Of a DNA stretch of 64,000 bases, positions 1 to 64,000 are shown one piece after another; positions within the stretch are counted from its first letter, which is position 1; each line of letters opens with the position of its first letter. Under the pieces are notes generated by a model. That model had not been told where the DNA came from and made no database searches. It saw only the letters and a list, made by a program, of their open reading frames with translations. The position numbers and the translations under genes are program-made. Source of the DNA: Lentisphaerota bacterium (GTDB lineage: Bacteria > Verrucomicrobiota > Lentisphaeria > Victivallales > Victivallaceae); the NCBI GenBank assembly GCA_015061625.1, contig SUWG01000013.1, positions 1-64,000 on the forward strand, written 5' to 3'.

Positions 1-17
1 TTCTGCTCTTTAATATT

Positions 18-94
18 TGGTACACCCAAAGGGATTTGAACCCCTAACCTTCTGGTCCGTAGCCAGACGCTCTATCCAATTGAGCTATGGGTGC
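18..94 (-). tRNA. tRNA-Arg (anticodon ACG)
   Basis: A complete 77-nt cloverleaf reads on the minus strand. The acceptor stem GCACCCA pairs with TGGGTGT, with one G-U pair at the end. The anticodon loop CTACGGA on the stem TCTGG/CCAGA gives anticodon ACG, so it decodes CGN arginine codons after A34-to-I editing. The T loop contains GGTTCAAATCC and the 3' CCA is encoded. It lies 84 bp downstream of rpsI on the same strand. Confidence 0.95.
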
Positions 95-178
95 AACGTT
101 CTTTCTTAAACGATGCTATAATATACACGGGAAATCCGGTTTTGTCAAGCAGCTTCCACCAGATTTTCCCAAATATTT

Positions 179-577
179 TTATCGTTTGGAGAACTGGAAC
201 CGGCGACGGGCACCCGGCTGACCGGATTTCTTACGTTCTTTAACGCGGGCATCACGGGTAACCATACCTGCCTTTTTCAGCACCGCACGCAACTCTTCAT
301 CATAGTTGATCAGAGCGCGGGTGATTCCGTGGCGCAACGCACCGGCCTGACCGGCCATACCGCCGCCATCGCAGTTGGCAGCAATATCAAATTTGCCGAC
401 CGTCTCGCTGACGGTGAAAACCTGATTCACAAAACCGCAGAGGGATTCGCTGGTAAAGTAATCCGCCATCGGTTTGCCATTGACCACTACATTGCCGCTG
501 CCGGGAGTCAAACGGACACGCGCCACGGCGCATTTGCGACGGCCGGTAGCCAGAACAACATCACTTTTCTTGACCAT
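179..577 (-). CDS. rpsI: 30S ribosomal protein S9 (uS9)
   Basis: This 132-residue basic protein matches the family length of about 130. It opens with the usual GRRKCAVARVRL block and ends in the diagnostic QFSKR tail, which reaches the P-site tRNA in the small subunit. The start ATG lies 3 bp after the rplM stop, with a GGAG ribosome site inside the end of rplM, so the two genes are translated as a coupled pair in the universal rplM-rpsI order. Confidence 0.98.
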   Translation of the reverse strand: MVKKSDVVLATGRRKCAVARVRLTPGSGNVVVNGKPMADYFTSESLCGFVNQVFTVSETVGKFDIAANCDGGGMAGQAGALRHGITRALINYDEELRAVLKKAGMVTRDARVKERKKSGQPGARRRFQFSKR

Positions 578-580
578 GGT

Positions 581-1015
581 TTACTTCTCCAGATTGACTT
601 TGACGGGTTTCTGCGCAGCGTGCGGATGATCAGCACCGGCATAAACTTTGAGTTTCGCAAATTGGGCACGACCCAGACGGCCATGCGGCATCATTCCCCA
701 AACCGCATCTTTGATCAGACGCTCCGGATGGGTCTCACGGACTTTTTCCGCAGTCGTTTCAGTCAGACCGCTGCGGTAACCGGAGTAATCAACGTAGACT
801 TTGCGCTCGTTTTTGTGACCGGTAAAGACCGCTTTGGAAGCGTTGATGACAATGACAAATGCTCCGGTATCAATGTGCGGAGTATAGGTCGGTTTATCTT
901 TGCCGCGCAGGGCATTGGCGATACGGACCGCCAGACGGCCGACGGGCATTTCAGAGGCGTCAAACAGCAAGCACTCCTGCTTGATCTCGCCAACTTTAGC
1001 CAAATAAGTTTTCAT
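581..1015 (-). CDS. rplM: 50S ribosomal protein L13 (uL13)
   Basis: The 144-residue product carries uL13 landmarks: W/F-D-A near the N terminus, GRLA, LRGKDKPTYTPH, the Tyr-rich SGYRSGL and the MMPHGRLGR block. L13 is an early assembly protein of the large subunit. The ATG at 1015 is preferred over an in-frame GTG six bases upstream, because the AGGT ribosome site is 7 nt from the ATG and overlaps the GTG. It heads the rplM-rpsI operon, with a probable promoter at 1288-1316. Confidence 0.97.
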   Translation of the reverse strand: MKTYLAKVGEIKQECLLFDASEMPVGRLAVRIANALRGKDKPTYTPHIDTGAFVIVINASKAVFTGHKNERKVYVDYSGYRSGLTETTAEKVRETHPERLIKDAVWGMMPHGRLGRAQFAKLKVYAGADHPHAAQKPVKVNLEK

Positions 1016-1287
1016 TTTCACTACCTGATAAAAAAATCGTTTTTGTCAGAGCTTATGCGGACACATGATTTTGCCGGTAAATCACTGCCGTTTTTTCGCA
1101 CATCGGCAAGATGACTTCAACTGCCTCCAGCTTCCGCCACCTCAAAAAATCCTCTTTCCGGATCTTTAAGTGATCACCCGCACCATCCGGCACGCGTCAA
1201 CATCCTCACGGAATGCTCCTTTTGCGGACGAACACGATGATCGGGTGTGCCGCCGTCAAAAATACACAATCCATGCGGAATTCATTT

Positions 1288-1316
1288 AAAATAGCACTCA
1301 ATCGCCACTTTTGCAA
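1288..1316 (-). promoter_or_regulatory. Probable sigma-70 promoter of rplM-rpsI
   Basis: On the minus strand TTGCAA is followed after 17 bp by TATTTT, about 270 nt upstream of rplM. This leaves a long leader (1016-1287) in which I saw no gene; ribosomal protein leaders are often regulatory but no specific fold was recognised. Confidence 0.45.
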
Positions 1317-1375
1317 ATTTTTTTCATAAAAAAAACATTATTTTGCAAGATATCCACGCTTTGCATCTTCCAAAC

Positions 1376-1404
1376 TTGAAAAATCCACGTTAATGGATTA
1401 CCTT
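1376..1404 (+). promoter_or_regulatory. Probable promoter of the redoxin-TPR gene and mnmE
   Basis: TTGAAA, 17 bp, TACCTT, about 40 nt upstream of the start at 1445. The layout matches the TTGAAA-17-TATATT form seen at several other genes in the window, though the -10 box is weaker. Confidence 0.4.
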
Positions 1405-1444
1405 ATATACAAGGAAAAACAATCGATCTTTGAGGATAACTTCC

Positions 1445-2587
1445 ATGAAAAAATTTTTACTGTTCTGTCTTTTTTCTTTTGCGGCGGCAATGCTTTACGC
1501 TGTTCAACCGGGGGATAAACCCGGAGAAGCTGCCACTCAACTGCGCTGGATAGACTGTTCCCCCATGCCTTTCGGGGCCGTCAATCCGGAAAGTCACCCC
1601 AACATCCCCGAATTGCGGGTCATCGTTTTCATGCTCACCCGCGCCAGAGATACGGCCAATACCGTAACCATGCTCAATGCATTGACCGGACAATACGCCG
1701 GCAAAGTGCTTTTCTGCGTCATTACGCCGGATAACGTTTCCGATGCCGAAGCTCTCCGCCGCACCTATCCGGATATCCGTTTCCGCCTCGCCGTGGATAT
1801 GGAACGCAAAATCACCCCCGAATATATGCGCGCAACTGCCATGCTCTTTCCCATGGCATTTCTCATGGATAAACAGGGGATGATCCTCTGGCGCGGCGAA
1901 GCGGTCGATCTCGCCGAAACCCTCGAACTTCATGCCGCCGGTAAACTCGATGTCCAGCTGCAGCGTCGTCTGGTGCCGCTCATCTACAATATGCAGCAGA
2001 ATATGCGCACCGGCAATATGGCACGCACCATCGACAGTGCCTGCGCAGTGCTGGATGCTGATCCGGGAAATGCCCAGGCGATGCGTATGGCCATCTTTGC
2101 CATGGAAAATCAGAACCGCATTCAGGATGCCTGGGAGTTGGTCTTATCCTTCCTCGGCCATCTGCCGGAAAATCCCCGTTTCCACTTTACGGCACTGGAT
2201 CTTGCCATGCGTTATCCGCAGTTGCGCAACGCCCTGCCGGAATTGATCCAACATTTTGCCTCACAGGATTTTCCGGTGGATATCCGTTGCGCCTATGCCG
2301 GAAATCTGCTGGATAACTTCCGTTTTGAATCCGCCGCCGTACTCGGTGCGAAAAACATCATCGCCGGAACTCCGATGCCGGTCAATGCCACCGCTTTGCA
2401 ACTGGCCAATATCCTGATGGTCAGAGCCAGACTCCACTACGCTCTGGGCGATTTGCGGGCCGCCGAAAGTGATGTCAACGAGGCACTGCAATATTTCCGT
2501 CATGCCCAACTGCCCGGCGGTATTGCCCAGGCGGAAAAACAGTTGGCATACTTCCGGGCTTTGCTCGCAGATCAAGCAGGAGAATGA
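1445..2587 (+). CDS. Exported thioredoxin-fold protein with TPR-like C-terminal half
   Basis: The 380-residue product begins with a signal peptide (MKKFLLF, hydrophobic stretch, LYA cleavage site near residue 20). Residues 25-170 resemble a TlpA/redoxin fold: a strand ending in IVFML, a second in VLFCVIT, and the late cis-Pro type segment AFLMDKQGMILWRG. The CXXC that would do redox chemistry is absent; the site reads LTRARDTAN. The second half is helical with TPR-like spacing. ATG 1445 is chosen over an upstream TTG because GAGG lies 9 nt before it. A paralogue with the same layout is at 21273-22415. The role is unknown; a non-catalytic periplasmic binding or scaffold protein is possible. 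Confidence 0.75.
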   Translation: MKKFLLFCLFSFAAAMLYAVQPGDKPGEAATQLRWIDCSPMPFGAVNPESHPNIPELRVIVFMLTRARDTANTVTMLNALTGQYAGKVLFCVITPDNVSDAEALRRTYPDIRFRLAVDMERKITPEYMRATAMLFPMAFLMDKQGMILWRGEAVDLAETLELHAAGKLDVQLQRRLVPLIYNMQQNMRTGNMARTIDSACAVLDADPGNAQAMRMAIFAMENQNRIQDAWELVLSFLGHLPENPRFHFTALDLAMRYPQLRNALPELIQHFASQDFPVDIRCAYAGNLLDNFRFESAAVLGAKNIIAGTPMPVNATALQLANILMVRARLHYALGDLRAAESDVNEALQYFRHAQLPGGIAQAEKQLAYFRALLADQAGE

Positions 2588-2591
2588 TGTC

Positions 2592-3917
2592 ATGAATCAG
2601 AGTGACACCATTGCCGCTCCGGCCAGTGCCGTCGGCGGTGCGGTGACGGTCATCCGTCTTTCCGGGCCGCAGGCACTGGAGATCGCCAACCAAGTCTGGC
2701 AGGGCAGAAAGCCTCTTTCCGCCGCCAATGTGCGCCGCATGATGCTCGGTGAAGTCGCCGGTGATCCGACGCTGGCAGTATATATGAAAGCTCCTTACAG
2801 TTACACCGGCGATGACGTTGTGGAACTGCAATGTCACGGCGGAGCGGCAGCGGCCAATTCCATCATGACCAGACTGCTGGCCTCCGGCTGCCGTCTGGCC
2901 GAACCCGGTGAATTCACCTGCCGCGCCTTTCTCAACGGCAAACTTGACCTGCTTCAAGCCGAAGCTGTGGCCGATCTCATATCCTCATCCAGCGAAAATG
3001 CCCTGCATCTGGCGGAAAAACAACTGGCCGGATCATTGAGTGTCAGAATCGATGAATTATATGACCTGATCATCACGTTGCGTTCCGAATGTGAATCCCG
3101 GCTTGATTTCCCGGATGAAGAACTCGATTTCGATGATTCCGTACCGGAAAAAATCGCCCAAACCCGTCAGCGTATCGGAGAACTCATCGCCACCAGCCAC
3201 GCCGGAAGTATCATCCGGGATGGAGTTCAGGTGGTGCTGGCAGGAAAACCCAACGCCGGTAAATCCAGTTTGCTCAACCGCATCGTCGGCTTTGACCGGG
3301 CGATCGTCAGTGCCATTCCCGGCACGACCCGTGACACCGTGGAATCTGCCGCCGTCATCCGGGGTATCGGCGTGAATCTGACCGACACCGCCGGTTTGCG
3401 TGAAAGCAATGACCCCATCGAAAAAATGGGCATTGAACGCTCATTCCGCTCGATCAAAGCCGGTATGGTGACTTTCTGGCTGCTCGATGCTTCCAGCGAC
3501 GATCTGCAATCCCAAGTTGCTTCCATCGACCGCCACGCACCGGGCGTGATCGCCGTCTGGAACAAATGTGACCTCGTTCCCGATGCCGTCTTGCCGGAAA
3601 CCGCTTTACCGACCGTCAGGATCTCCGCCCGTTCCGGAGAAAATCTGGAACAACTCTTTGATGAATTTGAAAAAATCGTCTTTAACGGCGGCACTCCGGA
3701 TATCCCGGAAGTTGCAGTCAATGCCCGCAGTGCCTCTCTGCTGGAAAACTCCCTGCAATTCCTCAACCGGGCTGAAACCGCTTTCCTCGATGGCGATTAC
3801 GAAATCGCAGCAACCGAATTGGCAGAAGCTTCGATAAAAATCGGCGAAATCACCGGACGCACTGCCGCACCGGATCTGCTGGACAAGATATTCCACAAAT
3901 TCTGCATCGGCAAATAA
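2592..3917 (+). CDS. mnmE: tRNA uridine-5-carboxymethylaminomethyl modification GTPase
   Basis: MnmE with MnmG installs the cmnm5 group on wobble U34 of several tRNAs. The 441-residue protein has the N-terminal formyl-THF-binding domain (YTGDDVVELQCHGG, residues 71-84), the helical domain and an inserted G domain with P-loop GKPNAGKS (218-225), DTAG (265-268) and NKCD. The C-terminal CIGK motif, whose Cys is needed for the modification, closes the protein. The start is ATG 2592, with AGGAG 9 nt upstream inside the end of the preceding gene, so both form one transcript. A repeat island begins just after its stop. Confidence 0.97.
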   Translation: MNQSDTIAAPASAVGGAVTVIRLSGPQALEIANQVWQGRKPLSAANVRRMMLGEVAGDPTLAVYMKAPYSYTGDDVVELQCHGGAAAANSIMTRLLASGCRLAEPGEFTCRAFLNGKLDLLQAEAVADLISSSSENALHLAEKQLAGSLSVRIDELYDLIITLRSECESRLDFPDEELDFDDSVPEKIAQTRQRIGELIATSHAGSIIRDGVQVVLAGKPNAGKSSLLNRIVGFDRAIVSAIPGTTRDTVESAAVIRGIGVNLTDTAGLRESNDPIEKMGIERSFRSIKAGMVTFWLLDASSDDLQSQVASIDRHAPGVIAVWNKCDLVPDAVLPETALPTVRISARSGENLEQLFDEFEKIVFNGGTPDIPEVAVNARSASLLENSLQFLNRAETAFLDGDYEIAATELAEASIKIGEITGRTAAPDLLDKIFHKFCIGK

Positions 3918-3994
3918 CGGTGTTTGCATTGCGGGCAATCTCTTGCCGAATCTGCGGATAACAGTTCAGTCGAGTACATATCTCCAAAAAATCT

Positions 3995-4283
3995 CCCTGC
4001 GGCCGCGGGAGAGCGGCCTCGCCGCTCGTGCTTCGCACTCGGCGGTAAAGTCGATTTTTTGGAGGCCTCGCTCTCCGGTCTTCCGTGCGGCTTGCGCCGT
4101 ACTCATCCCTGCGAGTAAGGTGGTTTTTAATGATATTTATATAATTTCCCCTGCGGCGGCGGGAGAGCCGCCTCGCCGCTCGTGCTTTGCACGAGCGGTT
4201 GCAGTCGATTTTTTGGAGGCCTCGCTCTCCGGTCTTCCGTGCGGCTTACGCCGTACTCATCCCTGCGAGTAAGGTAGTTTTTT
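3995..4283. repeat. Tandem pair of 154-bp hairpin-string repeats
   Basis: Two copies start at 3995 and 4149, each opening with CCCTGCGG and ending near CTGCGAGTAAGG. They differ at scattered sites. Each is a chain of short palindromes, such as GCGGC-TTGC-GCCGT and ACTC...GAGT. The GCGGCTTGCGCCG element recurs in the separate hairpin string at 62818-63093. Confidence 0.85.
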
Positions 4284-4950
4284 TATTTATAATATTTGTC
4301 CGGCAAGACCTCGGCGGAAGTACACTCCTTCACTGTTACCTTGATTGAGACGCGACATCGGAGCGGCGAGACACCCCGCACCCCGCCGTGCGGGCGGCTT
4401 TCCTTGCCGCGCACTGCATCCACCGTCAGCCGCGTGGTGTTTCGGCTCGGCGGGCGGTTTGCACCGCCCTTGACAGGGGCTGCGCCCCCGTACCCCCGGT
4501 GGATAGCAGTCTGCCGGGGTTTTGTTTGTTTCGGCTCAACGGTAACAAACGGTAACAAACGGATAGCTGGCAGGGGCATTTCCCGGCTTGCGTTGCTCCG
4601 TACTTATCCGTACAACTCCGTACCCCTCCGTACCGGGCGAATGTCGAGCGCAAGCGAGCCGCAAGCCTGCACCGGTATTGTTGCCGCTTACAAGCCGGAG
4701 TAACATTTATTGGCTCCTGTTCGCTTGAGGGGAGGCAAACGCTTCGCCTTTGCCTCACAATGCAAAGTAAAAGTGCATTCGACTGCGGTCTGCGCGGTTT
4801 CCCGTGAAAAATACGACCTTTTGCGGCTTACTGTTGGTATCCGTAATGTCCGTAATGTCCGTACCGGGGGGTACAGGGGCGCAGCCTCTGTCAAGGCCGT
4901 CAGGCCGCTCACCGGCCCGCTCCACCACACCCGGCGGATGGATTGCGAGG

Positions 4951-5245
4951 CAATGTCAGGTTTTGCAAGGAGCGAATGAGGGAGCATACTCGGTATGTGA
5001 CCGAATGAGGGACGCAAGCAAGGCGTGAGAAAAGCCGTAATGCGCCGCCGCACGGGTATTTTTGCAAGCAGTATGTGCTTTTGTCAGGTTTTGCAAGGAG
5101 CGAATGAGGGAGCATACTATGTATGTGACCGAATGAGTGACGCAAGCAAGGCGTGAGAAAAGCCATAATGCGCCGCAAAAATCGGTATGTGACCGAATGA
5201 GTGACGTAAGCAAGGCGTGAGAAAAGCCGTAATGCGCCGCAAAAA
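4951..5245. repeat. Triple tandem repeat of about 95-130 bp
   Basis: Copies lie at about 4951-5047, 5082-5174 and, truncated, 5184-5245. The first two run from GTCAGGTTTTGCAAGGAGCG to GTGAGAAAAGCC; all share GGTATGTGACCGAATGAG or a close variant. The core hairpin CATAC-TCG-GTATG (4985-4997) becomes CATAC-TAT-GTATG in copy 2 (5113-5125). The same core is present at 55454-55466. The third copy abuts the stop codon of the ankyrin-repeat gene. Confidence 0.85.
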
Positions 5246-6358
5246 TCACCAGTTGCGGAATATCCGCGTAATATTCTCGTCTGAAGTCAGATCTACCGGC
5301 TTTTTCCCATCGTTATTAGGCATGATCCTGGCCCGTTTTCCACGCAGAATCCGGATGATTCCGACGTGCCCCCCCTGTGCCGCCAGATGCAAAGGTGTAT
5401 TGCCGTCACGGTTTTTAGCATTGATCCCGTCACTCCATTTTTTCAGCAATTCCACCATGATTGCCGGATTTCCGGCCATCGCCGCCCGGTGCAGAACATT
5501 GTTGCCCGCCTCATCCGTCACTGTAATATCCGCTCCGTCAGCGATCAGACGGATAAGCAAACTTTTATTGCCGCTGTCAATGGCGGCAAATAATTCGGCC
5601 GCCGACGGCACGGCTTTGCGCTCGCCGCTTTCACCGCTGTCTGCCGCCGCCGTTGGTGTTTCACTCACTGCCGGAGCATCAGTATCTGCCGGAGCAGGAG
5701 CCGCCGCCGGAACTTCCGCACTCTCATCCGCACTTTCCTCTCCAGAATCCTCTGATTCCGATGACTCCCGGACATTCTGCACCAGATTCATCCAACTTTT
5801 CACATTGTCGATTTTGGCTCTGACCCATGCCGGATACTTCCACCAGACAAATCCGCCGCCGCCCAGCAGCAGCAATAAGATCATCCATGCTCCCCATGAC
5901 CGTTTTTTTCGGGGGGCTTTATCTTTTTTACGCATACTCTCCGGCTCCCGGAGCAGTGCGCGGACGGGGGCTTTTTTCTCTGCGACAACTGCCGGTTCCG
6001 AAATCACCGGAGCAACCGGAGCGAACTGGCTTTCTTCCACTAAAGGAGTTGCCGGAACAGCCGGAGCGGTGACCTGCGGCTCAACCGTTTCCGTCTGAAT
6101 TGCCGGAACAGCCGGAGCGGCGACTTCATCTGCCATCTCTGCCACCGGAATACTCAAACGGATATCCAACTCTTCTTCCGACTCCGTTTCCGGAACCGGA
6201 ATTTCCGCACTTTCCACCACCGGAGCAACCGGGATATCGACCTTTTGCGCGACCGGCACCGCCGGTTTTTCCTCCGGGGAAACGGTGACTTTCTCCGTTT
6301 CCCCGACCGGTATGCTCAACCGGATACCGTCAATTTCCAACTTATTTTCTTCACTCAT
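5246..6358 (-). CDS. Membrane-anchored ankyrin-repeat protein
   Basis: The 370-residue protein has a long Pro/Val/Glu-rich cytoplasmic arm in which the motif IRLSIPV occurs twice (12-18, 66-72). A basic stretch and one transmembrane helix follow (about 155-173), then an acidic Ser/Glu/Ala/Pro linker. Residues about 253-358 hold three ankyrin units, including NNVLHRAAMAGN and NTPLHLAAQGGH. The ankyrin part is predicted outside the inner membrane. I prefer ATG 6358; a GTG at 6376 overlaps the upstream stop and would add six residues, and neither has a strong ribosome site. It is the last gene of the operon starting at 9099. Partner unknown. Confidence 0.8.
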   Translation of the reverse strand: MSEENKLEIDGIRLSIPVGETEKVTVSPEEKPAVPVAQKVDIPVAPVVESAEIPVPETESEEELDIRLSIPVAEMADEVAAPAVPAIQTETVEPQVTAPAVPATPLVEESQFAPVAPVISEPAVVAEKKAPVRALLREPESMRKKDKAPRKKRSWGAWMILLLLLGGGGFVWWKYPAWVRAKIDNVKSWMNLVQNVRESSESEDSGEESADESAEVPAAAPAPADTDAPAVSETPTAAADSGESGERKAVPSAAELFAAIDSGNKSLLIRLIADGADITVTDEAGNNVLHRAAMAGNPAIMVELLKKWSDGINAKNRDGNTPLHLAAQGGHVGIIRILRGKRARIMPNNDGKKPVDLTSDENITRIFRNW

Positions 6359-6372
6359 AAACAAGTGTTCTT

Positions 6373-7242
6373 TCACTGGTTGATGACCGAAATTCCCAAT
6401 GATGCCCCGACTGCCCGCACCACACCTTTGGGCTGGTGGTTGAGCATCTGCGGTTCAGTGCCGTTCCAGATCACAAAACTGCTGGAACCGCCGCCATCCA
6501 TATTGACGCCGTTGAATGCACCGAAATATTTCAGCATGAAACCGACTTCACTGGTCGGGCATCCCATACTGAAATCCGGCTGACGGCCATCGACCACCAG
6601 CAAATACAGATATTTTTTATCCGCCGACAATCCGTAACCGGTGCGCGGGGCAGTTCCCGCTCCACTGGGCAATACATTGCCATTGACCAGCACAAAACCG
6701 AAACCGGTGATCGCCTGATCGATGTTGGTAAGATCTTCATTTTCTCCGACACAGCGCAAATCGACCGAACCATCTTTGTAAACGATGAATGACGGACGGC
6801 CCTTCAACACCGGAGAAACCACTTCACCGTCGGAGATCAGCAACCCCAGATTGCTGGCATAAGGGCTGTAAATACCATCCCACGGACTCCACGGTGCGCC
6901 ATTGACGGCGGCGACCACCTCAAAACCCTGATCGCGCAACTGACTCATGAAATCAGCGGTTCTCTGCCGTTTGGTATGGATTTTCAAATGCGTATGAGTC
7001 GGCACCGTTTCGCCGTATTCAGCGGCTTTTTTACTGGTGTGGAAACGGAATGAACCATTCAACTCGACTTGCATCACCCAGATTTTCATGATCCGCGGTT
7101 CACTTTTTTCCAGTTGGACATATTTTATGCCCGACACCAGCTGCGCAGCACTGCTCCAGTCAAATTGCCCCTCATCCCACCATTGAGCATCAAGCACCAG
7201 TGCCGCAAACAAAAACAACACCGACAACCATTTTTTTCCCAT
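6373..7242 (-). CDS. Exported phosphodiester glycosidase-family protein (NAGPA domain)
   Basis: The 289-residue protein has a signal peptide (residues 1-19, cut near LDA-Q) and a NAGPA-type domain. This is the fold of the enzyme that removes GlcNAc from the mannose-6-phosphate marker, widespread in bacteria as exopolysaccharide-associated proteins. Visible marks are AAVNGAPW (111-118), PRTGYG (199-204), VVDGRQ (216-221) and NMDGGGSSS (247-255). The substrate in bacteria is mostly unknown; cleavage of a sugar phosphodiester in the envelope is the likely chemistry. It lies 21 bp after the PIN-PhoH gene, and its stop overlaps a GTG codon of the ankyrin gene. Confidence 0.87.
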   Translation of the reverse strand: MGKKWLSVLFLFAALVLDAQWWDEGQFDWSSAAQLVSGIKYVQLEKSEPRIMKIWVMQVELNGSFRFHTSKKAAEYGETVPTHTHLKIHTKRQRTADFMSQLRDQGFEVVAAVNGAPWSPWDGIYSPYASNLGLLISDGEVVSPVLKGRPSFIVYKDGSVDLRCVGENEDLTNIDQAITGFGFVLVNGNVLPSGAGTAPRTGYGLSADKKYLYLLVVDGRQPDFSMGCPTSEVGFMLKYFGAFNGVNMDGGGSSSFVIWNGTEPQMLNHQPKGVVRAVGASLGISVINQ

Positions 7243-7263
7243 TTCAAATATTCTCCACTGCGG

Positions 7264-8655
7264 TCAAAGTTTTTTTGCGGCCAGAGCCGCCAATTCACTG
7301 CGTTCACTTCTCTGCAAGGTGACGTGACCGAAAATGCTCTCGCCTTTGAGCCGGTCGGCCGCATAACTCAACCCGTTGCCGGAAGCATCCAGATAAGGGT
7401 TGTCGATCTGCGCCGGATCTCCGGTCAGCACCATTTTGGAATCGCTCCCGCACCGGCTGATGATCGTTTTCACCTCATGCGGAGTCAGATTCTGCGCCTC
7501 GTCGATAATGATGAATTGCCGGGGAATACTTCTGCCCCGGATGTAGGTCAAAGCTTCCAGATCAAGTTTATGGGAATTCATCAAACCTTCCGTGGAGTAA
7601 CGGGAAGAACTTTTCGGCTTGCGCTCCTCCTCGCCGCCCAGCAGAAATTCAAGATTGTCGAAAATCGGCTGCATCCAGCTGCTCAACTTCGATTCTTTGC
7701 TCCCCGGCAGGAAACCGATATCGTTGCCCAGCGGAATGATCGGCCGGGAAACCAGTATTTTTTCATAAATATTTTCATGCAGAGTCTGCTGCAGTGCCGC
7801 CGCCAGAGCCAGCAATGTTTTACCGGTGCCGGCACCGCCGAGCAGAGTGACCAGTTTGACTTCCGGATCGAGCAGAAGATCCAGTGCCATGCGCTGTTCC
7901 TTATTGCGCGGAGAAAGATTCCACACCTTTTCCACCCGGTGCGGCAGCATCAGCAGATTGCCTCCGGCGTGCTTGCGCATGACCACGCTTTTGCGTTCAT
8001 CGGCATTGGAAGTGAGCAGGATGAATCCGTTATCCGGCAAATCCGGGAACTTTTCTCCGGGCAACTCCTTTTTGCTGTATGCCTCATCCACCAGAGAACC
8101 ATCCACCGCACTATCCTGAAATCCGGTATAGCGGTCGAAATTTTTGACCTTCTGACGTTCAAAATCCATCACCGGCAACCCCAGCGCATCCGCTTTGAGC
8201 CGCAGATTGATATCTTTACTTATGAATATGACATTGCGCCCGCGGTTGCGCAGAAAACAGGCCACACGCAAGATGCGGTTATCCGGAGAATCCAGCAGCA
8301 GATCATTGTCAAATGCCCGGTCGGCTTCATTGATACTCGCCTCATCCGCCGCCCCGGCACTGATCACGAAAAGTTTGCCGCAGGTTTCCTGACTGATGGA
8401 TGACAGCGGCAGGCCCTTATCCGGATCACCGGCACAACCGGGGAATTCCTCCCGCAAACGGTCAAGATAACGGATCACCCGGCGGGCATTGCGCCCCAAT
8501 TCATCGGAATTCTTTTTGAATTTATCCAGTTCCTCGATGACCGCCATAGGGATAACCACATCGTTATCCTTGAAACACTGCACGCTTGCGGAACTGTGCA
8601 ACAATACGTTGGTATCCAGCACAAACGTTTTGACTTCACCGCAATGATCGCTCAT
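7264..8655 (-). CDS. PhoH-type ATPase with N-terminal PIN nuclease domain
   Basis: This 463-residue fusion matches the PhoH2/YlaK type. Residues 8-150 form a PIN domain with acidic residues at LDTNVLL (13-19), EEL (41-43) and near FISKD, as expected for a metal-dependent RNase. The second half is a PhoH P-loop ATPase with Walker A GGAGTGKT (273-280) and Walker B IIIDEAQN. Known PhoH2 proteins unwind and cleave RNA. ATG 8655 has AGGTGG five bases upstream. It sits 9 bp after a lipoprotein gene. A second, PIN-less PhoH lies at 17237-18190. Confidence 0.92.
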   Translation of the reverse strand: MSDHCGEVKTFVLDTNVLLHSSASVQCFKDNDVVIPMAVIEELDKFKKNSDELGRNARRVIRYLDRLREEFPGCAGDPDKGLPLSSISQETCGKLFVISAGAADEASINEADRAFDNDLLLDSPDNRILRVACFLRNRGRNVIFISKDINLRLKADALGLPVMDFERQKVKNFDRYTGFQDSAVDGSLVDEAYSKKELPGEKFPDLPDNGFILLTSNADERKSVVMRKHAGGNLLMLPHRVEKVWNLSPRNKEQRMALDLLLDPEVKLVTLLGGAGTGKTLLALAAALQQTLHENIYEKILVSRPIIPLGNDIGFLPGSKESKLSSWMQPIFDNLEFLLGGEEERKPKSSSRYSTEGLMNSHKLDLEALTYIRGRSIPRQFIIIDEAQNLTPHEVKTIISRCGSDSKMVLTGDPAQIDNPYLDASGNGLSYAADRLKGESIFGHVTLQRSERSELAALAAKKL

Positions 8656-8664
8656 ATATCCACC

Positions 8665-9099
8665 TCAAGGTTGACTGTCATACTCCCGCTGCGCCTGATC
8701 GACTGCCGCATCTCTGGAGCGCACCCCGGTACCGGATGCCTGGATCGTCCGCTTGCTCAAAAACGGCAGAATGAATGTTTCCGTCGTCGTCACCTGCACA
8801 TTGACCACCCTTGCGGCCCGGCGTTCCTTGGCTTCTTTGGTCAGCAGATGCACCACATTGGTCGTCGTCAGATTGTAACGGAATAAACTCCATTCACCAT
8901 CGCCCGCCGGACTGCCGGTAATGATCGGCAACCCGAAAAAGAAGTAACCGGGTATCTCCACATAGGTCTGACACACCGCTTTTTCATTCGGCGTACCCAG
9001 CCCCATCCGGTTGAAAACCTGGGTGGATTCCACCGTGGTACATCCGCTGAAAATCATTGCGGCAAAACAGGCGGCCGCCAGAATAAATGTTTTTTTCAT
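8665..9099 (-). CDS. Small lipoprotein, function unknown
   Basis: The 144-residue protein begins with a type II signal peptide ending in the lipobox FSGC (lipidated Cys20). The mature part has GYFFFGLPIITGSPAG, which may pack against a membrane surface, and a β-rich segment VVNVQVTTTETFILPF. I recognise no family. It is the first gene of the reverse operon to the ankyrin gene, and GGAG lies 11 nt before its ATG. A strong promoter is found at 9151-9179. Confidence 0.75.
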   Translation of the reverse strand: MKKTFILAAACFAAMIFSGCTTVESTQVFNRMGLGTPNEKAVCQTYVEIPGYFFFGLPIITGSPAGDGEWSLFRYNLTTTNVVHLLTKEAKERRAARVVNVQVTTTETFILPFLSKRTIQASGTGVRSRDAAVDQAQREYDSQP

Positions 9100-9150
9100 A
9101 GTAGACCATTCTCCTTTATTTATAAAATGTTTTGTTAAACTCTGCTTAAT

Positions 9151-9179
9151 AATATAACAAAATACTCCGGTAAAGTCAA
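9151..9179 (-). promoter_or_regulatory. Sigma-70 promoter of the lipoprotein/PIN-PhoH operon
   Basis: On the minus strand TTGACT, 17 bp, TATATT, close to the consensus seen across the window, about 50 nt upstream of the lipoprotein start. The small hairpin CCGGAT/ATCCGG (9184-9202) directly after the MATE gene lies immediately upstream. Confidence 0.7.
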
Positions 9180-9202
9180 GTTGCCGGATGTTAAAAATCC
9201 GG

Positions 9203-10567
9203 TCAATTCACAATATATTTCCGGGTGCGCCAGCGGCCGGTAAGATAGTAGATACTGCCGATGACAAACGGGGTGAATCCGGCAATGGCATGACCATACC
9301 AGAAACCGAATATGCCGAATCCGCAATAGATACCCAGCACCATCGACAGACCGATACGCAACACCACTCCATCCAGGATACCCACTAAAAAGTTGAGTTT
9401 GAAGTTCCCCACGCCGTTGATCAAAGCCCCCAGCGGCGGGCGCAGGGCACTGCCGGCCAGAAGCACCAGAGCCACGGGGATATAGGCGATCGCCAGATCC
9501 ATAACTTTCTCATCTTCAGTAAATATTCCGAAAACCATCTGCGGAAAAAGCACCAGTATTACTGCCATCAGGATCGAAATGGCACTGTTGATCGCCAGCG
9601 AAACTCCGACCACTCTCGGCACTCTGGAATAATATTCCGCCCCGATCGCCTGACCGATCATCGGGGAAGCGGCGGCGGCAAAGGAAAAGTTGATGATATT
9701 GACGATCATGCCGACCTTGTTGCCGATACCGTTCATGGCGGCGGCAACTTCGCCGTAACCGTTGATATAGCGGTTCACATAGAGCATGGAAAAACTTATC
9801 GCCGCACTCTGCAGCAGCATCGGCAGACCAAGTTTCAACAGCGGGGCAAGCACCTGCATATCGATCTTGAAACTGCTCAATTTGAAGTCGAATCCGAAAT
9901 CCACCCGGTGCCGGTAAAGAAAGATTATCGACAAAATGAAACTTGCCGCCTGACTCAACACCGTAGCCATAGCCACACCGAAAACTTTCCAACCGAAAAC
10001 CACCACAAAGAGCAGGTCAAGGATCACATTCAGCGTGGCGGCAACCGCCACAAAGATCAACGGATGTTTGGAATCCCCCATACCGCGCAGAATGGCGGAA
10101 ACGATGTTATAACCGTAAATAAAGAGCATTCCGCTCATACAGACCACGACGTAACTCATGGCGAAATCCCACGTTTCCCCCTCCGGAGCATTCACCCAGC
10201 GCAACACCGGTTCCCGGAAAATTATGGTCAGTATCCCCAGCACCAGAGCCGCACTTAAAAGAAACGTGAAAAGTGTGCCGATCAATTTCCCCGCCCGCTC
10301 TCGCATCCCGGCACCGAGATACTGGGAAATGATCACCTGACCGGCATTGGCAAAGCCCATGGCGGCGAATGCCAGAAAGTGCATCACATCCCCGCCGACC
10401 GATACCGCCGCCAGCCCTTTAGTACCGACAAAATGACCGATAATGATCATATCTGCCGTATTGTAAAGCATCTGGATCACTCCGGAAAACAACAACGGCA
10501 TGGCGAAAAGGATCATCGTTTTCGTCACACTGCCCCGGTTGAGGTCTTTAACTATTTTATTCGCCAT
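9203..10567 (-). CDS. MATE family multidrug/cation antiporter
   Basis: The 454-residue polytopic protein has about 12 hydrophobic helices in two related halves. It shows MATE signatures such as PLLFSGVIQMLYNTAD near the N terminus and AGQVIISQYLGAG at the equivalent of helix 2. MATE proteins export cationic drugs or metabolites in exchange for Na+ or H+. It is the last gene of trmH-nadK-MATE, 34 bp after nadK. The ribosome site before ATG 10567 is weak. Substrate cannot be told from sequence. Confidence 0.93.
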   Translation of the reverse strand: MANKIVKDLNRGSVTKTMILFAMPLLFSGVIQMLYNTADMIIIGHFVGTKGLAAVSVGGDVMHFLAFAAMGFANAGQVIISQYLGAGMRERAGKLIGTLFTFLLSAALVLGILTIIFREPVLRWVNAPEGETWDFAMSYVVVCMSGMLFIYGYNIVSAILRGMGDSKHPLIFVAVAATLNVILDLLFVVVFGWKVFGVAMATVLSQAASFILSIIFLYRHRVDFGFDFKLSSFKIDMQVLAPLLKLGLPMLLQSAAISFSMLYVNRYINGYGEVAAAMNGIGNKVGMIVNIINFSFAAAASPMIGQAIGAEYYSRVPRVVGVSLAINSAISILMAVILVLFPQMVFGIFTEDEKVMDLAIAYIPVALVLLAGSALRPPLGALINGVGNFKLNFLVGILDGVVLRIGLSMVLGIYCGFGIFGFWYGHAIAGFTPFVIGSIYYLTGRWRTRKYIVN

Positions 10568-10601
10568 ATTTATACCACGATCAATAAATCACATCACCCA
10601 T

Positions 10602-11354
10602 TCAGTTGCGCTTTTCATGCGGCGAAAGCAGATGGTGGCGCAGAAAACGGCACTCCGGACACATAAATTCATTCAATCCCCAAACCGGAGCGAATTCTCC
10701 ACTTTGAGCAAAAACGACCTTTTCGCCCACCTGCACCTGAAATTTCTGCGGATCGTTGTCCGCCATGACCACTCCCGGCCCGCGGAGGATCTCGATCGTC
10801 ACCTTGCTCTCTTCCGGCAATACCAGATGATCGACCACTTCCGTAGAATTGCTGAATGCCAGACCGACACCGACCCGGAACACCCCTCTGGTGATGCTCC
10901 GGTAGTAAGCGGTACTGCCGTGGACACTGGAAAAACACGCCCCGTCACCGACCACTTCCATAGCGTATAACTCACCGTCGATGAATACCCGGTAACGCAA
11001 GGCACTGGTATCTTCCAGAGAATTGATGACCAGATCGTTGATCCCGGTCAATATCCCCTGCGGAGCGACCGCCTGCAATTTGGGCAGCCGGGTAAGTTTC
11101 AATCTGCCCTCCAGATATTTGCCGATGATCTCTTTTGCGCTGTGCGCCGGACAGGTCGGCGCAGTTGCCGCATCACGCAAAGGCAGTTTCGGAATGCCGG
11201 GGAACTGCCGTTCGGCACCGAGCAATGCACCGTCGCCGCCGTAAGTGACGATCAACTCCGGAGTTCCCGTATCATCCGGGATCAAGCCGTACTCCTCAAG
11301 CACCGGCAGGATATCATCGAGATTTTTCCCCAGCAACTTTACTTTCATATTCAT
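10602..11354 (-). CDS. nadK: NAD kinase (diverged)
   Basis: NAD kinase makes NADP by phosphorylating NAD. The 250-residue protein shows the family's YGGDG phosphate-binding motif (38-42), INDLVI, and the region HGSTAYYRSITRG, where most NAD kinases have a TPTGSTAY-type loop. Spacing and length fit, but the sequence is diverged. A CPEC pair near the C terminus is unusual and could bind metal. The ATG overlaps the trmH stop as ATGA, showing translational coupling. Confidence 0.82.
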   Translation of the reverse strand: MNMKVKLLGKNLDDILPVLEEYGLIPDDTGTPELIVTYGGDGALLGAERQFPGIPKLPLRDAATAPTCPAHSAKEIIGKYLEGRLKLTRLPKLQAVAPQGILTGINDLVINSLEDTSALRYRVFIDGELYAMEVVGDGACFSSVHGSTAYYRSITRGVFRVGVGLAFSNSTEVVDHLVLPEESKVTIEILRGPGVVMADNDPQKFQVQVGEKVVFAQSGEFAPVWGLNEFMCPECRFLRHHLLSPHEKRN

Positions 11355-11836
11355 ATTTTCAACTTTCCACGCACTTTAGCGTCAATGGCATAGGTTATCG
11401 CCGCCGCCGCATTGCCCACATTGATCGATGCCTTATCCCCTTTCATCGGCAGGGAAACGATCCGGTCAACCAGAGCCAGCGCATCTTCACTTACTCCCAG
11501 AGCCTCATTCCCGAAGACCACTGCCAACGGGAAAGTATACTCCATTTCCCAGGCTTCCAGGCCGCCGGGTTCAGCGGCAAGCACGGTGTAACCGGCACTT
11601 TTGAAAAAACTCACCGCCTGTGCGGAAGTGTCAAAGTGTTTCCACGGCACGCTCTTATCCGTACCCATAGCGGTCTTTTCCAGTTTGGGGTGCGGCGGAG
11701 TCGGCGTGTAGCCGCAAGCGGCCACGCCTGCGCCGAGTGCTTCCGCTATCCGGAAGATGTTTCCGGTATTGTGGGCACTGCGCAAACGGTCAAGGATCAG
11801 GACAAAATCCGGCAATTTTTCACATTCTTTACACAT
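11351..11836 (-). CDS. TrmH/SpoU-family RNA 2'-O-methyltransferase
   Basis: The 161-residue protein is a minimal SPOUT methyltransferase without an added RNA-binding domain. Motif 1 is NTGNIFRIAEALG, motif 2 VVFGNEALGVSEDAL, and motif 3 SLPMKGDKASINVGNAAAA; together these form the trefoil-knot AdoMet site. The target is probably a tRNA or rRNA ribose, as in TrmH (G18) or TrmL (wobble base); the sequence does not decide which. It heads an operon with nadK and MATE. Confidence 0.88.
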   Translation of the reverse strand: MCKECEKLPDFVLILDRLRSAHNTGNIFRIAEALGAGVAACGYTPTPPHPKLEKTAMGTDKSVPWKHFDTSAQAVSFFKSAGYTVLAAEPGGLEAWEMEYTFPLAVVFGNEALGVSEDALALVDRIVSLPMKGDKASINVGNAAAAITYAIDAKVRGKLKI

Positions 11837-11846
11837 AATGTTATAA

Positions 11847-11875
11847 AATATAGCGTTTCATTGCAGTTTTTACAA
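11847..11875 (-). promoter_or_regulatory. Promoter of trmH-nadK-MATE
   Basis: On the minus strand TTGTAA, 17 bp, TATATT, ending just 11 bp before the trmH start, so the transcript would be nearly leaderless. It diverges from the lpxA promoter at 11885. Confidence 0.6.
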
Positions 11876-11884
11876 GTTTTTCTC

Positions 11885-11913
11885 TTGCCTGAATGCACTT
11901 TTGATAGTATATT
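11885..11913 (+). promoter_or_regulatory. Promoter of lpxA-gpmI
   Basis: TTGCCT, 17 bp, TATATT, about 47 nt upstream of lpxA, back to back with the trmH promoter. Confidence 0.6.
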
Positions 11914-11960
11914 AATCTGCGGAACAATTCTTTAACCATACGAAAACGGAGAAAATAATT

Positions 11961-12764
11961 ATGGCAAAGATCCACCCGACCGCAGTAGTTGAAGATGGTG
12001 CAATTCTGGGTAACGATGTTGAAATCGGCCCGCTTTGTTACGTTGGCCCCCATGTGAAGATCGGCGACGGCACCCGTCTGCTTTCGCACTGTAACGTAGA
12101 TGGTTACACCACTTTGGGCAAATGCAATGTTTTGCATCCTTTCGCCGCATTGGGTCAACCGGCCCAGGATCACTCGGTCGTCCCCGGTGCGCCGACCTAT
12201 CTCAATGTCGGTGACAACAATATTTTCCGTGAAGGTACTGCCATCCACACCGGCACCGCCCCGGAATCCGCCACGACCATCGGCAATAACAATATGTTCA
12301 TGAATGGCAGTCACGTTGCCCATAACTGTAAAATCGGCAACGACATCCACTTCATCAGTCAGGCGGTCGCCGGCGGTTACGCCGAAGTCCATGACCGGGC
12401 GATCCTTTCCGGTCTGGTGGCGATCCACCAATTCACCAGAGTCGGCAAACTGGCATTTATTTCCGGCTGTTCCGCATTTTCGCAGGATGTGCCGCCATTC
12501 ATGCTCGCCGAAGGACGCAACGGCGGAGTGAAAATGTATAACAAAGTCGGCCTCCAGCGGGCCGGATACACTGCGGAACAGATCAGCAATATCAAACAGA
12601 TATTCAAAATCTACTTCCGCAGCGGCTTGAGTTCATCCAACGCCATTGCCAAAATCAAAGCGGAACTGCCCCCGACCGAAGAGGTCATGGAGTTCCTCAA
12701 CTTCTGCGCCAACACCAAAAAAGGTGTCATTTCCGGCAGCGACAAACCCGGACACCGCAGTTAA
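11961..12764 (+). CDS. lpxA: UDP-N-acetylglucosamine O-acyltransferase
   Basis: LpxA adds the first acyl chain to UDP-GlcNAc in lipid A synthesis. The 267-residue protein is a left-handed β-helix of hexapeptide repeats. The catalytic His is H121 in HVAHNC. The motif ALGQPAQDHS followed by NIFREGTAIHTGT marks LpxA rather than LpxD. The helical C-terminal domain (about 195-260) is present. A ribosome site CGGAG precedes ATG 11961. gpmI follows after 40 bp. With lpxB at 28680 this shows an LPS-type outer membrane. Confidence 0.96.
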   Translation: MAKIHPTAVVEDGAILGNDVEIGPLCYVGPHVKIGDGTRLLSHCNVDGYTTLGKCNVLHPFAALGQPAQDHSVVPGAPTYLNVGDNNIFREGTAIHTGTAPESATTIGNNNMFMNGSHVAHNCKIGNDIHFISQAVAGGYAEVHDRAILSGLVAIHQFTRVGKLAFISGCSAFSQDVPPFMLAEGRNGGVKMYNKVGLQRAGYTAEQISNIKQIFKIYFRSGLSSSNAIAKIKAELPPTEEVMEFLNFCANTKKGVISGSDKPGHRS

Positions 12765-12804
12765 TCCGAATTTCAAGCAAAGAAATACAGAAAGAAAAAC
12801 AATC

Positions 12805-14460
12805 ATGGTCAAACCTCTGGAAATCAATCCTTCATTCACTCCCCGCCGCGGCCCGGTGGTGCTGGCGATCCTCGACGGTGTCGGTTTCGGCAAATTTGCC
12901 GACGGCGATGCGGTCAAACTGGCCAACACCCCGGTCTTTGATGCGCTGATGGCGGAAAATCCATTCACCAAACTCAAAGCCCACGGCACCGCCGTAGGTA
13001 TGCCGTCGGATGCCGACATGGGCAACAGCGAAGTCGGCCACAATGCCATCGGTTCCGGCCGGGTATTCTCCCAGGGCGCGAAACTGGTCGGCGAAGCCGT
13101 TTCTTCCGGCAAACTCTTTGAGGGTGAAGTGTGGAAAAAAGTGGTTGCCAATGTCATTGACAACAACTCCGCATTGCATCTTATCGGTCTGGTTTCCGAC
13201 GGCAACGTCCACAGCCACATCGACCACCTTTACGCCATGATCGATGCCGCTTATGCCGCCGGGGTGAAAACGCTCCGGGTCCACGCTCTGCTCGACGGCC
13301 GGGATGTGCCGGAAACCAGCGCGCTGGAATACATCAAACCGCTGGAAGAAAAACTTGCCGCATTGTCGGCACAGGGTGTCGATTACCTGATCGCTTCCGG
13401 CGGCGGACGCATGGTGATCACCATGGATCGTTACGGTGCCAACTGGGATATGGTCAGAAAAGGCTGGGAAACCCATGTGCAGGGCAAAGGCGAATTATTC
13501 GCTTCCGCTTCAGAAGCGATCGAAACGCTCCGTGAACGCACCGGTGCCATCGATCAGGATTTGGGGGCATTCGTAATTTCCAAAGACGGCAAAACTCCGG
13601 CAGGAGCGATGAAAGACGGCGATTCCGTGGTGCTTTTCAACTTCCGCGGCGACCGGGCATTGGAGATCACTGCCGCCTTTGAAGAAGGTGCTTCATTTGA
13701 CAAATTCGACCGCGGCACGGTTCCGCAGGTGCTTTTCGCCGGTATGATGGAGTATGACGGCGATCTGCACGCCCCGGCGAACTACCTGGTCAATCCGCCG
13801 GAGATCGACAATACACTCGACGAATATCTCTGCGCCACCAAAGTCCGTCAGCTGGCGATCAGTGAAACCCAGAAATACGGTCACGTCACCTACTTTTTCA
13901 ACGGCAACCGCTCCGGTAAATTCGATGAAGAATATGATGACTACATCGAAATTCCTTCCGATGTGGTTCCCTTTGAACAGCGTCCGTGGATGAAGTGCGC
14001 CGAGATCACCGATGCGGTGGTCGCCGCCATCGCCGACAACAAATACCGGATGATCCGGTTGAACTTCCCCAACGGCGACATGGTCGGTCACACCGGCAGC
14101 ATGGAAGCGGTGCTGGTTTCCATGGGTGCGCTGGATCTCTGTCTGGGCCGGATAAAGGATGCGGTCAAAGCCGCCGGCGGGGTGCTGGTCATTTCCGCTG
14201 ACCACGGCAACGCCGATGATATGCTGGAGCATGACAAACAGGGCAATGCCAAAAAGGATAAACAGGGCAATTTGGCCCGCAAGACCAGCCATTCGCTCAA
14301 TCCGGTGCCGTGCATCATCTACGATCCGGAAAACAAAGGTGAATATGAAAGCACGCTCAAAGAGGGTCTGGGCATCAGTTCACTGGGAGCGACCTGTATC
14401 GAATTGCTCGGTTACAAGGCTCCGGCAGAGTACGATGAGAGTGTCTTGAAACTCAAATAA
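12805..14460 (+). CDS. gpmI: 2,3-bisphosphoglycerate-independent phosphoglycerate mutase
   Basis: This Mn-dependent enzyme interconverts 3- and 2-phosphoglycerate in glycolysis. The 551-residue protein has AILDGVGFG for metal binding, the phosphorylated Ser75 in DMGNSEVGHNAIG, the phosphotransfer-domain DGRDVPETS, and late metal ligands in SADHGNADDM. ATG 12805 is chosen because the protein aligns from VKPLEINPSF onward and an upstream in-frame start would run into lpxA. It lies 40 bp after lpxA, so the two are probably cotranscribed. A MITE-like element follows. Confidence 0.96.
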   Translation: MVKPLEINPSFTPRRGPVVLAILDGVGFGKFADGDAVKLANTPVFDALMAENPFTKLKAHGTAVGMPSDADMGNSEVGHNAIGSGRVFSQGAKLVGEAVSSGKLFEGEVWKKVVANVIDNNSALHLIGLVSDGNVHSHIDHLYAMIDAAYAAGVKTLRVHALLDGRDVPETSALEYIKPLEEKLAALSAQGVDYLIASGGGRMVITMDRYGANWDMVRKGWETHVQGKGELFASASEAIETLRERTGAIDQDLGAFVISKDGKTPAGAMKDGDSVVLFNFRGDRALEITAAFEEGASFDKFDRGTVPQVLFAGMMEYDGDLHAPANYLVNPPEIDNTLDEYLCATKVRQLAISETQKYGHVTYFFNGNRSGKFDEEYDDYIEIPSDVVPFEQRPWMKCAEITDAVVAAIADNKYRMIRLNFPNGDMVGHTGSMEAVLVSMGALDLCLGRIKDAVKAAGGVLVISADHGNADDMLEHDKQGNAKKDKQGNLARKTSHSLNPVPCIIYDPENKGEYESTLKEGLGISSLGATCIELLGYKAPAEYDESVLKLK

Positions 14461-14465
14461 TTGTC

Positions 14466-14693
14466 ATTGTCCTGATTTTTGTGAAAAATATAACCTTCCG
14501 GCTTCGTTTACACTACGCCGTGACAAGGCGGTGGCGCATTGTGGGCAACCTCTTGCCTCGCACTGCATCCACCGGTTGGATCAAAGCCGTGTCGGCCCGG
14601 TTGACAAATCCAAGTTGTCATGGTATTACTTTGTTTGTTGCGGAATTTGCCGCATATAACTTTATATACCAGTTTCACAAAATTAAGGACATT
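14466..14693. mobile_element. MITE-like element, short copy
   Basis: The 228-bp segment has imperfect terminal inverted repeats: the left end TTGTCCTGATTTTTGTGAAA matches the reverse complement of the right end, AATGTCCTAAATTTTGTGAAA-like. A longer relative lies at 33502-33774. Both carry GCACTGCATCCACCGGTTG and TTGACAAATCCAA in the same order, followed by TTGTTTGTTG and CGCATATAACTTTATATACC. This copy lacks about 45 bp of the internal structured module. No transposase is encoded. An internal promoter-like pair TTGACA (14601), 17 bp, TATTAC points toward acpP. Confidence 0.75.
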
Positions 14694-14710
14694 ACCAATA
14701 ATTTGCCGTA

Positions 14711-14761
14711 TTTCTCCCGAAAAAGGAATAAAAATCGTGCTTTTTCCTCATTCGGGAGAAA
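14711..14761. promoter_or_regulatory. Long inverted repeat upstream of acpP
   Basis: TTTCTCCCGAA (14711-14721) pairs perfectly with TTCGGGAGAAA (14751-14761), and inner AAGGAA/TTTCCT can extend the stem. It ends 7 bp before the -35 box of acpP. It could end gpmI transcription, though the T-run is poor, or be an operator. Confidence 0.5.
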
Positions 14762-14768
14762 AAATCGC

Positions 14769-14797
14769 TTGACTTTTTGACATTGACAAGCGATATT
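14769..14797 (+). promoter_or_regulatory. Promoter of acpP
   Basis: TTGACT, 17 bp, GATATT, leaving a leader of about 80 nt. Two further TTGACA hexamers (14777, 14783) overlap and make the exact -35 uncertain. Confidence 0.5.
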
Positions 14798-14885
14798 ATA
14801 ACAGGTGCAGAATTTTGTATCACTGCACTTTACAGAAACAGTAAAGAACTGGGACTCTAAAACCAATTAAGAAAGGGAAAGAAAG

Positions 14886-15122
14886 ATGTCCGAAATCGCT
14901 GATAAAGTAAAAAGCATCGTCGTCGAGCAGTTGGGTGTTGCTGAAGATCAGGTCACCCCGGAAGCCAAATTTGTCGAAGACCTCGGCGCGGATTCTCTGG
15001 ATCAGGTCGAGCTGGTCATGGCTCTGGAAGAGGCCTTCGGTGCCGACATTCCGGACGAAGAAGCGGAAAAACTGACCACCGTCGGTGACGCTATCGCTTA
15101 CGTCGAGAGCAAAGCGAACTGA
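14886..15122 (+). CDS. acpP: Acyl carrier protein
   Basis: The 78-residue acidic protein carries growing acyl chains in fatty acid and lipid A synthesis. Ser37 in [11 protein letters not shown] takes the 4'-phosphopantetheine arm. Length and charge are standard. It has its own promoter and a terminator at 15157-15191, with fabF next, the usual acpP-fabF neighbourhood. Confidence 0.98.
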
Positions 15123-15156
15123 TTGGCGCACATCTTGCGTAACAGTTTACAAAATG

Positions 15157-15191
15157 GGGTCGCTGATCGATACGATTGGTGACCCTTTTTT
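15157..15191 (+). terminator. Intrinsic terminator of acpP
   Basis: GGGTCGC pairs with GTGACCC with one mismatch, followed by TTTTTTC, 35 bp after the acpP stop. Confidence 0.7.
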
Positions 15192-15287
15192 CTTATTTTC
15201 TGATTTCAGACCGGTATCTTTCGGAACATTCATCATCCGGTCAGGATTTTTTTGGAAGCGCAAATTAAGCATTGAGGCAGAAATAAT

Positions 15288-16544
15288 ATGGATAAACGCA
15301 GAGTAGTGGTTACCGGTTACGGAGTTTTGTCATGCGTCGGTAACGATGTGACAACTTTTTGGGATTCTCTGGTCAACGGCCGGTGCGGTATCGGGGAGAT
15401 CACCCGTTTCGACACCAGTGCATACCGCACCCACATCGCCGGCGAAATCAAAAACTTCGACCCGACTGAATATATTTCGCTGAAAGAAGCCCGCCGCATG
15501 GATCTTTTCACCCAGTACGCAGTGGTCGCCGCCGGTCAGGCACTCAAAAGTGCCGGTCTGGGTGGCAATCCCGGTGAAAAACGTGATAACGGCGACCGTT
15601 GCGGCTGTATGGTTTCCAGCGGAGTCGGCGGTCTTTCCACTATGGGCAAAGAGTGCCTGGTACTCGACGGCCGCGGCCCCGACCGGGTTTCGCCCTTTCT
15701 GATCCCGATGATGATCAGCGACATGGCCGCCGGTGCGACGGCCATGACCTTTGATCTGCGCGGTCCCAACCTCGGTCTGGTGACGGCTTGCGCCACCGGA
15801 TGCCACTCCATCGGTGAAGCATTCTGGACGATCAAACACGACGATGCCGATATCATGGTCGCCGGCGGTGCCGAAGCGAGCATCGTGCCCATGGGTCTGG
15901 CCGGATTCTGCGCCCTCAAAGCCTTGAGTACCCGCAACGATGATCCGCTGCACGCCAGCCGCCCATTCGACCTCAACCGTGACGGCTTTGTCATGTCCGA
16001 GGGTGCCGGTGTACTGGTTCTGGAAGAACTCGGCCACGCAGTGCGCCGCGGAGCCAACATTCTGGCGGAAGTCGTCGGTTACGGTGCCACCGCCGATGCC
16101 TATCACATCACCAGTCCGGCTCCGGATGGCAACGGTTGCGCCAGAGCGATCCAAATGGCTATGCGTCACGCCGGTATCACCGCAGATCAGTTGGATTACA
16201 TCAACGCTCACGGCACCAGTACCTCGCTGAATGACAAATACGAAACTCTGGCGATCAAAGCCGCACTCGGCGATGCCGTCAGCAAAGTTGCCGTCAGCAG
16301 TACCAAAGGAACTACCGGTCATGCACTGGGTGCCGCCGGCGGTTTGGAGTGTATTGCCTGTATCAAGAGTATTGAAACCGGCATCATTCCGCCGACGATC
16401 AACTACGAAACCCCGGACCCGGATTGCGATCTGGATATCACCCCCAACACTGCACGCAAACGGGATGTGACCTATGCGATGAACAGCAACCTCGGTTTCG
16501 GCGGTCACAACGGTACAATGCTTTTCAAAAAATTTGAGAATTGA
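15288..16544 (+). CDS. fabF: Beta-ketoacyl-ACP synthase II
   Basis: FabF condenses malonyl-ACP with an acyl-ACP to lengthen fatty acids. The 418-residue protein has the catalytic triad Cys168 (TACATGC), His in NAHGTSTS and His in GHALGAAGG, and begins with the family's VVVTGYGVLS. An alternative is a single housekeeping KAS covering FabB and FabF roles. The LysM lipoprotein gene starts 30 bp later. No good promoter was seen in the 96 bp after the acpP terminator. Confidence 0.96.
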   Translation: MDKRRVVVTGYGVLSCVGNDVTTFWDSLVNGRCGIGEITRFDTSAYRTHIAGEIKNFDPTEYISLKEARRMDLFTQYAVVAAGQALKSAGLGGNPGEKRDNGDRCGCMVSSGVGGLSTMGKECLVLDGRGPDRVSPFLIPMMISDMAAGATAMTFDLRGPNLGLVTACATGCHSIGEAFWTIKHDDADIMVAGGAEASIVPMGLAGFCALKALSTRNDDPLHASRPFDLNRDGFVMSEGAGVLVLEELGHAVRRGANILAEVVGYGATADAYHITSPAPDGNGCARAIQMAMRHAGITADQLDYINAHGTSTSLNDKYETLAIKAALGDAVSKVAVSSTKGTTGHALGAAGGLECIACIKSIETGIIPPTINYETPDPDCDLDITPNTARKRDVTYAMNSNLGFGGHNGTMLFKKFEN

Positions 16545-16573
16545 TCACATATAACATACCGGAGGTAAAAAAC

Positions 16574-17227
16574 ATGAGCAAACATCTTCTTACCGCCGCC
16601 GGCGGTGCAATCCTTATTCTGGCAACCGGTTGCCACTACACCCGGATCGCCAGACCCGAACCCAGCGGCGAAATGCAGGATTGGGAAGCAATCATCCGGG
16701 AAAGTTACCCCGGTTATACTCCGCCGCCGACCACGACCAGGATCGTCCGTCCGCAAACTCCGGCCCGTCCGGCTCCGATGGAAACCCCGGCTCCCGCTCC
16801 GGCTGATGTTCCAACTGAAGCTCCGGCTCCGGAAGCACTTCCGGCGGATACTCCCGCTCCGGCAGCCGATGCTCCGGCAGAAGCCCCCGCTCCCGCTCCG
16901 GCAGCTGATGCAGTAGTCGAAGTTCCCGCTGATCCGGCGGCTGATACTCCGGCAGAAACCCCGGCTCCGGCTCCTGCCGCAGACACTCCGGCGGCTGATG
17001 CTCCGGCGGCTGATGCTCCGGCGGCGACGCCTTCCGGTCAGACCCCGCCTGACCCGACCAACAGCACGGTTTATGAAGTCAAATCCGGTGATACTCTCGG
17101 CTCGATCGCCCAGCGCATCTACGGTGATGCCCGTTACAGCAGTGTGATCCACCGCGCCAACACCGACATTCTGCCGGATCCCAACAAATTGCGCCCCGGC
17201 ATGAAACTGATCGTGCCGAAACTTTGA
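16574..17227 (+). CDS. LysM-domain lipoprotein with Pro/Ala-rich linker
   Basis: The 217-residue protein has a lipoprotein signal (lipobox ATGC, Cys20) and a low-complexity linker of Ala-Pro-rich repeats such as PAPAPAAD (about 50-155). One LysM domain (about 165-217, VKSGDTLGSIAQRIYGD) follows. LysM binds peptidoglycan GlcNAc, so the protein probably tethers the outer membrane to the wall. The ATG has a strong GGAGGT site and the phoH gene follows 9 bp later. The linker is encoded by near-repetitive DNA likely to vary in length between strains. Confidence 0.85.
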   Translation: MSKHLLTAAGGAILILATGCHYTRIARPEPSGEMQDWEAIIRESYPGYTPPPTTTRIVRPQTPARPAPMETPAPAPADVPTEAPAPEALPADTPAPAADAPAEAPAPAPAADAVVEVPADPAADTPAETPAPAPAADTPAADAPAADAPAATPSGQTPPDPTNSTVYEVKSGDTLGSIAQRIYGDARYSSVIHRANTDILPDPNKLRPGMKLIVPKL

Positions 17228-17236
17228 AATTGCCCG

Positions 17237-18190
17237 ATGGAGATTATTGAGCGATTTTATTTTGAACCGGGCTTCTCCCTGCGTGCCGCCGGTACAGGGG
17301 ATGAAGTCCGTTTGCTTGAGCGGTTCAGGAGCATCTTTACTGTCAACACCGTGGCCAGAGAAAACTGGGTGGAGTTATCCGGAGAAAAAGATCAGGTGCA
17401 AAATGCCCTCGATGCTCTGAATGAGTTGCAAACCTTATTCAAACTCCGCGGCAGGGAACTTGACCGGGCGGATGTGGAAACGGTTTTGCGCCGCCAGAGT
17501 GGAGATTCGCTCCGGTCACTGTGGGATGCCAGAGTGAATGTCGCTCCCGGCAGACGGGAGATCATGCCCCGTTCCGCCCGGCAGAAAGCCTATTTGCAGG
17601 CAATGAATAAACACGATGTGGTTTTCGGTATCGGCCCGGCCGGTACCGGTAAAACCTATCTGGCTATGGCGATGGCGGTTTCGCTCTTTTTGCGCGGCGA
17701 AGTTTCCCGGATCATCCTCACCCGTCCGGCCCGTGAATCCGGTGAAAGACTCGGATTTCTCCCCGGCTCACTGGAAGAGAAAGTTTCACCCTATCTGCGG
17801 CCGTTGTACGATGCGCTTTTCGATATGATGCCGCAGGAGGAAGCCGCCGGTCTGATCTCCCGCAACATCATTGAAGTTGCCCCGCTGGCTTTCATGCGCG
17901 GGCGCACGCTCAACAATGCATTCATCATCCTCGATGAAGCGCAGAACACCACTGCCGAACAGATGCTTATGTTCCTTACCCGCATGGGTTTCGGTTCCCG
18001 GTGTGTGATCACCGGCGACCCGACTCAATCCGATCTGCCCAAGCATGAATCTTCCGGACTTGACCGGGCTTTGGATACCCTGAAATCCATCCGGGAGATC
18101 GGTTTCGTATTTTTCACCCCTAAAGATGTAGTTCGTCACTCACTTCTGGAAAAGATCATCACAGCGTACAACCACGATCAGGAGCAGTAA
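17237..18190 (+). CDS. PhoH-family ATPase (YbeZ type)
   Basis: The 317-residue protein has an N-terminal KH-like segment (1-80) and a P-loop ATPase with Walker A GPAGTGKT (133-140), ILDEAQNTT and the GDPTQSDLP motif. YbeZ works with the endoribonuclease YbeY in rRNA maturation. Here it is followed by a pgpH-like gene and ybeY, the conserved bacterial order. Six bp separate it from the next start. Confidence 0.95.
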   Translation: MEIIERFYFEPGFSLRAAGTGDEVRLLERFRSIFTVNTVARENWVELSGEKDQVQNALDALNELQTLFKLRGRELDRADVETVLRRQSGDSLRSLWDARVNVAPGRREIMPRSARQKAYLQAMNKHDVVFGIGPAGTGKTYLAMAMAVSLFLRGEVSRIILTRPARESGERLGFLPGSLEEKVSPYLRPLYDALFDMMPQEEAAGLISRNIIEVAPLAFMRGRTLNNAFIILDEAQNTTAEQMLMFLTRMGFGSRCVITGDPTQSDLPKHESSGLDRALDTLKSIREIGFVFFTPKDVVRHSLLEKIITAYNHDQEQ

Positions 18191-18196
18191 ACGGTT

Positions 18197-20410
18197 ATGG
18201 ATTGGAAAAAATTGATCCCTTTCGGCCGCCGCAACCGGGGCGGCAAATCATTGATCGACCGTGAATATATCGAGGAAAGTCTGGAAGCCTCACCGGTGCC
18301 GGTCGTCATGGTCATCATCCTGCTCTGGGCGGTCTCCTCGGTTCTGCTGCTGCTGTCGGAGAACCGCCAGCGGGATCTGACCGTCTGGCAGGGCAATCAG
18401 CGTGCGCCATTCTCGGTGTGGGCGAGAACCAACTTTTCCTATGAAGACACCACGGCAACAGAAGCGTTGCGCGATCAGGCCAGAGCCGGAGAACCATTGT
18501 TTTTCAAGGTGGATGAAAAAATTTGCGAAGGACTCAGATCCGCTCTGCGCAACTATTTCGACAACGACTTCAACCGCAAATACGGTGTATCTCTTCAAAC
18601 CGATCATGATCAATTACTGAAAGATATCGACGTCATCCTCTATCACGGCATCTTCAGTGACAGCGATTTTGCCGGATTGCCGGAGGATAAACCGGTGCGG
18701 ATCATAACTCCGAATGAAACGTTTTATGCCGTCGCTCACGACGCCCGGAGCAGTGCCAAAAATTTGATCGATCTGCTGAATCTGCCGAATCTGCCGCCCC
18801 ATATCGCCGAATCGGCAGTCAACGATATCCAGACTCTGCTTGCCGGGGGCAATCTGATCTTTGATCAAAAAGCCACCGATGCCGCCGCCGTTGCCGCAGC
18901 CGCCAAAGTGCCGCCGGTGATAAAAGAACGCAAACGCGGCGAATTGCTGATCGAAAGACATCAGGCCATCACCAGAGAAGTGGTCGATATGTTTGAGGCG
19001 GAAAAAGCGGCTCTGCCCAGCGGCTACGGATTGGTTCTTTTGGGCAATCAGTTGATTTTGAGTTGTCTGCTGCTGATGCTGGCACTCTTTTTCCTCTACC
19101 GGGTCTATCCTAAAATTTTCAAAACTCCGCGCCGTTTTGCCACCGGCGGATTTGCGATCATTCTGGGGTTGCTTGCCAATTTCGGAGCATTTCAACTTTT
19201 CTTCTACTTTTTCCGTCACGGTATCGTCAGCAATTATGAATTGATGCTTTTCATGATCCCGATACCTTTCGGTGCGGCTCTGCTTACGGCTCTGCTGGGC
19301 AACCGGACAACGATTTTTGCCGGTTTTCTGGTCGCTTCCATTTCAGCATTGATGATCCTGCCTGACCGTTCATTTGAATTGGCTATCCGCTGGTTCGCCA
19401 TTGCGGCCCTGACAGCTCTGATCACCCGGAATTTGAATAACTACCGCAGTTTTTTCATCCGGACATTTTTCTGCGGTGCGCTGTTGACGACCATCATCAA
19501 TATCGACATTCTTTATTCCTTCTACAACCGGCCGGAAATTCTGAAATTCATTCTGATAACCGTGCTGGCCAACAGTTTTATCTGCGCCATGACTGCGTTG
19601 CTGGCGGTTTTCGCCTTTGAATTGATCTTCAATACCGATACATCCATGTCGCTGATGGTGTTGAGCGACTACAACCACCCGCTGCTGGAAAAACTCAAAC
19701 GGGAAGCACCCGGAACCATGTTCCACAGTATGACCGTTGCCACTCTGGCCGAAGATGCCGCGCGGGCGATCAAAGCCAATCCCATCCGCGCCAAAGCCGG
19801 AGCGTTATTCCACGACATCGGTAAACTTTCCATGCCGCAATACTTTGTGGAAAATAATGTGGACAGCCCCAAAGAACACATGAAAATGCCTCCCCAGCGC
19901 AGTTGCGGCATCATCCGCGGTCACGTCAAAGAGGGGTTGAATCTCGCCAGAGAATACCGCCTTTGCAGTTTCGTCCGGGAAGCGATCGTCACTCATCACG
20001 GCGACGACCTGATCTCATTTTTCTACCGCAGAGCGTTGGAAAACAGCAACGGCGACAATCTGCCGGTGATCGAAGCCCAATTCCGCTACGACGGCGAACC
20101 GCCGGTGAATAAGGAATTGACCATCATCTCGCTGGCTGATGCCTGCGAAGCGGCCAGCCGTTCGCTGAATAAGCCGACTCCGGCCAAACTTGAAACGCTG
20201 GTCAATGATATTTTCATCGGCAGATTGCGCGGCGGACAACTGCGCAATTCCGAATTGACCACCAATGAACTGGATATCGTCCGTGAATGTTTCATCGCCG
20301 ACCTGATCAGTTTCCATCACGGCCGGATCGCTTACCAAAAGGAGAATTCTGATGATCCAACTGCATTGCCGCTGGAAGAACAATCTGCTTCCGGCTCCGA
20401 AAAAAAGTGA
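18197..20410 (+). CDS. 7TM-HD membrane phosphohydrolase (PgpH-like)
   Basis: The 737-residue protein has one N-terminal membrane helix (about 35-55) and an extracytoplasmic 7TMR-HDED domain to about residue 270. Seven membrane helices follow (about 275-480), then a cytoplasmic HD domain. The HD domain shows MFHSMTVA, ALFHDIGKLSMP and THHGDD metal-site residues. Characterised relatives degrade c-di-AMP. I saw no diadenylate cyclase gene in this window, so the substrate is inferred. It overlaps ybeY by 59 bp. Confidence 0.92.
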   Translation: MDWKKLIPFGRRNRGGKSLIDREYIEESLEASPVPVVMVIILLWAVSSVLLLLSENRQRDLTVWQGNQRAPFSVWARTNFSYEDTTATEALRDQARAGEPLFFKVDEKICEGLRSALRNYFDNDFNRKYGVSLQTDHDQLLKDIDVILYHGIFSDSDFAGLPEDKPVRIITPNETFYAVAHDARSSAKNLIDLLNLPNLPPHIAESAVNDIQTLLAGGNLIFDQKATDAAAVAAAAKVPPVIKERKRGELLIERHQAITREVVDMFEAEKAALPSGYGLVLLGNQLILSCLLLMLALFFLYRVYPKIFKTPRRFATGGFAIILGLLANFGAFQLFFYFFRHGIVSNYELMLFMIPIPFGAALLTALLGNRTTIFAGFLVASISALMILPDRSFELAIRWFAIAALTALITRNLNNYRSFFIRTFFCGALLTTIINIDILYSFYNRPEILKFILITVLANSFICAMTALLAVFAFELIFNTDTSMSLMVLSDYNHPLLEKLKREAPGTMFHSMTVATLAEDAARAIKANPIRAKAGALFHDIGKLSMPQYFVENNVDSPKEHMKMPPQRSCGIIRGHVKEGLNLAREYRLCSFVREAIVTHHGDDLISFFYRRALENSNGDNLPVIEAQFRYDGEPPVNKELTIISLADACEAASRSLNKPTPAKLETLVNDIFIGRLRGGQLRNSELTTNELDIVRECFIADLISFHHGRIAYQKENSDDPTALPLEEQSASGSEKK

Positions 20411-20837
20411 ATTGCGCCGCTTCGCCCATGAAGCCGCCATCGCCGCCGGATTGCCCGTCGAACCGGTATGGGATCTGAATCTGCTCTTTGTCAATGACCG
20501 CAGTATGGCTGTTTACAATGCGGAACTGGTCGGCCATGAAGGCACGACCGATGTTATAACTTTTTCCTACTTTGACGGTTGCGACACTTATGAAGCCGAA
20601 GACACCATGATCGAATTGATCATCAATCCCGATGCCGCTTTGCGTGAGGGAAAGAAACGGAAAACCGGTTACGCTTACGAAATGGCACTCTATCTCGTTC
20701 ACGGTCTGCTCCACAGTGCCGGGGAGGATGATCTTTCCCCCGGTCCCCGCCGGAGAATGCGCCGCCGGGAAAAGGAGTGTCTGGCGATCCTGAAAGAGAA
20801 GTTCGACTTTGAATGTCTCTTTTCACTTGAAAGGTAA
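20352..20837 (+). CDS. ybeY: Endoribonuclease YbeY
   Basis: YbeY is a metal-dependent RNase of 16S rRNA 3'-end maturation. The 161-residue protein has the family motif as HGLLHSAGEDD: His117 and His121 are kept, but the third metal ligand, usually His, is Asp127. Asp is found here in some other phyla, so the protein is probably active. The start lies inside the end of the pgpH-like gene and is supported by AAGGAG 10 nt upstream. Confidence 0.9.
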   Translation: MIQLHCRWKNNLLPAPKKSELRRFAHEAAIAAGLPVEPVWDLNLLFVNDRSMAVYNAELVGHEGTTDVITFSYFDGCDTYEAEDTMIELIINPDAALREGKKRKTGYAYEMALYLVHGLLHSAGEDDLSPGPRRRMRRREKECLAILKEKFDFECLFSLER

Positions 20838-20855
20838 ATGAAGCGGCACTATATT
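20827..20855 (+). promoter_or_regulatory. Promoter of the BamE-like lipoprotein gene
   Basis: TTGAAA, 17 bp, TATATT, beginning inside the last codons of ybeY and ending 39 nt before the start at 20895. It is identical in both boxes to the promoters at 22404, 39615 and 53499. Confidence 0.75.
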
Positions 20856-20894
20856 ATCAAAGCACATAATTATAATACATTCAGGAGAAAGATC

Positions 20895-21269
20895 ATGAAA
20901 CGTTTTTGCTTATTCGCCCTGCTTGCCCTGGTGTTCTGCACCGGCTGTGAATCGCTCAATCCCTACAAAGTCGCCGAAAGAAATATCAATAATGCCAAAC
21001 AACTCCGGGTCGGCATGACCAAAGCCGAAGTATTGGAGATCATGGGCGAACCATTGACGGAAGAAAGTTTCAATAAACCCGATCTCTGGTACTACTATTT
21101 CGACTGCAACTGGCTCGACGGCCTGATCACCGAGGAAGAGTGCTTCCCGCTGGTTTTCAAAGATGATAAACTTATCGGCTGGGGCAACCGTTTCTATGCC
21201 AACTGGCGTCTGGAAAACCGTGACCGCATCCCGCAAGTCGAAATTCCCACCACCGGCGACGGAGAATAA
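20895..21269 (+). CDS. BamE/SmpA-like small lipoprotein
   Basis: The 124-residue protein has a lipobox FCTGC (Cys18). After it comes LRVGMTKAEVLEIMGEP, the signature of the SmpA/OmlA (BamE) or DUF3192 fold. These small periplasmic lipoproteins often aid outer-membrane protein assembly, but the motif alone does not prove a BAM role. ATG 20895 is selected by AGGAG 9 nt upstream. The next gene starts 3 bp after its stop. Confidence 0.75.
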   Translation: MKRFCLFALLALVFCTGCESLNPYKVAERNINNAKQLRVGMTKAEVLEIMGEPLTEESFNKPDLWYYYFDCNWLDGLITEEECFPLVFKDDKLIGWGNRFYANWRLENRDRIPQVEIPTTGDGE

Positions 21270-21272
21270 GTC

Positions 21273-22415
21273 ATGCACAAAATCAAACTTCTGCTCCTTA
21301 CCCTGCTTTTGCTGATTTCAGCGGTTTGCCTTTATGCCGATCCGCTCAAGACCGGCAGTCAGGTAACAGTTCTGCCCTCGCCGCTTTATCTGGATGATTC
21401 CAACAAGACTCTCGCCGAATTTCTCGGTGAAAAATATGTCGTCTTATTCATCTGGGAAATGAATAATGCCGCCCTCACCGAATTTTATTCCGCCGCCAAC
21501 CTCGCCATCCGCAACCGTGATGTCGCCAATTTCATCGGCATCGGTATCGGCCCGCATGACCAGCTTAAACGCTTCCCCGGCGCAGTTCGCCTCGGATTCC
21601 CGGTGAATTCCGACCACCGGGGAGCCGCCAAAGCCCTCTTTCAGCGTCCCGGCGACCCCATGCCGCTGGCCGTGCTGCTCGACAAAAACGGCGTATTGCT
21701 CTGGCGCGGCCGGCTGCAGAATCTGCAAGCCATTATCAACAGTTGCAAAGAGGGGAAATTCGATCTTCAGGAACAGATCCGTCTGGAAGATTTTTCCGCC
21801 GCAGTCAATGCCGCCATCAGCGAAAACAAATTCGAAGATGCCCTCAACCTGCTGGCCGCTGAATATGCCAATCATCCGAACAATATCGATTTGCTCCAGA
21901 TGCAAATGGCCATGCTGCTCCGCCTCGACCGCCGGGATGACGCTTTTGCCTTGCTTCATCAGGCCCAACAGCGTGCCGGTGACGACTACCGCTATTTTGA
22001 GATCGAATACAAACTTATCGGCGAACTCAACCTCACTGACAATCTACCGGACTTTTTCAGCCGGGTAAAGACCGTATTCGCCAAAAAACCCAATATCCTG
22101 ATCGCATTCGCCCTTGCTGAATGTCAGTTGCCGCCGGAAAAACTCAATTTGACCTTCGTTCTCGATCTCGCCGCCGCCGGTTGGCAGAGCGGGGAATTCG
22201 TCTCCCCCGAACACCGCGGATTGTACGCGCTGGATTACGCCAGTATTCTCCACTCCATCGGCAGAAACGATCTGGCCATAATCATCATCACCCAGGCCTG
22301 CGAAGACCTCAAAGACAATGCCACCCAACTGCCCAGAGCCCAGGCCGCATTGACTTATTATACAAAAATGAACGAGATCGCACCGACAGTCACCCTGCCG
22401 GACTTGAAAAAATAG
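21273..22415 (+). CDS. Exported thioredoxin-fold protein with TPR-like C-terminal half (paralogue)
   Basis: The 380-residue protein has a signal peptide (LLLLTLLLLISAVCLYA) and the same plan and length as the product of 1445-2587. Shared features are a thioredoxin-like domain with VVLFIWEMNNAALTEF, the late segment VLLDKNGVLLWRGRL and a helical half with TPR spacing. The position of a CXXC active site is MNNA, so disulfide chemistry is not expected. Both copies precede an RNA-related gene (mnmE, pnp), which may be chance. It is cotranscribed with the BamE-like gene. Confidence 0.75.
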   Translation: MHKIKLLLLTLLLLISAVCLYADPLKTGSQVTVLPSPLYLDDSNKTLAEFLGEKYVVLFIWEMNNAALTEFYSAANLAIRNRDVANFIGIGIGPHDQLKRFPGAVRLGFPVNSDHRGAAKALFQRPGDPMPLAVLLDKNGVLLWRGRLQNLQAIINSCKEGKFDLQEQIRLEDFSAAVNAAISENKFEDALNLLAAEYANHPNNIDLLQMQMAMLLRLDRRDDAFALLHQAQQRAGDDYRYFEIEYKLIGELNLTDNLPDFFSRVKTVFAKKPNILIAFALAECQLPPEKLNLTFVLDLAAAGWQSGEFVSPEHRGLYALDYASILHSIGRNDLAIIIITQACEDLKDNATQLPRAQAALTYYTKMNEIAPTVTLPDLKK

Positions 22416-22432
22416 GATTCCGGAACTATATT
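22404..22432 (+). promoter_or_regulatory. Promoter of pnp
   Basis: TTGAAA, 17 bp, TATATT; the -35 box lies in the last codons of the upstream gene. The leader to pnp is about 240 nt and holds a small hairpin GGCAAT/ATTGCC with a T-rich tail (22440-22465). That hairpin could attenuate, or end the upstream transcript. No gene is seen in 22416-22676, and rpsO, the common neighbour of pnp, is absent. Confidence 0.7.
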
Positions 22433-22676
22433 ATATTGAGGCAATTTACGGATATTGCCTTATTGTGTCTGTTTTCAAGGCAGAGTTGAGAAGCGGTTTA
22501 CTCCGGAAATATCCGTTTTTCAGTGCGTGGAATTCGTTCGGTTTCACCTTCTGTGCCAGTTTTGCGGCAGGGGATGTGACACCGGGATTCCGCCGGCTGA
22601 ACCGGAATTTTTATGGAAGCATCCCGCTTCAACCCTCTGCAAAACCCAAACTTCATAAAAAAAAGGATTTTGTATC

Positions 22677-24791
<2,115 letters not shown>

Positions 24792-24825
24792 GTTACTTTT
24801 CTTTTTCCGAAAAAAGAAAAGTAAC
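24792..24825. repeat. Stop-abutting 34-bp hairpin, copy 1
   Basis: GTTACTTTTCTTTTT and AAAAAGAAAAGTAAC form a perfect stem around CCGA. It begins at the base after the pnp stop codon. Other copies are at 55310-55343, 56735-56770 and, as a right half only, 55567-55588; all are followed on the gene strand by CAAAAGAAAAAC or CAAAAGAAAAAC with one change. Confidence 0.9.
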
Positions 24826-24902
24826 CAAAAGAAAAACGAGGTGTCGCGGCACTCCGTTGTCGTGCCTTGATCGACGCTTTTTGAAAAAAAGCTTTGCAAA
24901 AA

Positions 24903-24936
24903 CTCAGTGGAGTAACACCCACTGGGTTTTTCTTTT
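24903..24936 (+). terminator. Intrinsic terminator within island B
   Basis: CTCAGTGG (24903-24910) pairs with CCACTGGG (24919-24926) and is followed by TTTTTCTTTT. It would stop transcripts leaving pnp. The equivalent site in the 55310 island is the terminator at 55600. Confidence 0.7.
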
Positions 24937-25851
24937 GCGAGGTGTCGCACCGTTGCGTTGCAACGGTTTGATCGGACGGGCGGTTGACACCGCCCTTGAC
25001 AGGGGGCGTTGCCCCCCGTACCCCCCCCCGGTAGATTTTTGCAGTCTGCCGGGGTTTTGTTTGTTTCGGCTCAACGGTAACTAACGGTAACTAACGATAA
25101 TTAACGGATAGCCGGAAGGGGCATTTCCCGGCTGGCGTTGCTCCGTACTTATCCGTACAACTCCGTACCTATCCGTACCGGGCGCATATCGAGCGCAAGC
25201 GAGCCGCACAAGGTCGTATTTGTCACGGGAAACCGCGCAGACCGCAGTCGAATGCACTTTTACTTTGCATTGTGAGGCAAGGTCGAAGCCAAGTCAAGGC
25301 GGCAACGAGGGAGTGTACGACCGTACTCGACCGAGTTGACGACCGCTGACTTGGCAAGAGATTGCCCACAAGGTAAAGTAAAAGCCGAACAACAATAGTT
25401 GCGAGGATGAGCAAGCGGGCGAGCAATAGCCGGCATGTGCAGTGGAAAGGCCGCCCAGGCGAGCCGTAAGGCGAAGCCGCTTGACGACCGGCAAAGCCGG
25501 TCTGGCGGCCGCCCCACGGAATCGACGGCGTTACTTTAGTAGGGGAATTCACGCCCGGAGCAACTTTTTGTCACGGGAAATGCACCGCAAAAGGTAGGGA
25601 GTTTGAGGGGAGGAAAAGGCGTTAGCGTTTGCCTCCCCTCAAGCGCACAGGAGCCAATAAACGCTCCACCGGATAATCACCGGCAACACACCAAGAGCAG
25701 AGCAGGTCAGCGGCTCGCTTGCGCTCGATATCCGCTTGGTACGGATAAGTACGGATAAGTACGGATAAGTACGGAGCAACGCAAGCCGGGGAATGCCCCT
25801 GCCAGCTATCCGTTTGTTACCGTTTGTTACCGTTTGTTACCGTTGAGCCGA

Positions 25852-25890
25852 AACAAACAAAACCCCGGCAGACTGCATGATCTGCCGGGG
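25852..25890 (-). terminator. Intrinsic terminator of purT
   Basis: On the minus strand CCCCGGCAGA and TCTGCCGGGG form a 10-bp stem, followed by TTTTGTTTGTTT, 25 bp after the purT stop. Half of this terminator, TCTGCCGGGGTTTTG, is reused as a module at about 4511 and 25045. Confidence 0.85.
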
Positions 25891-25915
25891 TGTAACAAAC
25901 CCATTAAGGGAACCT

Positions 25916-27097
25916 TTAAAGTTCGGTGGTAAGTTTCTTTGCCATGCGCTCGACTTTGGCGAGGGCTTCATCCACGCTGTTGTCACGGGCGAGCAACACG
26001 CCGAGGCGGCGATGGCCGCGCAATTCACCTTTACCGAAAATGCGCATGGAAGTATCCGGTTCAGCCAAAACTTCGCTCAAATTGCCGAAACTGACCGCAT
26101 CGGAATTACCGGCGACTTTGATCGCTTTGCTGGCACTGGGGCCGTGGAAAGCGATATTGGGGATCGGCAGACCGAGAATGGCTCTGGCGTGCAGATCGAA
26201 TTCGGAAAGATCCTGGGAGATCATAGTGACCATACCGGTATCGTGGGGTCGGGGGCTGACTTCGCTGAAAATGACCTCGTCACCACAGATAAAAAGTTCC
26301 ACGCCGAAAATACCTCTGCCGCCGAGAGCATCGGTGATTTTTTTGGCGATATCGCGGGCTTTGGCGATGGCGATATCGCTCATTTTCTGCGGCTGCCATG
26401 ATTCCTGATAGTCGCCATCGACCTGATGATGACCGACAGGTTCAAGGAAACTGGTTCCGCCGACGTGCCGGACGGTGAGCAAAGTGATTTCGAAGTCGAA
26501 TTTGACGAAACCTTCAACGATGACTTTACCGGCACCGGCGCGGCCGCCTTTCTGTGATTCTTCCCATGCCGCATCGATCTGATCGGCGGTTTTGATGGTG
26601 CTTTGTCCGTGACCGGAACTGCTCATGATCGGTTTGACCACACAGGGCAGACCGATTTCTTTGATTGCCGCATCGAATTCTTCCCGGTTGGCGGCGAAAC
26701 GGTATTTGCTGGTGGGAATGCCGAGTTCTTCGGCGGCCAGACGGCGGATACCTTCCCGGTTCATGGTCAGCTGGGCGGCTTTGGCGGTGGGGATGACGGT
26801 GTAGCCTTCGCTCTCAAGTTTCACCAGTTCAGCCGTGGCGATCGCCTCGACTTCGGGGACGATATAATCGGGTTTTTCTTTTTCGATGACTTCACGCAGA
26901 GCGGCACCGTCGAGCATATTGACGGTGTAAGAGCGGTGGGCGACTTGCATCGCCGGAGCGTTGTTGTAGCGGTCAACGGCGACGACTTCCACGCCGAGCC
27001 GCTGCATGGCGATCGCCACTTCCTTACCCAACTCTCCTGAACCGCAAAGCAGAATTTTCGTTGCGCTTTTGGTCAATGCTGTACCGAGTTTTGCCAT
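25916..27097 (-). CDS. purT: Formate-dependent phosphoribosylglycinamide formyltransferase 2
   Basis: PurT makes formyl-GAR in purine synthesis using formate and ATP, an option that suits a fermenting anaerobe. The 393-residue ATP-grasp protein has [20 protein letters not shown] at the N terminus, the ATP-grasp loop SSGHGQS, and metal ligands in [24 protein letters not shown]. It is the last gene of a reverse operon of zinc ribbon, hpt, LOG and purT, all with small gaps. Confidence 0.96.
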
Positions 27098-27117
27098 AAT
27101 TTTACCCTTTCTTTAAA

Positions 27118-27810
27118 TTATTCCTGATGATTGTTTATCACTGAACTTCTTTTGCCGTAACGGTGACACTCTTTGAGATATTCCACCGCTTCTTCTGCGG
27201 AATCGACCACCTCGATCAACTCCATATCTTCAGCGGAAATCATTCCGTCTGCCAACATCGTATTTTTGAACCACCGGATCAGACCGCCCCAGAATTTGCG
27301 GTTGACAAAAATGATCGGGATGAGGTTGATTTTTCCGGTCTGCACCATCGTCAGAACTTCGGATAACTCATCCAGAGTGCCGAAACCGCCGGGATAAACG
27401 ATGACCGCCGTGGAGTATTTGAGAAACGACACTTTGCGGACGAAAAAGTAGTTGAAACTTATGGAAGTCGTCTGATACGGGTTGGGAGTCTGTTCAAAAG
27501 GCAGTTCGATATTCAGACCGATGGAAACGCCGCCTTTTTCATAGGCACCGCGGGCGGCGGCTTCCATCACGCCGGGGCCGCCGCCGGTGATTACGCCGTA
27601 ACCGGCTTCGGCCAGACGGTTGCCCAACTCTCTGGCAGAGGTGTAAACCGGGTCATCCGGAGCGGTGCGGGCCGAACCGAAAACAGACACGAGCATTCTC
27701 GGTTTGTTGCGCATGGTTTCAAATGATTCCACGAATTCAGACATGATACGCATGACACGCCACGAATCCATGGGCATAAAATCGATTTGCTGATTGCTGT
27801 AATCTTTCAT
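27118..27810 (-). CDS. LOG family protein (TIGR00730-like)
   Basis: The 230-residue Rossmann-fold protein has the LOG motifs GGGPGVMEAAARGA and PGGFGTLDELSEVLT. Relatives are cytokinin-activating phosphoribohydrolases that split a nucleotide 5'-monophosphate into base and ribose phosphate; in bacteria the substrate is often AMP-like. ATG 27810 is preferred over GTG 27825 because GAGGAG lies 8 nt upstream. Position between hpt and purT supports a nucleotide role. It is often mis-named lysine decarboxylase. Confidence 0.9.
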   Translation of the reverse strand: MKDYSNQQIDFMPMDSWRVMRIMSEFVESFETMRNKPRMLVSVFGSARTAPDDPVYTSARELGNRLAEAGYGVITGGGPGVMEAAARGAYEKGGVSIGLNIELPFEQTPNPYQTTSISFNYFFVRKVSFLKYSTAVIVYPGGFGTLDELSEVLTMVQTGKINLIPIIFVNRKFWGGLIRWFKNTMLADGMISAEDMELIEVVDSAEEAVEYLKECHRYGKRSSVINNHQE

Positions 27811-27821
27811 AAGCAAACTCC

Positions 27822-28328
27822 TCACTCAATTACTCCGATACACGGCACATTGCGGTAGAACTCCTCGGAATCCAAGCCGAAACCGACCAGATAGAGATCC
27901 GGCGCATCGAAACATGACCAATCCGGCTGACACGCCCTGCCCGGCACCTGTTTATTGACCAAAACAGCGGCTTTCACACTGTTTGCCCCGGCTTGTTTCA
28001 GAAGAGACTGACATTTTTTCACGGTTTCACCGCTGTCGAAAACATCATCGACCAGCAGCACATCACGACCGTTTACCGGCAGTTTGAGTGTGGCGGTCAC
28101 TTTGACTTCATCACAACGGCAGTCGTGGATATAACTGGAAGCGCGCATAGAATCGAACCACAGCGGCAAATCGATCTCTCTTGCCAGATCACTGCCGAAA
28201 AATGCCCCGCCATTCATCAAAACGATGACCGTCAGCGGTTTTCCACGGTAATATTCAGTCAACTCCCGCCCCAGAACGGCGATTTTTTCAGCGATTTGCC
28301 TGCGCCCCACAAACTCCTTTATATTCAT
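27822..28328 (-). CDS. hpt: Hypoxanthine phosphoribosyltransferase
   Basis: The 168-residue type I PRTase salvages hypoxanthine or guanine with PRPP. The PRPP loop is VLLVDDVFDSGET (about residues 90-102), and the base-end segment DLYLVGFGLDSEEFYRN is typical of Hpt. Its ATG overlaps the zinc-ribbon stop as ATGA. Confidence 0.95.
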   Translation of the reverse strand: MNIKEFVGRRQIAEKIAVLGRELTEYYRGKPLTVIVLMNGGAFFGSDLAREIDLPLWFDSMRASSYIHDCRCDEVKVTATLKLPVNGRDVLLVDDVFDSGETVKKCQSLLKQAGANSVKAAVLVNKQVPGRACQPDWSCFDAPDLYLVGFGLDSEEFYRNVPCIGVIE

Positions 28329-28540
28329 TTCAAAAACCCCTGATAATTGTTGATCATCCAGTTTTTCAACAATTTCCGCAGAATGAACTCCTCTTTGGCG
28401 GCGGATTCCTCAAAACGGCAGTTGCAATACGGACAACGGGAAAACATTTCGATATCTGCCGGAGAAAGTTGTTCTTCACATTGGGGGCAGAATCTGCCGG
28501 CCAGCAAAAAATCCCCTTCGTCTGTCACCTTTTTTTTCAT
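28325..28540 (-). CDS. Small zinc-ribbon protein
   Basis: The 71-residue protein has two Cys pairs, FCPQC (Cys18, Cys21) and RCPYC (Cys36, Cys39), in a rubredoxin-like zinc ribbon, then a helical tail. ATG 28540 is chosen because GGGGAG lies 7 nt upstream; an in-frame ATG at 28555 would add five residues. It leads the operon with hpt and is translationally coupled to it. Function unknown. Confidence 0.72.
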   Translation of the reverse strand: MKKKVTDEGDFLLAGRFCPQCEEQLSPADIEMFSRCPYCNCRFEESAAKEEFILRKLLKNWMINNYQGFLK

Positions 28541-28560
28541 TAATCTGCTCCCCATTATCC

Positions 28561-28589
28561 TTGCAAAGACACATTTTTTGCGCTATCTT
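28561..28589 (+). promoter_or_regulatory. Possible promoter of lpxB-pepF
   Basis: TTGCAA, 17 bp, TATCTT, about 90 nt upstream of lpxB; a TATAAT overlaps at 28589-28594 but without a good -35. Confidence 0.35.
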
Positions 28590-28679
28590 ATAATCAAGGC
28601 ATTTTATGTCATGATAATAAGATAACGCTGTTTTGGTTCAAATTCAAATCCGGCCGGTAAAACTCCGGCACAAAAGTCT

Positions 28680-29825
28680 ATGAAAAAGTTCTGGATCATT
28701 GCCGGAGAGGCCTCCGGCGACATTTACGGAGCCGCTTTGGCGCAGGAATTGCGTCAACTTGGTGCGGCCAAAGGGGAAAAAGTGGAAATTTCCGGCATGG
28801 GCGGAGCCGCTATGCTCAAAGCCGGGGTGAATATCAAAGTGGACTCCACCGAATTGGGGGTCATCGGCATTTTTGAAGTGTTGAAAAGTATATTCACATT
28901 CATAAGGATATTCTATTTTCTGCTCGATGAAGTCAAAAAGGAGCGGCCGGATGCGGTGATACTGATCGACTATCCCGGTTTCAATCTGCGCTTCGCCAAA
29001 AAACTTTACAAGTTGGGCATCCCGGTTTACTGGTATGTCAGTCCGCAGGTTTGGGTCTGGGGCAAGAAACGGTTGCCCATTCTGGCGAAAATCTGTACTA
29101 AAATGCTGGTCATTTTCCCCTTTGAGGTGGAAGTTTATGCGAAAACACAACTGCAGGCGAAATTTGTCGGTCATCCGCTGGTCGATGTGATCTCCGCCAG
29201 AAAAGATCCGTCGATCAAACGTGATCCGGATAGTTTCCTGCTGCTGCCCGGCAGTCGCCGGAACGAGATCGACCGTTTGCTGATACCGATGCTGGAAGTC
29301 GTCGAAGAACTGCATAAAAAATATCCGGCGTTGAAGTTCACTTTAGCCGCCCCCAGAGAGAAGATCGCCGGATGGTGCCGGGAAAAGATCGCCGGATTCC
29401 GCAAAAAACATCCGGATCTGCCGGAAATCACCATCGCCGTCGGCAACACCGGCAAACTTCAGCAATCCGCCGGTACCGGCATCGCCGCCAGCGGCACAGT
29501 GACCGTGGAGTGTGCGCTTTCCGGCTTGCCGCTGGTAGTCGGTTACAAACTCAATCTGCTGACTTTGGCACTGGCGAAAATCCTGGTGACACTTTACCGG
29601 GGATTTTTCACTATGGTCAACATCATTGCCGACAAAGAGGTTTATCAGGAGTTTCTGCAGTGGCACTTCTGTAAAAAAGAGGTGCTTCCGGCGGTGGAAT
29701 CCATTCTGCCCGGCGGTGCGCGCCGCAAAGAGGTGGAAGATGGTATGCAAATGGTCGCCTCTCTGCTGGGGTCGGCCTCGGAAGTTTCAGCGTTGCGCCG
29801 CGCCGCGATCGAAATGTATGAATAA
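28680..29825 (+). CDS. lpxB: Lipid-A-disaccharide synthase
   Basis: LpxB joins UDP-diacylglucosamine and lipid X to form the lipid A disaccharide. The 381-residue GT19 protein has the N-terminal AGEASGD (8-14), the DYPGFNLRFAKK loop, YYVSPQVWVW-type segment as WYVSPQVWVWG, and PGSRRNEI. It lies 14 bp before pepF. The ribosome site is weak. Confidence 0.97.
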   Translation: MKKFWIIAGEASGDIYGAALAQELRQLGAAKGEKVEISGMGGAAMLKAGVNIKVDSTELGVIGIFEVLKSIFTFIRIFYFLLDEVKKERPDAVILIDYPGFNLRFAKKLYKLGIPVYWYVSPQVWVWGKKRLPILAKICTKMLVIFPFEVEVYAKTQLQAKFVGHPLVDVISARKDPSIKRDPDSFLLLPGSRRNEIDRLLIPMLEVVEELHKKYPALKFTLAAPREKIAGWCREKIAGFRKKHPDLPEITIAVGNTGKLQQSAGTGIAASGTVTVECALSGLPLVVGYKLNLLTLALAKILVTLYRGFFTMVNIIADKEVYQEFLQWHFCKKEVLPAVESILPGGARRKEVEDGMQMVASLLGSASEVSALRRAAIEMYE

Positions 29826-29839
29826 CAGGAATACGGTCT

Positions 29840-31606
29840 ATGGAAGAAAAACTTATCACCTGGGATCTTAAAGCCCTTTATCCGGATCCGGAAAGTTGGG
29901 AAAAAGAGTTTGCCGCATTGCAAAGTGCAGCAGAGAAATTCTATTCATTCAAAGGACATCTGGCGGAATCTCCGGAACTTCTCAAAGCCGCCATTGAAGC
30001 ATCCGATGAATTTGACCGGCTGGCGGAAAAATTGTATACCTATGCCCATTTGCTCTGCGATGAGAATACTTCAATAAGCAAAAACCGGGCCAGAGTTGAC
30101 CGCATTTGCGCCAAATTATCCGCCCTGTCGGAAATGGAAAGCTGGTTCGATCCGGAGATCATGGCCATCGATGACCGGCGTATGCAGGAGCTGCTCGATT
30201 CTCCGGTGCTGGCATTTTACCGCCGCAGTCTGGAAGAACTTCTGCGGGAAAAACCCCACACGTTGAGTGAAGCCGAAGAAAAACTGCTCGGCACTCTGGG
30301 CGATGTGCTGGGTAATTCCGACGAGATATTTTCCACTATCAATGATACGGATATGAGTTACGGCAGAGTGCGGGATTCCGGCGGAGAACTGATCGACCTG
30401 ACCCACGGCACCTGGGGCAGTTTCATGGAAGAACCATGCCGCAAGGTGCGCAAAAAGGCCTTCCATCAACTTTACCGGCAATACCGGCAATACCGCAACA
30501 CCCTCGCCGCCACGCTGGATGGCACGGTGAAACGCCATGTGGTAATGGCGAAAATCCGCCACTTTGATTCCCCGTTACAGGCGGCACTGTTTTCGGAAAA
30601 TATCCCCGAAAGCATCTACAACAACCTGATTTCCGCAGTGAGGAAAAATCTGCCGAAGTTATTCGACTACTTCAAATTGCGTTCCGAAATACTGGAGTTG
30701 GACGATTTGGATATGTACGACCTCTATGCACCGTTACTGCCGCAAAGCAGTAAAAAATGCACCTTTGACGAAGGCTCGGAAATGGTGAAAAAATCGTTGG
30801 AAGTCCTCGGTGCAGAGTATACAGATATGTTGAATAAGGCGTGGAGCGAGCGCTGGATCGATGCGCCCTGCCGCAAAGGTAAACGCTCCGGAGCATATTC
30901 CGGCGGATGCTATGACAGTTATCCCTATGTGCTGATGAGTTTCGATCACCGGCTGGGTGATGTATTCACGCTGGCGCATGAATTGGGCCACTCCATGCAC
31001 AGTGCATTCTCCCGGAAAAATCAGCATTATCACTACGCCGATTATGAGATATTCGTGGCGGAAGTGGCAAGCACCTGCAATGAGTTGCTCTTATCCCATC
31101 ATCTGCTGCAGCAGGAGAGCGATCCCAAATTGAAAGCTGCGATCTACGCCAGACTGGCCGATGATATCCGGGCGACGGTCTACCGGCAGACAATGTTCGC
31201 TGAATTTGAGAAACTTATCCACGAGGATTCAGCGGCGGAGATCCCGCTTACCGCCGATCACCTCTGCGAAAAATATTATGCCCTCAATGCCGATTACCAC
31301 GGCTTTATCAGGGCGGATAAGGATATTGAGCTGGAATGGTCGCGCATTCCCCACTTTTATTACAACTTTTACGTCTACAAATACGCTACCGGCATGGCGG
31401 CGGCATTGAAGTTGAGCAAGGGCATTTTAGCCGGTGAATCCGGGGCGCAGGAGCGTTATCTGGCCTTTCTCAAGGCGGGCGGCTCCAAAGATGTGCTGGA
31501 TATCCTCAAGGATGCCGGAGTGGATCTCACCCGCCCGGAACCGATCGACGATGCCCTGACATTTTTCGGTGATACCGTAAGCGAATTGCGCAAACTGCTC
31601 TTCTGA
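29840..31606 (+). CDS. pepF: Oligoendopeptidase F (M3B metallopeptidase)
   Basis: PepF cleaves peptides of about 7-17 residues in the cytoplasm. The 588-residue protein has the zinc motif HELGH (380-384) inside FTLAHELGHSMHSAF, with the third ligand in EIFVAEVAST downstream. The N-terminal helical domain and the total length are standard for M3B. No signal peptide. It is probably read with lpxB. Confidence 0.96.
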   Translation: MEEKLITWDLKALYPDPESWEKEFAALQSAAEKFYSFKGHLAESPELLKAAIEASDEFDRLAEKLYTYAHLLCDENTSISKNRARVDRICAKLSALSEMESWFDPEIMAIDDRRMQELLDSPVLAFYRRSLEELLREKPHTLSEAEEKLLGTLGDVLGNSDEIFSTINDTDMSYGRVRDSGGELIDLTHGTWGSFMEEPCRKVRKKAFHQLYRQYRQYRNTLAATLDGTVKRHVVMAKIRHFDSPLQAALFSENIPESIYNNLISAVRKNLPKLFDYFKLRSEILELDDLDMYDLYAPLLPQSSKKCTFDEGSEMVKKSLEVLGAEYTDMLNKAWSERWIDAPCRKGKRSGAYSGGCYDSYPYVLMSFDHRLGDVFTLAHELGHSMHSAFSRKNQHYHYADYEIFVAEVASTCNELLLSHHLLQQESDPKLKAAIYARLADDIRATVYRQTMFAEFEKLIHEDSAAEIPLTADHLCEKYYALNADYHGFIRADKDIELEWSRIPHFYYNFYVYKYATGMAAALKLSKGILAGESGAQERYLAFLKAGGSKDVLDILKDAGVDLTRPEPIDDALTFFGDTVSELRKLLF

Positions 31607-31613
31607 CCGCAGA

Positions 31614-32927
31614 TCAGAGATCCGCCGGTTTGAGCAAACCGTCATCGGCCAGAACCAGTTTCACCCCGTAAGGCTCACTCAAGGAATTGAGCAAGTCGCA
31701 GATCTCCTGTGCCTCTTTGCCGGTGGCGATCTGCGGCAGACCATTCATTTTGTCTTTGCGATCAAAATTCAACTCCAGCGGCAGCAGGGAAAATCCGGTC
31801 ATTTTTCCGTTGGAAAATTCCAGTTTGGGCAGTACGGTCTGGTAGTTGAGTTTGTTGCAATGCAGACCGACCTTATCCCCTCTGGAACGGGCATAGAGAG
31901 CCGCTTCGGCGGAAGAATTGATGTCGATACCGTATTTTTCCATGAAGTCCGCCGGCAGATGCTCGATACGCAATCCCTGATAGATGAAGTCGCCCAGCGA
32001 ATAGAAGATCGGAGCATGGTGATAGATTTCCACCGGACGCAGACGGTGACAGCCGCCGCCGAATATCGCCGAAACTCCGGCATCGATGGCGGCATGGCAG
32101 AATTCCTTGAGGTATTCCGGCGGATTTTCCTCTCTGACATCATCGTTGTCGTGACAATGGATCATGATAAAAACGTGATCGTATTGCGCTTTGGCGGCTT
32201 TTACCGCCCCGATGAGCCGCTCTTTATCTCCGGCATGGCATGAGGTCGATGGCACATCGTTGCAGGTGGTGTATTTCAAATTGCCGAGAAAGAAAAATCC
32301 TTCCGGATCGGGAGTGAGGAATCCGGTATCGATCAATTTTTTGCGGTTGTAATTGATCCGGGTGGATTCGGCAATCTCCCGCAAAGATGCCATCTGAACT
32401 TCAGAAACTTTATACACGGTATCATGACGCAGATAGTTCACTCCGGGGCGGGCCTTGAGTCTGGCAGTAGGTTTTCCGGCTCTGGAAGCATTTTCAAAGG
32501 AGGCATCGACCGCAAATACGGCAGATCTCACGCCATTGACTTCAATGACCGCCGGAGCGGCGGCTTCATCGAAACTGCGCCCGGTGCCGCAGTGCGCCAG
32601 ACCGGCGGATTCCAGAGTGTCGATCGTGGAAGTCAGACCGGCAAAGGAGTAGTCGAAACAGTGGTTGTTGGCCGTACCGTAACAGTTGAATCCGTATTTC
32701 TGCAGATCGCTCAAACATGAACGGCGGGTATTGAGCCAGGTGCCGCCGCTGTAAGCACCGGCAAAATATTCAAAATCGGAAAAGTTGGTTTCCAGATTGG
32801 TCATTTTCAAATCGCATTGACCGATGAATGCGGCGACAGCCCGCAATGCGGGGTAGTATTCGGCGGGGAATTCCTGTAAAAAAAGTGAATCACCGGTACC
32901 GGTGACGGTGAATTTTGAATCGTTCAT
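31614..32927 (-). CDS. CapA-like metallophosphatase-fold protein
   Basis: The 437-residue protein belongs to the PGA_cap (CapA) superfamily. It shows GTGDSLF near the N terminus, NLETNFSD, GTANNHCFDYS, HCHDNDD and FGGGCHRLRPVEIY...YSLGDFIYQG, which supply the metal-site Asp, Asn and His. No signal peptide or membrane helix is seen, unlike capsule CapA proteins, so a cytoplasmic phosphoesterase is more likely. ATG 32927 has AGGAAA upstream. It converges on pepF with 7 bp between. Confidence 0.85.
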   Translation of the reverse strand: MNDSKFTVTGTGDSLFLQEFPAEYYPALRAVAAFIGQCDLKMTNLETNFSDFEYFAGAYSGGTWLNTRRSCLSDLQKYGFNCYGTANNHCFDYSFAGLTSTIDTLESAGLAHCGTGRSFDEAAAPAVIEVNGVRSAVFAVDASFENASRAGKPTARLKARPGVNYLRHDTVYKVSEVQMASLREIAESTRINYNRKKLIDTGFLTPDPEGFFFLGNLKYTTCNDVPSTSCHAGDKERLIGAVKAAKAQYDHVFIMIHCHDNDDVREENPPEYLKEFCHAAIDAGVSAIFGGGCHRLRPVEIYHHAPIFYSLGDFIYQGLRIEHLPADFMEKYGIDINSSAEAALYARSRGDKVGLHCNKLNYQTVLPKLEFSNGKMTGFSLLPLELNFDRKDKMNGLPQIATGKEAQEICDLLNSLSEPYGVKLVLADDGLLKPADL

Positions 32928-32963
32928 GATAAATTTCCTGTATGCGGTTGATATTCCGGACAT

Positions 32964-32991
32964 ACTATAGCACAAGAATTAAAAAAAACAA
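32964..32991 (-). promoter_or_regulatory. Promoter of the CapA-like gene
   Basis: On the minus strand TTGTTT, 16 bp, TATAGT, about 37 nt upstream of the start. Confidence 0.45.
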
Positions 32992-33097
32992 TCTGCTAAA
33001 ACAGCATTTTTCGATCGGCCGAGAGCCGGAAAAAGGGCAAAATAATGAAAAAACGTAAAAAAAATTGAAAAATTTTTGAAATTTCTTGATTTTGCTC

Positions 33098-33126
33098 TTG
33101 ATTATTCGGGCTTTTTTGAGTATACT
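33098..33126 (+). promoter_or_regulatory. Promoter of the 58-codon gene
   Basis: TTGATT, 17 bp, TATACT, 59 nt upstream of the start, in a very AT-rich stretch with A-tracts (about 33035-33090) that may act as an UP element. Confidence 0.65.
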
Positions 33127-33185
33127 TATTAACAGTCACTAAAAAATGACGTACCAAACTTTTAAATTGTCAGGGAGGACAAACA

Positions 33186-33362
33186 ATGAAACACAAATTT
33201 TATGACGTCAAGACCAAATCCGCTGTTGAAACTGAAGTTCTTGAGTGCGTGACTTTCAAAACCGCCAGCCACACCAGCTATGCTTTCAAAGGCAAAACCG
33301 CTGATGGCCGTAACCTGACCGCATTCGTCAGCAAAGCAGTCTGGGATCAGGCGAACAAGTAA
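33186..33362 (+). CDS. 58-residue basic protein, uncharacterised
   Basis: This short gene stands alone with a promoter, a near-ideal GGGAGG ribosome site 9 nt before ATG, and a strong terminator right after. These are signs of high expression. The product starts MKHKFYDVKTKSAVE and ends LTAFVSKAVWDQANK; it has 11 Lys and one Cys, and alternating residues suggest a small β-sheet. There is no signal or membrane segment. I do not recognise a family; nucleic-acid binding is possible from charge only. Confidence 0.8.
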   Translation: MKHKFYDVKTKSAVETEVLECVTFKTASHTSYAFKGKTADGRNLTAFVSKAVWDQANK

Positions 33363-33375
33363 TTTTTGCTTGCTG

Positions 33376-33428
33376 AAAGCCGCATTTTGCAGGAGCATTG
33401 AAATTGCTTTTGCAAAATGCGGCTTTTT
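33376..33428 (+). terminator. Strong intrinsic terminator of the 58-codon gene
   Basis: AAAGCCGCATTTTGCA (33376-33391) pairs perfectly with TGCAAAATGCGGCTTT (33411-33426) and ends in a T-run. This is the longest terminator stem in the window. Confidence 0.9.
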
Positions 33429-33501
33429 GTATTCTGAATCATTCAAATCTCCTTGTTTTTTCCGATTGCAGAGTTATTTTATAAAAAGCTTTTTTTCAGT
33501 C

Positions 33502-33774
33502 ATTGTCCTGATTTTTGTGAAAAATATAACTTACGGTGGCGCATTGCGGGCAATCTCTTGCCAAATCGGCGGACTCAAGCTCGGTCGAGTATGGTTATAC
33601 ACTCCCTCGTTTTCGCCTTGATTTGGCTACGACCTTGCCTCACACTGCATCCACCGGTTGCTGACAAACCGTGTTTTCCGGTTGACAAATCCAACTGGCC
33701 ATGGTATATTTTGTTTGTTGTGGAATTTGCCGCATATAACTTTATATACCAGTTTCACAAAATTTAGGACATTA
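33502..33774. mobile_element. MITE-like element, long copy
   Basis: The 273-bp segment has imperfect terminal inverted repeats (ATTGTCCTGATTTTTGTGAA at left; the reverse complement of the right end reads AATGTCCTAAATTTTGTGAA). It encodes no protein. The interior holds GGGCAATCTCTTGCC, a two-stem module (33560-33627) whose stems covary with copies in the other islands, CACTGCATCCACCGGTTG, and a promoter. The short copy is at 14466-14693. Confidence 0.78.
33682..33710 (+). promoter_or_regulatory. Element-borne promoter facing nhaC
   Basis: TTGACA, 17 bp, TATATT, a near-perfect sigma-70 site inside the MITE-like element and about 90 nt upstream of nhaC. No other good promoter is seen between the terminator at 33428 and nhaC, so the element probably drives that gene. 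Confidence 0.7.
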
Positions 33775-33799
33775 CCTTTTTTCAAGGAGAGATAAATTC

Positions 33800-35107
33800 A
33801 TGAATTATTCTGATGAACCCAAACCGCATTTTGCGGCATTGATCCCGTTTGCCGTATTTATCGTCTTTTATGCCGGATTATCCATCTGGGCCGGGGACTT
33901 TTACAAAGTGCCGATGCCGGTGGCCTTTGCCGTGGCTTCTGCGGCGGCTTTTCTGCTGAACCGGAAAGTTTCCATCGAAGAAAAAGTCGATGTCTACGTT
34001 TCCGGCATGGGCGACAGCAATATTATGATGATGTGCCTGATATTCATTCTGGCCGGAGCATTTGCGGCTGTTACCAAATCCATGGGGGCGGTGGATGCGG
34101 CAGTGCTGATCACCCGCAACCTGATACCACCGGGATTCATGCTGGCCGGGATATTCGTGATTTCCGGTTTGATTTCTCTGGCCATCGGCACCAGTTGCGG
34201 CACGATCGCCGCCCTCACCCCGATCGCCATCGGTCTGACCGGCAAAATAGAAATTTCTCCGGAATTGATGCTCGGTGCGGTGATCGGCGGAGCAATGTTC
34301 GGAGATAATCTATCCGTGATCTCCGATACGACGATCGCCGCCACCCGCACCCAGAATGTGGCGATGCAGGAAAAATTCCGGGCCAATTTCAAAATGGTCC
34401 TTCCGGCGGCTCTGGCGGCGGTGATCATCTATCTTTTTGCCGGAAAAAGCGGATATAACGGAGAAACGGCCGTCGCTGTCAACTGGCATGATATTCTGCT
34501 GATTTCACCTTACATCCTGGTATTGATTCCGGCGTTATGCGGAGTGAATGTGATGGTGTTGCTCTTTTCCGGGGTGCTTTTCTCCAGTGTGCTGGGTATG
34601 TGTATGGGAGCATTTGACCTCTGGGGAGCATTGGCCTCCTGCGGTCAGGGAACGATGGGCATGGCCGAAACTCTGATGGTGGCGATTTTGGCCGGCGGAT
34701 TACTGAAACTGATCCGCAGGAATGGCGGCATTGCCTTTATCTTGGAAAAGATCCGTAAAGCGATCTGCGGCAGCCGCAGTTGCGAAACCGGAATTTTTCT
34801 GCTGATTTCTCTGGTCAATCTCTTTACCGCCAACAACACCGTAGCCATCGTGATCGCCGGGCCGATCGCCAAAGAACTGGGCGACCGCTACCACTGCAAA
34901 CCGCAACGGATCGCCAGTATTCTGGATACCGGTTCGTGCGTGGTTCAGGGTTTGATCCCTTACGGGGCTCAAATATTGATCGCCCTGGGTGTGGCACAAA
35001 CTTCCGGGATCACCATTTCCACCGCCGGTTTATTGAGTACCCAATATTATCAGTTTCTGATGCTGGGGGCAGTGATCATCAGTTTGCTGTACCACAAAAA
35101 AGCCTGA
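33800..35107 (+). CDS. NhaC-family Na+/H+ antiporter
   Basis: The 435-residue polytopic protein has about 11 helices and NhaC-type segments: GTSCGTIAALTPIAIGL, GGAMFGDNLSVISDTTIAATRTQ and NNTVAIVIAGPIA. Relatives exchange Na+ for H+, and some (MleN) also move malate or lactate. It would manage the Na+ gradient that the NSS symporter at 46822 uses. ATG 33800 has AAGGAG about 10 nt upstream. Confidence 0.93.
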   Translation: MNYSDEPKPHFAALIPFAVFIVFYAGLSIWAGDFYKVPMPVAFAVASAAAFLLNRKVSIEEKVDVYVSGMGDSNIMMMCLIFILAGAFAAVTKSMGAVDAAVLITRNLIPPGFMLAGIFVISGLISLAIGTSCGTIAALTPIAIGLTGKIEISPELMLGAVIGGAMFGDNLSVISDTTIAATRTQNVAMQEKFRANFKMVLPAALAAVIIYLFAGKSGYNGETAVAVNWHDILLISPYILVLIPALCGVNVMVLLFSGVLFSSVLGMCMGAFDLWGALASCGQGTMGMAETLMVAILAGGLLKLIRRNGGIAFILEKIRKAICGSRSCETGIFLLISLVNLFTANNTVAIVIAGPIAKELGDRYHCKPQRIASILDTGSCVVQGLIPYGAQILIALGVAQTSGITISTAGLLSTQYYQFLMLGAVIISLLYHKKA

Positions 35108-35112
35108 AACAA

Positions 35113-35158
35113 AACGGGCCGTCGCAAAATCCATTTTTTGCCGCGGCCCGTTGTTTGT
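35113..35158. terminator. Bidirectional terminator between nhaC and the exporter operon
   Basis: AACGGGCCG pairs with CGGCCCGTT, with inner GCAAAA/TTTTGC extending the stem, followed by TGTTTG. It separates two convergent genes. Confidence 0.8.
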
Positions 35159-35166
35159 CAAGCACC

Positions 35167-36525
35167 TTATTCGTAACGCAGTGCCTCTATCGGGTCTAAC
35201 TGGGAGGCTTTCCACGCCGGGTAGAAGCCGAAAACCATACCGATACTGGCAGAGACCGCAAAGGCGGCGATCACCGCACCGGGACTGCTTTCAATGGGCC
35301 AGTGGAGTTGACTTTCGATAAAGAGTGATACTCCGTGACCGACCAGGATGCCGATTATCCCGCCGACCAGACACATCACGATCGATTCGATCAGAAATTG
35401 TTTGAGGATATCGACACTGCGGGCCCCGACCGCCATACGCAAACCGATTTCCCGGGTGCGTTCAGTAACGGAAACGAGCATGATATTCATGATCCCGACC
35501 CCGCCGACAAGCAGGGAAAGCAGAGCGACACCGAGGAGCAGATTATTCATCAGCGAACTGGTTTTATCCATCATTTTCATAAAGTCGGCGGCCGAGCGGA
35601 TACGGAAGTCATCATCCTGGGCGGCGACAAGCTGGTGACGCTCCCGGAGGACGGCGGTGATTTCAGCGATGGCCTCTTCCATTTTTTCCGGAGATACAGC
35701 GGAAAAGGCGATCTGATCGACGTAGGTGAATTTGGGGATAACAAGTTTATCGCTGCGCAAAGAGGCGTCCTGTTCAGGGTAGAGAGCGACACCGGAAACG
35801 GGGAAGGTCGCTCCGGGACTGCTGGCCAGCGAACTGGTGGTGCTGGTGGCAGAGCCGTTGCGCAGACCGGTGATACGCATACGCATCGTCGTCCACGGAA
35901 TGAGGATCACGTCATCTTCATCCTGTCCCATCATGTTGGAACCTTTGGATTTGAGTACGCCGATCACCCGGAACGTGGTATTGTTGATACGCATTTCGGT
36001 ATCGATGGGTGATACGCCGCCGAAAAGTTCTTTAACGATGGTGGCACCGACGAGACAGACTCTGGCATTGACATCAACTTCCCGGTCGGTGAAAAAGCGG
36101 CCCTCTTCCAGCTGCCAGTCACGGATGATGAAGTATGAGGGGGCAACACCGAGCATCTGGGCGGGGATCCAGTTTTCCGAGCCGAAAATCGCCTGCGCGG
36201 AACTGGAAGTGACCACAGGGGAAACCTGTGAAACGTGCGGACACTCCTGCAAAATAGCTTCGGCATCCGAAGGGAGCAGCCGCGTCCAGGTATTGACCCC
36301 GACCTTGATACCGGCGACCCGGCGCACGCCGGGATAGATGACCCCGGAACCGGCCCCCATCTGTTCGATGGTGGCCCGGATGCTGGCAGATGAACCGGCA
36401 CCGATCTCCATCATGGCGATAACTGCGGCGATACCGATGATGATGCCGAGCATAGTGAGCATGGTTCTGGTGGGGTTGCGCAAAAGTGAACGCAGAGCCA
36501 TAATGACAGTACTGAAAAATTTCAT
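35167..36525 (-). CDS. MacB-type ABC exporter permease
   Basis: The 452-residue protein has a first membrane helix with MLTMLGIIIGIAAVIAM, a large periplasmic domain (about 45-320) and three C-terminal helices starting near LLLGVALLSLLVGGVGIMN. This is the four-helix MacB/FtsX mechanotransmission layout. Its ATG overlaps the ATPase stop as ATGA. With the ATPase and fusion protein it makes a tripartite efflux pump; no TolC-like gene is in the window. Confidence 0.94.
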   Translation of the reverse strand: MKFFSTVIMALRSLLRNPTRTMLTMLGIIIGIAAVIAMMEIGAGSSASIRATIEQMGAGSGVIYPGVRRVAGIKVGVNTWTRLLPSDAEAILQECPHVSQVSPVVTSSSAQAIFGSENWIPAQMLGVAPSYFIIRDWQLEEGRFFTDREVDVNARVCLVGATIVKELFGGVSPIDTEMRINNTTFRVIGVLKSKGSNMMGQDEDDVILIPWTTMRMRITGLRNGSATSTTSSLASSPGATFPVSGVALYPEQDASLRSDKLVIPKFTYVDQIAFSAVSPEKMEEAIAEITAVLRERHQLVAAQDDDFRIRSAADFMKMMDKTSSLMNNLLLGVALLSLLVGGVGIMNIMLVSVTERTREIGLRMAVGARSVDILKQFLIESIVMCLVGGIIGILVGHGVSLFIESQLHWPIESSPGAVIAAFAVSASIGMVFGFYPAWKASQLDPIEALRYE

Positions 36526-37220
36526 TGTGATACGCCTCCTTCAAAAAGGCCGGAAACGATTTGTCCGTCGCTCATACAGATAGTGCGTTTGGCAAATTTG
36601 GCAATGGCCTGTGAGTGGGTGACGAGGATAACGGTAATGCCCTCATCATTGAGTTTTTTGAACATATCCATCACCTCGACACTGGTTTTGGAATCGAGGT
36701 TTCCGGTCGGTTCATCGGCGAAAATGACCGGCGGGCGGTTGATCAGAGCGCGGGCGATAGCGACCCGCTGCTGCTGACCGCCGGAAAGTTGCGAGGGATG
36801 ATGCCCGGCCCGGTCACCGATTCCGACCTCCTGCAAAGCGGCCAGCCCCCGGCGTTTTTTCTCGGCATTGCTCAAGTTGGAAGTATACGCCAGCGGCATA
36901 ATGACATTTTCCAGTGCGGAAGTGCGCGGCAGCAGATTGAAACTCTGAAAGACGAAACCGATCTGGCGGTTGCGCACTTTGGCTCTTTCGTCGCCGGAAG
37001 CACGGCCGAGTTCCCTGCCGTCAAAGAAGTAGTCGCCACCGGTGGGGCGGTCAAGACAGCCGAGGATATTCATCAGGGTACTTTTTCCGGAGCCGGAAGC
37101 CCCCATCAAAGCGACATATTCGCCTTTTTCGATGGTAAGGGAAACGCCTTTGAGTACGGAAATGAATTGATCCCCCAGCGGATAATCTTTGGTTATATTG
37201 TGCAATTCAATAAGAGCCAT
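36522..37220 (-). CDS. MacB/LolD-type ABC exporter ATPase
   Basis: The 232-residue nucleotide-binding subunit has Walker A GASGSGKS (40-47), the Q-loop in FVFQSFNLLP, signature LSGGQQQR, Walker B VIFADEPTGNLDS and H-loop VTHS. ATG 37220 with GGAG upstream is chosen; the longer open frame reaches into the adaptor gene and is not conserved. It is separate from the permease, unlike fused E. coli MacB. Confidence 0.95.
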   Translation of the reverse strand: MALIELHNITKDYPLGDQFISVLKGVSLTIEKGEYVALMGASGSGKSTLMNILGCLDRPTGGDYFFDGRELGRASGDERAKVRNRQIGFVFQSFNLLPRTSALENVIMPLAYTSNLSNAEKKRRGLAALQEVGIGDRAGHHPSQLSGGQQQRVAIARALINRPPVIFADEPTGNLDSKTSVEVMDMFKKLNDEGITVILVTHSQAIAKFAKRTICMSDGQIVSGLFEGGVSQ

Positions 37221-37230
37221 AACATACTCC

Positions 37231-38736
37231 TTATTTACCGCCCTGCGCCCGCGCCCGGTTGGCGGCAGAACCGCCGCCGGAAACGCCGCGCTGTTCAGGT
37301 TTGGGCATGAAAGGACTGTTTTTCTGATCGTCACCCGGCTCCTGATCGTCGGTAACTTCGGTGGCACCGTAAACGATCACGTCCCCTTCGGCAAGCGGCG
37401 GATCGATCAACTGCACCCGGCCGCCGGCACTTAAACCGGTACGCACCTCTACCGGACGGAGATATTCACCCTCAAGCACATACAATACTTTTGCGCCCTC
37501 GGCAAAGGTCGTGTCACGGTATTCCGGAGCGATCAGTGAAATATCCGGCTGGAAGCGGAATGCGGCATTGGAAACTGTCATCACCCCCCGGCGGCGTTCC
37601 CGGATGAATTTCACATTGGCAGTCAGATAGGGAATGAGTTGTCCGCTGGAGTTGTCTGTGGTAACTTCCACGATGTAGGTAACGACATTCTGCGACATGG
37701 TGGCATTGAGCCGGATGCGCTTGACCGTGCCGTGGAATACCTGACCGGGGAAAGTGTCGATGGTGAATTCCACGGGCATATCACTCTTGATGTGACCGAT
37801 ATCGGCCTCATTGACGGAAACCCACACTTCCATCTTGCGCAGATCTTTAGCCATCAGAAAGATGCTTGAGGCACTCATATTGGAAACCACCGTCTGGCCG
37901 ACACTTACCCGGCGGTCGATGATGATGCCGTCAACCGGAGCGGTGATGCGGCAGTAATCCAGATTTCTCCGGGCTTTGATCAACTCGGCTTCGCAAATGG
38001 TCAACTGCGCCTGTGAATGTTTGAGGTCGGCATTGGCACGGAGCAAAGCGGCCTGCGCACTGCCGAGGTCGGCTTGCGCCCGGTTCTTTTCAGCATTGGC
38101 GCGGAGCAAGGCGGCCTGGGCATCGGCATATTCGGCTTGAGCGGAAGCGTATTCCGCCTCGGCGGCATCGTATTCACTCTGGGCAACGGCATAGGATTCT
38201 TTCAAGTTGGTGGCACGTTCAAAGTTGCTGGTGGCAAGTTTGAGTCGGGCATCACTCCGGCGCACGGCGGCTTCGGCAGAAGCTATGGAAGCCTCGGCCG
38301 ATGCGATAGCGGCTTCAGCGGCAGTTACTGCGGCCTCGGCGGAAGCAATAGCCGCCTGTGCAGAAGAAATAGCGGCTTCAGCCTGAAGTTTTTTGGCTTC
38401 AGCCTCGCTCAAAGCGGCACGGTAAAGCACATCGTCGATCTGGGCGAGCAGAGTACCGGCCTTGACGTATGAACCGTAATCGATCGGGTTGCCGTTGACA
38501 TCAGTACCAAAGTGCATGATCTTACCGGAAACCTGCGCACCGACGTTGATAAGTTCTTCGGGTTCAACCGTTCCGGAAGCACTGATGGAACTGGTGAGAT
38601 CCTCGGTGATGATCTGTTCGGTTTTGAATTCGATCCTGACGTTATCTTTGTAAAAGGTTTTATACCCCCACCATGAAACCAGAGCGATAATGACGACGAT
38701 TGCCAGCGGCACCAGAAGTTTGAGTGCATTTTTCAT
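37231..38736 (-). CDS. MacA-like periplasmic adaptor (HlyD family)
   Basis: The 501-residue protein has an N-terminal membrane anchor (MKNALKLLVPLAIVVIIALV), a biotinyl-lipoyl half-motif INVGAQVSGKIMHF, and a very long α-hairpin. Residues about 100-265 are Ala/Glu/Ser-rich with seven-residue units such as AEAAIAS. The second lipoyl half is DYCRITAPVDGIIID, followed by β-barrel domains. It bridges the inner-membrane pump and an outer-membrane channel. ATG 38736 is preferred over TTG 38751. The C terminus is Gly/Arg/Gln-rich. Confidence 0.93.
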   Translation of the reverse strand: MKNALKLLVPLAIVVIIALVSWWGYKTFYKDNVRIEFKTEQIITEDLTSSISASGTVEPEELINVGAQVSGKIMHFGTDVNGNPIDYGSYVKAGTLLAQIDDVLYRAALSEAEAKKLQAEAAISSAQAAIASAEAAVTAAEAAIASAEASIASAEAAVRRSDARLKLATSNFERATNLKESYAVAQSEYDAAEAEYASAQAEYADAQAALLRANAEKNRAQADLGSAQAALLRANADLKHSQAQLTICEAELIKARRNLDYCRITAPVDGIIIDRRVSVGQTVVSNMSASSIFLMAKDLRKMEVWVSVNEADIGHIKSDMPVEFTIDTFPGQVFHGTVKRIRLNATMSQNVVTYIVEVTTDNSSGQLIPYLTANVKFIRERRRGVMTVSNAAFRFQPDISLIAPEYRDTTFAEGAKVLYVLEGEYLRPVEVRTGLSAGGRVQLIDPPLAEGDVIVYGATEVTDDQEPGDDQKNSPFMPKPEQRGVSGGGSAANRARAQGGK

Positions 38737-38825
38737 AAAATAATTCCCCAATATTATCCTGTTATTATATTTGATATTGATGATTACCGATCACCTTAAT
38801 TAACGGGAGCAAACGTACAGATATT

Positions 38826-39536
38826 TTAGTTTTCCTTAATATTTCTGAATTTTTCCCGCAGAGCCACCGCATGATTGCAGGTCATGGCATCCACCCCGAT
38901 CGAAGCGAGATGCAGGCCCAATTCATCGTTGAAAACTCCCCAGCCTACCACCGGAAGACCGGCCCGGCGCAAAGTGCCGACAAAAGTTTTATCCGCGGCA
39001 AAAGTCGCTTTGAAACTGATCCCGCACCGCAAAGGCGCAAGAAAATCAATAACTTTTTCAGCAGTTGGAAATGTACCGAATTCCTGTTCAAGATCGGTCA
39101 GCAACACCCGGCGCAGATCAGGAAAGGCATCGGCACACCGGGCAATGGTATCTTTTTCAAAGGAACTGATGACCAGACGGCGGCGATCGGAAAAGGTGTC
39201 TATGACCTTGCGGGCAAAGGGGATAAGTGCCGGATCACCCTTGAATTCGATCTGCATCATGCCCTTATCCCGGATCACGGTCAAGGCTTCAGAAAGCAGC
39301 GGCACCGGATAAAATTCACGCAACTGCGCCAAAGTGGCATCTGCCACAACCAGCGGTACCCCGGCAACCCGCTGCAGATCGGCATCATGACAGCAGATGA
39401 CCTGCTTATCGGCGGTCAATCTGATATCCAGTTCAATTCCGTCGGAGTCACGTTCAGCTGCCAGAGCAAAAGAACGCATGGTATTTTCCGGGGCATCATC
39501 AGATTCCCCCCGGTGGGAAAGAAAAATAACGCTCAT
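38826..39536 (-). CDS. Glycerophosphodiester phosphodiesterase-family protein
   Basis: GDPD enzymes split glycerophosphodiesters from phospholipid turnover. The 236-residue TIM-barrel protein has SHRGESDDAPENT (7-19), GIELDIRLT and VICCHD, which give the catalytic His pair and the metal acids. No signal peptide, so it acts in the cytoplasm. ATG 39536 follows AAGGAAG. Monocistronic with its own promoter. Confidence 0.92.
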   Translation of the reverse strand: MSVIFLSHRGESDDAPENTMRSFALAAERDSDGIELDIRLTADKQVICCHDADLQRVAGVPLVVADATLAQLREFYPVPLLSEALTVIRDKGMMQIEFKGDPALIPFARKVIDTFSDRRRLVISSFEKDTIARCADAFPDLRRVLLTDLEQEFGTFPTAEKVIDFLAPLRCGISFKATFAADKTFVGTLRRAGLPVVGWGVFNDELGLHLASIGVDAMTCNHAVALREKFRNIKEN

Positions 39537-39563
39537 AAAACTTCCTTGGTTTGTCATTTGGAT

Positions 39564-39592
39564 AATATGCCATTATCAAGTGCTTTATTCAA
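39564..39592 (-). promoter_or_regulatory. Promoter of the GDPD gene
   Basis: On the minus strand TTGAAT, 17 bp, CATATT, 28 nt upstream of the start. Confidence 0.5.
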
Positions 39593-39614
39593 GTTATGAT
39601 ATTCAAAAAAAGCA

Positions 39615-39643
39615 TTGAAAATAACACATTCGGGGATTATATT
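39615..39643 (+). promoter_or_regulatory. Promoter of the hydrogenase-related operon
   Basis: TTGAAA, 17 bp, TATATT, 37 nt upstream of the first subunit gene. It probably drives all six genes to 46805 and perhaps the NSS transporter, as gaps are small or overlapping. Confidence 0.8.
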
Positions 39644-39679
39644 ATAAGATTGCACTGAAAACCATCAGGAGATGAGCAA

Positions 39680-41539
39680 GTGAATATTTTATTTTTACCG
39701 GCGGCATTGATCGCCGCCGGAGCAATGCTGTCATGGCTGTTGCGTAAAAATCCGAAAGCGGCAACGACACTGGGTGCCGGTTGCTGCAGCGGTGGGGCGG
39801 CGGCAGGATTGACCCTGCTGATAATGGATTACTGTCACGGGGTAATGCCGGGAATTCAAGATCTTTTCGCCGTGCCGGTACTGTTGCTGGCGTTGCTGTG
39901 TCCGATCCATGCGATCGGCTACCTTGCCGGCCACGGCAGTGAAAGAAGCGGATCATTCTGGGCGTTATTCGATCTGACGGCGGCGGCGATGCTCGCCGTG
40001 ACGATGGCGACGACTCAACTGGGCTTTCTGGTGGCGTGGGAGATCATGGGGGCGGCCAGTTTCGGTCTGGTGATCTTCGACCGGCACAACCGCACTTCAT
40101 GGCGGGCCGGATGGGTCTACATGATGGCGTGTCACGCCGGAGCGGCACTGCTGATACTGCTCTTTTTCTTCCCCCACACTCCGGGATGGATGTTTCTGCT
40201 GGCGGTTGCCGGATTCGGTTTGAAAATCGGTTTTCCCCTGCTCCATGTCTGGCTGCCGCAGGCGCATCCGGCGGCTCCTGCCCCGGTTTCCGCATTGATG
40301 TCCGGAGCGATGATCGAACTGGGCTTTTTCGGAGTTCTGCTTTTCGGCATTTCACCGGATGGAAATCATGCGGTATACGGCTGGAGTTTTCTCATTCTCG
40401 GTCTGATAACTGCGCCCTGCGGCATTATTTTTGCCATTGCCCAGAGCAATTTGAAAAAACTGCTGGCCTATTCCAGCATCGAGAATATGGGGATCTTAAG
40501 TTGCGCATTGGGGCTGGGATTTCTCGGTGCCGCTTACGGTCTGCCGGAAATGATGGTATCCGGTCTCCTCGGTGCCGCCACTCATTTGCTCAATCATGCA
40601 CTGCTCAAAGGCGGCTTGTTTCTGGGTTCCGGCTCGGTCTACAAGGCCTGCGGCACGCTGGATATGGATGAAATGGGCGGATTGCTCAAGCGAATGCCCC
40701 GTACCGGAGCATACTTCATTCTCCATGCGCTGTCGCTGTGCGGATTGCCGCCGGGGTCGGGATTTGCCGGAGAATTTCTGATTTATCTGGCGGCATTCAC
40801 CGGCTTGAGCAGTACCGCTCCGGCGGTGGTGGCGGCCAGTGCCGCCACGCTGATAATTCTGGCCCTGACCGGCGGCTTGGCGGCGGCGGCATTTGCCAAA
40901 GTCATCGGGGCGGTTTTCTGCGGCGAACCCCGGAGCAAGGGGGCGCAGGAGGCCGTGGATGTGCCGTTATTCATGAATCTGCCGGTCATGATCCTGCAAT
41001 TTTTGAGTTGGGCGGTGATCTTTGCCCTGCCGCTTTTCCTGAATTATGCGGCGCAGAATATTTTTGCTGAATTCGATTTTGCCATTCTGCCGCTGGCCTG
41101 TCAGAGTGCCAAAGTGGCATTGATCTGCTTTATACTGACCATCATCACGCTGGGCGTTTTTGCTCTGCGGCAGATGATGATCCGGAAAACCGGTCAGCGT
41201 ATTTCGCCGACCTGGGGTTGCGGTTACACTGCACCGACAAGCCGGATGCAGTATACGGCGACCTCATTCGGGCAGAATCCGGTGGATTTTTTCCGTTTAC
41301 TGCTTCATCCGGAGCGCAAAATCGAGCGTCCGCAGGGGATATTCCCGGAAAAAGCCATGCTGGAGGAATCCGTGACCGATGGCGGTGAACGCTGTTTCTG
41401 GCAGAAAATATTCCGCGCCGCCGGAAAAATTGCCGAAAAAAGCCACGCTCTGCAATCCGGCAGTCTGCACTTTTATTTGCTGATCATGGTGCTGACTCTG
41501 ATCGGGATGCTGCTCTTTGCTGTAACTCAAGGAAATTGA
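39680..41539 (+). CDS. Hydrogenase-4-like antiporter subunit (HyfB/HycC/NuoL-like)
   Basis: The 619-residue membrane protein is a Proton_antipo_M family subunit. It has the trans-membrane core with Lys/His sites (GFGLKIGFPLLHVWLPQAHPA, KKLLAYSSIENMGIL, HLLNHALLKGGLFLG) and a C-terminal extension as in HyfB/HycC. These subunits move H+ or Na+ when coupled to redox chemistry. The start is GTG 39680 with AGGAG nine bases before. It opens a six-gene operon. Confidence 0.93.
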   Translation: MNILFLPAALIAAGAMLSWLLRKNPKAATTLGAGCCSGGAAAGLTLLIMDYCHGVMPGIQDLFAVPVLLLALLCPIHAIGYLAGHGSERSGSFWALFDLTAAAMLAVTMATTQLGFLVAWEIMGAASFGLVIFDRHNRTSWRAGWVYMMACHAGAALLILLFFFPHTPGWMFLLAVAGFGLKIGFPLLHVWLPQAHPAAPAPVSALMSGAMIELGFFGVLLFGISPDGNHAVYGWSFLILGLITAPCGIIFAIAQSNLKKLLAYSSIENMGILSCALGLGFLGAAYGLPEMMVSGLLGAATHLLNHALLKGGLFLGSGSVYKACGTLDMDEMGGLLKRMPRTGAYFILHALSLCGLPPGSGFAGEFLIYLAAFTGLSSTAPAVVAASAATLIILALTGGLAAAAFAKVIGAVFCGEPRSKGAQEAVDVPLFMNLPVMILQFLSWAVIFALPLFLNYAAQNIFAEFDFAILPLACQSAKVALICFILTIITLGVFALRQMMIRKTGQRISPTWGCGYTAPTSRMQYTATSFGQNPVDFFRLLLHPERKIERPQGIFPEKAMLEESVTDGGERCFWQKIFRAAGKIAEKSHALQSGSLHFYLLIMVLTLIGMLLFAVTQGN

Positions 41540-41541
41540 AA

Positions 41542-42477
41542 ATGAGTGAAAATACCATCCGTTATTTAAGTTGTTTTGCCGCCGCATTGATCTTTGCGCC
41601 GCTGTTGCCGGGGATCATCAACAAGGTCAAGGCATTTTTTGCCGGCAGACGCGGCCCGCGATTGACCCAGTTGTACTTTGATCTGGCGAAATTGATGAAA
41701 AAAGAGTGCGTTATTTCGGCGACTTCCGGCGGGATCATCCGCTTTGCGCCGTCGGTGATATTGATTTTCACCATTGCTTCGGCGGCGTTGCTTCCGGCGG
41801 GCATGACCGCGTCTCCGCTGGGCTTTTCCGGCGACGTGCTGCTTTTTTGTTACCTTTTGGGGATGTGCCGGATCATGTCGATACTGGCGGCATTGGATAC
41901 CGGTTCAAGTTTTCAGGGCATGGGGGCCAGCCGTGAGGCTCTCTTTTCGGCTCTGGCGGAAGCGGCACTTTTTGCGGTGCTGGCCTTTCTGGCGATCTTT
42001 TCCGATTCGCTCTCGCTTGCCGGAATGCTCTGCGGAACCGGTTTGAATTCTTTTCTGGACTTCACTCCGCTGCTGCTGGCGGTGCTGGCAATGTTTCTGA
42101 TCCTGCTGGCGGAAAATTGCCGGGTTCCCTTTGACGATCCGGAAACCCATCTGGAATTGACCATGATCCATGAAGCGATGATCCTCGACTATGCGGGGCC
42201 GGATCTGGCGGCGATACTCTACGCTTCGGCGTTGAAATTGTGGATATTTGCCGGATTCATCACCAGTTTGCTGCTGCCGCCGGGCATCTTTCCGGTCTGG
42301 GGGGAAATCGCATTGAGTTTTGCCGGTATCCTCGTAACAGCGGTGATCACCGGCATCGTGGAATCCTCCATGGCGCGTTACCGTTTTCTGAAAGTGCCGC
42401 CGTTGCTGATCGCGGCGGTGATAATGCCGTTGCTGGCGATATTGTTCCTCTTTTTCTTTGACGGAGGTATCCGATGA
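41542..42477 (+). CDS. Membrane anchor subunit (HyfC/HycD/NuoH-like)
   Basis: The 311-residue protein has about eight helices and NuoH signatures: GIINKVKAFFAGRRGPRLTQLYFDLAKLMKK and ENCRVPFDDPETHLELTMIHEAM. Both loops contact the peripheral arm where the quinone or electron carrier site meets the membrane. ATG 41542 is chosen; its TTG alternative overlaps the preceding stop. Confidence 0.94.
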   Translation: MSENTIRYLSCFAAALIFAPLLPGIINKVKAFFAGRRGPRLTQLYFDLAKLMKKECVISATSGGIIRFAPSVILIFTIASAALLPAGMTASPLGFSGDVLLFCYLLGMCRIMSILAALDTGSSFQGMGASREALFSALAEAALFAVLAFLAIFSDSLSLAGMLCGTGLNSFLDFTPLLLAVLAMFLILLAENCRVPFDDPETHLELTMIHEAMILDYAGPDLAAILYASALKLWIFAGFITSLLLPPGIFPVWGEIALSFAGILVTAVITGIVESSMARYRFLKVPPLLIAAVIMPLLAILFLFFFDGGIR

Positions 42478-43148
42478 ACAACTTCAATGAACTTCTGCTG
42501 GCGGTCATGCTTCTGACCTGTCTGATGATGGCCGTTTCCAGCCGTTTACTGCACTGCATCCGGATCGTGGCGGTTCAGGGGATCATCCTCGGTCTGCTGC
42601 CGTTGACTCTGGCCAGTGCGCAAGGCGGGGATCACTCGATATTCATGGCCTCGGTCAATCTGCTGCTCAAGGGCATCATCCTGCCGTATCTGCTCTATAC
42701 TGCCATGTGCAAGGCGCAGATCAAACGGGAACTGGAACCGGTGATCGGTTATTCCCTTTCGGCGGTGATCGTGCTGTTGATGGCGATATTCAGTTTCTTT
42801 GTTGCCGACAAACTGGGGATGCCCAGCGGCAGTGTCCGGATCGCTTCGATCGCCATACCGGCCTCATTCACGCTGGTCATGACCGGTTTATTCGTCGTCA
42901 TCGCCCGCAAAAAGGCCCTTACTCAAGTGATCGGTTTTCTGGTGTTTGAAAACGGCATCACGCTTTTCGGTGCGGCCGCCATGCGGGAACATCCGTGGAT
43001 CGTGGAACTGGGGATATTGCTGGATGTACTGGTGCTGGTATTCATCATGGGGATCGCGGTCAATCAGATCAACCGGGCATTTTCCCATATTGATTCGGAT
43101 CAACTCAATCAGCTTGACGATATGCCGGAAAAAGAGGAGGTGCGCTGA
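42474..43148 (+). CDS. HyfE/NuoK-like membrane subunit
   Basis: The 224-residue protein has six or seven helices and matches HyfE: an N-terminal part unlike NuoK, then GFLVFENGITLFG, where the conserved membrane Glu sits. Its ATG overlaps the previous stop (ATGA), and it overlaps the next gene by one base. Confidence 0.9.
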   Translation: MNNFNELLLAVMLLTCLMMAVSSRLLHCIRIVAVQGIILGLLPLTLASAQGGDHSIFMASVNLLLKGIILPYLLYTAMCKAQIKRELEPVIGYSLSAVIVLLMAIFSFFVADKLGMPSGSVRIASIAIPASFTLVMTGLFVVIARKKALTQVIGFLVFENGITLFGAAAMREHPWIVELGILLDVLVLVFIMGIAVNQINRAFSHIDSDQLNQLDDMPEKEEVR

Positions 43149-44548
43149 TGGTTACTTTACTGCTTTTACTGGTGCCGGCGGCAGCGGCATTGGCGGCATT
43201 TTTGAGCAGAAGCGAAAAATTCAGCCGTTGGATATTGATGATAACGGCGGCGGCTCATGCGGTGCTTTGCGGTCTGATGCCGACTTATCATGAAACGTTG
43301 CATCCCGGCGGGAATATTTATCTGGCTCTGGATAGTGACGGTCTGGTGATTTTGTGTATCACCAGTGCGCTGTTTCTGCTGACATCCTTATATATAACAT
43401 TCTGGATGCCGCTGGATTCCAAACGCAATGACGGCCATGCGGAAATGAAAACTCCGGCATTTACGGCGTTTTTACTGCTCTTTCTTTTCACCATGACCCT
43501 CACCGCGCTGGCACAGGATTTCGGAATGCTCTGGGTCGCGGTGGAAGCGACCACTTTATCCAGTGCGCCATTGATCAACTATCACAGGAGCAAAACTTCG
43601 CTGGAAGCGATGTGGAAATATCTGCTGATCTGTTCCATCGGTATCGGTCTGGCCCTTTTCGGTACGATGCTGATTGCGGCCTCGCTCAACGATCCCCATG
43701 CCGGATTATCCTTTGAGACGTTGCGCCTTTGCGGGATCAGCGGCTTATTCGATCCGGTCTACTTCCGCACCGGTTTTGTTCTCTGCTTTGCCGGTTATGC
43801 GTTAAAGGCGGGTCTGGCCCCGTTTCACACCTGGCTGCCGGATGCCCACAGTGAAGCACCGGCCCCGGTGTCGGCTCTGCTCTCCGGAAGTCTCTTGAAT
43901 TGCGCCTTGCTGGCGATCATCCGGCTGTGGCACGTCACCCCGGAAGCCATGCAGAGTTTCTGCGGCAACTTCCTGAAATTTTCCGGTTTTCTGTCGCTGG
44001 CAGTGGCGGCACTTTTCATCATCCGGCAAAAGGACTTCAAACGGATGCTGGCCTATTCCAGCGTGGAACACATGGGACTGATCATATTGCTGACGGCTTA
44101 CGGCATGGAGAATATCGGTATGCTTCATGCAGTGGCCCATTCGCTGACCAAAATGGCGTTGTTCCTGACGGCTGGCAACATTCTTTTGTGTTACCGCACC
44201 CGGTCGATTGCGGCGGTCAAGGGCATTTTTGACCGCATACCGCTCAATGCCGCCGTATGGATATTCGGAATGCTGATGATCTGCGGCACCCCGCCTTCGC
44301 CGTTATTTTTCACGGAATTGGCTTTGGTCACTTCGGCGGGATTCATTCCCGGAGCGGTGGTTTTACTGTTGTTGCTGGTGATTTTCTGTGCGATGTCGCA
44401 ACTCATGCTGGGAATGTGCGCCCACGGCCCGGAAAAACCAATTGTCGATAAAGAGGTGGAAAAATTGACCGATGTGCCAGTGCTGGCGATGTTGCTGGTC
44501 GCCCTGCTGGGTACTGCCATCGGCGTTTCATGGATCATAGCGGGGTAA
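43148..44548 (+). CDS. Second antiporter-like subunit (HyfF/NuoN-like)
   Basis: The 466-residue protein is another Proton_antipo_M subunit with about 14 helices. Key segments are AVEATTLSSAPLINYHRSK, LKAGLAPFHTWLPDAHSEAPAP, MLAYSSVEHMGLI and HSLTKMALFLTAGNIL. Two such subunits, as here, suggest two ion channels per turnover. Confidence 0.93.
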   Translation: MVTLLLLLVPAAAALAAFLSRSEKFSRWILMITAAAHAVLCGLMPTYHETLHPGGNIYLALDSDGLVILCITSALFLLTSLYITFWMPLDSKRNDGHAEMKTPAFTAFLLLFLFTMTLTALAQDFGMLWVAVEATTLSSAPLINYHRSKTSLEAMWKYLLICSIGIGLALFGTMLIAASLNDPHAGLSFETLRLCGISGLFDPVYFRTGFVLCFAGYALKAGLAPFHTWLPDAHSEAPAPVSALLSGSLLNCALLAIIRLWHVTPEAMQSFCGNFLKFSGFLSLAVAALFIIRQKDFKRMLAYSSVEHMGLIILLTAYGMENIGMLHAVAHSLTKMALFLTAGNILLCYRTRSIAAVKGIFDRIPLNAAVWIFGMLMICGTPPSPLFFTELALVTSAGFIPGAVVLLLLLVIFCAMSQLMLGMCAHGPEKPIVDKEVEKLTDVPVLAMLLVALLGTAIGVSWIIAG

Positions 44549-44552
44549 GAGG

Positions 44553-46037
44553 ATGATTAATAAGAACTGTCTTTTGCTGGCCAATGGCGGATGTGCCGCA
44601 CTTCAGGATATCCCGGTGATCGCGGAAGCGGATTTTGACCGGGAGTGTCTGGCGGCAGTGCAACAGGAAAAGTGCCGGATCGCCGGATTTTTCGCCGCAG
44701 AACACACTGAAAACACCTACCTGCTGACGGCGGTGCTTGCCGATCCGGAACAACAGAAATTCCGGGTGATGCAGACGGAAGTAAGCGGCAAATTCGCATC
44801 GCTTACAGCCGCCTGGCCCGGATTCAACCGCTTTGAAAGAGATATTTTTGAATCCTGCGGCCTGCTCCCGGAAGGCCACCCGAATTTGAAGCCGTTGCGT
44901 TTCACCAATGAAAAAATCGGGGAAATGGATTTCTTTGCCATGCAAGGCAAAGCGGTGCATGAAGTTGCCGTCGGCCCGGTACACGCCGGAGTTATCGAAC
45001 CGGGTCACTTCCGGTTTGAATGTATGGGCGAAACGGTCTACAATCTGGAAATTTCACTGGGTTATCAGCACCGCGGCGTGGAAAAACTCCTGCTCAACGG
45101 GCCGGATAAACGGACGATGCACCTGATCGAAACTGCCGCCGGAGACACTTCCATTGCGGCGGCATGGAATATGTGCCGGATCATCGAATCGCTCGGCGGT
45201 ATCAAGGTGAAAAATGAGGTGAATGATCTGCGGCAATGCGCCTTGGAATTGGAGCGTTGCGCCAATCATATCGGCGACCTGGGGGCATTGGCCGGAGACG
45301 TGGCATTTCTGCCGACCGCCAGTTTCTGCGGCCGCATCCGGGGAGAATATCTCAATATGAGTGCCGATCTGGCGGGCAACCGTTTCGGCCGCAACTTCCT
45401 TATCCCCGGCGGAGTGCGTTACGGCATGGATGCCGCGCTCGCCCAGCGGATCGCCGGCAAATTGCGCACGGTGATGCCGGAATTATGGAATGCGCTCGAT
45501 CTGATGTTCAACTCCCCGATGGTGCTTGACCGTTTGGAAAATACCGGCACGGTCAGCAAAGAAACGGCAGAAAAACTCGGTCTGGTCGGTGTCGCCGCCA
45601 GAGCCTGCGGTCTGGATATGGATGCCCGGCACGAATTGCCCGGCGGCAATTTTGAAGTGCCGGAAAGAACCGGTGTCCAAAAGTTCACCGGCGACGTATT
45701 ATCCAGAGCGGCAGTGCGCTATGCGGAATTGAAAAATTCCCACACCTATTTACTGGCGGCACTGGATCGTTTGAGTTGCCGGATATCTCCGGCAGAGACC
45801 GGGGAAATCAAGTTGCGGAGCAATGCCATTTGCGTATCGGCGACCGAAGCGTGGCGCGGTGAATTATGTCATACGGTGATCACCGGAAATGACGGAAAAT
45901 TCAAATTGGTGAAGATCACCGATCCTTCCATGCACAACTGGGAAGGTTTGGCCATGGCCCTGCGGGATGAAGAAATTTCGCACTTCCCCATTTGCAATAA
46001 AAGTTTCAACCTCTCCTACTGCGGACACGATCTTTAA
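44553..46037 (+). CDS. Hydrogenase-like large subunit lacking Ni-Fe ligands (HycE/NuoCD-like)
   Basis: The 494-residue protein fuses a NuoC-like domain (1-130) to a NuoD/hydrogenase large-subunit domain. It keeps GYQHRGVEKLLL (170-181). The first Ni-Fe motif, CGxC in group 4 hydrogenases, reads ETAAGDTSIAAA (193-204), with Ala and Thr in the Cys places. The C-terminal DPCxxC motif reads NLSYCGHDL, one Cys and out of register. It cannot bind a normal Ni-Fe site. This pattern defines the energy-converting hydrogenase-related (Ehr) complexes, whose substrate is unknown. Confidence 0.88.
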   Translation: MINKNCLLLANGGCAALQDIPVIAEADFDRECLAAVQQEKCRIAGFFAAEHTENTYLLTAVLADPEQQKFRVMQTEVSGKFASLTAAWPGFNRFERDIFESCGLLPEGHPNLKPLRFTNEKIGEMDFFAMQGKAVHEVAVGPVHAGVIEPGHFRFECMGETVYNLEISLGYQHRGVEKLLLNGPDKRTMHLIETAAGDTSIAAAWNMCRIIESLGGIKVKNEVNDLRQCALELERCANHIGDLGALAGDVAFLPTASFCGRIRGEYLNMSADLAGNRFGRNFLIPGGVRYGMDAALAQRIAGKLRTVMPELWNALDLMFNSPMVLDRLENTGTVSKETAEKLGLVGVAARACGLDMDARHELPGGNFEVPERTGVQKFTGDVLSRAAVRYAELKNSHTYLLAALDRLSCRISPAETGEIKLRSNAICVSATEAWRGELCHTVITGNDGKFKLVKITDPSMHNWEGLAMALRDEEISHFPICNKSFNLSYCGHDL

Positions 46038-46052
46038 GGAGGCAGTAAAAGT

Positions 46053-46805
46053 ATGTGGAATTCACTGAAAGCCAGATTGTTTCAGAAATACAGAACCGGC
46101 AAATTCCCGCATAAGCCGCCGGTTCTGCCGGAGCGTTTCGCCGGCCGACCGGAAGTTGCGCCGGAAAAGTGCAGTCAATGCGGCAAATGTGTGGAGATCT
46201 GCCCGGCCGGGGCGGTCACTTTGACGGGAAAATCCCCCGTGATCGACACGGGCAAATGCATATTCTGCTCCAAATGTGCGGAAGTTTGTGCCGTTAAAGC
46301 AGTTACCATCAGCAAAGAATACCGTCTGGCGGCGATGAGCCGGGAAAAACTCACCGTTTCCGGCGGCTTCTACATTCCGGAACGGCCGACCGACCGGAAA
46401 TTTCTCAAATTCTGCGGGCAGTCGCTGAAGATCCGGCAGGTTTCCGCCGGGGGCTGCGCCGCCTGTGAATTGGACTTCAACGTGTTGAATACTCTGGCGT
46501 GGGATATGGGCAGATTCGGTATCCAGGTTGTCGCCTCTCCCCGGCACGCCGACTGCATTTTAGTTACCGGGCCGGTGAGTGAAAATATGTTGCAGGCATT
46601 GAAAAAAAGTTATGAAGCCGCCCCGAAACCGGTGTGGGTGATCGCCTGCGGTGCGTGTGCGATTTCCGGCGGAATATATCAGGATAGTCCGGTGTGTCAC
46701 AATGGAGTGGAAGATATCCTCAAACCGGATCTCTATGTGCCGGGTTGCCCGCCGCATCCGGCGACTTTGCTTGAGGGCATTCTGCGCCTGATGGATAAAA
46801 AATGA
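46053..46805 (+). CDS. Ferredoxin-NuoB-like small subunit fusion (HyfH+HyfI-like)
   Basis: The 250-residue protein joins two [4Fe-4S] ferredoxin motifs (CSQCGKCVEICP and CIFCSKCAEVC, about residues 30-85) to a NuoB/hydrogenase small-subunit domain. That domain has the proximal-cluster ligands in GGCAACELD, CGACAISGG and VPGCPPHP. In many relatives these are two proteins. It can pass electrons from a ferredoxin-like donor to the proximal cluster. It ends the operon. Confidence 0.92.
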   Translation: MWNSLKARLFQKYRTGKFPHKPPVLPERFAGRPEVAPEKCSQCGKCVEICPAGAVTLTGKSPVIDTGKCIFCSKCAEVCAVKAVTISKEYRLAAMSREKLTVSGGFYIPERPTDRKFLKFCGQSLKIRQVSAGGCAACELDFNVLNTLAWDMGRFGIQVVASPRHADCILVTGPVSENMLQALKKSYEAAPKPVWVIACGACAISGGIYQDSPVCHNGVEDILKPDLYVPGCPPHPATLLEGILRLMDKK

Positions 46806-46821
46806 TGAAAGGTTGTATTGT

Positions 46822-48210
46822 ATGAAACATGAAGGTTTTTCCAGCCGAATCGGCTTTGTGCTTGCTGCCGCCGGGTCAGCGGTCGGTCTGGGCAACATCT
46901 GGCGATTTCCCTATCTTGCCGCCCAGTATGGCGGCGGCATATTTCTGCTGACCTATCTGGTACTGATGCTGACCTTCGGCTATGCACTTTTGCTTTCAGA
47001 AAACTGTATCGGCCGGATGACCGGATGCAGTCCGATCGGGGCATTCCGGCAGCTTTGCCAAAACAAAGGTATTGCCGGTAAACTGATCGTGCCCGGCGGC
47101 TGGATAAATTCCATCGTGCCGATGATCATTCTGCCCTACTATTGTGTGATCGGCGGCTGGGTGAGCAAATATGTTTTCACCATGCTTTCCACTCCGGTAA
47201 AGGAATTCACCTCTCCGGAATACGCCGCCGGACACTTTACCGGATTCATCACGTCTCCGCACTGGTCACTGATCTTTTTCACATTTTTCGTCATCATCAC
47301 GGCTCTGGTGGTCTGTTGCGGAGTGGAAAAAGGTATTGAAAGATTCAGTAAGATCCTGATGCCCGTTTTGATCCTGCTGATTATTGCCATCTGCATTTAC
47401 TGCGCCTTTCTGCCCAATGCCAAAGCCGGATTCACCTACTATCTCAAGCCGGAATGGAGCAAATTCAGTTACAAAACCGTGGTCGAAGCGATGGGACAAC
47501 TCTTTTTCTCATTGTCGATCGCCATGGGTATCATGATCACTTACGGTTCATATATGCGTAAAGGTGACGATCTGGTTTCCAGTGTGAACCATGTCGAACT
47601 TTTTGATACGGTGGTATCATTTCTCGCCGGATTGATGATCATTCCGGCGGTGGTGGCATTCGGCGGTGAAGAAGCCGCCGCCAATGCCGGGCCGGGATTG
47701 ATCTTTGTGATCATGCCGCAGGTTTTCGCCGGTTTTGCCGGTGGTCAACTGGTTGGTCTCCTCTTCTTTGTGCTGGTGCTTTTTGCAGCGGCGACCAGTG
47801 CGGTATCGCTGCTGGAAACCAACGTACATACTCTGATGCAGGAAATGCACCTGGCCAGAAAAAAAGCGATCGCCCTGTGTCTGGTCGAAGTTATGCTCAT
47901 CGGCATGGTCACGGTGCTGGGTTACAATCTTTTGAGTCATGTGCATCCGCTGGCCTTTATCGATGCGCTCAAAGGCAAAGATATTCTGGATACGCTTGAT
48001 TATATCAGCAACAGTATCCTCATGCCCATCGGAGCGATCTTCACCACGCTGCTGGTCATTGCCATCGTCGGCTTGAAAACGATTTGTTCGGAAATCAGAA
48101 ATCCGGAAAAACCGTGGTACCGGGAATACGTCTACCGCTTCTGTATGCTGGTGATCGTCATCCCGTGTCTGCTGATCGTATTGCTCAATGCGACCGGTCT
48201 GTTAAAGTAA
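46822..48210 (+). CDS. Sodium-dependent NSS-family transporter
   Basis: The 462-residue protein has the LeuT fold marks: RIGFVLAAAGSAVGLGNIWRFPYLAAQYGGG at helix 1 (Na+ and substrate site), an unwound helix 6 with FFSLSIAMGIMITYGSY, and 11 to 12 helices in all. It takes up amino acids or related amines with Na+. It lies 16 bp after the hydrogenase-related operon, so it may be cotranscribed. ATG 46822 preferred over TTG 46813. Confidence 0.94.
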   Translation: MKHEGFSSRIGFVLAAAGSAVGLGNIWRFPYLAAQYGGGIFLLTYLVLMLTFGYALLLSENCIGRMTGCSPIGAFRQLCQNKGIAGKLIVPGGWINSIVPMIILPYYCVIGGWVSKYVFTMLSTPVKEFTSPEYAAGHFTGFITSPHWSLIFFTFFVIITALVVCCGVEKGIERFSKILMPVLILLIIAICIYCAFLPNAKAGFTYYLKPEWSKFSYKTVVEAMGQLFFSLSIAMGIMITYGSYMRKGDDLVSSVNHVELFDTVVSFLAGLMIIPAVVAFGGEEAAANAGPGLIFVIMPQVFAGFAGGQLVGLLFFVLVLFAAATSAVSLLETNVHTLMQEMHLARKKAIALCLVEVMLIGMVTVLGYNLLSHVHPLAFIDALKGKDILDTLDYISNSILMPIGAIFTTLLVIAIVGLKTICSEIRNPEKPWYREYVYRFCMLVIVIPCLLIVLLNATGLLK

Positions 48211-48221
48211 GGAAAATAATC

Positions 48222-49271
48222 ATGATAAAATGCGGCATTATCGGATGCGGTGTCATTGCCCCGACCCATCTGGCTGGTTACCAGCAAATTCCCGGAGCAA
48301 AGGTGGAATATTTCTGCGACCTGATCCCGGAAAGGGCGGAAAAACTGGCGGAAAATATTCCGGAGGCAAAAATTTTTACCGATTACCGTGCCATGCTCAA
48401 TGATCCCGGTCTGGATGCCGTCAGCGTCTGCACCGACCACGCCAGTCATGCGGAAATCGTCTGCGCCGCCATCAATGCCGGCAAACACGTCATCTGTGAA
48501 AAAGTCCCCGGCCGCACCACGGAAGATCTGTTGATGATGCTCGATGCCGCCGCCAAACACCCCGAAGTGGCGGCTTCCGGCATATTCCAGCACCGTTTCA
48601 ACCGGAACAACATCGTTCTCAAAGAACTTATCAACCGGAACCGCTTCGGCAAACTGCTGACGGCAAATTTGAATTTCGCCTGTCTGCGCACCGATGAATA
48701 CTACCAAAAAGATGCGTGGCGCGGCACGAAAGCCGGTGAAGGCGGTGGAGTATTGATCAATCAGGCGATCCACTTTCTCGACCAGTTGCGCTTCCTTTTC
48801 GGCGATGTGAAAAAGGTGGCGGCAACCAGTGCCAACCTCACCCATCAGGGAGTGATCGAGGTGGAAGATACCGTCTCATTTGTGGCGGAATTTGTCAACG
48901 GCCTTTTCATCACGGTCAATGCCACCAACTCCGCCTCGGCGGCGTGGCGCAGTGCCCTGACCATCTGCGGTACGGAAATGCAAGTCGAATTCATCGATGA
49001 AAAACTTGCCTACCTCAACGGCAACGATGAAAAAGCCGTAAGGGCAGTGCGGGAAACGCTGGAAAATGCCGTTTCACAAGATGATATCCACGGCAAAGTC
49101 TACTACGGTACCGGACACACCGCCCAGTTGACCGACTTCATCCGGGCGATCGAAGAAAAAAGATCACCGGAAGTGACCCTGGCGGAAGCCTCCGGCTCGG
49201 CGGCATTTGTCCATGCGGTATACGCCGCCTGTGAATCGGGCAAATGGTGCGAAGTGCGCCAATTTCAGTAA
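48222..49271 (+). CDS. Gfo/Idh/MocA-family oxidoreductase
   Basis: The 349-residue protein has an N-terminal NAD(P)-binding Rossmann domain (CGIIGCGVIAPTHLAGY), the EKVPGRTTEDLLMM motif in the EKP position, and a C-terminal α/β domain with GGGVLINQAIHFLDQLRFLFG. Members oxidise or epimerise sugars or inositols. ATG 48222 with AAGGAAAA upstream. It converges with the glycosidase gene with a 7-bp overlap. Confidence 0.92.
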   Translation: MIKCGIIGCGVIAPTHLAGYQQIPGAKVEYFCDLIPERAEKLAENIPEAKIFTDYRAMLNDPGLDAVSVCTDHASHAEIVCAAINAGKHVICEKVPGRTTEDLLMMLDAAAKHPEVAASGIFQHRFNRNNIVLKELINRNRFGKLLTANLNFACLRTDEYYQKDAWRGTKAGEGGGVLINQAIHFLDQLRFLFGDVKKVAATSANLTHQGVIEVEDTVSFVAEFVNGLFITVNATNSASAAWRSALTICGTEMQVEFIDEKLAYLNGNDEKAVRAVRETLENAVSQDDIHGKVYYGTGHTAQLTDFIRAIEEKRSPEVTLAEASGSAAFVHAVYAACESGKWCEVRQFQ

Positions 49272-52200
49272 GTGATCTTCACACTTTCCAGCAACCCGCA
49301 GGGAACCAGTTGTTTGGTATCCTGCTGACGGGTTTTGAATTGCAGCGGGCCATTCCAGAAAGGAGTGGCCTCATTCATGTAAAACGGCCCGAATGAGTTG
49401 CGGCGGTGTCCGTAAACGGTGATAGCGATCCGGTTGTTTCCGGAGTTCAGATACGGTGAAATATTCAACGTATACGGCGGCCACGGCAAAAGTTCCTCCT
49501 GACCGCCATTGACCGAAATTCCGAGCAATGCCCCGCGCCAGTTACCGATTTCCAGCCAGAGGGGATCTTCCGGCAAAGTGTCGATGGCGACATCACAGAA
49601 ATATGTCAGATTATCCGCATAATACGGCAACCCCTGACAACACCAGTTGCCACATTGAAGCGTTTCCGGTTTCCGGATCAGTGCATCATGGGCATCGACA
49701 CCGAAATCCCCCAGCAAAAAGAGCGACTCGATCCCCGGATGAGCGGCATCATATTGCGTTTTAAGCACCAATATATTTTCCCCGTCATGCAGAAGTGCCG
49801 CGGGCAATGCCGCCATGCGGATCGCCGGATCGACCCAGAAGCCCTCATCCTCAAAGGTGATATTTTCCCCGTTGAGTTCCATTGAGAAAAGTTGCGGAGT
49901 TTCCACGGCAAGGTACAGTTTCGCCAGCATTTCCCTGATCTCAAAACGGTAACGCAAAGTGAACTGCGCACTTTTCCCGCCATTTTCCCTGCTCCGGGTA
50001 TAAGGTTGAGCCATTGCCCCGCCCCGCCGGGGGATATTCAGATGATCGCGGATGATGTTATCAGCGAAAATAAAGAATTCCTTATCGTGCCAGACGCCGT
50101 CGATGGCAAATTCCGGCTCATCCAGAACCAGGGTGTTTTTTCCGGCGCAAGTGAAATGCCACTGATCGGGCAAGGTCATAAACAACTTACCCTCCGGCAC
50201 TTCACGGCGTTCTGCCAACGGGAAAACGGCGGTGGATTCAATGAATAATTTTGATCCCAGTTGCGGCAATGAGGTGAAAAATGTGCGTTTGCCGCCGGAA
50301 TACAGTGAATCGACCGCATAAAATTTTCCGCTGTCCAGATCCAATTCGACGATTTCCCCGGCTCCGGATGATTTGAGCGTGACCTCCAGTGCCGGAAATT
50401 CAGCGGTACGCTCCAGCACTCCCGGTTCATGCTCCTGATGGAAAGCATCCAGATCATGCCCCGCATTACAGATGAAAAGTGTCTGGAAATCCTCTCCCCG
50501 GCGGAGCAACGGCAATACCGGATTGACCTCTGCGCCGTTGCTTTTTACCGATACTTCCCGGAATTTTTCCAACCCGGCGGCAACTTCCGTTACCGCGGCA
50601 TGGGTGAATAAGTTGAATATCTCCGTCGTTTCTGCGGAAAGCACGGCATCGGCATATTCCGGCACTTTTCCGGTGTAAAGCACCGTGCCGCCACCGGAAA
50701 CAAAATCTTTAAGCAATGACAAAGTGGTGCGCCGGAGCGTGCGGACATAGGGTATGACCACCGCAGAATATTCCGCTGAACCAACTTGCAAAACCGCCCC
50801 TCTGACCGACGCATGACGGCTCATAAGTTCCTCATCGCCGTAATCAAAATCCAGATTTGCACCCAACAGGGCATTGCGGACATCGATCAATTTCTGATTT
50901 TCCTCCCACGCTTCTGCGGCAGTCAGGCGGATGTCGGATTTATAGCCCCAGGTCGATTCAATGGGGTGGATGACCAGAATATTGCGGACTTCTTCTCCAT
51001 CAGCCAGAGCCGCCCCCAACCGGGCAAAGTGTTCCTCGATGACCGGAAACTTCCGATACCACGGTGATTGAAAAAAGATACTCGCCGGATAATCCCGTTT
51101 GGCATCCCCGGCGGCCGAATACCACGCCAGATGCGGACAACGGGCATTGATCCCCAACGCATACTGCCACTCGCCCAGAGCCTTGTAACCGGCAAAAGGG
51201 AAATCCCAGCCGGTACAGCCGTAACACTCGGTCAACCGCCGCTTTTTGCCCAGTTGATGCGCCACGGAAGTACACTGTTTGGCGGTGTCAAATATTTGCA
51301 GATGCTCGGTCAGTTGGTCGATCCCCGGCTCCTGCATATATTCGTATGAACGCATAGCCGCCCCGATCTGATGCCGCTGGTAAGTCAGGGTATCTTCCCA
51401 ATGCATATGTCCGGTCAGCGGCAAGTTGTGAGTTTTACACCATGAACCGATCTGTTTCATGTAGGCTTCGACGAATAATCCGGTGAGCAAATTGAAGTAA
51501 TCGCAACGGAGTTTGGAAAACTCCTCACCGTTTTTCTCATAGAAAAGTTCCGGCAGGTCGCTCAAAATGTCATAGCCGTATTTTTCATGGAACTTCTCCG
51601 GCAGTTTACCGGTCCACGGCAGGATTTTGGGCGGTTCAGAAACATTCTCACTTTTGCGTACAGTTTTGGCATTTTCGGAAAACAGTGCCGCCCGGTAGTT
51701 GGGTTCATCGGTGAATATCGAACCGACTGAAAAACCGAATTTATCCTGAAATCTTGCCGCATACGGTTCATAGGCGATCTTGATAAATTCGGCGATCGCT
51801 TCCGGATCGAGAGTATTGACGTAAGTACCGTGATTATACCATGATTCCGGCTTGGCAGTACAGCAGTAAAAGTACAGTTTTTCCCCGGAAGCATCAACTT
51901 CACAACGTTGCCATGTCACCGGGATACCGTCAACTTTTTCCACCGAAAAAGCCGCAAGGAATTCCGTTTCCGGCTCATCGGGCAAAGGCGTATTGCTCAT
52001 AGCCAGAGCCTTGATCCGGTATTTTTTATTCTGCGTGACCTTGCCCCCGGCCGAACCGGATGGCCAGCGATCCTCATCGTACAAATTGGCAGTCATGCCC
52101 AGTTTTTCCGCCTCATCGATGCAAGCGGCCACACATTTGAACCACGTTTCACCGAGAAACTCCGTATTCAATCCCACTCTGGCGTGCATGAAAAATCCGC

Positions 52201-52336
52201 CCATACCCATTTCATGCAAAATATTTATCTGGCGGCGCAACTCACGCTCATCAAGGATATTGTTCCATGCCCAAAAGGGTAAACTGCGGAATTCCGACGG
52301 CAGATTTTTCAATCTTTCAATCAAATTTTCACGCAT
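49265..52336 (-). CDS. Large glycoside-hydrolase-like protein
   Basis: The 1023-residue protein starts with a TIM-barrel region: FWAWNNILDERELRRQI, GMGGFFMHARVGL, ANLYDEDRWPSGSAGG and SIFTDEPNYRAAL. This block recurs in large uncharacterised glycosidases of Lentisphaerae, Bacteroidetes and Planctomycetes and is distantly like GH106 or GH2-type rhamnosidases. The C-terminal 250 residues look like jelly-roll sugar-binding domains ending in LNISPYLNSGNNRIAITVYG. No signal peptide, so it would act on imported oligosaccharides. Exact family not proven. The start lies 4 bp past the zinc-ribbon gene. Confidence 0.78.
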   Translation of the reverse strand: MRENLIERLKNLPSEFRSLPFWAWNNILDERELRRQINILHEMGMGGFFMHARVGLNTEFLGETWFKCVAACIDEAEKLGMTANLYDEDRWPSGSAGGKVTQNKKYRIKALAMSNTPLPDEPETEFLAAFSVEKVDGIPVTWQRCEVDASGEKLYFYCCTAKPESWYNHGTYVNTLDPEAIAEFIKIAYEPYAARFQDKFGFSVGSIFTDEPNYRAALFSENAKTVRKSENVSEPPKILPWTGKLPEKFHEKYGYDILSDLPELFYEKNGEEFSKLRCDYFNLLTGLFVEAYMKQIGSWCKTHNLPLTGHMHWEDTLTYQRHQIGAAMRSYEYMQEPGIDQLTEHLQIFDTAKQCTSVAHQLGKKRRLTECYGCTGWDFPFAGYKALGEWQYALGINARCPHLAWYSAAGDAKRDYPASIFFQSPWYRKFPVIEEHFARLGAALADGEEVRNILVIHPIESTWGYKSDIRLTAAEAWEENQKLIDVRNALLGANLDFDYGDEELMSRHASVRGAVLQVGSAEYSAVVIPYVRTLRRTTLSLLKDFVSGGGTVLYTGKVPEYADAVLSAETTEIFNLFTHAAVTEVAAGLEKFREVSVKSNGAEVNPVLPLLRRGEDFQTLFICNAGHDLDAFHQEHEPGVLERTAEFPALEVTLKSSGAGEIVELDLDSGKFYAVDSLYSGGKRTFFTSLPQLGSKLFIESTAVFPLAERREVPEGKLFMTLPDQWHFTCAGKNTLVLDEPEFAIDGVWHDKEFFIFADNIIRDHLNIPRRGGAMAQPYTRSRENGGKSAQFTLRYRFEIREMLAKLYLAVETPQLFSMELNGENITFEDEGFWVDPAIRMAALPAALLHDGENILVLKTQYDAAHPGIESLFLLGDFGVDAHDALIRKPETLQCGNWCCQGLPYYADNLTYFCDVAIDTLPEDPLWLEIGNWRGALLGISVNGGQEELLPWPPYTLNISPYLNSGNNRIAITVYGHRRNSFGPFYMNEATPFWNGPLQFKTRQQDTKQLVPCGLLESVKITY

Positions 52337-52340
52337 AATA

Positions 52341-53393
52341 TCAATTCCATTGGAAACTGTAAGACGGCTTGTAATCACCATCATAAGAAATCGTGCATTT
52401 TCTTATCTGACGGCCGTTTTTATTGTAAACAGTAAAACCGCTTGTCATACCTTTGGTTTCATCTTCTTTGGTAACATATTCATAAACAATTCGTTCATAA
52501 TAGTCTTCCGTTTCATAAACAAAGACCTCGACCCGGCTGTCGGAATTGAAAATGTGTTGTTGATACAATTTTCTGCCGTCTTTCTCATAATCGATCACCA
52601 TCGATTCGATCGGCCCGTACCAGTGATAATTGAATACGATCGGAACTTCAATGGTTTTATCATCTGTTTCAGCGATCATTTCGCCGGATTTGACCCGGCC
52701 GAGCCAATCGTAACGGTATTTGGTGTTCATATATTCATCCCCGTTGCGGTCATAACTGGTAACTTCAACGATCCGGCCGTTTTCGGCAACTCTTTTTTCT
52801 CTCAAAGTTTCATTGCCGTTTTCATCCACAGAAAAACGTTCCATCGAAACCAGATCTCCACCATCAAAGGTATATTTGATAAAACCGGTAAGCACACCAT
52901 CCTCATAGAGATTTTCCGAAATCTCCCCGGTAAAGGCATCTCCCCCTTTTTCCGCCCGGAAAAATATACTGTGACCGGAACGGTAAATCACCACCCCGTC
53001 AACTTTTTTCCAGATGGCAAATCCGGCAGTACGGTACAACGTAAAACGCAATCCCCACCACAATCCGAACAGCACCCCCGCCAGCACGATCAGCGAAATG
53101 ATTTTGCGGATCACCGCATTTACCCCGTTTTGCAAACCGCGCTGACGTTTGTAGGATTTTTGCGCTTCGGATTGCTGCATATAAAGCGGAAGTGCGCCGG
53201 GATACGCTTCGGGAACCGGATTTGACGGCGGTGCGGCGGCCAGCGGGATATCCTGCTCCCCCCCGGCATCAAATGCCATCGGCACTTTGAATGTGGTTCC
53301 GCATTGCGGACAATCCACTTCCATTCCCCGCCACTGATCGAGCAATTCCAATTCAGTGCCGCACCCCGGACAATTCATATTGAATTCCGCCAT
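52341..53393 (-). CDS. Zinc-ribbon membrane protein with β-repeat C-terminal domain
   Basis: The 350-residue protein has an N-terminal zinc ribbon (CPGCGTELELLDQW...CPQCG), a Pro-rich linker, one membrane helix (about 100-122) and a C-terminal half of short β repeats. The repeats resemble YD or MORN-type units (YDRNGDEYMNTKYRYDWLGR, FTVYNKNGRQIRK). The β domain would face the periplasm. ATG 53393 has AAAGGA upstream. It is the first gene of a pair with the glycosidase. No function recognised. Confidence 0.72.
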   Translation of the reverse strand: MAEFNMNCPGCGTELELLDQWRGMEVDCPQCGTTFKVPMAFDAGGEQDIPLAAAPPSNPVPEAYPGALPLYMQQSEAQKSYKRQRGLQNGVNAVIRKIISLIVLAGVLFGLWWGLRFTLYRTAGFAIWKKVDGVVIYRSGHSIFFRAEKGGDAFTGEISENLYEDGVLTGFIKYTFDGGDLVSMERFSVDENGNETLREKRVAENGRIVEVTSYDRNGDEYMNTKYRYDWLGRVKSGEMIAETDDKTIEVPIVFNYHWYGPIESMVIDYEKDGRKLYQQHIFNSDSRVEVFVYETEDYYERIVYEYVTKEDETKGMTSGFTVYNKNGRQIRKCTISYDGDYKPSYSFQWN

Positions 53394-53438
53394 GACCAAA
53401 TCCTTTCTCAAATATCAAATTTAACCTGTTGCTGTTAT

Positions 53439-53467
53439 AATGTACAACAGCATAAAATGTTTTTCAA
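53439..53467 (-). promoter_or_regulatory. Promoter of the zinc-ribbon/glycosidase pair, with palindrome at -10
   Basis: On the minus strand TTGAAA, 17 bp, TACATT. The inverted repeat GCTGTT...AACAGC (53431-53451) spans the -10 box and could be an operator. Confidence 0.5.
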
Positions 53468-53498
53468 ATCCCACCATCTTTTTAAGCATTGTTACGGC

Positions 53499-53527
53499 TT
53501 GAAAAAAGGACAAAACTGTGTTATATT
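53499..53527 (+). promoter_or_regulatory. Promoter of the NifU-like/GGGtGRT pair
   Basis: TTGAAA, 17 bp, TATATT, 66 nt upstream of the first start; same boxes as pnp and the hydrogenase-related operon. Confidence 0.8.
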
Positions 53528-53593
53528 ATGGGTATGGTTATATGGATTTTTTCCAGTAAGCAATAAAGTGTACAACCAATGGAGAAAAGACAA

Positions 53594-54298
53594 ATGAGTT
53601 GTCCGTATCAGTGCTCGCACGAAGTCGAGCAGATGTGCCGTGTCGCCAAAGGCGTCAAACACGGTCCGGCTCCCATCCCCGAAGAGGGCAAATGGGTAAA
53701 ATCCAAACAGATCAGTGATATTTCCGGTCTGACCCACGGTATCGGTTGGTGCGCCCCCCAGCAGGGCTGCTGCAAACTGACGCTTAACGTCAAAGACGGT
53801 GTCATCCAGGAAGCCCTCGTCGAAACTCTCGGCTGCTCCGGCATGACCCACAGTGCCGCCATGGCTTCCGAAATCCTCCCCGGCAAAACCATCCTCGAAG
53901 CTCTCAACAGCGACCTGGTCTGCGATGCCATCAACGTTGCCATGCGTGAACTCTTTAAACAGATCGTCTACGGCCGTACCCAGACTGCTTTCAGCGAAAA
54001 CGGTCTGCCCATCGGTGCCGGTTTGGAAGACCTCGGCAAAGGCCTGCGTTCACAGGTCGGTACCATGTTCTCCACCGCCGAAAAAGGCCCCCGTTATCTG
54101 GAAATGGCCGAAGGCTACGTTCTGGAAATCGGTCTGGATGCCAACGATGAGATCATCGGTTACAAATTCGTCCACCTCGGCAAAATGATGGAAGCGATCC
54201 GCAACGGCGTCTGCCCCGGCGAAGCTTTCGAGAAAAACGTCAAGACCTATGGTCGTTTCGACGAAGCCGTGAAAACCATCGATCCGCGTAAAGAATAA
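53594..54298 (+). CDS. NifU/IscU-like iron-sulfur scaffold-family protein
   Basis: The 234-residue protein has an IscU-like core: DGVIQEALVETLGCSGMTHSAAM around Cys, then CDAINV. It adds a Cys-rich N terminus (MSCPYQC, MC) and a GCC pair, longer than the 130 residues of IscU. Annotated relatives are called iron-sulfur assembly scaffold proteins and nearly always precede a GGGtGRT protein. ATG 53594 is chosen by GGAG 9 nt upstream. The next gene starts 12 bp later. No other isc or suf gene is close. Confidence 0.82.
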   Translation: MSCPYQCSHEVEQMCRVAKGVKHGPAPIPEEGKWVKSKQISDISGLTHGIGWCAPQQGCCKLTLNVKDGVIQEALVETLGCSGMTHSAAMASEILPGKTILEALNSDLVCDAINVAMRELFKQIVYGRTQTAFSENGLPIGAGLEDLGKGLRSQVGTMFSTAEKGPRYLEMAEGYVLEIGLDANDEIIGYKFVHLGKMMEAIRNGVCPGEAFEKNVKTYGRFDEAVKTIDPRKE

Positions 54299-54310
54299 GG
54301 AGTTCAGACC

Positions 54311-55309
54311 ATGAGTGTCAAGTTTGAAGGTTACGAACGCCGTATCGCCAAGATCGAAAAAGCGTTGAAAGAATTCGGCCTCGATTCCCTCGAAGCCACC
54401 CGTGAATTGTGCCTTTCCAAAGGTGTCGATGTGGAAGCCATCGTCCGCGGTGTCCAGCCCATCGCCTTTGAAAACGCCGTCTGGGCTTACACCCTCGGCG
54501 CCGCCATCGCCATCAAAGAAGGTGCCAAAACCGCCGCTGAAGCCGCCGAAAAAATCGGTCTGGGCCTGCAGGCTTTCTGCATCCCCGGTTCAGTAGCCGA
54601 CAGCCGCGAAGTCGGTATCGGTCACGGTAATCTGGCCGCCATGCTCCTGCGCGAAGAAACCAAATGCTTCTGCTTCCTCGCCGGTCACGAGTCATTCGCC
54701 GCCGCCGAAGGTGCTATCGGTATCGCCAAAACCGCCAACAAAGTCCGTAAAGAACCGCTCCGCGTCATCCTTAACGGTCTGGGCAAAGATGCCGCTTATA
54801 TCATCAGCCGTATCAATGGCTTCACTTTCGTTGAAACCGAATACGACTACTATACCGGCGATCTCAAGATCGTGGAAGAAAAACCCTTCTCCAACGGTCC
54901 CAAAGCCGCCGTCAAATGCTACGGTGCCGATGACGTCAGCGAAGGCGTGGCCATCATGATCAAAGAAGGTGTCGATGTTTCCATCACCGGTAACTCCACC
55001 AACCCGACCCGCTTCCAGCACCCGGTCGCCGGTACCTATAAGAAATGGGCGATCGAACACGGCCGCAAATACTTCAGCGTCGCTTCCGGCGGCGGTACCG
55101 GCCGTACTCTGCACCCGGATAACATGGCCGCCGGCCCTGCCAGTTACGGTATGACCGACACCATGGGCCGTATGCATGGCGATGCCCAGTTCGCCGGTTC
55201 TTCCAGCGTGCCGGCTCACGTCGAAATGATGGGTCTGATCGGTATGGGCAACAACCCGATGGTCGGTGCTTCCGTCGCCGTCGCCGTCGCCGTTTCCGAA
55301 GCCCTCTAA
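54311..55309 (+). CDS. GGGtGRT-family protein (PF14057-like), function unknown
   Basis: The 332-residue protein carries the family's signature GGGTGRT (260-266), followed by LHPDNMAAGPASYGM. Other strong patches are HGNLAAMLLREETKCFCFLAGHESFAAAEGA and SITGNSTNPTRFQHPVAGTYK. It is probably cytoplasmic and has no known activity. It is translated with the NifU-like gene, with codon use typical of highly expressed genes (GGT, AAA, CGT). The stop TAA abuts the dispersed hairpin at 55310. Confidence 0.87.
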   Translation: MSVKFEGYERRIAKIEKALKEFGLDSLEATRELCLSKGVDVEAIVRGVQPIAFENAVWAYTLGAAIAIKEGAKTAAEAAEKIGLGLQAFCIPGSVADSREVGIGHGNLAAMLLREETKCFCFLAGHESFAAAEGAIGIAKTANKVRKEPLRVILNGLGKDAAYIISRINGFTFVETEYDYYTGDLKIVEEKPFSNGPKAAVKCYGADDVSEGVAIMIKEGVDVSITGNSTNPTRFQHPVAGTYKKWAIEHGRKYFSVASGGGTGRTLHPDNMAAGPASYGMTDTMGRMHGDAQFAGSSSVPAHVEMMGLIGMGNNPMVGASVAVAVAVSEAL

Positions 55310-55599
55310 GTTACTTTTCTTTTTACGGAAAAAGAAAAGTAACCAAAAGAAAAACGATATGTCGCGCCCCGGATTGCATCCGGGGCTTGATCGATTTTTT
55401 TGCGAAGCAGTATGCGGCAAGGTCGATGTCAAACAGAGGCAACGGCAAGGGAGCATACTATGTATGTGACCGAGCCGGTGTCCGATAGTTTGACAAGAGG
55501 TTGCCCATAATGCAAAGTAAAAAACGCTTTTGGGAAAAACTTGGCAAAACTTCTGCAACATTATATGTTACGGAAAAAGAAAAGTAACCAAAAGAAAAA
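55310..55599. repeat. Repeat island C, first part
   Basis: Contains the stop-abutting hairpin copy 2 (55310-55343), CAAAAGAAAAACG, and the GTCGC-stem-TTGATCG hairpin (stem arms 55366-55374 and 55378-55386). It also holds the two-stem module with arms TGTCAAAC (55427-55434) and GTTTGACA (55488-55495) around the CATAC-TAT-GTATG core (55454-55466), and a right half of the first hairpin (55567-55588). A promoter-like TTGGCA, 17 bp, TATGTT lies at 55541-55569. No gene is present. Confidence 0.85.
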
Positions 55600-55630
55600 C
55601 CCGGTGGTGCAAACCATCGGGTTTTATTAT
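55600..55630 (+). terminator. Intrinsic terminator ending island C, first part
   Basis: CCCGGTGGT pairs with ACCATCGGG (one G-T) around GCAA, followed by TTTTATTATT. It insulates the HAD gene from transcripts entering through the island. Confidence 0.75.
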
Positions 55631-55654
55631 TTACGATAAAAAAGGAAAAACGAT

Positions 55655-56320
55655 ATGGCATTTAAAGCGGCGATTTTTGATCTGGATGGCACATTGCTCG
55701 ACAGCATGGGCATCTGGAGCAATCTTTGTTATCAATTTCTGCAACGCCACGGCATCACACTGGAAGCCGGTGGTCTGGCCGGCATGGAAAAGAAACTGGA
55801 AGTGCTATCCATCCGCAATGCGCTGGAATATGTGTTGAAAGTTTTTCCACAAATAAATATCGATCTGGATAGTGCCCATCAGCAGACATGGCAGATCGTG
55901 GAAAATTTCTACCGTCATCAAGCGGAGATCAAGCCGGGGATCCCGGAAATAATTGCAGAATTGGAAAGCAAAAATATTCCGGCAGGCATCATCACTGCCA
56001 CTGAATCGGAATTGGTCAATGCCGCCTTGCAAAAGGTGGGATTGGATGGATTTTTCTGCGACCGGGTGATGAGTTGTGCCACCTTGCAAATGTCTAAAAG
56101 ATCACCGGAAGTATTCATGATGATGGCGGAAAAATTGAATGCCGCGCCATCGGAAATCATCGTTTTTGAAGATGCTCTTTATGCGGCAAGCACCGCTAAA
56201 GCGGCAGGATTCGCCGTGGCAGCAGTCTATGATCCCAGCGAAAAAAATCCGGAAAAGTTGGCAGAAATCGCCGACTGGTATTGCCGCAGCTGGGAAGAAC
56301 TGCCGCTGGATATTTTATAA
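55655..56320 (+). CDS. HAD-superfamily phosphatase (β-phosphoglucomutase-like)
   Basis: The 221-residue protein has HAD motif I DLDGT (9-13), motif II TATESE, and motif IV EDALYAASTAKAAG, with a helical cap of subclass I. It would dephosphorylate a small phospho-sugar or isomerise it. The start has AAGGA 10 nt upstream. Substrate not readable from the sequence. Confidence 0.9.
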   Translation: MAFKAAIFDLDGTLLDSMGIWSNLCYQFLQRHGITLEAGGLAGMEKKLEVLSIRNALEYVLKVFPQINIDLDSAHQQTWQIVENFYRHQAEIKPGIPEIIAELESKNIPAGIITATESELVNAALQKVGLDGFFCDRVMSCATLQMSKRSPEVFMMMAEKLNAAPSEIIVFEDALYAASTAKAAGFAVAAVYDPSEKNPEKLAEIADWYCRSWEELPLDIL

Positions 56321-56734
56321 AACACCCCCGGCAGACTGCGGTCTACCGCCTCGCCCCACCGGAGCAGGTCAGCAACTCGCTTACGCTCGATATTCGCCCG
56401 GTACGGATGGGTACGGAGTTGTACGGAGAAGTACGGAGCAACACAAGCAGAGGTAATACCCCTCCGGAGCAGGTCAGTAGCTCGCTTACGCTCGATATTC
56501 GCCCGGTACGGATGGGTACGGAGTTGTACGGAAAAGTACGGAGCAACACAAGCAGAGGTAATACGGATTGCCGTTAGTGTCCGTAATGTCCGTAATGTCC
56601 GTAATGTCCGTATTGTCCGTATTGTCCGTATCGGGGCGGGGGTACGGGGGCGCAGCCCCTGTAAAGGGCGGTGTCAACCGCCCGACCGATCAAGCCGTTG
56701 CGTTGCAACGGCGCGACACCCCGTTTTTCTTTTG
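56321..56734. repeat. Repeat island C, second part, between two convergent genes
   Basis: Starts with CCCCGGCAGACTGCGGTCTACCG, a variant of the terminator module. Two 105-bp tandem copies follow at 56359-56463 and 56464-56568, each with GAGCAGGTCAG, CGCTTACGCTCGATATTCGC and TACGGA 10-mers. Seven 9-mers of CCGTAATGT or CCGTATTGT lie at 56572-56632. The hairpin GGGCGGT-GTCA-ACCGCCC is at 56666-56683, and the fourth GTCGC-stem-TTGATCG hairpin, inverted, at 56694-56712. No gene is present. Confidence 0.85.
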
Positions 56735-56770
56735 CTTACTTTTCTTTTTCCGTTAAAAAAGAAAAGTAAG
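56735..56770. repeat. Stop-abutting hairpin, copy 3, inside the queC 3' end
   Basis: CTTACTTTTCTTTTT and AAAAGAAAAGTAAG arms; the outer pair is C-G where the other copies have G-C. On the minus strand it encodes the last ten residues and the stop of QueC. Confidence 0.9.
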
Positions 56771-57431
56771 GTGTGGGGTCGGGGACACCGGCGGCTTCGA
56801 AACCGGCGTGCCGGAGACGGCAACTGTCGCATTTACCGCAACTGCGTCCGGTGTCATCGGGGTCGTAACAACTGGTGGTCAGGGAGTAATCCACATTCAA
56901 AGAGATGCCGAGTTTAATGATTTCGGCTTTGGAAAGGTTTTGCAGAGGGGTATGGATGTGCCAGTGCCAGTTTTCATCGACGGCGCAAGTACCGAGGCGT
57001 GCGGTTTCAGCGAAAGAAGAGATGAATGGGGCGCGGCAGTCGGGGTAATTGGAGTAGTCGATGCTATTGACGCCGATAAAGATATCGTGTGCGCCGATAA
57101 CTTCGCCCCATGAAGCGGCGAGCGAAAGGAAAACGAGATTTCTGGCGGGAACATAGGTAACGGGGATGGATTGGGCCACGCCGGATTTGGGAACGGTGAT
57201 CGAATCGTCGGTCAGCGCGGAACCGCCCCACTGGCGCAGATCGAGATTGAATACCCGGTGTTGTTTTGCGCCCATGACGATGGAAAGTTTTTCAGAAGCG
57301 GCAAGTTCATTACGGTGGCGTTGACCGTAATCGAAACTCATGGTATAACATTCAAAACCGTCAGCGGCGGCGACGGCGAGACAGGTAGCGGAATCGAGTC
57401 CTCCGCTCAACAGGACGATAGCTTTTTTCAT
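56736..57431 (-). CDS. queC: 7-cyano-7-deazaguanine synthase
   Basis: QueC makes preQ0 from CDG, ammonia and ATP in queuosine synthesis. The 231-residue protein has the PP-loop SGGLDS (9-14), YGQRHRNE, and the zinc ligands in [21 protein letters not shown]. The family normally ends near DPTPY; here FSFLTEKEK is added by the repeat hairpin at 56735-56770. It lies 3 bp after queE with an AAAGGAG site. Confidence 0.96.
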
Positions 57432-57434
57432 AGT

Positions 57435-58085
57435 TCAAACTCCTTTACGGTCGCCCCAGATCAATTTATGCATTTGCAGTTGCATACGGATACGGCGGCC
57501 GGAATCGATCACCCATTGGGCGAGATTTTCAAAACTGACTCTGCCCCAGACGGGGGAAAAGATCAGATTTGGGGTCTTATTTTCCAGATCGTATTCACCG
57601 ATCACCCGGATAGCCCAATCGAAGTCATTACGGCTGGAAACGACAAATTTGACTTCGTCATGCGGGGTGAGCAGGGAATAATTTTCAAAAAGGTTGTGTT
57701 CGCTCATGCCGGAATCGGGCAGTTTGCAATCGAGGATCTTGCGGACTTTTTGCGGCACGTTGGCAATCGGAAGTGCGCCATTGGTTTCAAGCAGCACTTC
57801 CAGCCCGGCATCGAGCAGAGATTGAAGCAGAGCGGGCGTTTCGGGGTGGATAAGCGGTTCACCGCCGGTAACTTCGACCAGAGGGATGCGGCTGTCGAGA
57901 GCCATTCGGGTAAGTTCGGCGATGGAAACGTTTTTGCCGCCATTCCAGGCGTAAGTGGTATCGCAGTAGTTGCAGCGCAAATTACATCCGGCGAGCCGGA
58001 TAAAGAAGCATCGTTTACCGGCGTGAGTGGATTCACCCTGAATACTGGCAAAGGATTCGATCAGCGGCAGCATGGTGGAAATCAT
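57435..58085 (-). CDS. queE: 7-carboxy-7-deazaguanine synthase
   Basis: This radical-SAM enzyme turns CPH4 into CDG. The 216-residue protein has the family's CxxxCxxC as CNLRCNYC, the substrate segment FASIQGESTHAG before it, and VEVTGGEPLIHPE. It overlaps the queD stop as ATGA and precedes queC. Confidence 0.96.
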   Translation of the reverse strand: MISTMLPLIESFASIQGESTHAGKRCFFIRLAGCNLRCNYCDTTYAWNGGKNVSIAELTRMALDSRIPLVEVTGGEPLIHPETPALLQSLLDAGLEVLLETNGALPIANVPQKVRKILDCKLPDSGMSEHNLFENYSLLTPHDEVKFVVSSRNDFDWAIRVIGEYDLENKTPNLIFSPVWGRVSFENLAQWVIDSGRRIRMQLQMHKLIWGDRKGV

Positions 58086-58450
58086 TCGCTGTAAGTCAGG
58101 CGTGAAGAAGCGGATTCCCCGATGCGCACGCGGGCGACTTTAACATTGCCGTCATTGAGTAATTCGCTCATTTTGCGGTAGATGGTGCGGGCAAGGACTT
58201 CGCTGGTGGGGTTGATTTCCTGAAAATCGGGCAACTCGGATAAGTTACGGTGGTCATAGGGAGTGATGACCTGATCCAGAGCGGCTTTAAGTTTTTTGAA
58301 ATCCAGAGCGATACCGACTTCATTGAGGGTATCGGCGATAACAGTCACAGTTACTTCGTAATTGTGTCCGTGCAAATTACGGCAATCGCCATCATAGCCT
58401 TTGAGCTGATGAGCGGCGGAAAAACTCCGGTCGATCTCGATTTCAAACAT
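58082..58450 (-). CDS. queD: 6-carboxytetrahydropterin synthase
   Basis: QueD makes CPH4 from 7,8-dihydroneopterin triphosphate, the first dedicated step. The 122-residue T-fold protein has the zinc His residues in FSAAHQL and NLHGHNYEVTV, and the family Glu near the C terminus. GGGAG precedes the ATG. It heads queD-queE-queC. The queF or tgt genes that complete queuosine are not in the window. Confidence 0.96.
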   Translation of the reverse strand: MFEIEIDRSFSAAHQLKGYDGDCRNLHGHNYEVTVTVIADTLNEVGIALDFKKLKAALDQVITPYDHRNLSELPDFQEINPTSEVLARTIYRKMSELLNDGNVKVARVRIGESASSRLTYSE

Positions 58451-58478
58451 GGTTGGAACTCCCTGTATTTAAAGATTT

Positions 58479-58510
58479 CATCCGCCGGAAAAGCATTTTT
58501 CCGGCGGATG
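58479..58510 (-). terminator. Hairpin between serC and queD
   Basis: CATCCGCCGGAAAA pairs perfectly with TTTTCCGGCGGATG around a 4-nt loop, 12 bp after the serC stop. The T tail is weak (AAATCTTTAAA), so termination may be partial and queDEC may receive readthrough. Confidence 0.65.
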
Positions 58511-58522
58511 ATGTCAGTTACT

Positions 58523-59605
58523 TCAGCGGTTGGCACACTCGAACTTCTTCATGAAGTCGATCAGAGCCTGCACGCCCTCGACGGGCATGGCGTTGTAGAT
58601 GCTGGCGCGGCATCCGCCGACCAGACGGTGACCTTTGAGCTGGGTCAGGCCGCAAGCGGTGGCTTCGGAAACGAATTTCGCATCCAATTCATCGCTGGGG
58701 GTGCGGAAGACGACGTTCATTCTGGAGCGGTCGGCTTTGGCGACCGGGCTGGCGTAGAAAGTGCTTTCATCGAGGAAGTCGTAAAGCATTTTGGCCTTGG
58801 CGTTGTTGTGCTGTTCCATAGCGGCGATACCGCCATTTTCCTTGAGCCAATCGGTGATCAGCGCGAGGATGTAGATGGCGAAAGTCGGCGGGGTATTGAA
58901 CATACTGCCTTCGTTGATGTAGGTGGAGTAGCGGAGCATGGTCGGCACCTTGCTCTCATCGGTGCGTTCAGCGAGGTCTTTGCGGATGATGACCAGAGCG
59001 ACACCGGCCGGACCGATATTTTTCTGGGCACCGGCATAGATCATGCCGAATTTATTGATGTCGAACATACGGGACATGATATCGCTGGACATATCCGCGA
59101 TCAGCGGCACACCGGCCGGAGCGGTGGGCAGATTGATGTACTGCGTACCGGCGATGGTGTTGTTGCTGGTGATGTGCATATAAGCTGCGCCCGGAGTCAT
59201 TTTCCACTCGGCGGCGGCGGGGATGTGATCATATTTGTCATCACGGGAAGAAGCGACGATATTGACATTGCCGAACATTTTGGCTTCTTTGGCAGCTTTG
59301 TTGCTCCAGACACCGGTATCAACATAGTCAGCAGTGCCGCCATTGAGCAGATTCATGGCGAGCATGGCGAACTGCATACTGGCACCGCCCTGAATGAAGC
59401 AGACGGCATAATCATCGGAAACGTTGAGCAATTCACGGACATTGGCTTCAGCGCGATCGATCACCGGCTGGAAAAATTTGCCGCGGTGAGAGAGTTCCAA
59501 AATACCGCTACCACTGCCCTGAAAATCGATAAATTCGGCTTGAGCTTTACGCATGACGGCTTCCGGAAGCATAGCCGGACCGGCGGAGAAGTTGTAAATT
59601 TTCAT
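58523..59605 (-). CDS. serC: Phosphoserine aminotransferase
   Basis: SerC makes 3-phosphoserine for serine (and pyridoxal) synthesis. The 360-residue class V aminotransferase opens with NFSAGPAMLP, has the PLP Lys in YAGAQKNIGPAG, and ends in RASIYNAMPVEGVQALIDFM. ATG 59605 is chosen because the family starts at this point and GAGGA lies upstream. serA and serB are not in the window. Confidence 0.97.
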   Translation of the reverse strand: MKIYNFSAGPAMLPEAVMRKAQAEFIDFQGSGSGILELSHRGKFFQPVIDRAEANVRELLNVSDDYAVCFIQGGASMQFAMLAMNLLNGGTADYVDTGVWSNKAAKEAKMFGNVNIVASSRDDKYDHIPAAAEWKMTPGAAYMHITSNNTIAGTQYINLPTAPAGVPLIADMSSDIMSRMFDINKFGMIYAGAQKNIGPAGVALVIIRKDLAERTDESKVPTMLRYSTYINEGSMFNTPPTFAIYILALITDWLKENGGIAAMEQHNNAKAKMLYDFLDESTFYASPVAKADRSRMNVVFRTPSDELDAKFVSEATACGLTQLKGHRLVGGCRASIYNAMPVEGVQALIDFMKKFECANR

Positions 59606-59684
59606 CCCTGATTTCCTCGTGACTTTAACCTGTTGAACCGGAAACCATATCCGGAACATTGGTTATGGTGTTTTGTATTTTATT

Positions 59685-59712
59685 AATATACACCGAAAAT
59701 CGTAATTTACAA
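59685..59712 (-). promoter_or_regulatory. Promoter of serC
   Basis: On the minus strand TTGTAA, 16 bp, TATATT, 80 nt upstream of serC. The rest of 59713-59880 holds nothing that I recognise. Confidence 0.6.
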
Positions 59713-59880
59713 GAAAATCTCCATGCTTTTTTTCAACATATACCCCCGATGACAAAGCATTTCGGGTAACTGGCATTACTGGATAAAAGAGTTTTTTACC
59801 GATACAATTCCGGCTCATGCCCGAATCAATACCATAAAAAATGGAAAGTAAAATAACCTGTTCTTCTTTCCGGATATGAC

Positions 59881-61698
59881 TCATACCGGTTTTTTCAAAA
59901 TGAAGTAGAGCGGATGGCCCGACCAGACATGGCAATCGGAACGGGTCTCACTGCCGAAGTTTTCCGGAGTGGTATCCAATCCCTGATCTTCAAATTCCAG
60001 AAACTTCTGCACCCGGCGGTCGAAAAGAGTTTTCTGCTTATGCTTGAACATCGCCTGCAAATAATAAAAGGAAAAGTAGGCACTGCTTTTTTCAATAAAA
60101 TAGAAGTTTTGCATGACATCCACGATCCGGCGGGCTTTTTCCGGCGGCAAAGTGTCGCACAGCAATGCCAGTACCTGCGTGTGTTCATTGAAATCGTAAT
60201 GCGTATTCCAATCGGTGAAAAGTCCGACTTTGTCATCCCAATTTTCCCGGCAGAGTTTTTCACTGATTTTCCGGGCTTGATCAAGATAGTGCGCCGCAGA
60301 ATCGGTATTGCCGCAGAAATTTTCCAGAAAACTCTGATTTTCCAACGCCTGACACCAAAGCCAATTTATAGCGCAACCGCCATTCGGCACGCCGTTATTC
60401 CAGGTCGGCACCCAATCGAGAAACAGCCAGCCGTTTTCCGGCGGGAAAGCCTCCATGATCCGTCTTGCGGCCGGGAGCAACTCTTTGACCAGAGCAATAT
60501 TGCCGCTGACTTCAGCATAATCCCGGAGCATCAACACCCAGATCAGGGCAAATGACGGGATCATCTGTTCATGTTTTGCCGGAGTATGTGAATAGATCAT
60601 GCCGTTGCTCTGCAAACTCATGGCAAAAAACTTCAATGCCTTTTCCACCAAACGTTTATCATCTGTCAACACATAGGTAAGCAAAGCCGTTATACGGGAA
60701 TCTCCGACATACATGAGTTGTTCAAAAAACGGACAATCCATAAATGTTTCCCAAGTACAGCACTCGATCGTCCGCAGAACCATCCGGGCGAAACGATCGA
60801 GTTTTTCCGAACCTGTCGGCGGCAATTCTTTGAATTTCCACGGATACCCGGTGCGGTAAAACTCCATTTTGCTGATTTTGACATCTCCGGTAACGGCGAT
60901 CTCCAGATATCTGCCGGCCCGGAAATGGAAATCCTGCCAATCCAGACAGCCATCGACTTCAAAAACATCCCGGTTGCCGACAAAAAATTTACCGTCACGA
61001 TTGCCTTTGTCGCCGACGAAAACAAACGGGTTGTATTCTTCATTGACATAAGGCGTTTCCGACCAGCGCATCTGCACTTCCCCGTGTCCCTCAAACCGGT
61101 AACTGCCATACGCACACATATAGTGATCAAAAGTCACCAGACCGGAATCATAATGCCACGCATCACATTTTTCAAACCGCATTTCCGGCAGCATCCGGTC
61201 ATGCAGGATCCGGTCATCGGCAAAAAATTCCACCTTTTGCCACGGGGCATCGCCGCCGCCGTCAAGCACGCCGGTAAACTCTTTTCCGACATGGACTCTG
61301 GGATAAACTCCCCAATCCGGGAACGGTTCGGAAAAAGTGATGTTTTCCATGACTTTGCACTGCCAGTCATTGAATAATCCGGCGGAATCCTGCCAATAAA
61401 AGCCGTGCCTGACCGACTCTTGTGCATAAGCAGTCAACTTGATACCGAAGGCAAACACTTCCGCCGTCAACCGGTGTTTACCGGCGGCAAGATGCAATTT
61501 GCCGGAAATTTTGAACCAATATTGCGCACTGCCTCTTTCCGGACCGCGACTGATACATTCGCCATCCAGGTATATCCGGCAGAATTCATCCGCCGAAGCA
61601 TCGTAACTTATTTCACAAGGACGATCGATCACGATTTCACTGCGGAAAAGGGCAATTCCGCATTCCGGCTGTCCTGCCGGTAAATTCATCCACAACAT
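59881..61698 (-). CDS. GH78-type α-L-rhamnosidase-like protein
   Basis: The 605-residue protein has an N-terminal β-sandwich and an (α/α)6 domain. Its block FMDCPFFEQLMYVGDSRI carries the GH78 general-acid Glu, and SDCHVWSGHPLYFIL closes the active site. Typical GH78 proteins are 700-1000 residues, so some accessory domains are missing. No signal peptide. It follows the pseudopilin gene by 17 bp in the same direction. Substrate inferred only from family. Confidence 0.85.
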   Translation of the reverse strand: MLWMNLPAGQPECGIALFRSEIVIDRPCEISYDASADEFCRIYLDGECISRGPERGSAQYWFKISGKLHLAAGKHRLTAEVFAFGIKLTAYAQESVRHGFYWQDSAGLFNDWQCKVMENITFSEPFPDWGVYPRVHVGKEFTGVLDGGGDAPWQKVEFFADDRILHDRMLPEMRFEKCDAWHYDSGLVTFDHYMCAYGSYRFEGHGEVQMRWSETPYVNEEYNPFVFVGDKGNRDGKFFVGNRDVFEVDGCLDWQDFHFRAGRYLEIAVTGDVKISKMEFYRTGYPWKFKELPPTGSEKLDRFARMVLRTIECCTWETFMDCPFFEQLMYVGDSRITALLTYVLTDDKRLVEKALKFFAMSLQSNGMIYSHTPAKHEQMIPSFALIWVLMLRDYAEVSGNIALVKELLPAARRIMEAFPPENGWLFLDWVPTWNNGVPNGGCAINWLWCQALENQSFLENFCGNTDSAAHYLDQARKISEKLCRENWDDKVGLFTDWNTHYDFNEHTQVLALLCDTLPPEKARRIVDVMQNFYFIEKSSAYFSFYYLQAMFKHKQKTLFDRRVQKFLEFEDQGLDTTPENFGSETRSDCHVWSGHPLYFILKKPV

Positions 61699-61715
61699 TT
61701 TTCAGAACTCAATTC

Positions 61716-62726
61716 TTATTTCAACACATAGTTGCTATCGACATCACTTGACGTGGTGACAGTTTCAACGTGACCGTCTTTGATAATAACGTTACTGCTT
61801 CCGGAATGCCGCTGAAAATTGACACCGGCAGCATTGTGACTGGCAAAGTTATTGTTTAAATTTACTCTCCAATTTCCTTTGGTCAAAGCTGTGGAAGTCG
61901 GCACCAACAGGGTGAACTTATTGCCGCTGGAATATTCACTGGCGTAATAGCATTCTGCCATAACGACCGAACCATCAAAAATATCATTGTATTTTTTGGT
62001 ATGCGGATAAGCTGCGTTGGATGCATTGGCAACACCCCATCCGCCGCCGCGTTTACCATTTTCAACATCACCCGGTTCACAAACTGTCGGGCGGTAAGTG
62101 GTCGCCAAAACGATCGGATTGGTCGTTGACACTTCTTCCATGGTGGCTTTGATATTCAGACCCTGCGCCGGGCAGACGAAAATCGGGTTGGTTGCCGCCC
62201 GGTATGCGTGGGTGTAATCTTTACTGGCACGGTCGGCATCACTGACATTGGGTATATCGCTGGTCATACCCATTACTTCACTCATCAAAGTACTCCAAAT
62301 CCAGCGGTTGTGAGGCAGCGGCATATAGTCATCATTGGCATCAGCATACATGGCAAAGGCAGTGGCATTCTGCTTGAGGTTGTTGATGCAACTTGCCCTT
62401 ACGCCCGACTGCCGGGCGGAATTCAATGCCGGAAGCAGTATCGCCGCCAGAATGGCGATGATCGCAATTACCACCAGCAATTCGATCAGGGTGAATGCGC
62501 TCTTGGGAAGAGGGGAAAAACTTCTTTTCACGGGAAAAGAGGTTTTTCCCCTCTCCCCAAACCCCACTCCTCTTTTCAAGAAAAGCGGTATTCTTTGTTT
62601 AGTTTCAATCGCACTTTTTTGTGTCAAAAAATGCAATGATGAGATAACTGTGCTTACCAGCAACTCGATCAGGGTGAAGCCGTACGGCTTCTGATTCACT
62701 GAATCAGAATGTCTTTTCTTTGTCAT
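61716..62726 (-). CDS. Pseudopilin-like protein with two N-methylation motifs and H-X9-DG tail
   Basis: The 336-residue protein has a type IV pilin-type motif twice: [13 protein letters not shown] (16-28) and [20 protein letters not shown] (78-97). A 50-residue segment rich in Lys, Phe and Pro lies between. Only the second has a full hydrophobic helix. The rest is the globular domain common in Lentisphaerae and Planctomycetes, ending with the H-X9-DG motif in [15 protein letters not shown] 62726 has a strong GGAGGT site. It is the first gene of an operon with the GH78 gene. Confidence 0.85.
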
Positions 62727-62817
62727 AATTTTACCTCCATTTCTGGTTGGTTGAAGCTCTCTATACTATAATATATTGTTGTGCCGGTTCATCCGGCAGA
62801 TTTTTTTAATCAGCCCG

Positions 62818-63093
62818 TTTTACTCGCCGCTTATGGCGGCGACCAACGTTCCGCCGTTGGATCACGTCCGGGTAGCACCCGGTGGCAGATTTTTTTGTTT
62901 TTTTAATAATCAGCCCGTTTTACTGCCTTACGCTCAAGTGTCACGCTATCGCGTGACTTCGCTTCCGGCAGGTGGTGTCGGCTTGCGCCGACCTTATGCG
63001 CTTACGCTTATTTTTCGCCGCTTATGGCGGCGACCAACGTTCCGCCGTTGGATCACGTCTCCGTACTACGGAGAGCGAAATTTTTTAATTTTT
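62818..63093. repeat. String of short hairpins with a 44-bp direct repeat
   Basis: No gene is seen. The segment CGCCGCTTATGGCGGCGACC through GATCACGT occurs at about 62828-62870 and 63016-63058. Around it lie short perfect hairpins: CCAACG/CCGTTGG, CCGGGT-AGC-ACCCGG, GTCACG/CGTGAC, GTCGGC-TTGC-GCCGAC and CTCCGT-ACT-ACGGAG. Poly-T tracts separate blocks. It resembles the strings at 3995-4283. The last block is followed by the stop of the flavoprotein gene. Confidence 0.8.
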
Positions 63094-64000
63094 TTATTTT
63101 TCGCGCCCGTCAGCAATATGCAATATCGCCCCGTTGCCCAGTAACTCTCTCTGCAAATCTTTCACCGGCAGTACCGACGGATCAATGTTCCTGTCACTGC
63201 ACATCGCCGCCGCCACTCCGGCGGCTTCGCCGGTCATTGCCGCCGCCGGTATCACCCGGAAAATTTCCCACGCTTCCCCGGTACTGCTGATACATCTGCC
63301 TGCTGCCAGTGCGCCGCGGATATTCCGGGGAACCAATGCACCGTAAGGGGTTTCCCACGATTCCGCCAGTTTCCGCCAGTCGGCGGCCACTCCGACAGAA
63401 TCTGCCCGGCAGATCCCCGCTTCGCCGCTGTCGATCAAACTCATCCCGTCGATCCGGGCGATCTTGCGCAATTGCGGCATCGCCGGTAAATGCACCGGAT
63501 AGCACCTCTTGCGGTCACTTACCTGATCGTAAAATTTCCGGATACCCTGATACTGTCTGCGGATGAATTCCTGCATTTCCGCTACCGTAAGCACCTCTCC
63601 CATGAATCTGTCTTCCGAAAGCTCCGGAGCATTCATGTAAAGGTCTTTGGTAAAGTAAAATGTCCGGATCTTTTCCCGCATCTCATTCTGTTCGACCACC
63701 CACGGCGTAACATAGTTGCCGTCACCGAAGACCTTTTCCCCCGCCATGCGGAGCATGAATGCTCCGCCAGAAGCATCTATGAAACAATCCGCTTCAATAT
63801 TCCAATGATCCGCTCCGCAGAAAAGTTCCGCTTCACAAATGCGATTGTCCTTGTCGCACTTCACCCCGGTCACGGTCGTTTCCAGATACACTTCCACCCC
63901 GGCATCACGCAAAAGCCTTTCCAGTGTGAGCGTATACCCCGCCGGAGAAAAACAGCAGCAGTAACGCTCCGGATCATTACCGTTATCCCCTCCTGCGACC
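63094..64000 (-). CDS. FAD-dependent oxidoreductase, C-terminal part (runs off the window)
   Basis: The frame stays open to the right edge, so the N terminus with the FAD-binding GxGxxG lies outside. The visible 300 residues show GVEVYLETTVTGV, FIDASGG, a segment ending in RCISSTGEAWEIFRVIPAAAMTGEAAGVAAAM that binds the FAD tail, and a short C-terminal helix. This layout is the FAD-dependent oxidoreductase family (PF12831-like) common near sugar genes in these bacteria. Substrate unknown. Confidence 0.82.
   Translation of the reverse strand, partial: VAGGDNGNDPERYCCCFSPAGYTLTLERLLRDAGVEVYLETTVTGVKCDKDNRICEAELFCGADHWNIEADCFIDASGGAFMLRMAGEKVFGDGNYVTPWVVEQNEMREKIRTFYFTKDLYMNAPELSEDRFMGEVLTVAEMQEFIRRQYQGIRKFYDQVSDRKRCYPVHLPAMPQLRKIARIDGMSLIDSGEAGICRADSVGVAADWRKLAESWETPYGALVPRNIRGALAAGRCISSTGEAWEIFRVIPAAAMTGEAAGVAAAMCSDRNIDPSVLPVKDLQRELLGNGAILHIADGREK

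Follow-up and report, generated by a model that had tools for sequence, protein, structure and literature searches.

Rickettsia palindromic elements and the dRS3/NIME sequences of Neisseria comprise short palindromic modules assembled in mosaics, with some coding ends entering the element, and integron attC sites carry the core sites RYYYAAC ... GTTRRRY. In the sections of Di Nocera et al. 2013 (PMC3733652) cited here, REPs are described as lying near ORF ends, sometimes providing the stop codon and running into ORFs; RPE-4, RPE-6 and dRS3 are assigned to the CGTC REPs, a group found without a RAYT transposase. A further type of element is represented by the intrastrand triplex motifs, of which class II comprises a pyrimidine, a purine and a second purine tract, with an antiparallel third strand (Holder et al. 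2015, PMC4666352). In the cited parts of the same work, the TM_ECO motif of E. coli displays (i) the G/C-rich consensus CCCTCNCCC...GGGNGAGGG...GGGNGAGGG, (ii) flanks of increased variability, (iii) neither promoter nor terminator activity, and (iv) no footprint of a triplex when probed in vivo, the triplex motif loci being more rearranged than controls, with the majority staying put, and G/C-rich motifs being weighted above A/T-rich ones.

The window analyzed here, a stretch of 64,000 nucleotides from an uncultured Lentisphaerota bacterium of the gut (Lentisphaeria), contains four copies of a hairpin, termed H2, which the earlier note described as differing stems between the constant flanks GTCGC and TTGATCG; its coordinates and readings agree with the window sequence. 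The copies, each recognized by the flank pattern and by a covariance model, carry the stems GGCAC/GTGCC (24843..24873, forward strand), ACCGTTGC/GCAACGGT (24944..24974, forward), GCCCCGGAT/ATCCGGGGC (55361..55393, forward), and GCCGTTGC/GCAACGGC (56687..56717, reverse). Three of them (24843, 55361 and 56687) are preceded by a second hairpin, H1, the copy at 24944 having no H1 of its own. The composite displays a constant order, comprising a pyrimidine arm (e.g., GTTACTTTTCTTTT), a short loop, the complementary purine arm, a short linker, a second purine tract and GTCGC-H2-TTGATCG. The H1 hairpin at 24792..24825 (forward; arms 24792-24806 and 24811-24825) lies directly 3' of the pnp stop codon, with its third, mirror-image purine tract at 24827..24836 and a class II motif at 24796-24836, and that at 55310..55343 (forward) lies directly 3' of the stop codon of a GGGtGRT-family gene (54311-55309), with the third tract at 55345..55354 and the motif at 55314-55354, both third tracts being located by mirror count and triplex-rule script. 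The H1 at 56735..56770 (reverse) extends over the 3' terminus of queC, whose stop codon it provides, with the third tract, located by the script, at 56724..56733 and the motif at 56724-56766. Between the two H2 copies downstream of pnp, a CTCAGTGG/CCACTGGG hairpin with a T run 3' of it (24903..24931, forward) is predicted from sequence and fold to be intrinsic-terminator-like. In the whole genome (G000; 2.7 Mb in 44 contigs, 90.9% complete), the H1 core TACTTTTCTTTT...AAAAGAAAAGTA is found at 19 places, with a strong H2 match next in 17.

The composite resembles BoxC, PIT and TM_ECO in the pyrimidine-purine-purine arrangement of H1, with a mirror third strand and short loops, as well as in its dispersal as many intergenic copies whose flanks vary between relatives. 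It differs in that H1 is A/T-rich, with CTTTTCTTTT-type stems that on inspection do not fit the TM_ECO consensus, and in the coupling of H1 to a second, tagged hairpin; moreover, H1 starts at a stop codon or at the end of a tRNA, whereas the cited part of PMC4666352 reports no preferred distance for TM_ECO. H2, in turn, is REP-like as a palindrome of 19-21 bp that has conserved, unpaired feet and is present in tens of copies 3' of genes. In GTAG/CGTC REPs, however, the unpaired tag (also TGTC or CCTC) adjoins the stem directly, whereas the H2 foot reads (N)GTCGC, and the TGTC present in many copies has a GC between it and the stem; the feet GTCGC and TTGATCG on the two sides, the lack of basal AT pairs and of a CCA tail, and the linkage to H1 likewise set H2 apart. 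RAYT, a trait of the GTAG type, is also missing, with no Y1_Tnp match in the own genome and a scattered occurrence across the genus. Palindromic modules in mosaics and coding ends that run into the element recall the Rickettsia and Neisseria elements, but by their descriptions these have different tags and sequences. The core sites of integron attC are absent on inspection from the ends of H1 and H2. The suggestion in the earlier note of a REP/BIME element or a structured RNA holds as far as a dispersed, REP-like palindrome with conserved feet is concerned, but the unit is a two-part composite. As that note also supposed, no named family accounts for it: tRNA is the sole Rfam match in the window at gathering score, literature searches by sequence strings and topics returned no account of an H1-H2 element, and the text of PMC4666352, PMC3733652 and PMC12306157, as far as it was available, makes no mention of Lentisphaerae.

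Judged by the rules published for such sequences, H1 belongs to the class II intrastrand triplex motifs. Our own script for the ITxF class II rule comprises stems and a third strand of 6-15 nt, loops of 1-6 nt and the triads A.A-T, G.G-C or T.A-T, with one mismatch allowed across the entire motif; all 26 regex-defined units of the own genome (stem of at least 8) conform, L091 being unscored. With a stem of at least 9, the window contains three class II motifs, all of them H1s, and six block-shuffled windows contain none. Where the A runs are unequal, the third tract follows the mirror order in 34 of 34 copies and the direct order in none (linker-side run), these copies being counted by context rather than as independent events and one of them having a shorter second run; outside this set, the mirror also fits the 29 copies of the 4/5 class, and the direct order fits one doubled-arm copy (runs of 5 then 4). 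Because the third tract obeys the mirror rule, the sequence points to a DNA structure, at least for the H1 half, and we infer that H1 folds as a triplex. The idea of a switch, with the 5' arm pairing to the third tract, is unsupported, since the copies with unequal A runs keep the mirror and not the direct order. Among 21 distinct H1 basal pairs (outer four bases compared, 70 units), nine are fully complementary versus 0.9 expected and a maximum of five in 2000 shuffles, the other 12 showing incomplete complementarity. Outward growth of the palindrome to the stop codon was dropped as an origin because the H1 arm length is nearly constant.

Two variations of the upstream hairpin are also seen. 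The H1 pyrimidine arm and loop are tandemly doubled directly after the stop codon at L079, L081, L089 and L090, for which slippage or strand switching might be the source. At three loci of G017 (L133, L134 and L136), the G/C-rich hairpin GCGGCAAACGTGCCGC replaces H1 upstream of H2, and because H2 there follows a different hairpin, those upstream of it seem interchangeable. H1-like motifs such as AAAGAAAGTAGGCAAAGAAAG probably occur in other phyla as well.

The flank pattern GTCGCN{8,30}TTGATCG occurs five times in the window versus 0.54 expected, a count reached by none of 100 shuffles; four occurrences are the H2 hairpins, and the fifth, at 18731-18770, has no palindrome. The own genome contains 48, many of them without a palindrome, versus none for the reversed control. 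For the analysis of covariation, 40 places in six genomes including the own were picked by the flanks AAAAGAAAARCGNNNNGTCGC...TTGATCG alone, because the stems should not drive the choice of copies. At least four perfect outer pairs are present in 36 of the 40, and of the remaining four, three miss by one mismatch within the outer two pairs and one has three pairs. The 21 distinct rows exceed all 500 shuffles in paired cells (82.6% versus 66.2%), in double-change cells (25 versus 7.3) and in covariation score (0.420 versus 0.138), whereas pairs altered on both sides (7 versus 4.1) are matched by 2 and further pair types (13 versus 9.9) by 15 of the 500; slid versions of the pairing yield 37.6-48.8% paired cells. 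A larger alignment of 85 distinct rows, which was fitted to the covariance model, is therefore biased toward it and includes a few spurious rows, gives 117 double-change cells versus 43 (reached by 0/500 shuffles) and 25 further pair types versus 23.3 (reached by 96/500). The covariance model built from the flank-picked copies finds at least 42 places in the own genome at E<1e-5, with 150 of 2054 candidates scored, the weakest of these (C10:108055) having no proper H2. The claim that both arms change together is thus borne out, and neither arms that vary independently nor a family of four copies, the outcomes named in the earlier note as counting against it, was encountered. Across species, H2 stems with the same loop TCCGTTGTC carry the differing pairs GGCAC, GCCGC, GGCTC and GCCGT, with which compensation is still compatible.

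The gene-end part of the composite is H1. The stretches of the own genome that were examined comprise 28 H1-H2 units, 26 found by regex plus queC and L091, which the regex misses because of their longer loops; the total excludes two short-armed second copies (L082 at 903, L097 at 848). H1 starts at the stop codon in 17 of the 28, that is, within 1 nt in 16 and with the stop inside the arm in L092, the first of the two doubled arms being the one that adjoins the stop codon at L079, L081, L089 and L090. It begins inside the last codons of the gene in five (queC, L091, L097, L100 and L101), directly after a tRNA CCA end in two (Leu and Thr), 3' of a partial tRNA-Thr copy in one, and elsewhere in three (L104, L105 and the third unit of L099). 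Among the fetched loci of the sister species G025, eight of 11 lie within 1 nt of the stop codon, two run into the gene and one follows a tRNA; five of nine G012 units adjoin the stop codon, and in G008 the units stand mostly in arrays, with one of 14 within 4 nt of a stop. Further tRNA cases are L132 (G017, Arg), L210 (G025, Leu), L222 (G028, Thr) and L225 (G045, Val). Comparison with element-free relatives, limited to pnp, the GGGtGRT gene, L085, L087, L092, L094 and L095, reveals that in all seven cases the gene of the relatives stops at the same codon and is followed by different sequence. The QueC proteins of relatives end at DPTxY or a few residues beyond, and the own QueC (gene 56735-57431, reverse strand) continues from DPTxY with the H1-encoded FSFLTEKEK and the TAA of the element; L097, L100 and L101 have lost about 3 to 11 codons relative to the native protein ends.

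Several observations concern the surroundings of the element. In G010 (L237), the QueC terminus at the corresponding position is likewise derived from H1 and resembles that of the own QueC. A tRNA-Thr(CGT) has its final 22 nt repeated exactly about 520 nt further on, beyond the element (L099, 583-1203), and the 3' end of another tRNA-Thr is repeated beyond the element with one mismatch (L222, 709-1055), a pattern to be expected of an insertion that duplicates its target or attachment site. The remainder of the pnp-purT gap (24980-25891) is a mosaic of other repeated modules, with related modules in opposite orientation at the gap ends, including a CCGGTAGA...TCTGCCGGGG terminator-like hairpin, TTTGTTTCGGCTC and short tandem TACGGATAAG-like units. 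A repeated module of about 200 bp (GCGAAGCAGTGCGAGGCAAGGTCGAAGTC...GCATACTATGTATG...) stands after several H2 copies (55394-55520, L079, L080, L081, L092 and L099) and leads into another H2 or a terminator-like hairpin, and short tandem repeats TCCGTATTG/TCCGTAATG occur in the same intergenic mosaics (56550-56640 and L106).

In a sample of the class, at least 82 of 197 genomes match the covariance model at E up to 0.01, with up to 31 candidates scored per genome and many of the genomes having single weak matches; multi-copy sets belong to this genus and to one further member of the family, G035. A sample of the phylum gives matches at E up to 1e-4 in 28 of 387 genomes, the E-values being rough owing to short calibration; these genomes comprise 12 of this genus, seven others of the family and nine outside it with one match each (best 5.5e-9). 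The named contigs that bear the element come from MAGs of Lentisphaerae or Lentisphaeria, including two of sheep colon origin, apart from one 'uncultured bacterium' record. Two exact H1 patterns have no match in viral contigs, and an H1 query against plasmids returned one weak partial match under a dltB gene, a weak test given that the low-complexity filter was on; a phage or plasmid origin was therefore rejected. The short H2 pattern has at least 120 matches in viral contigs, which look like chance because a stem of at least 4 bp is present in one of the 80 examined.

The comparison of G000 with G025 covers six sites at which both bear the unit downstream of a clearly orthologous gene, all from one pair of species and without control sites. 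H1 plus linker is identical at 48/48, 48/48, 48/48, 47/48, 44/48 and 37/49 positions, and the 200 nt 5' of H1, in the same order, at 185/200, 180/200, 173/200, 183/200, 159/218 and 186/202, the 159/218 value being disturbed by a doubled arm (82% by BLAST). Beside this near-constant H1, the H2 class is replaced at four sites and kept at two, as illustrated by the GGGtGRT-gene site, with GCCCCGGAT/ATCCGGGGC in G000 versus GCCGC/GCGGC in G025. The spacer is altered at five of the six, and the downstream module differs at four and looks alike at two, with three comparisons ending at a contig end after 14-39 nt; at L083/L218, H1 itself is altered as well. With regard to the TM_ECO trait of flanks more rearranged than controls, the present comparison, without control sites, shows a change of H2 class at 4/6 sites and of the downstream module at 4/6. 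H2 also differs in two pairs left out of the six, L082/L210 (tRNA-Leu, upstream 75% identical) and L081/L127 (a G012 pair). The element is absent or decayed at pnp in G025 and G012 and at L092 and L094 in G025, and L101 in G025 retains H1 with no H2. Because the H2 class is replaced as a block at 4/6 sites, the co-change of the arms would in part reflect exchange of whole stems, not compensation alone, and such block exchange is the best-supported inference of this work. The interpretation in the earlier note, that co-changing arms mark a structure kept by selection or a palindrome-copying process, is accordingly sustained as to covariation but not as to compensation as the sole source.

We propose a composite, REP-like intergenic repeat of a Lentisphaeria lineage, of which H2 is the half open to exchange and in which the triplex-motif H1 at gene 3' ends marks the point of exchange, a reading whose chances of being right or wrong we judge about equal. 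It builds on the observed architecture, the covariation of H2, the gene-end position in the own genome and G025, and the near-constant H1 beside a replaced H2; the fit of H1 to the class II rule, its mirror tract and covarying basal pairs, and the rearranged triplex motif loci of E. coli also speak for it. When single-stranded, as during replication, H1 would fold and could stall synthesis; dispersed copies might then take part in repair or template switching, with the DNA 3' of H1 being replaced en bloc. An exchange of one palindromic copy for another would import two matching arms together, which would explain why few recurrent stem classes are found per genome, and in the 3' UTR the stem of H2 may be kept paired by selection on a hairpin of RNA or DNA. 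Re-insertion at the same place would give a like pattern at the shared sites, which counts against the proposal, as do the altered H1 at L083/L218, the arrays of G008 and, in PMC4666352, the missing footprint of the G/C-rich motif, the lower weight given to A/T-rich motifs and the many loci that stay put.

Selection on the transcript provides a possible, though unlikely, alternative, in which the unit would be a 3' UTR element with H1 slowing terminating ribosomes or blocking exonucleases, H2 acting as a hairpin conserved in the RNA and a terminator-like structure coming next. The units do lie 3' of the gene in the sense direction, RNA folds of four stretches reach z-scores of -3.2 to -6.3, and the foot GTCG could pair with TGAT via two G.U pairs, a pairing that one-sided foot changes mostly preserve, although transitions alone would explain much of this. 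A hairpin with a T run follows 20 of 25 first units at a distance of up to 700 nt, and 18 at up to 300 nt, a count without shuffle control in which five matches are alternative pairings across H2, and the RepRanger authors cite REPs within 15 nt of a stop codon as ribosome stallers in the relevant passage of PMC12306157. Nevertheless, the T run stands at least 7 nt away from the H2 stem, tRNA genes bear the unit too, block replacement is not needed on a transcript-based reading, and the mirror third strand has no obvious role in RNA, purine-motif triplexes being stated as unable to form in RNA in the cited part of PMC4666352. A mobile cassette placed at gene 3' ends by a recombinase or transposase appears rather unlikely. 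The exact junctions at native stop codons and CCA ends, the occupancy of sites in some relatives and not in others, and the repeated tRNA-Thr ends at L099 and, with one mismatch, at L222 would suit it; however, no target duplication is evident at protein genes in a comparison of 61 units, the next best protein-gene scores (L130 and L092) are weak, the repeats at L104 and in G008 sit in arrays, the unit has no defined right-hand boundary, and no enzyme was identified in a search that covered Y1_Tnp.

The classical spread of a REP by a RAYT (Y1) transposase is very improbable. H2 is a small intergenic palindrome with conserved unpaired feet and tens of copies, and the element-bearing G008, G001 and G015 have a Y1_Tnp match, with a broken one in G029, but H2 carries neither a GTAG nor a CGTC tag, Y1_Tnp is absent from the own genome (90.9% complete), G012, G017 and G025, and its matches in 11 of 34 genus genomes bear no relation to copy number; a RAYT/REP origin was therefore rejected. 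Chance or an assembly artifact can hardly be credited at all: the assemblies are MAGs with many copies near contig ends, yet the window holds five flank matches versus 0.54 expected, and the same sites are occupied in independently named MAGs. A bolder version of the proposal, which we regard as improbable, would have an undescribed system place a triplex-forming cassette at gene 3' ends (stop codons and tRNA CCA) as a docking point for the exchange of 3' UTR modules, H2 included.

The element is a lineage-specific variant in which two known kinds of sequence, intrastrand triplex motifs and REP-like palindromes, are combined, and its placement at the ends of genes is unusually exact. Arms that change together in a repeat family need not signify compensatory mutation, since replacement of whole palindromes leads to the same covariation signal. 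In E. coli, intrastrand triplex motifs are tied to unstable DNA but a mechanism is lacking; H1 has a fixed address at the end of the gene and a constant core next to a neighbor that is swapped, which makes the link to instability testable site by site.
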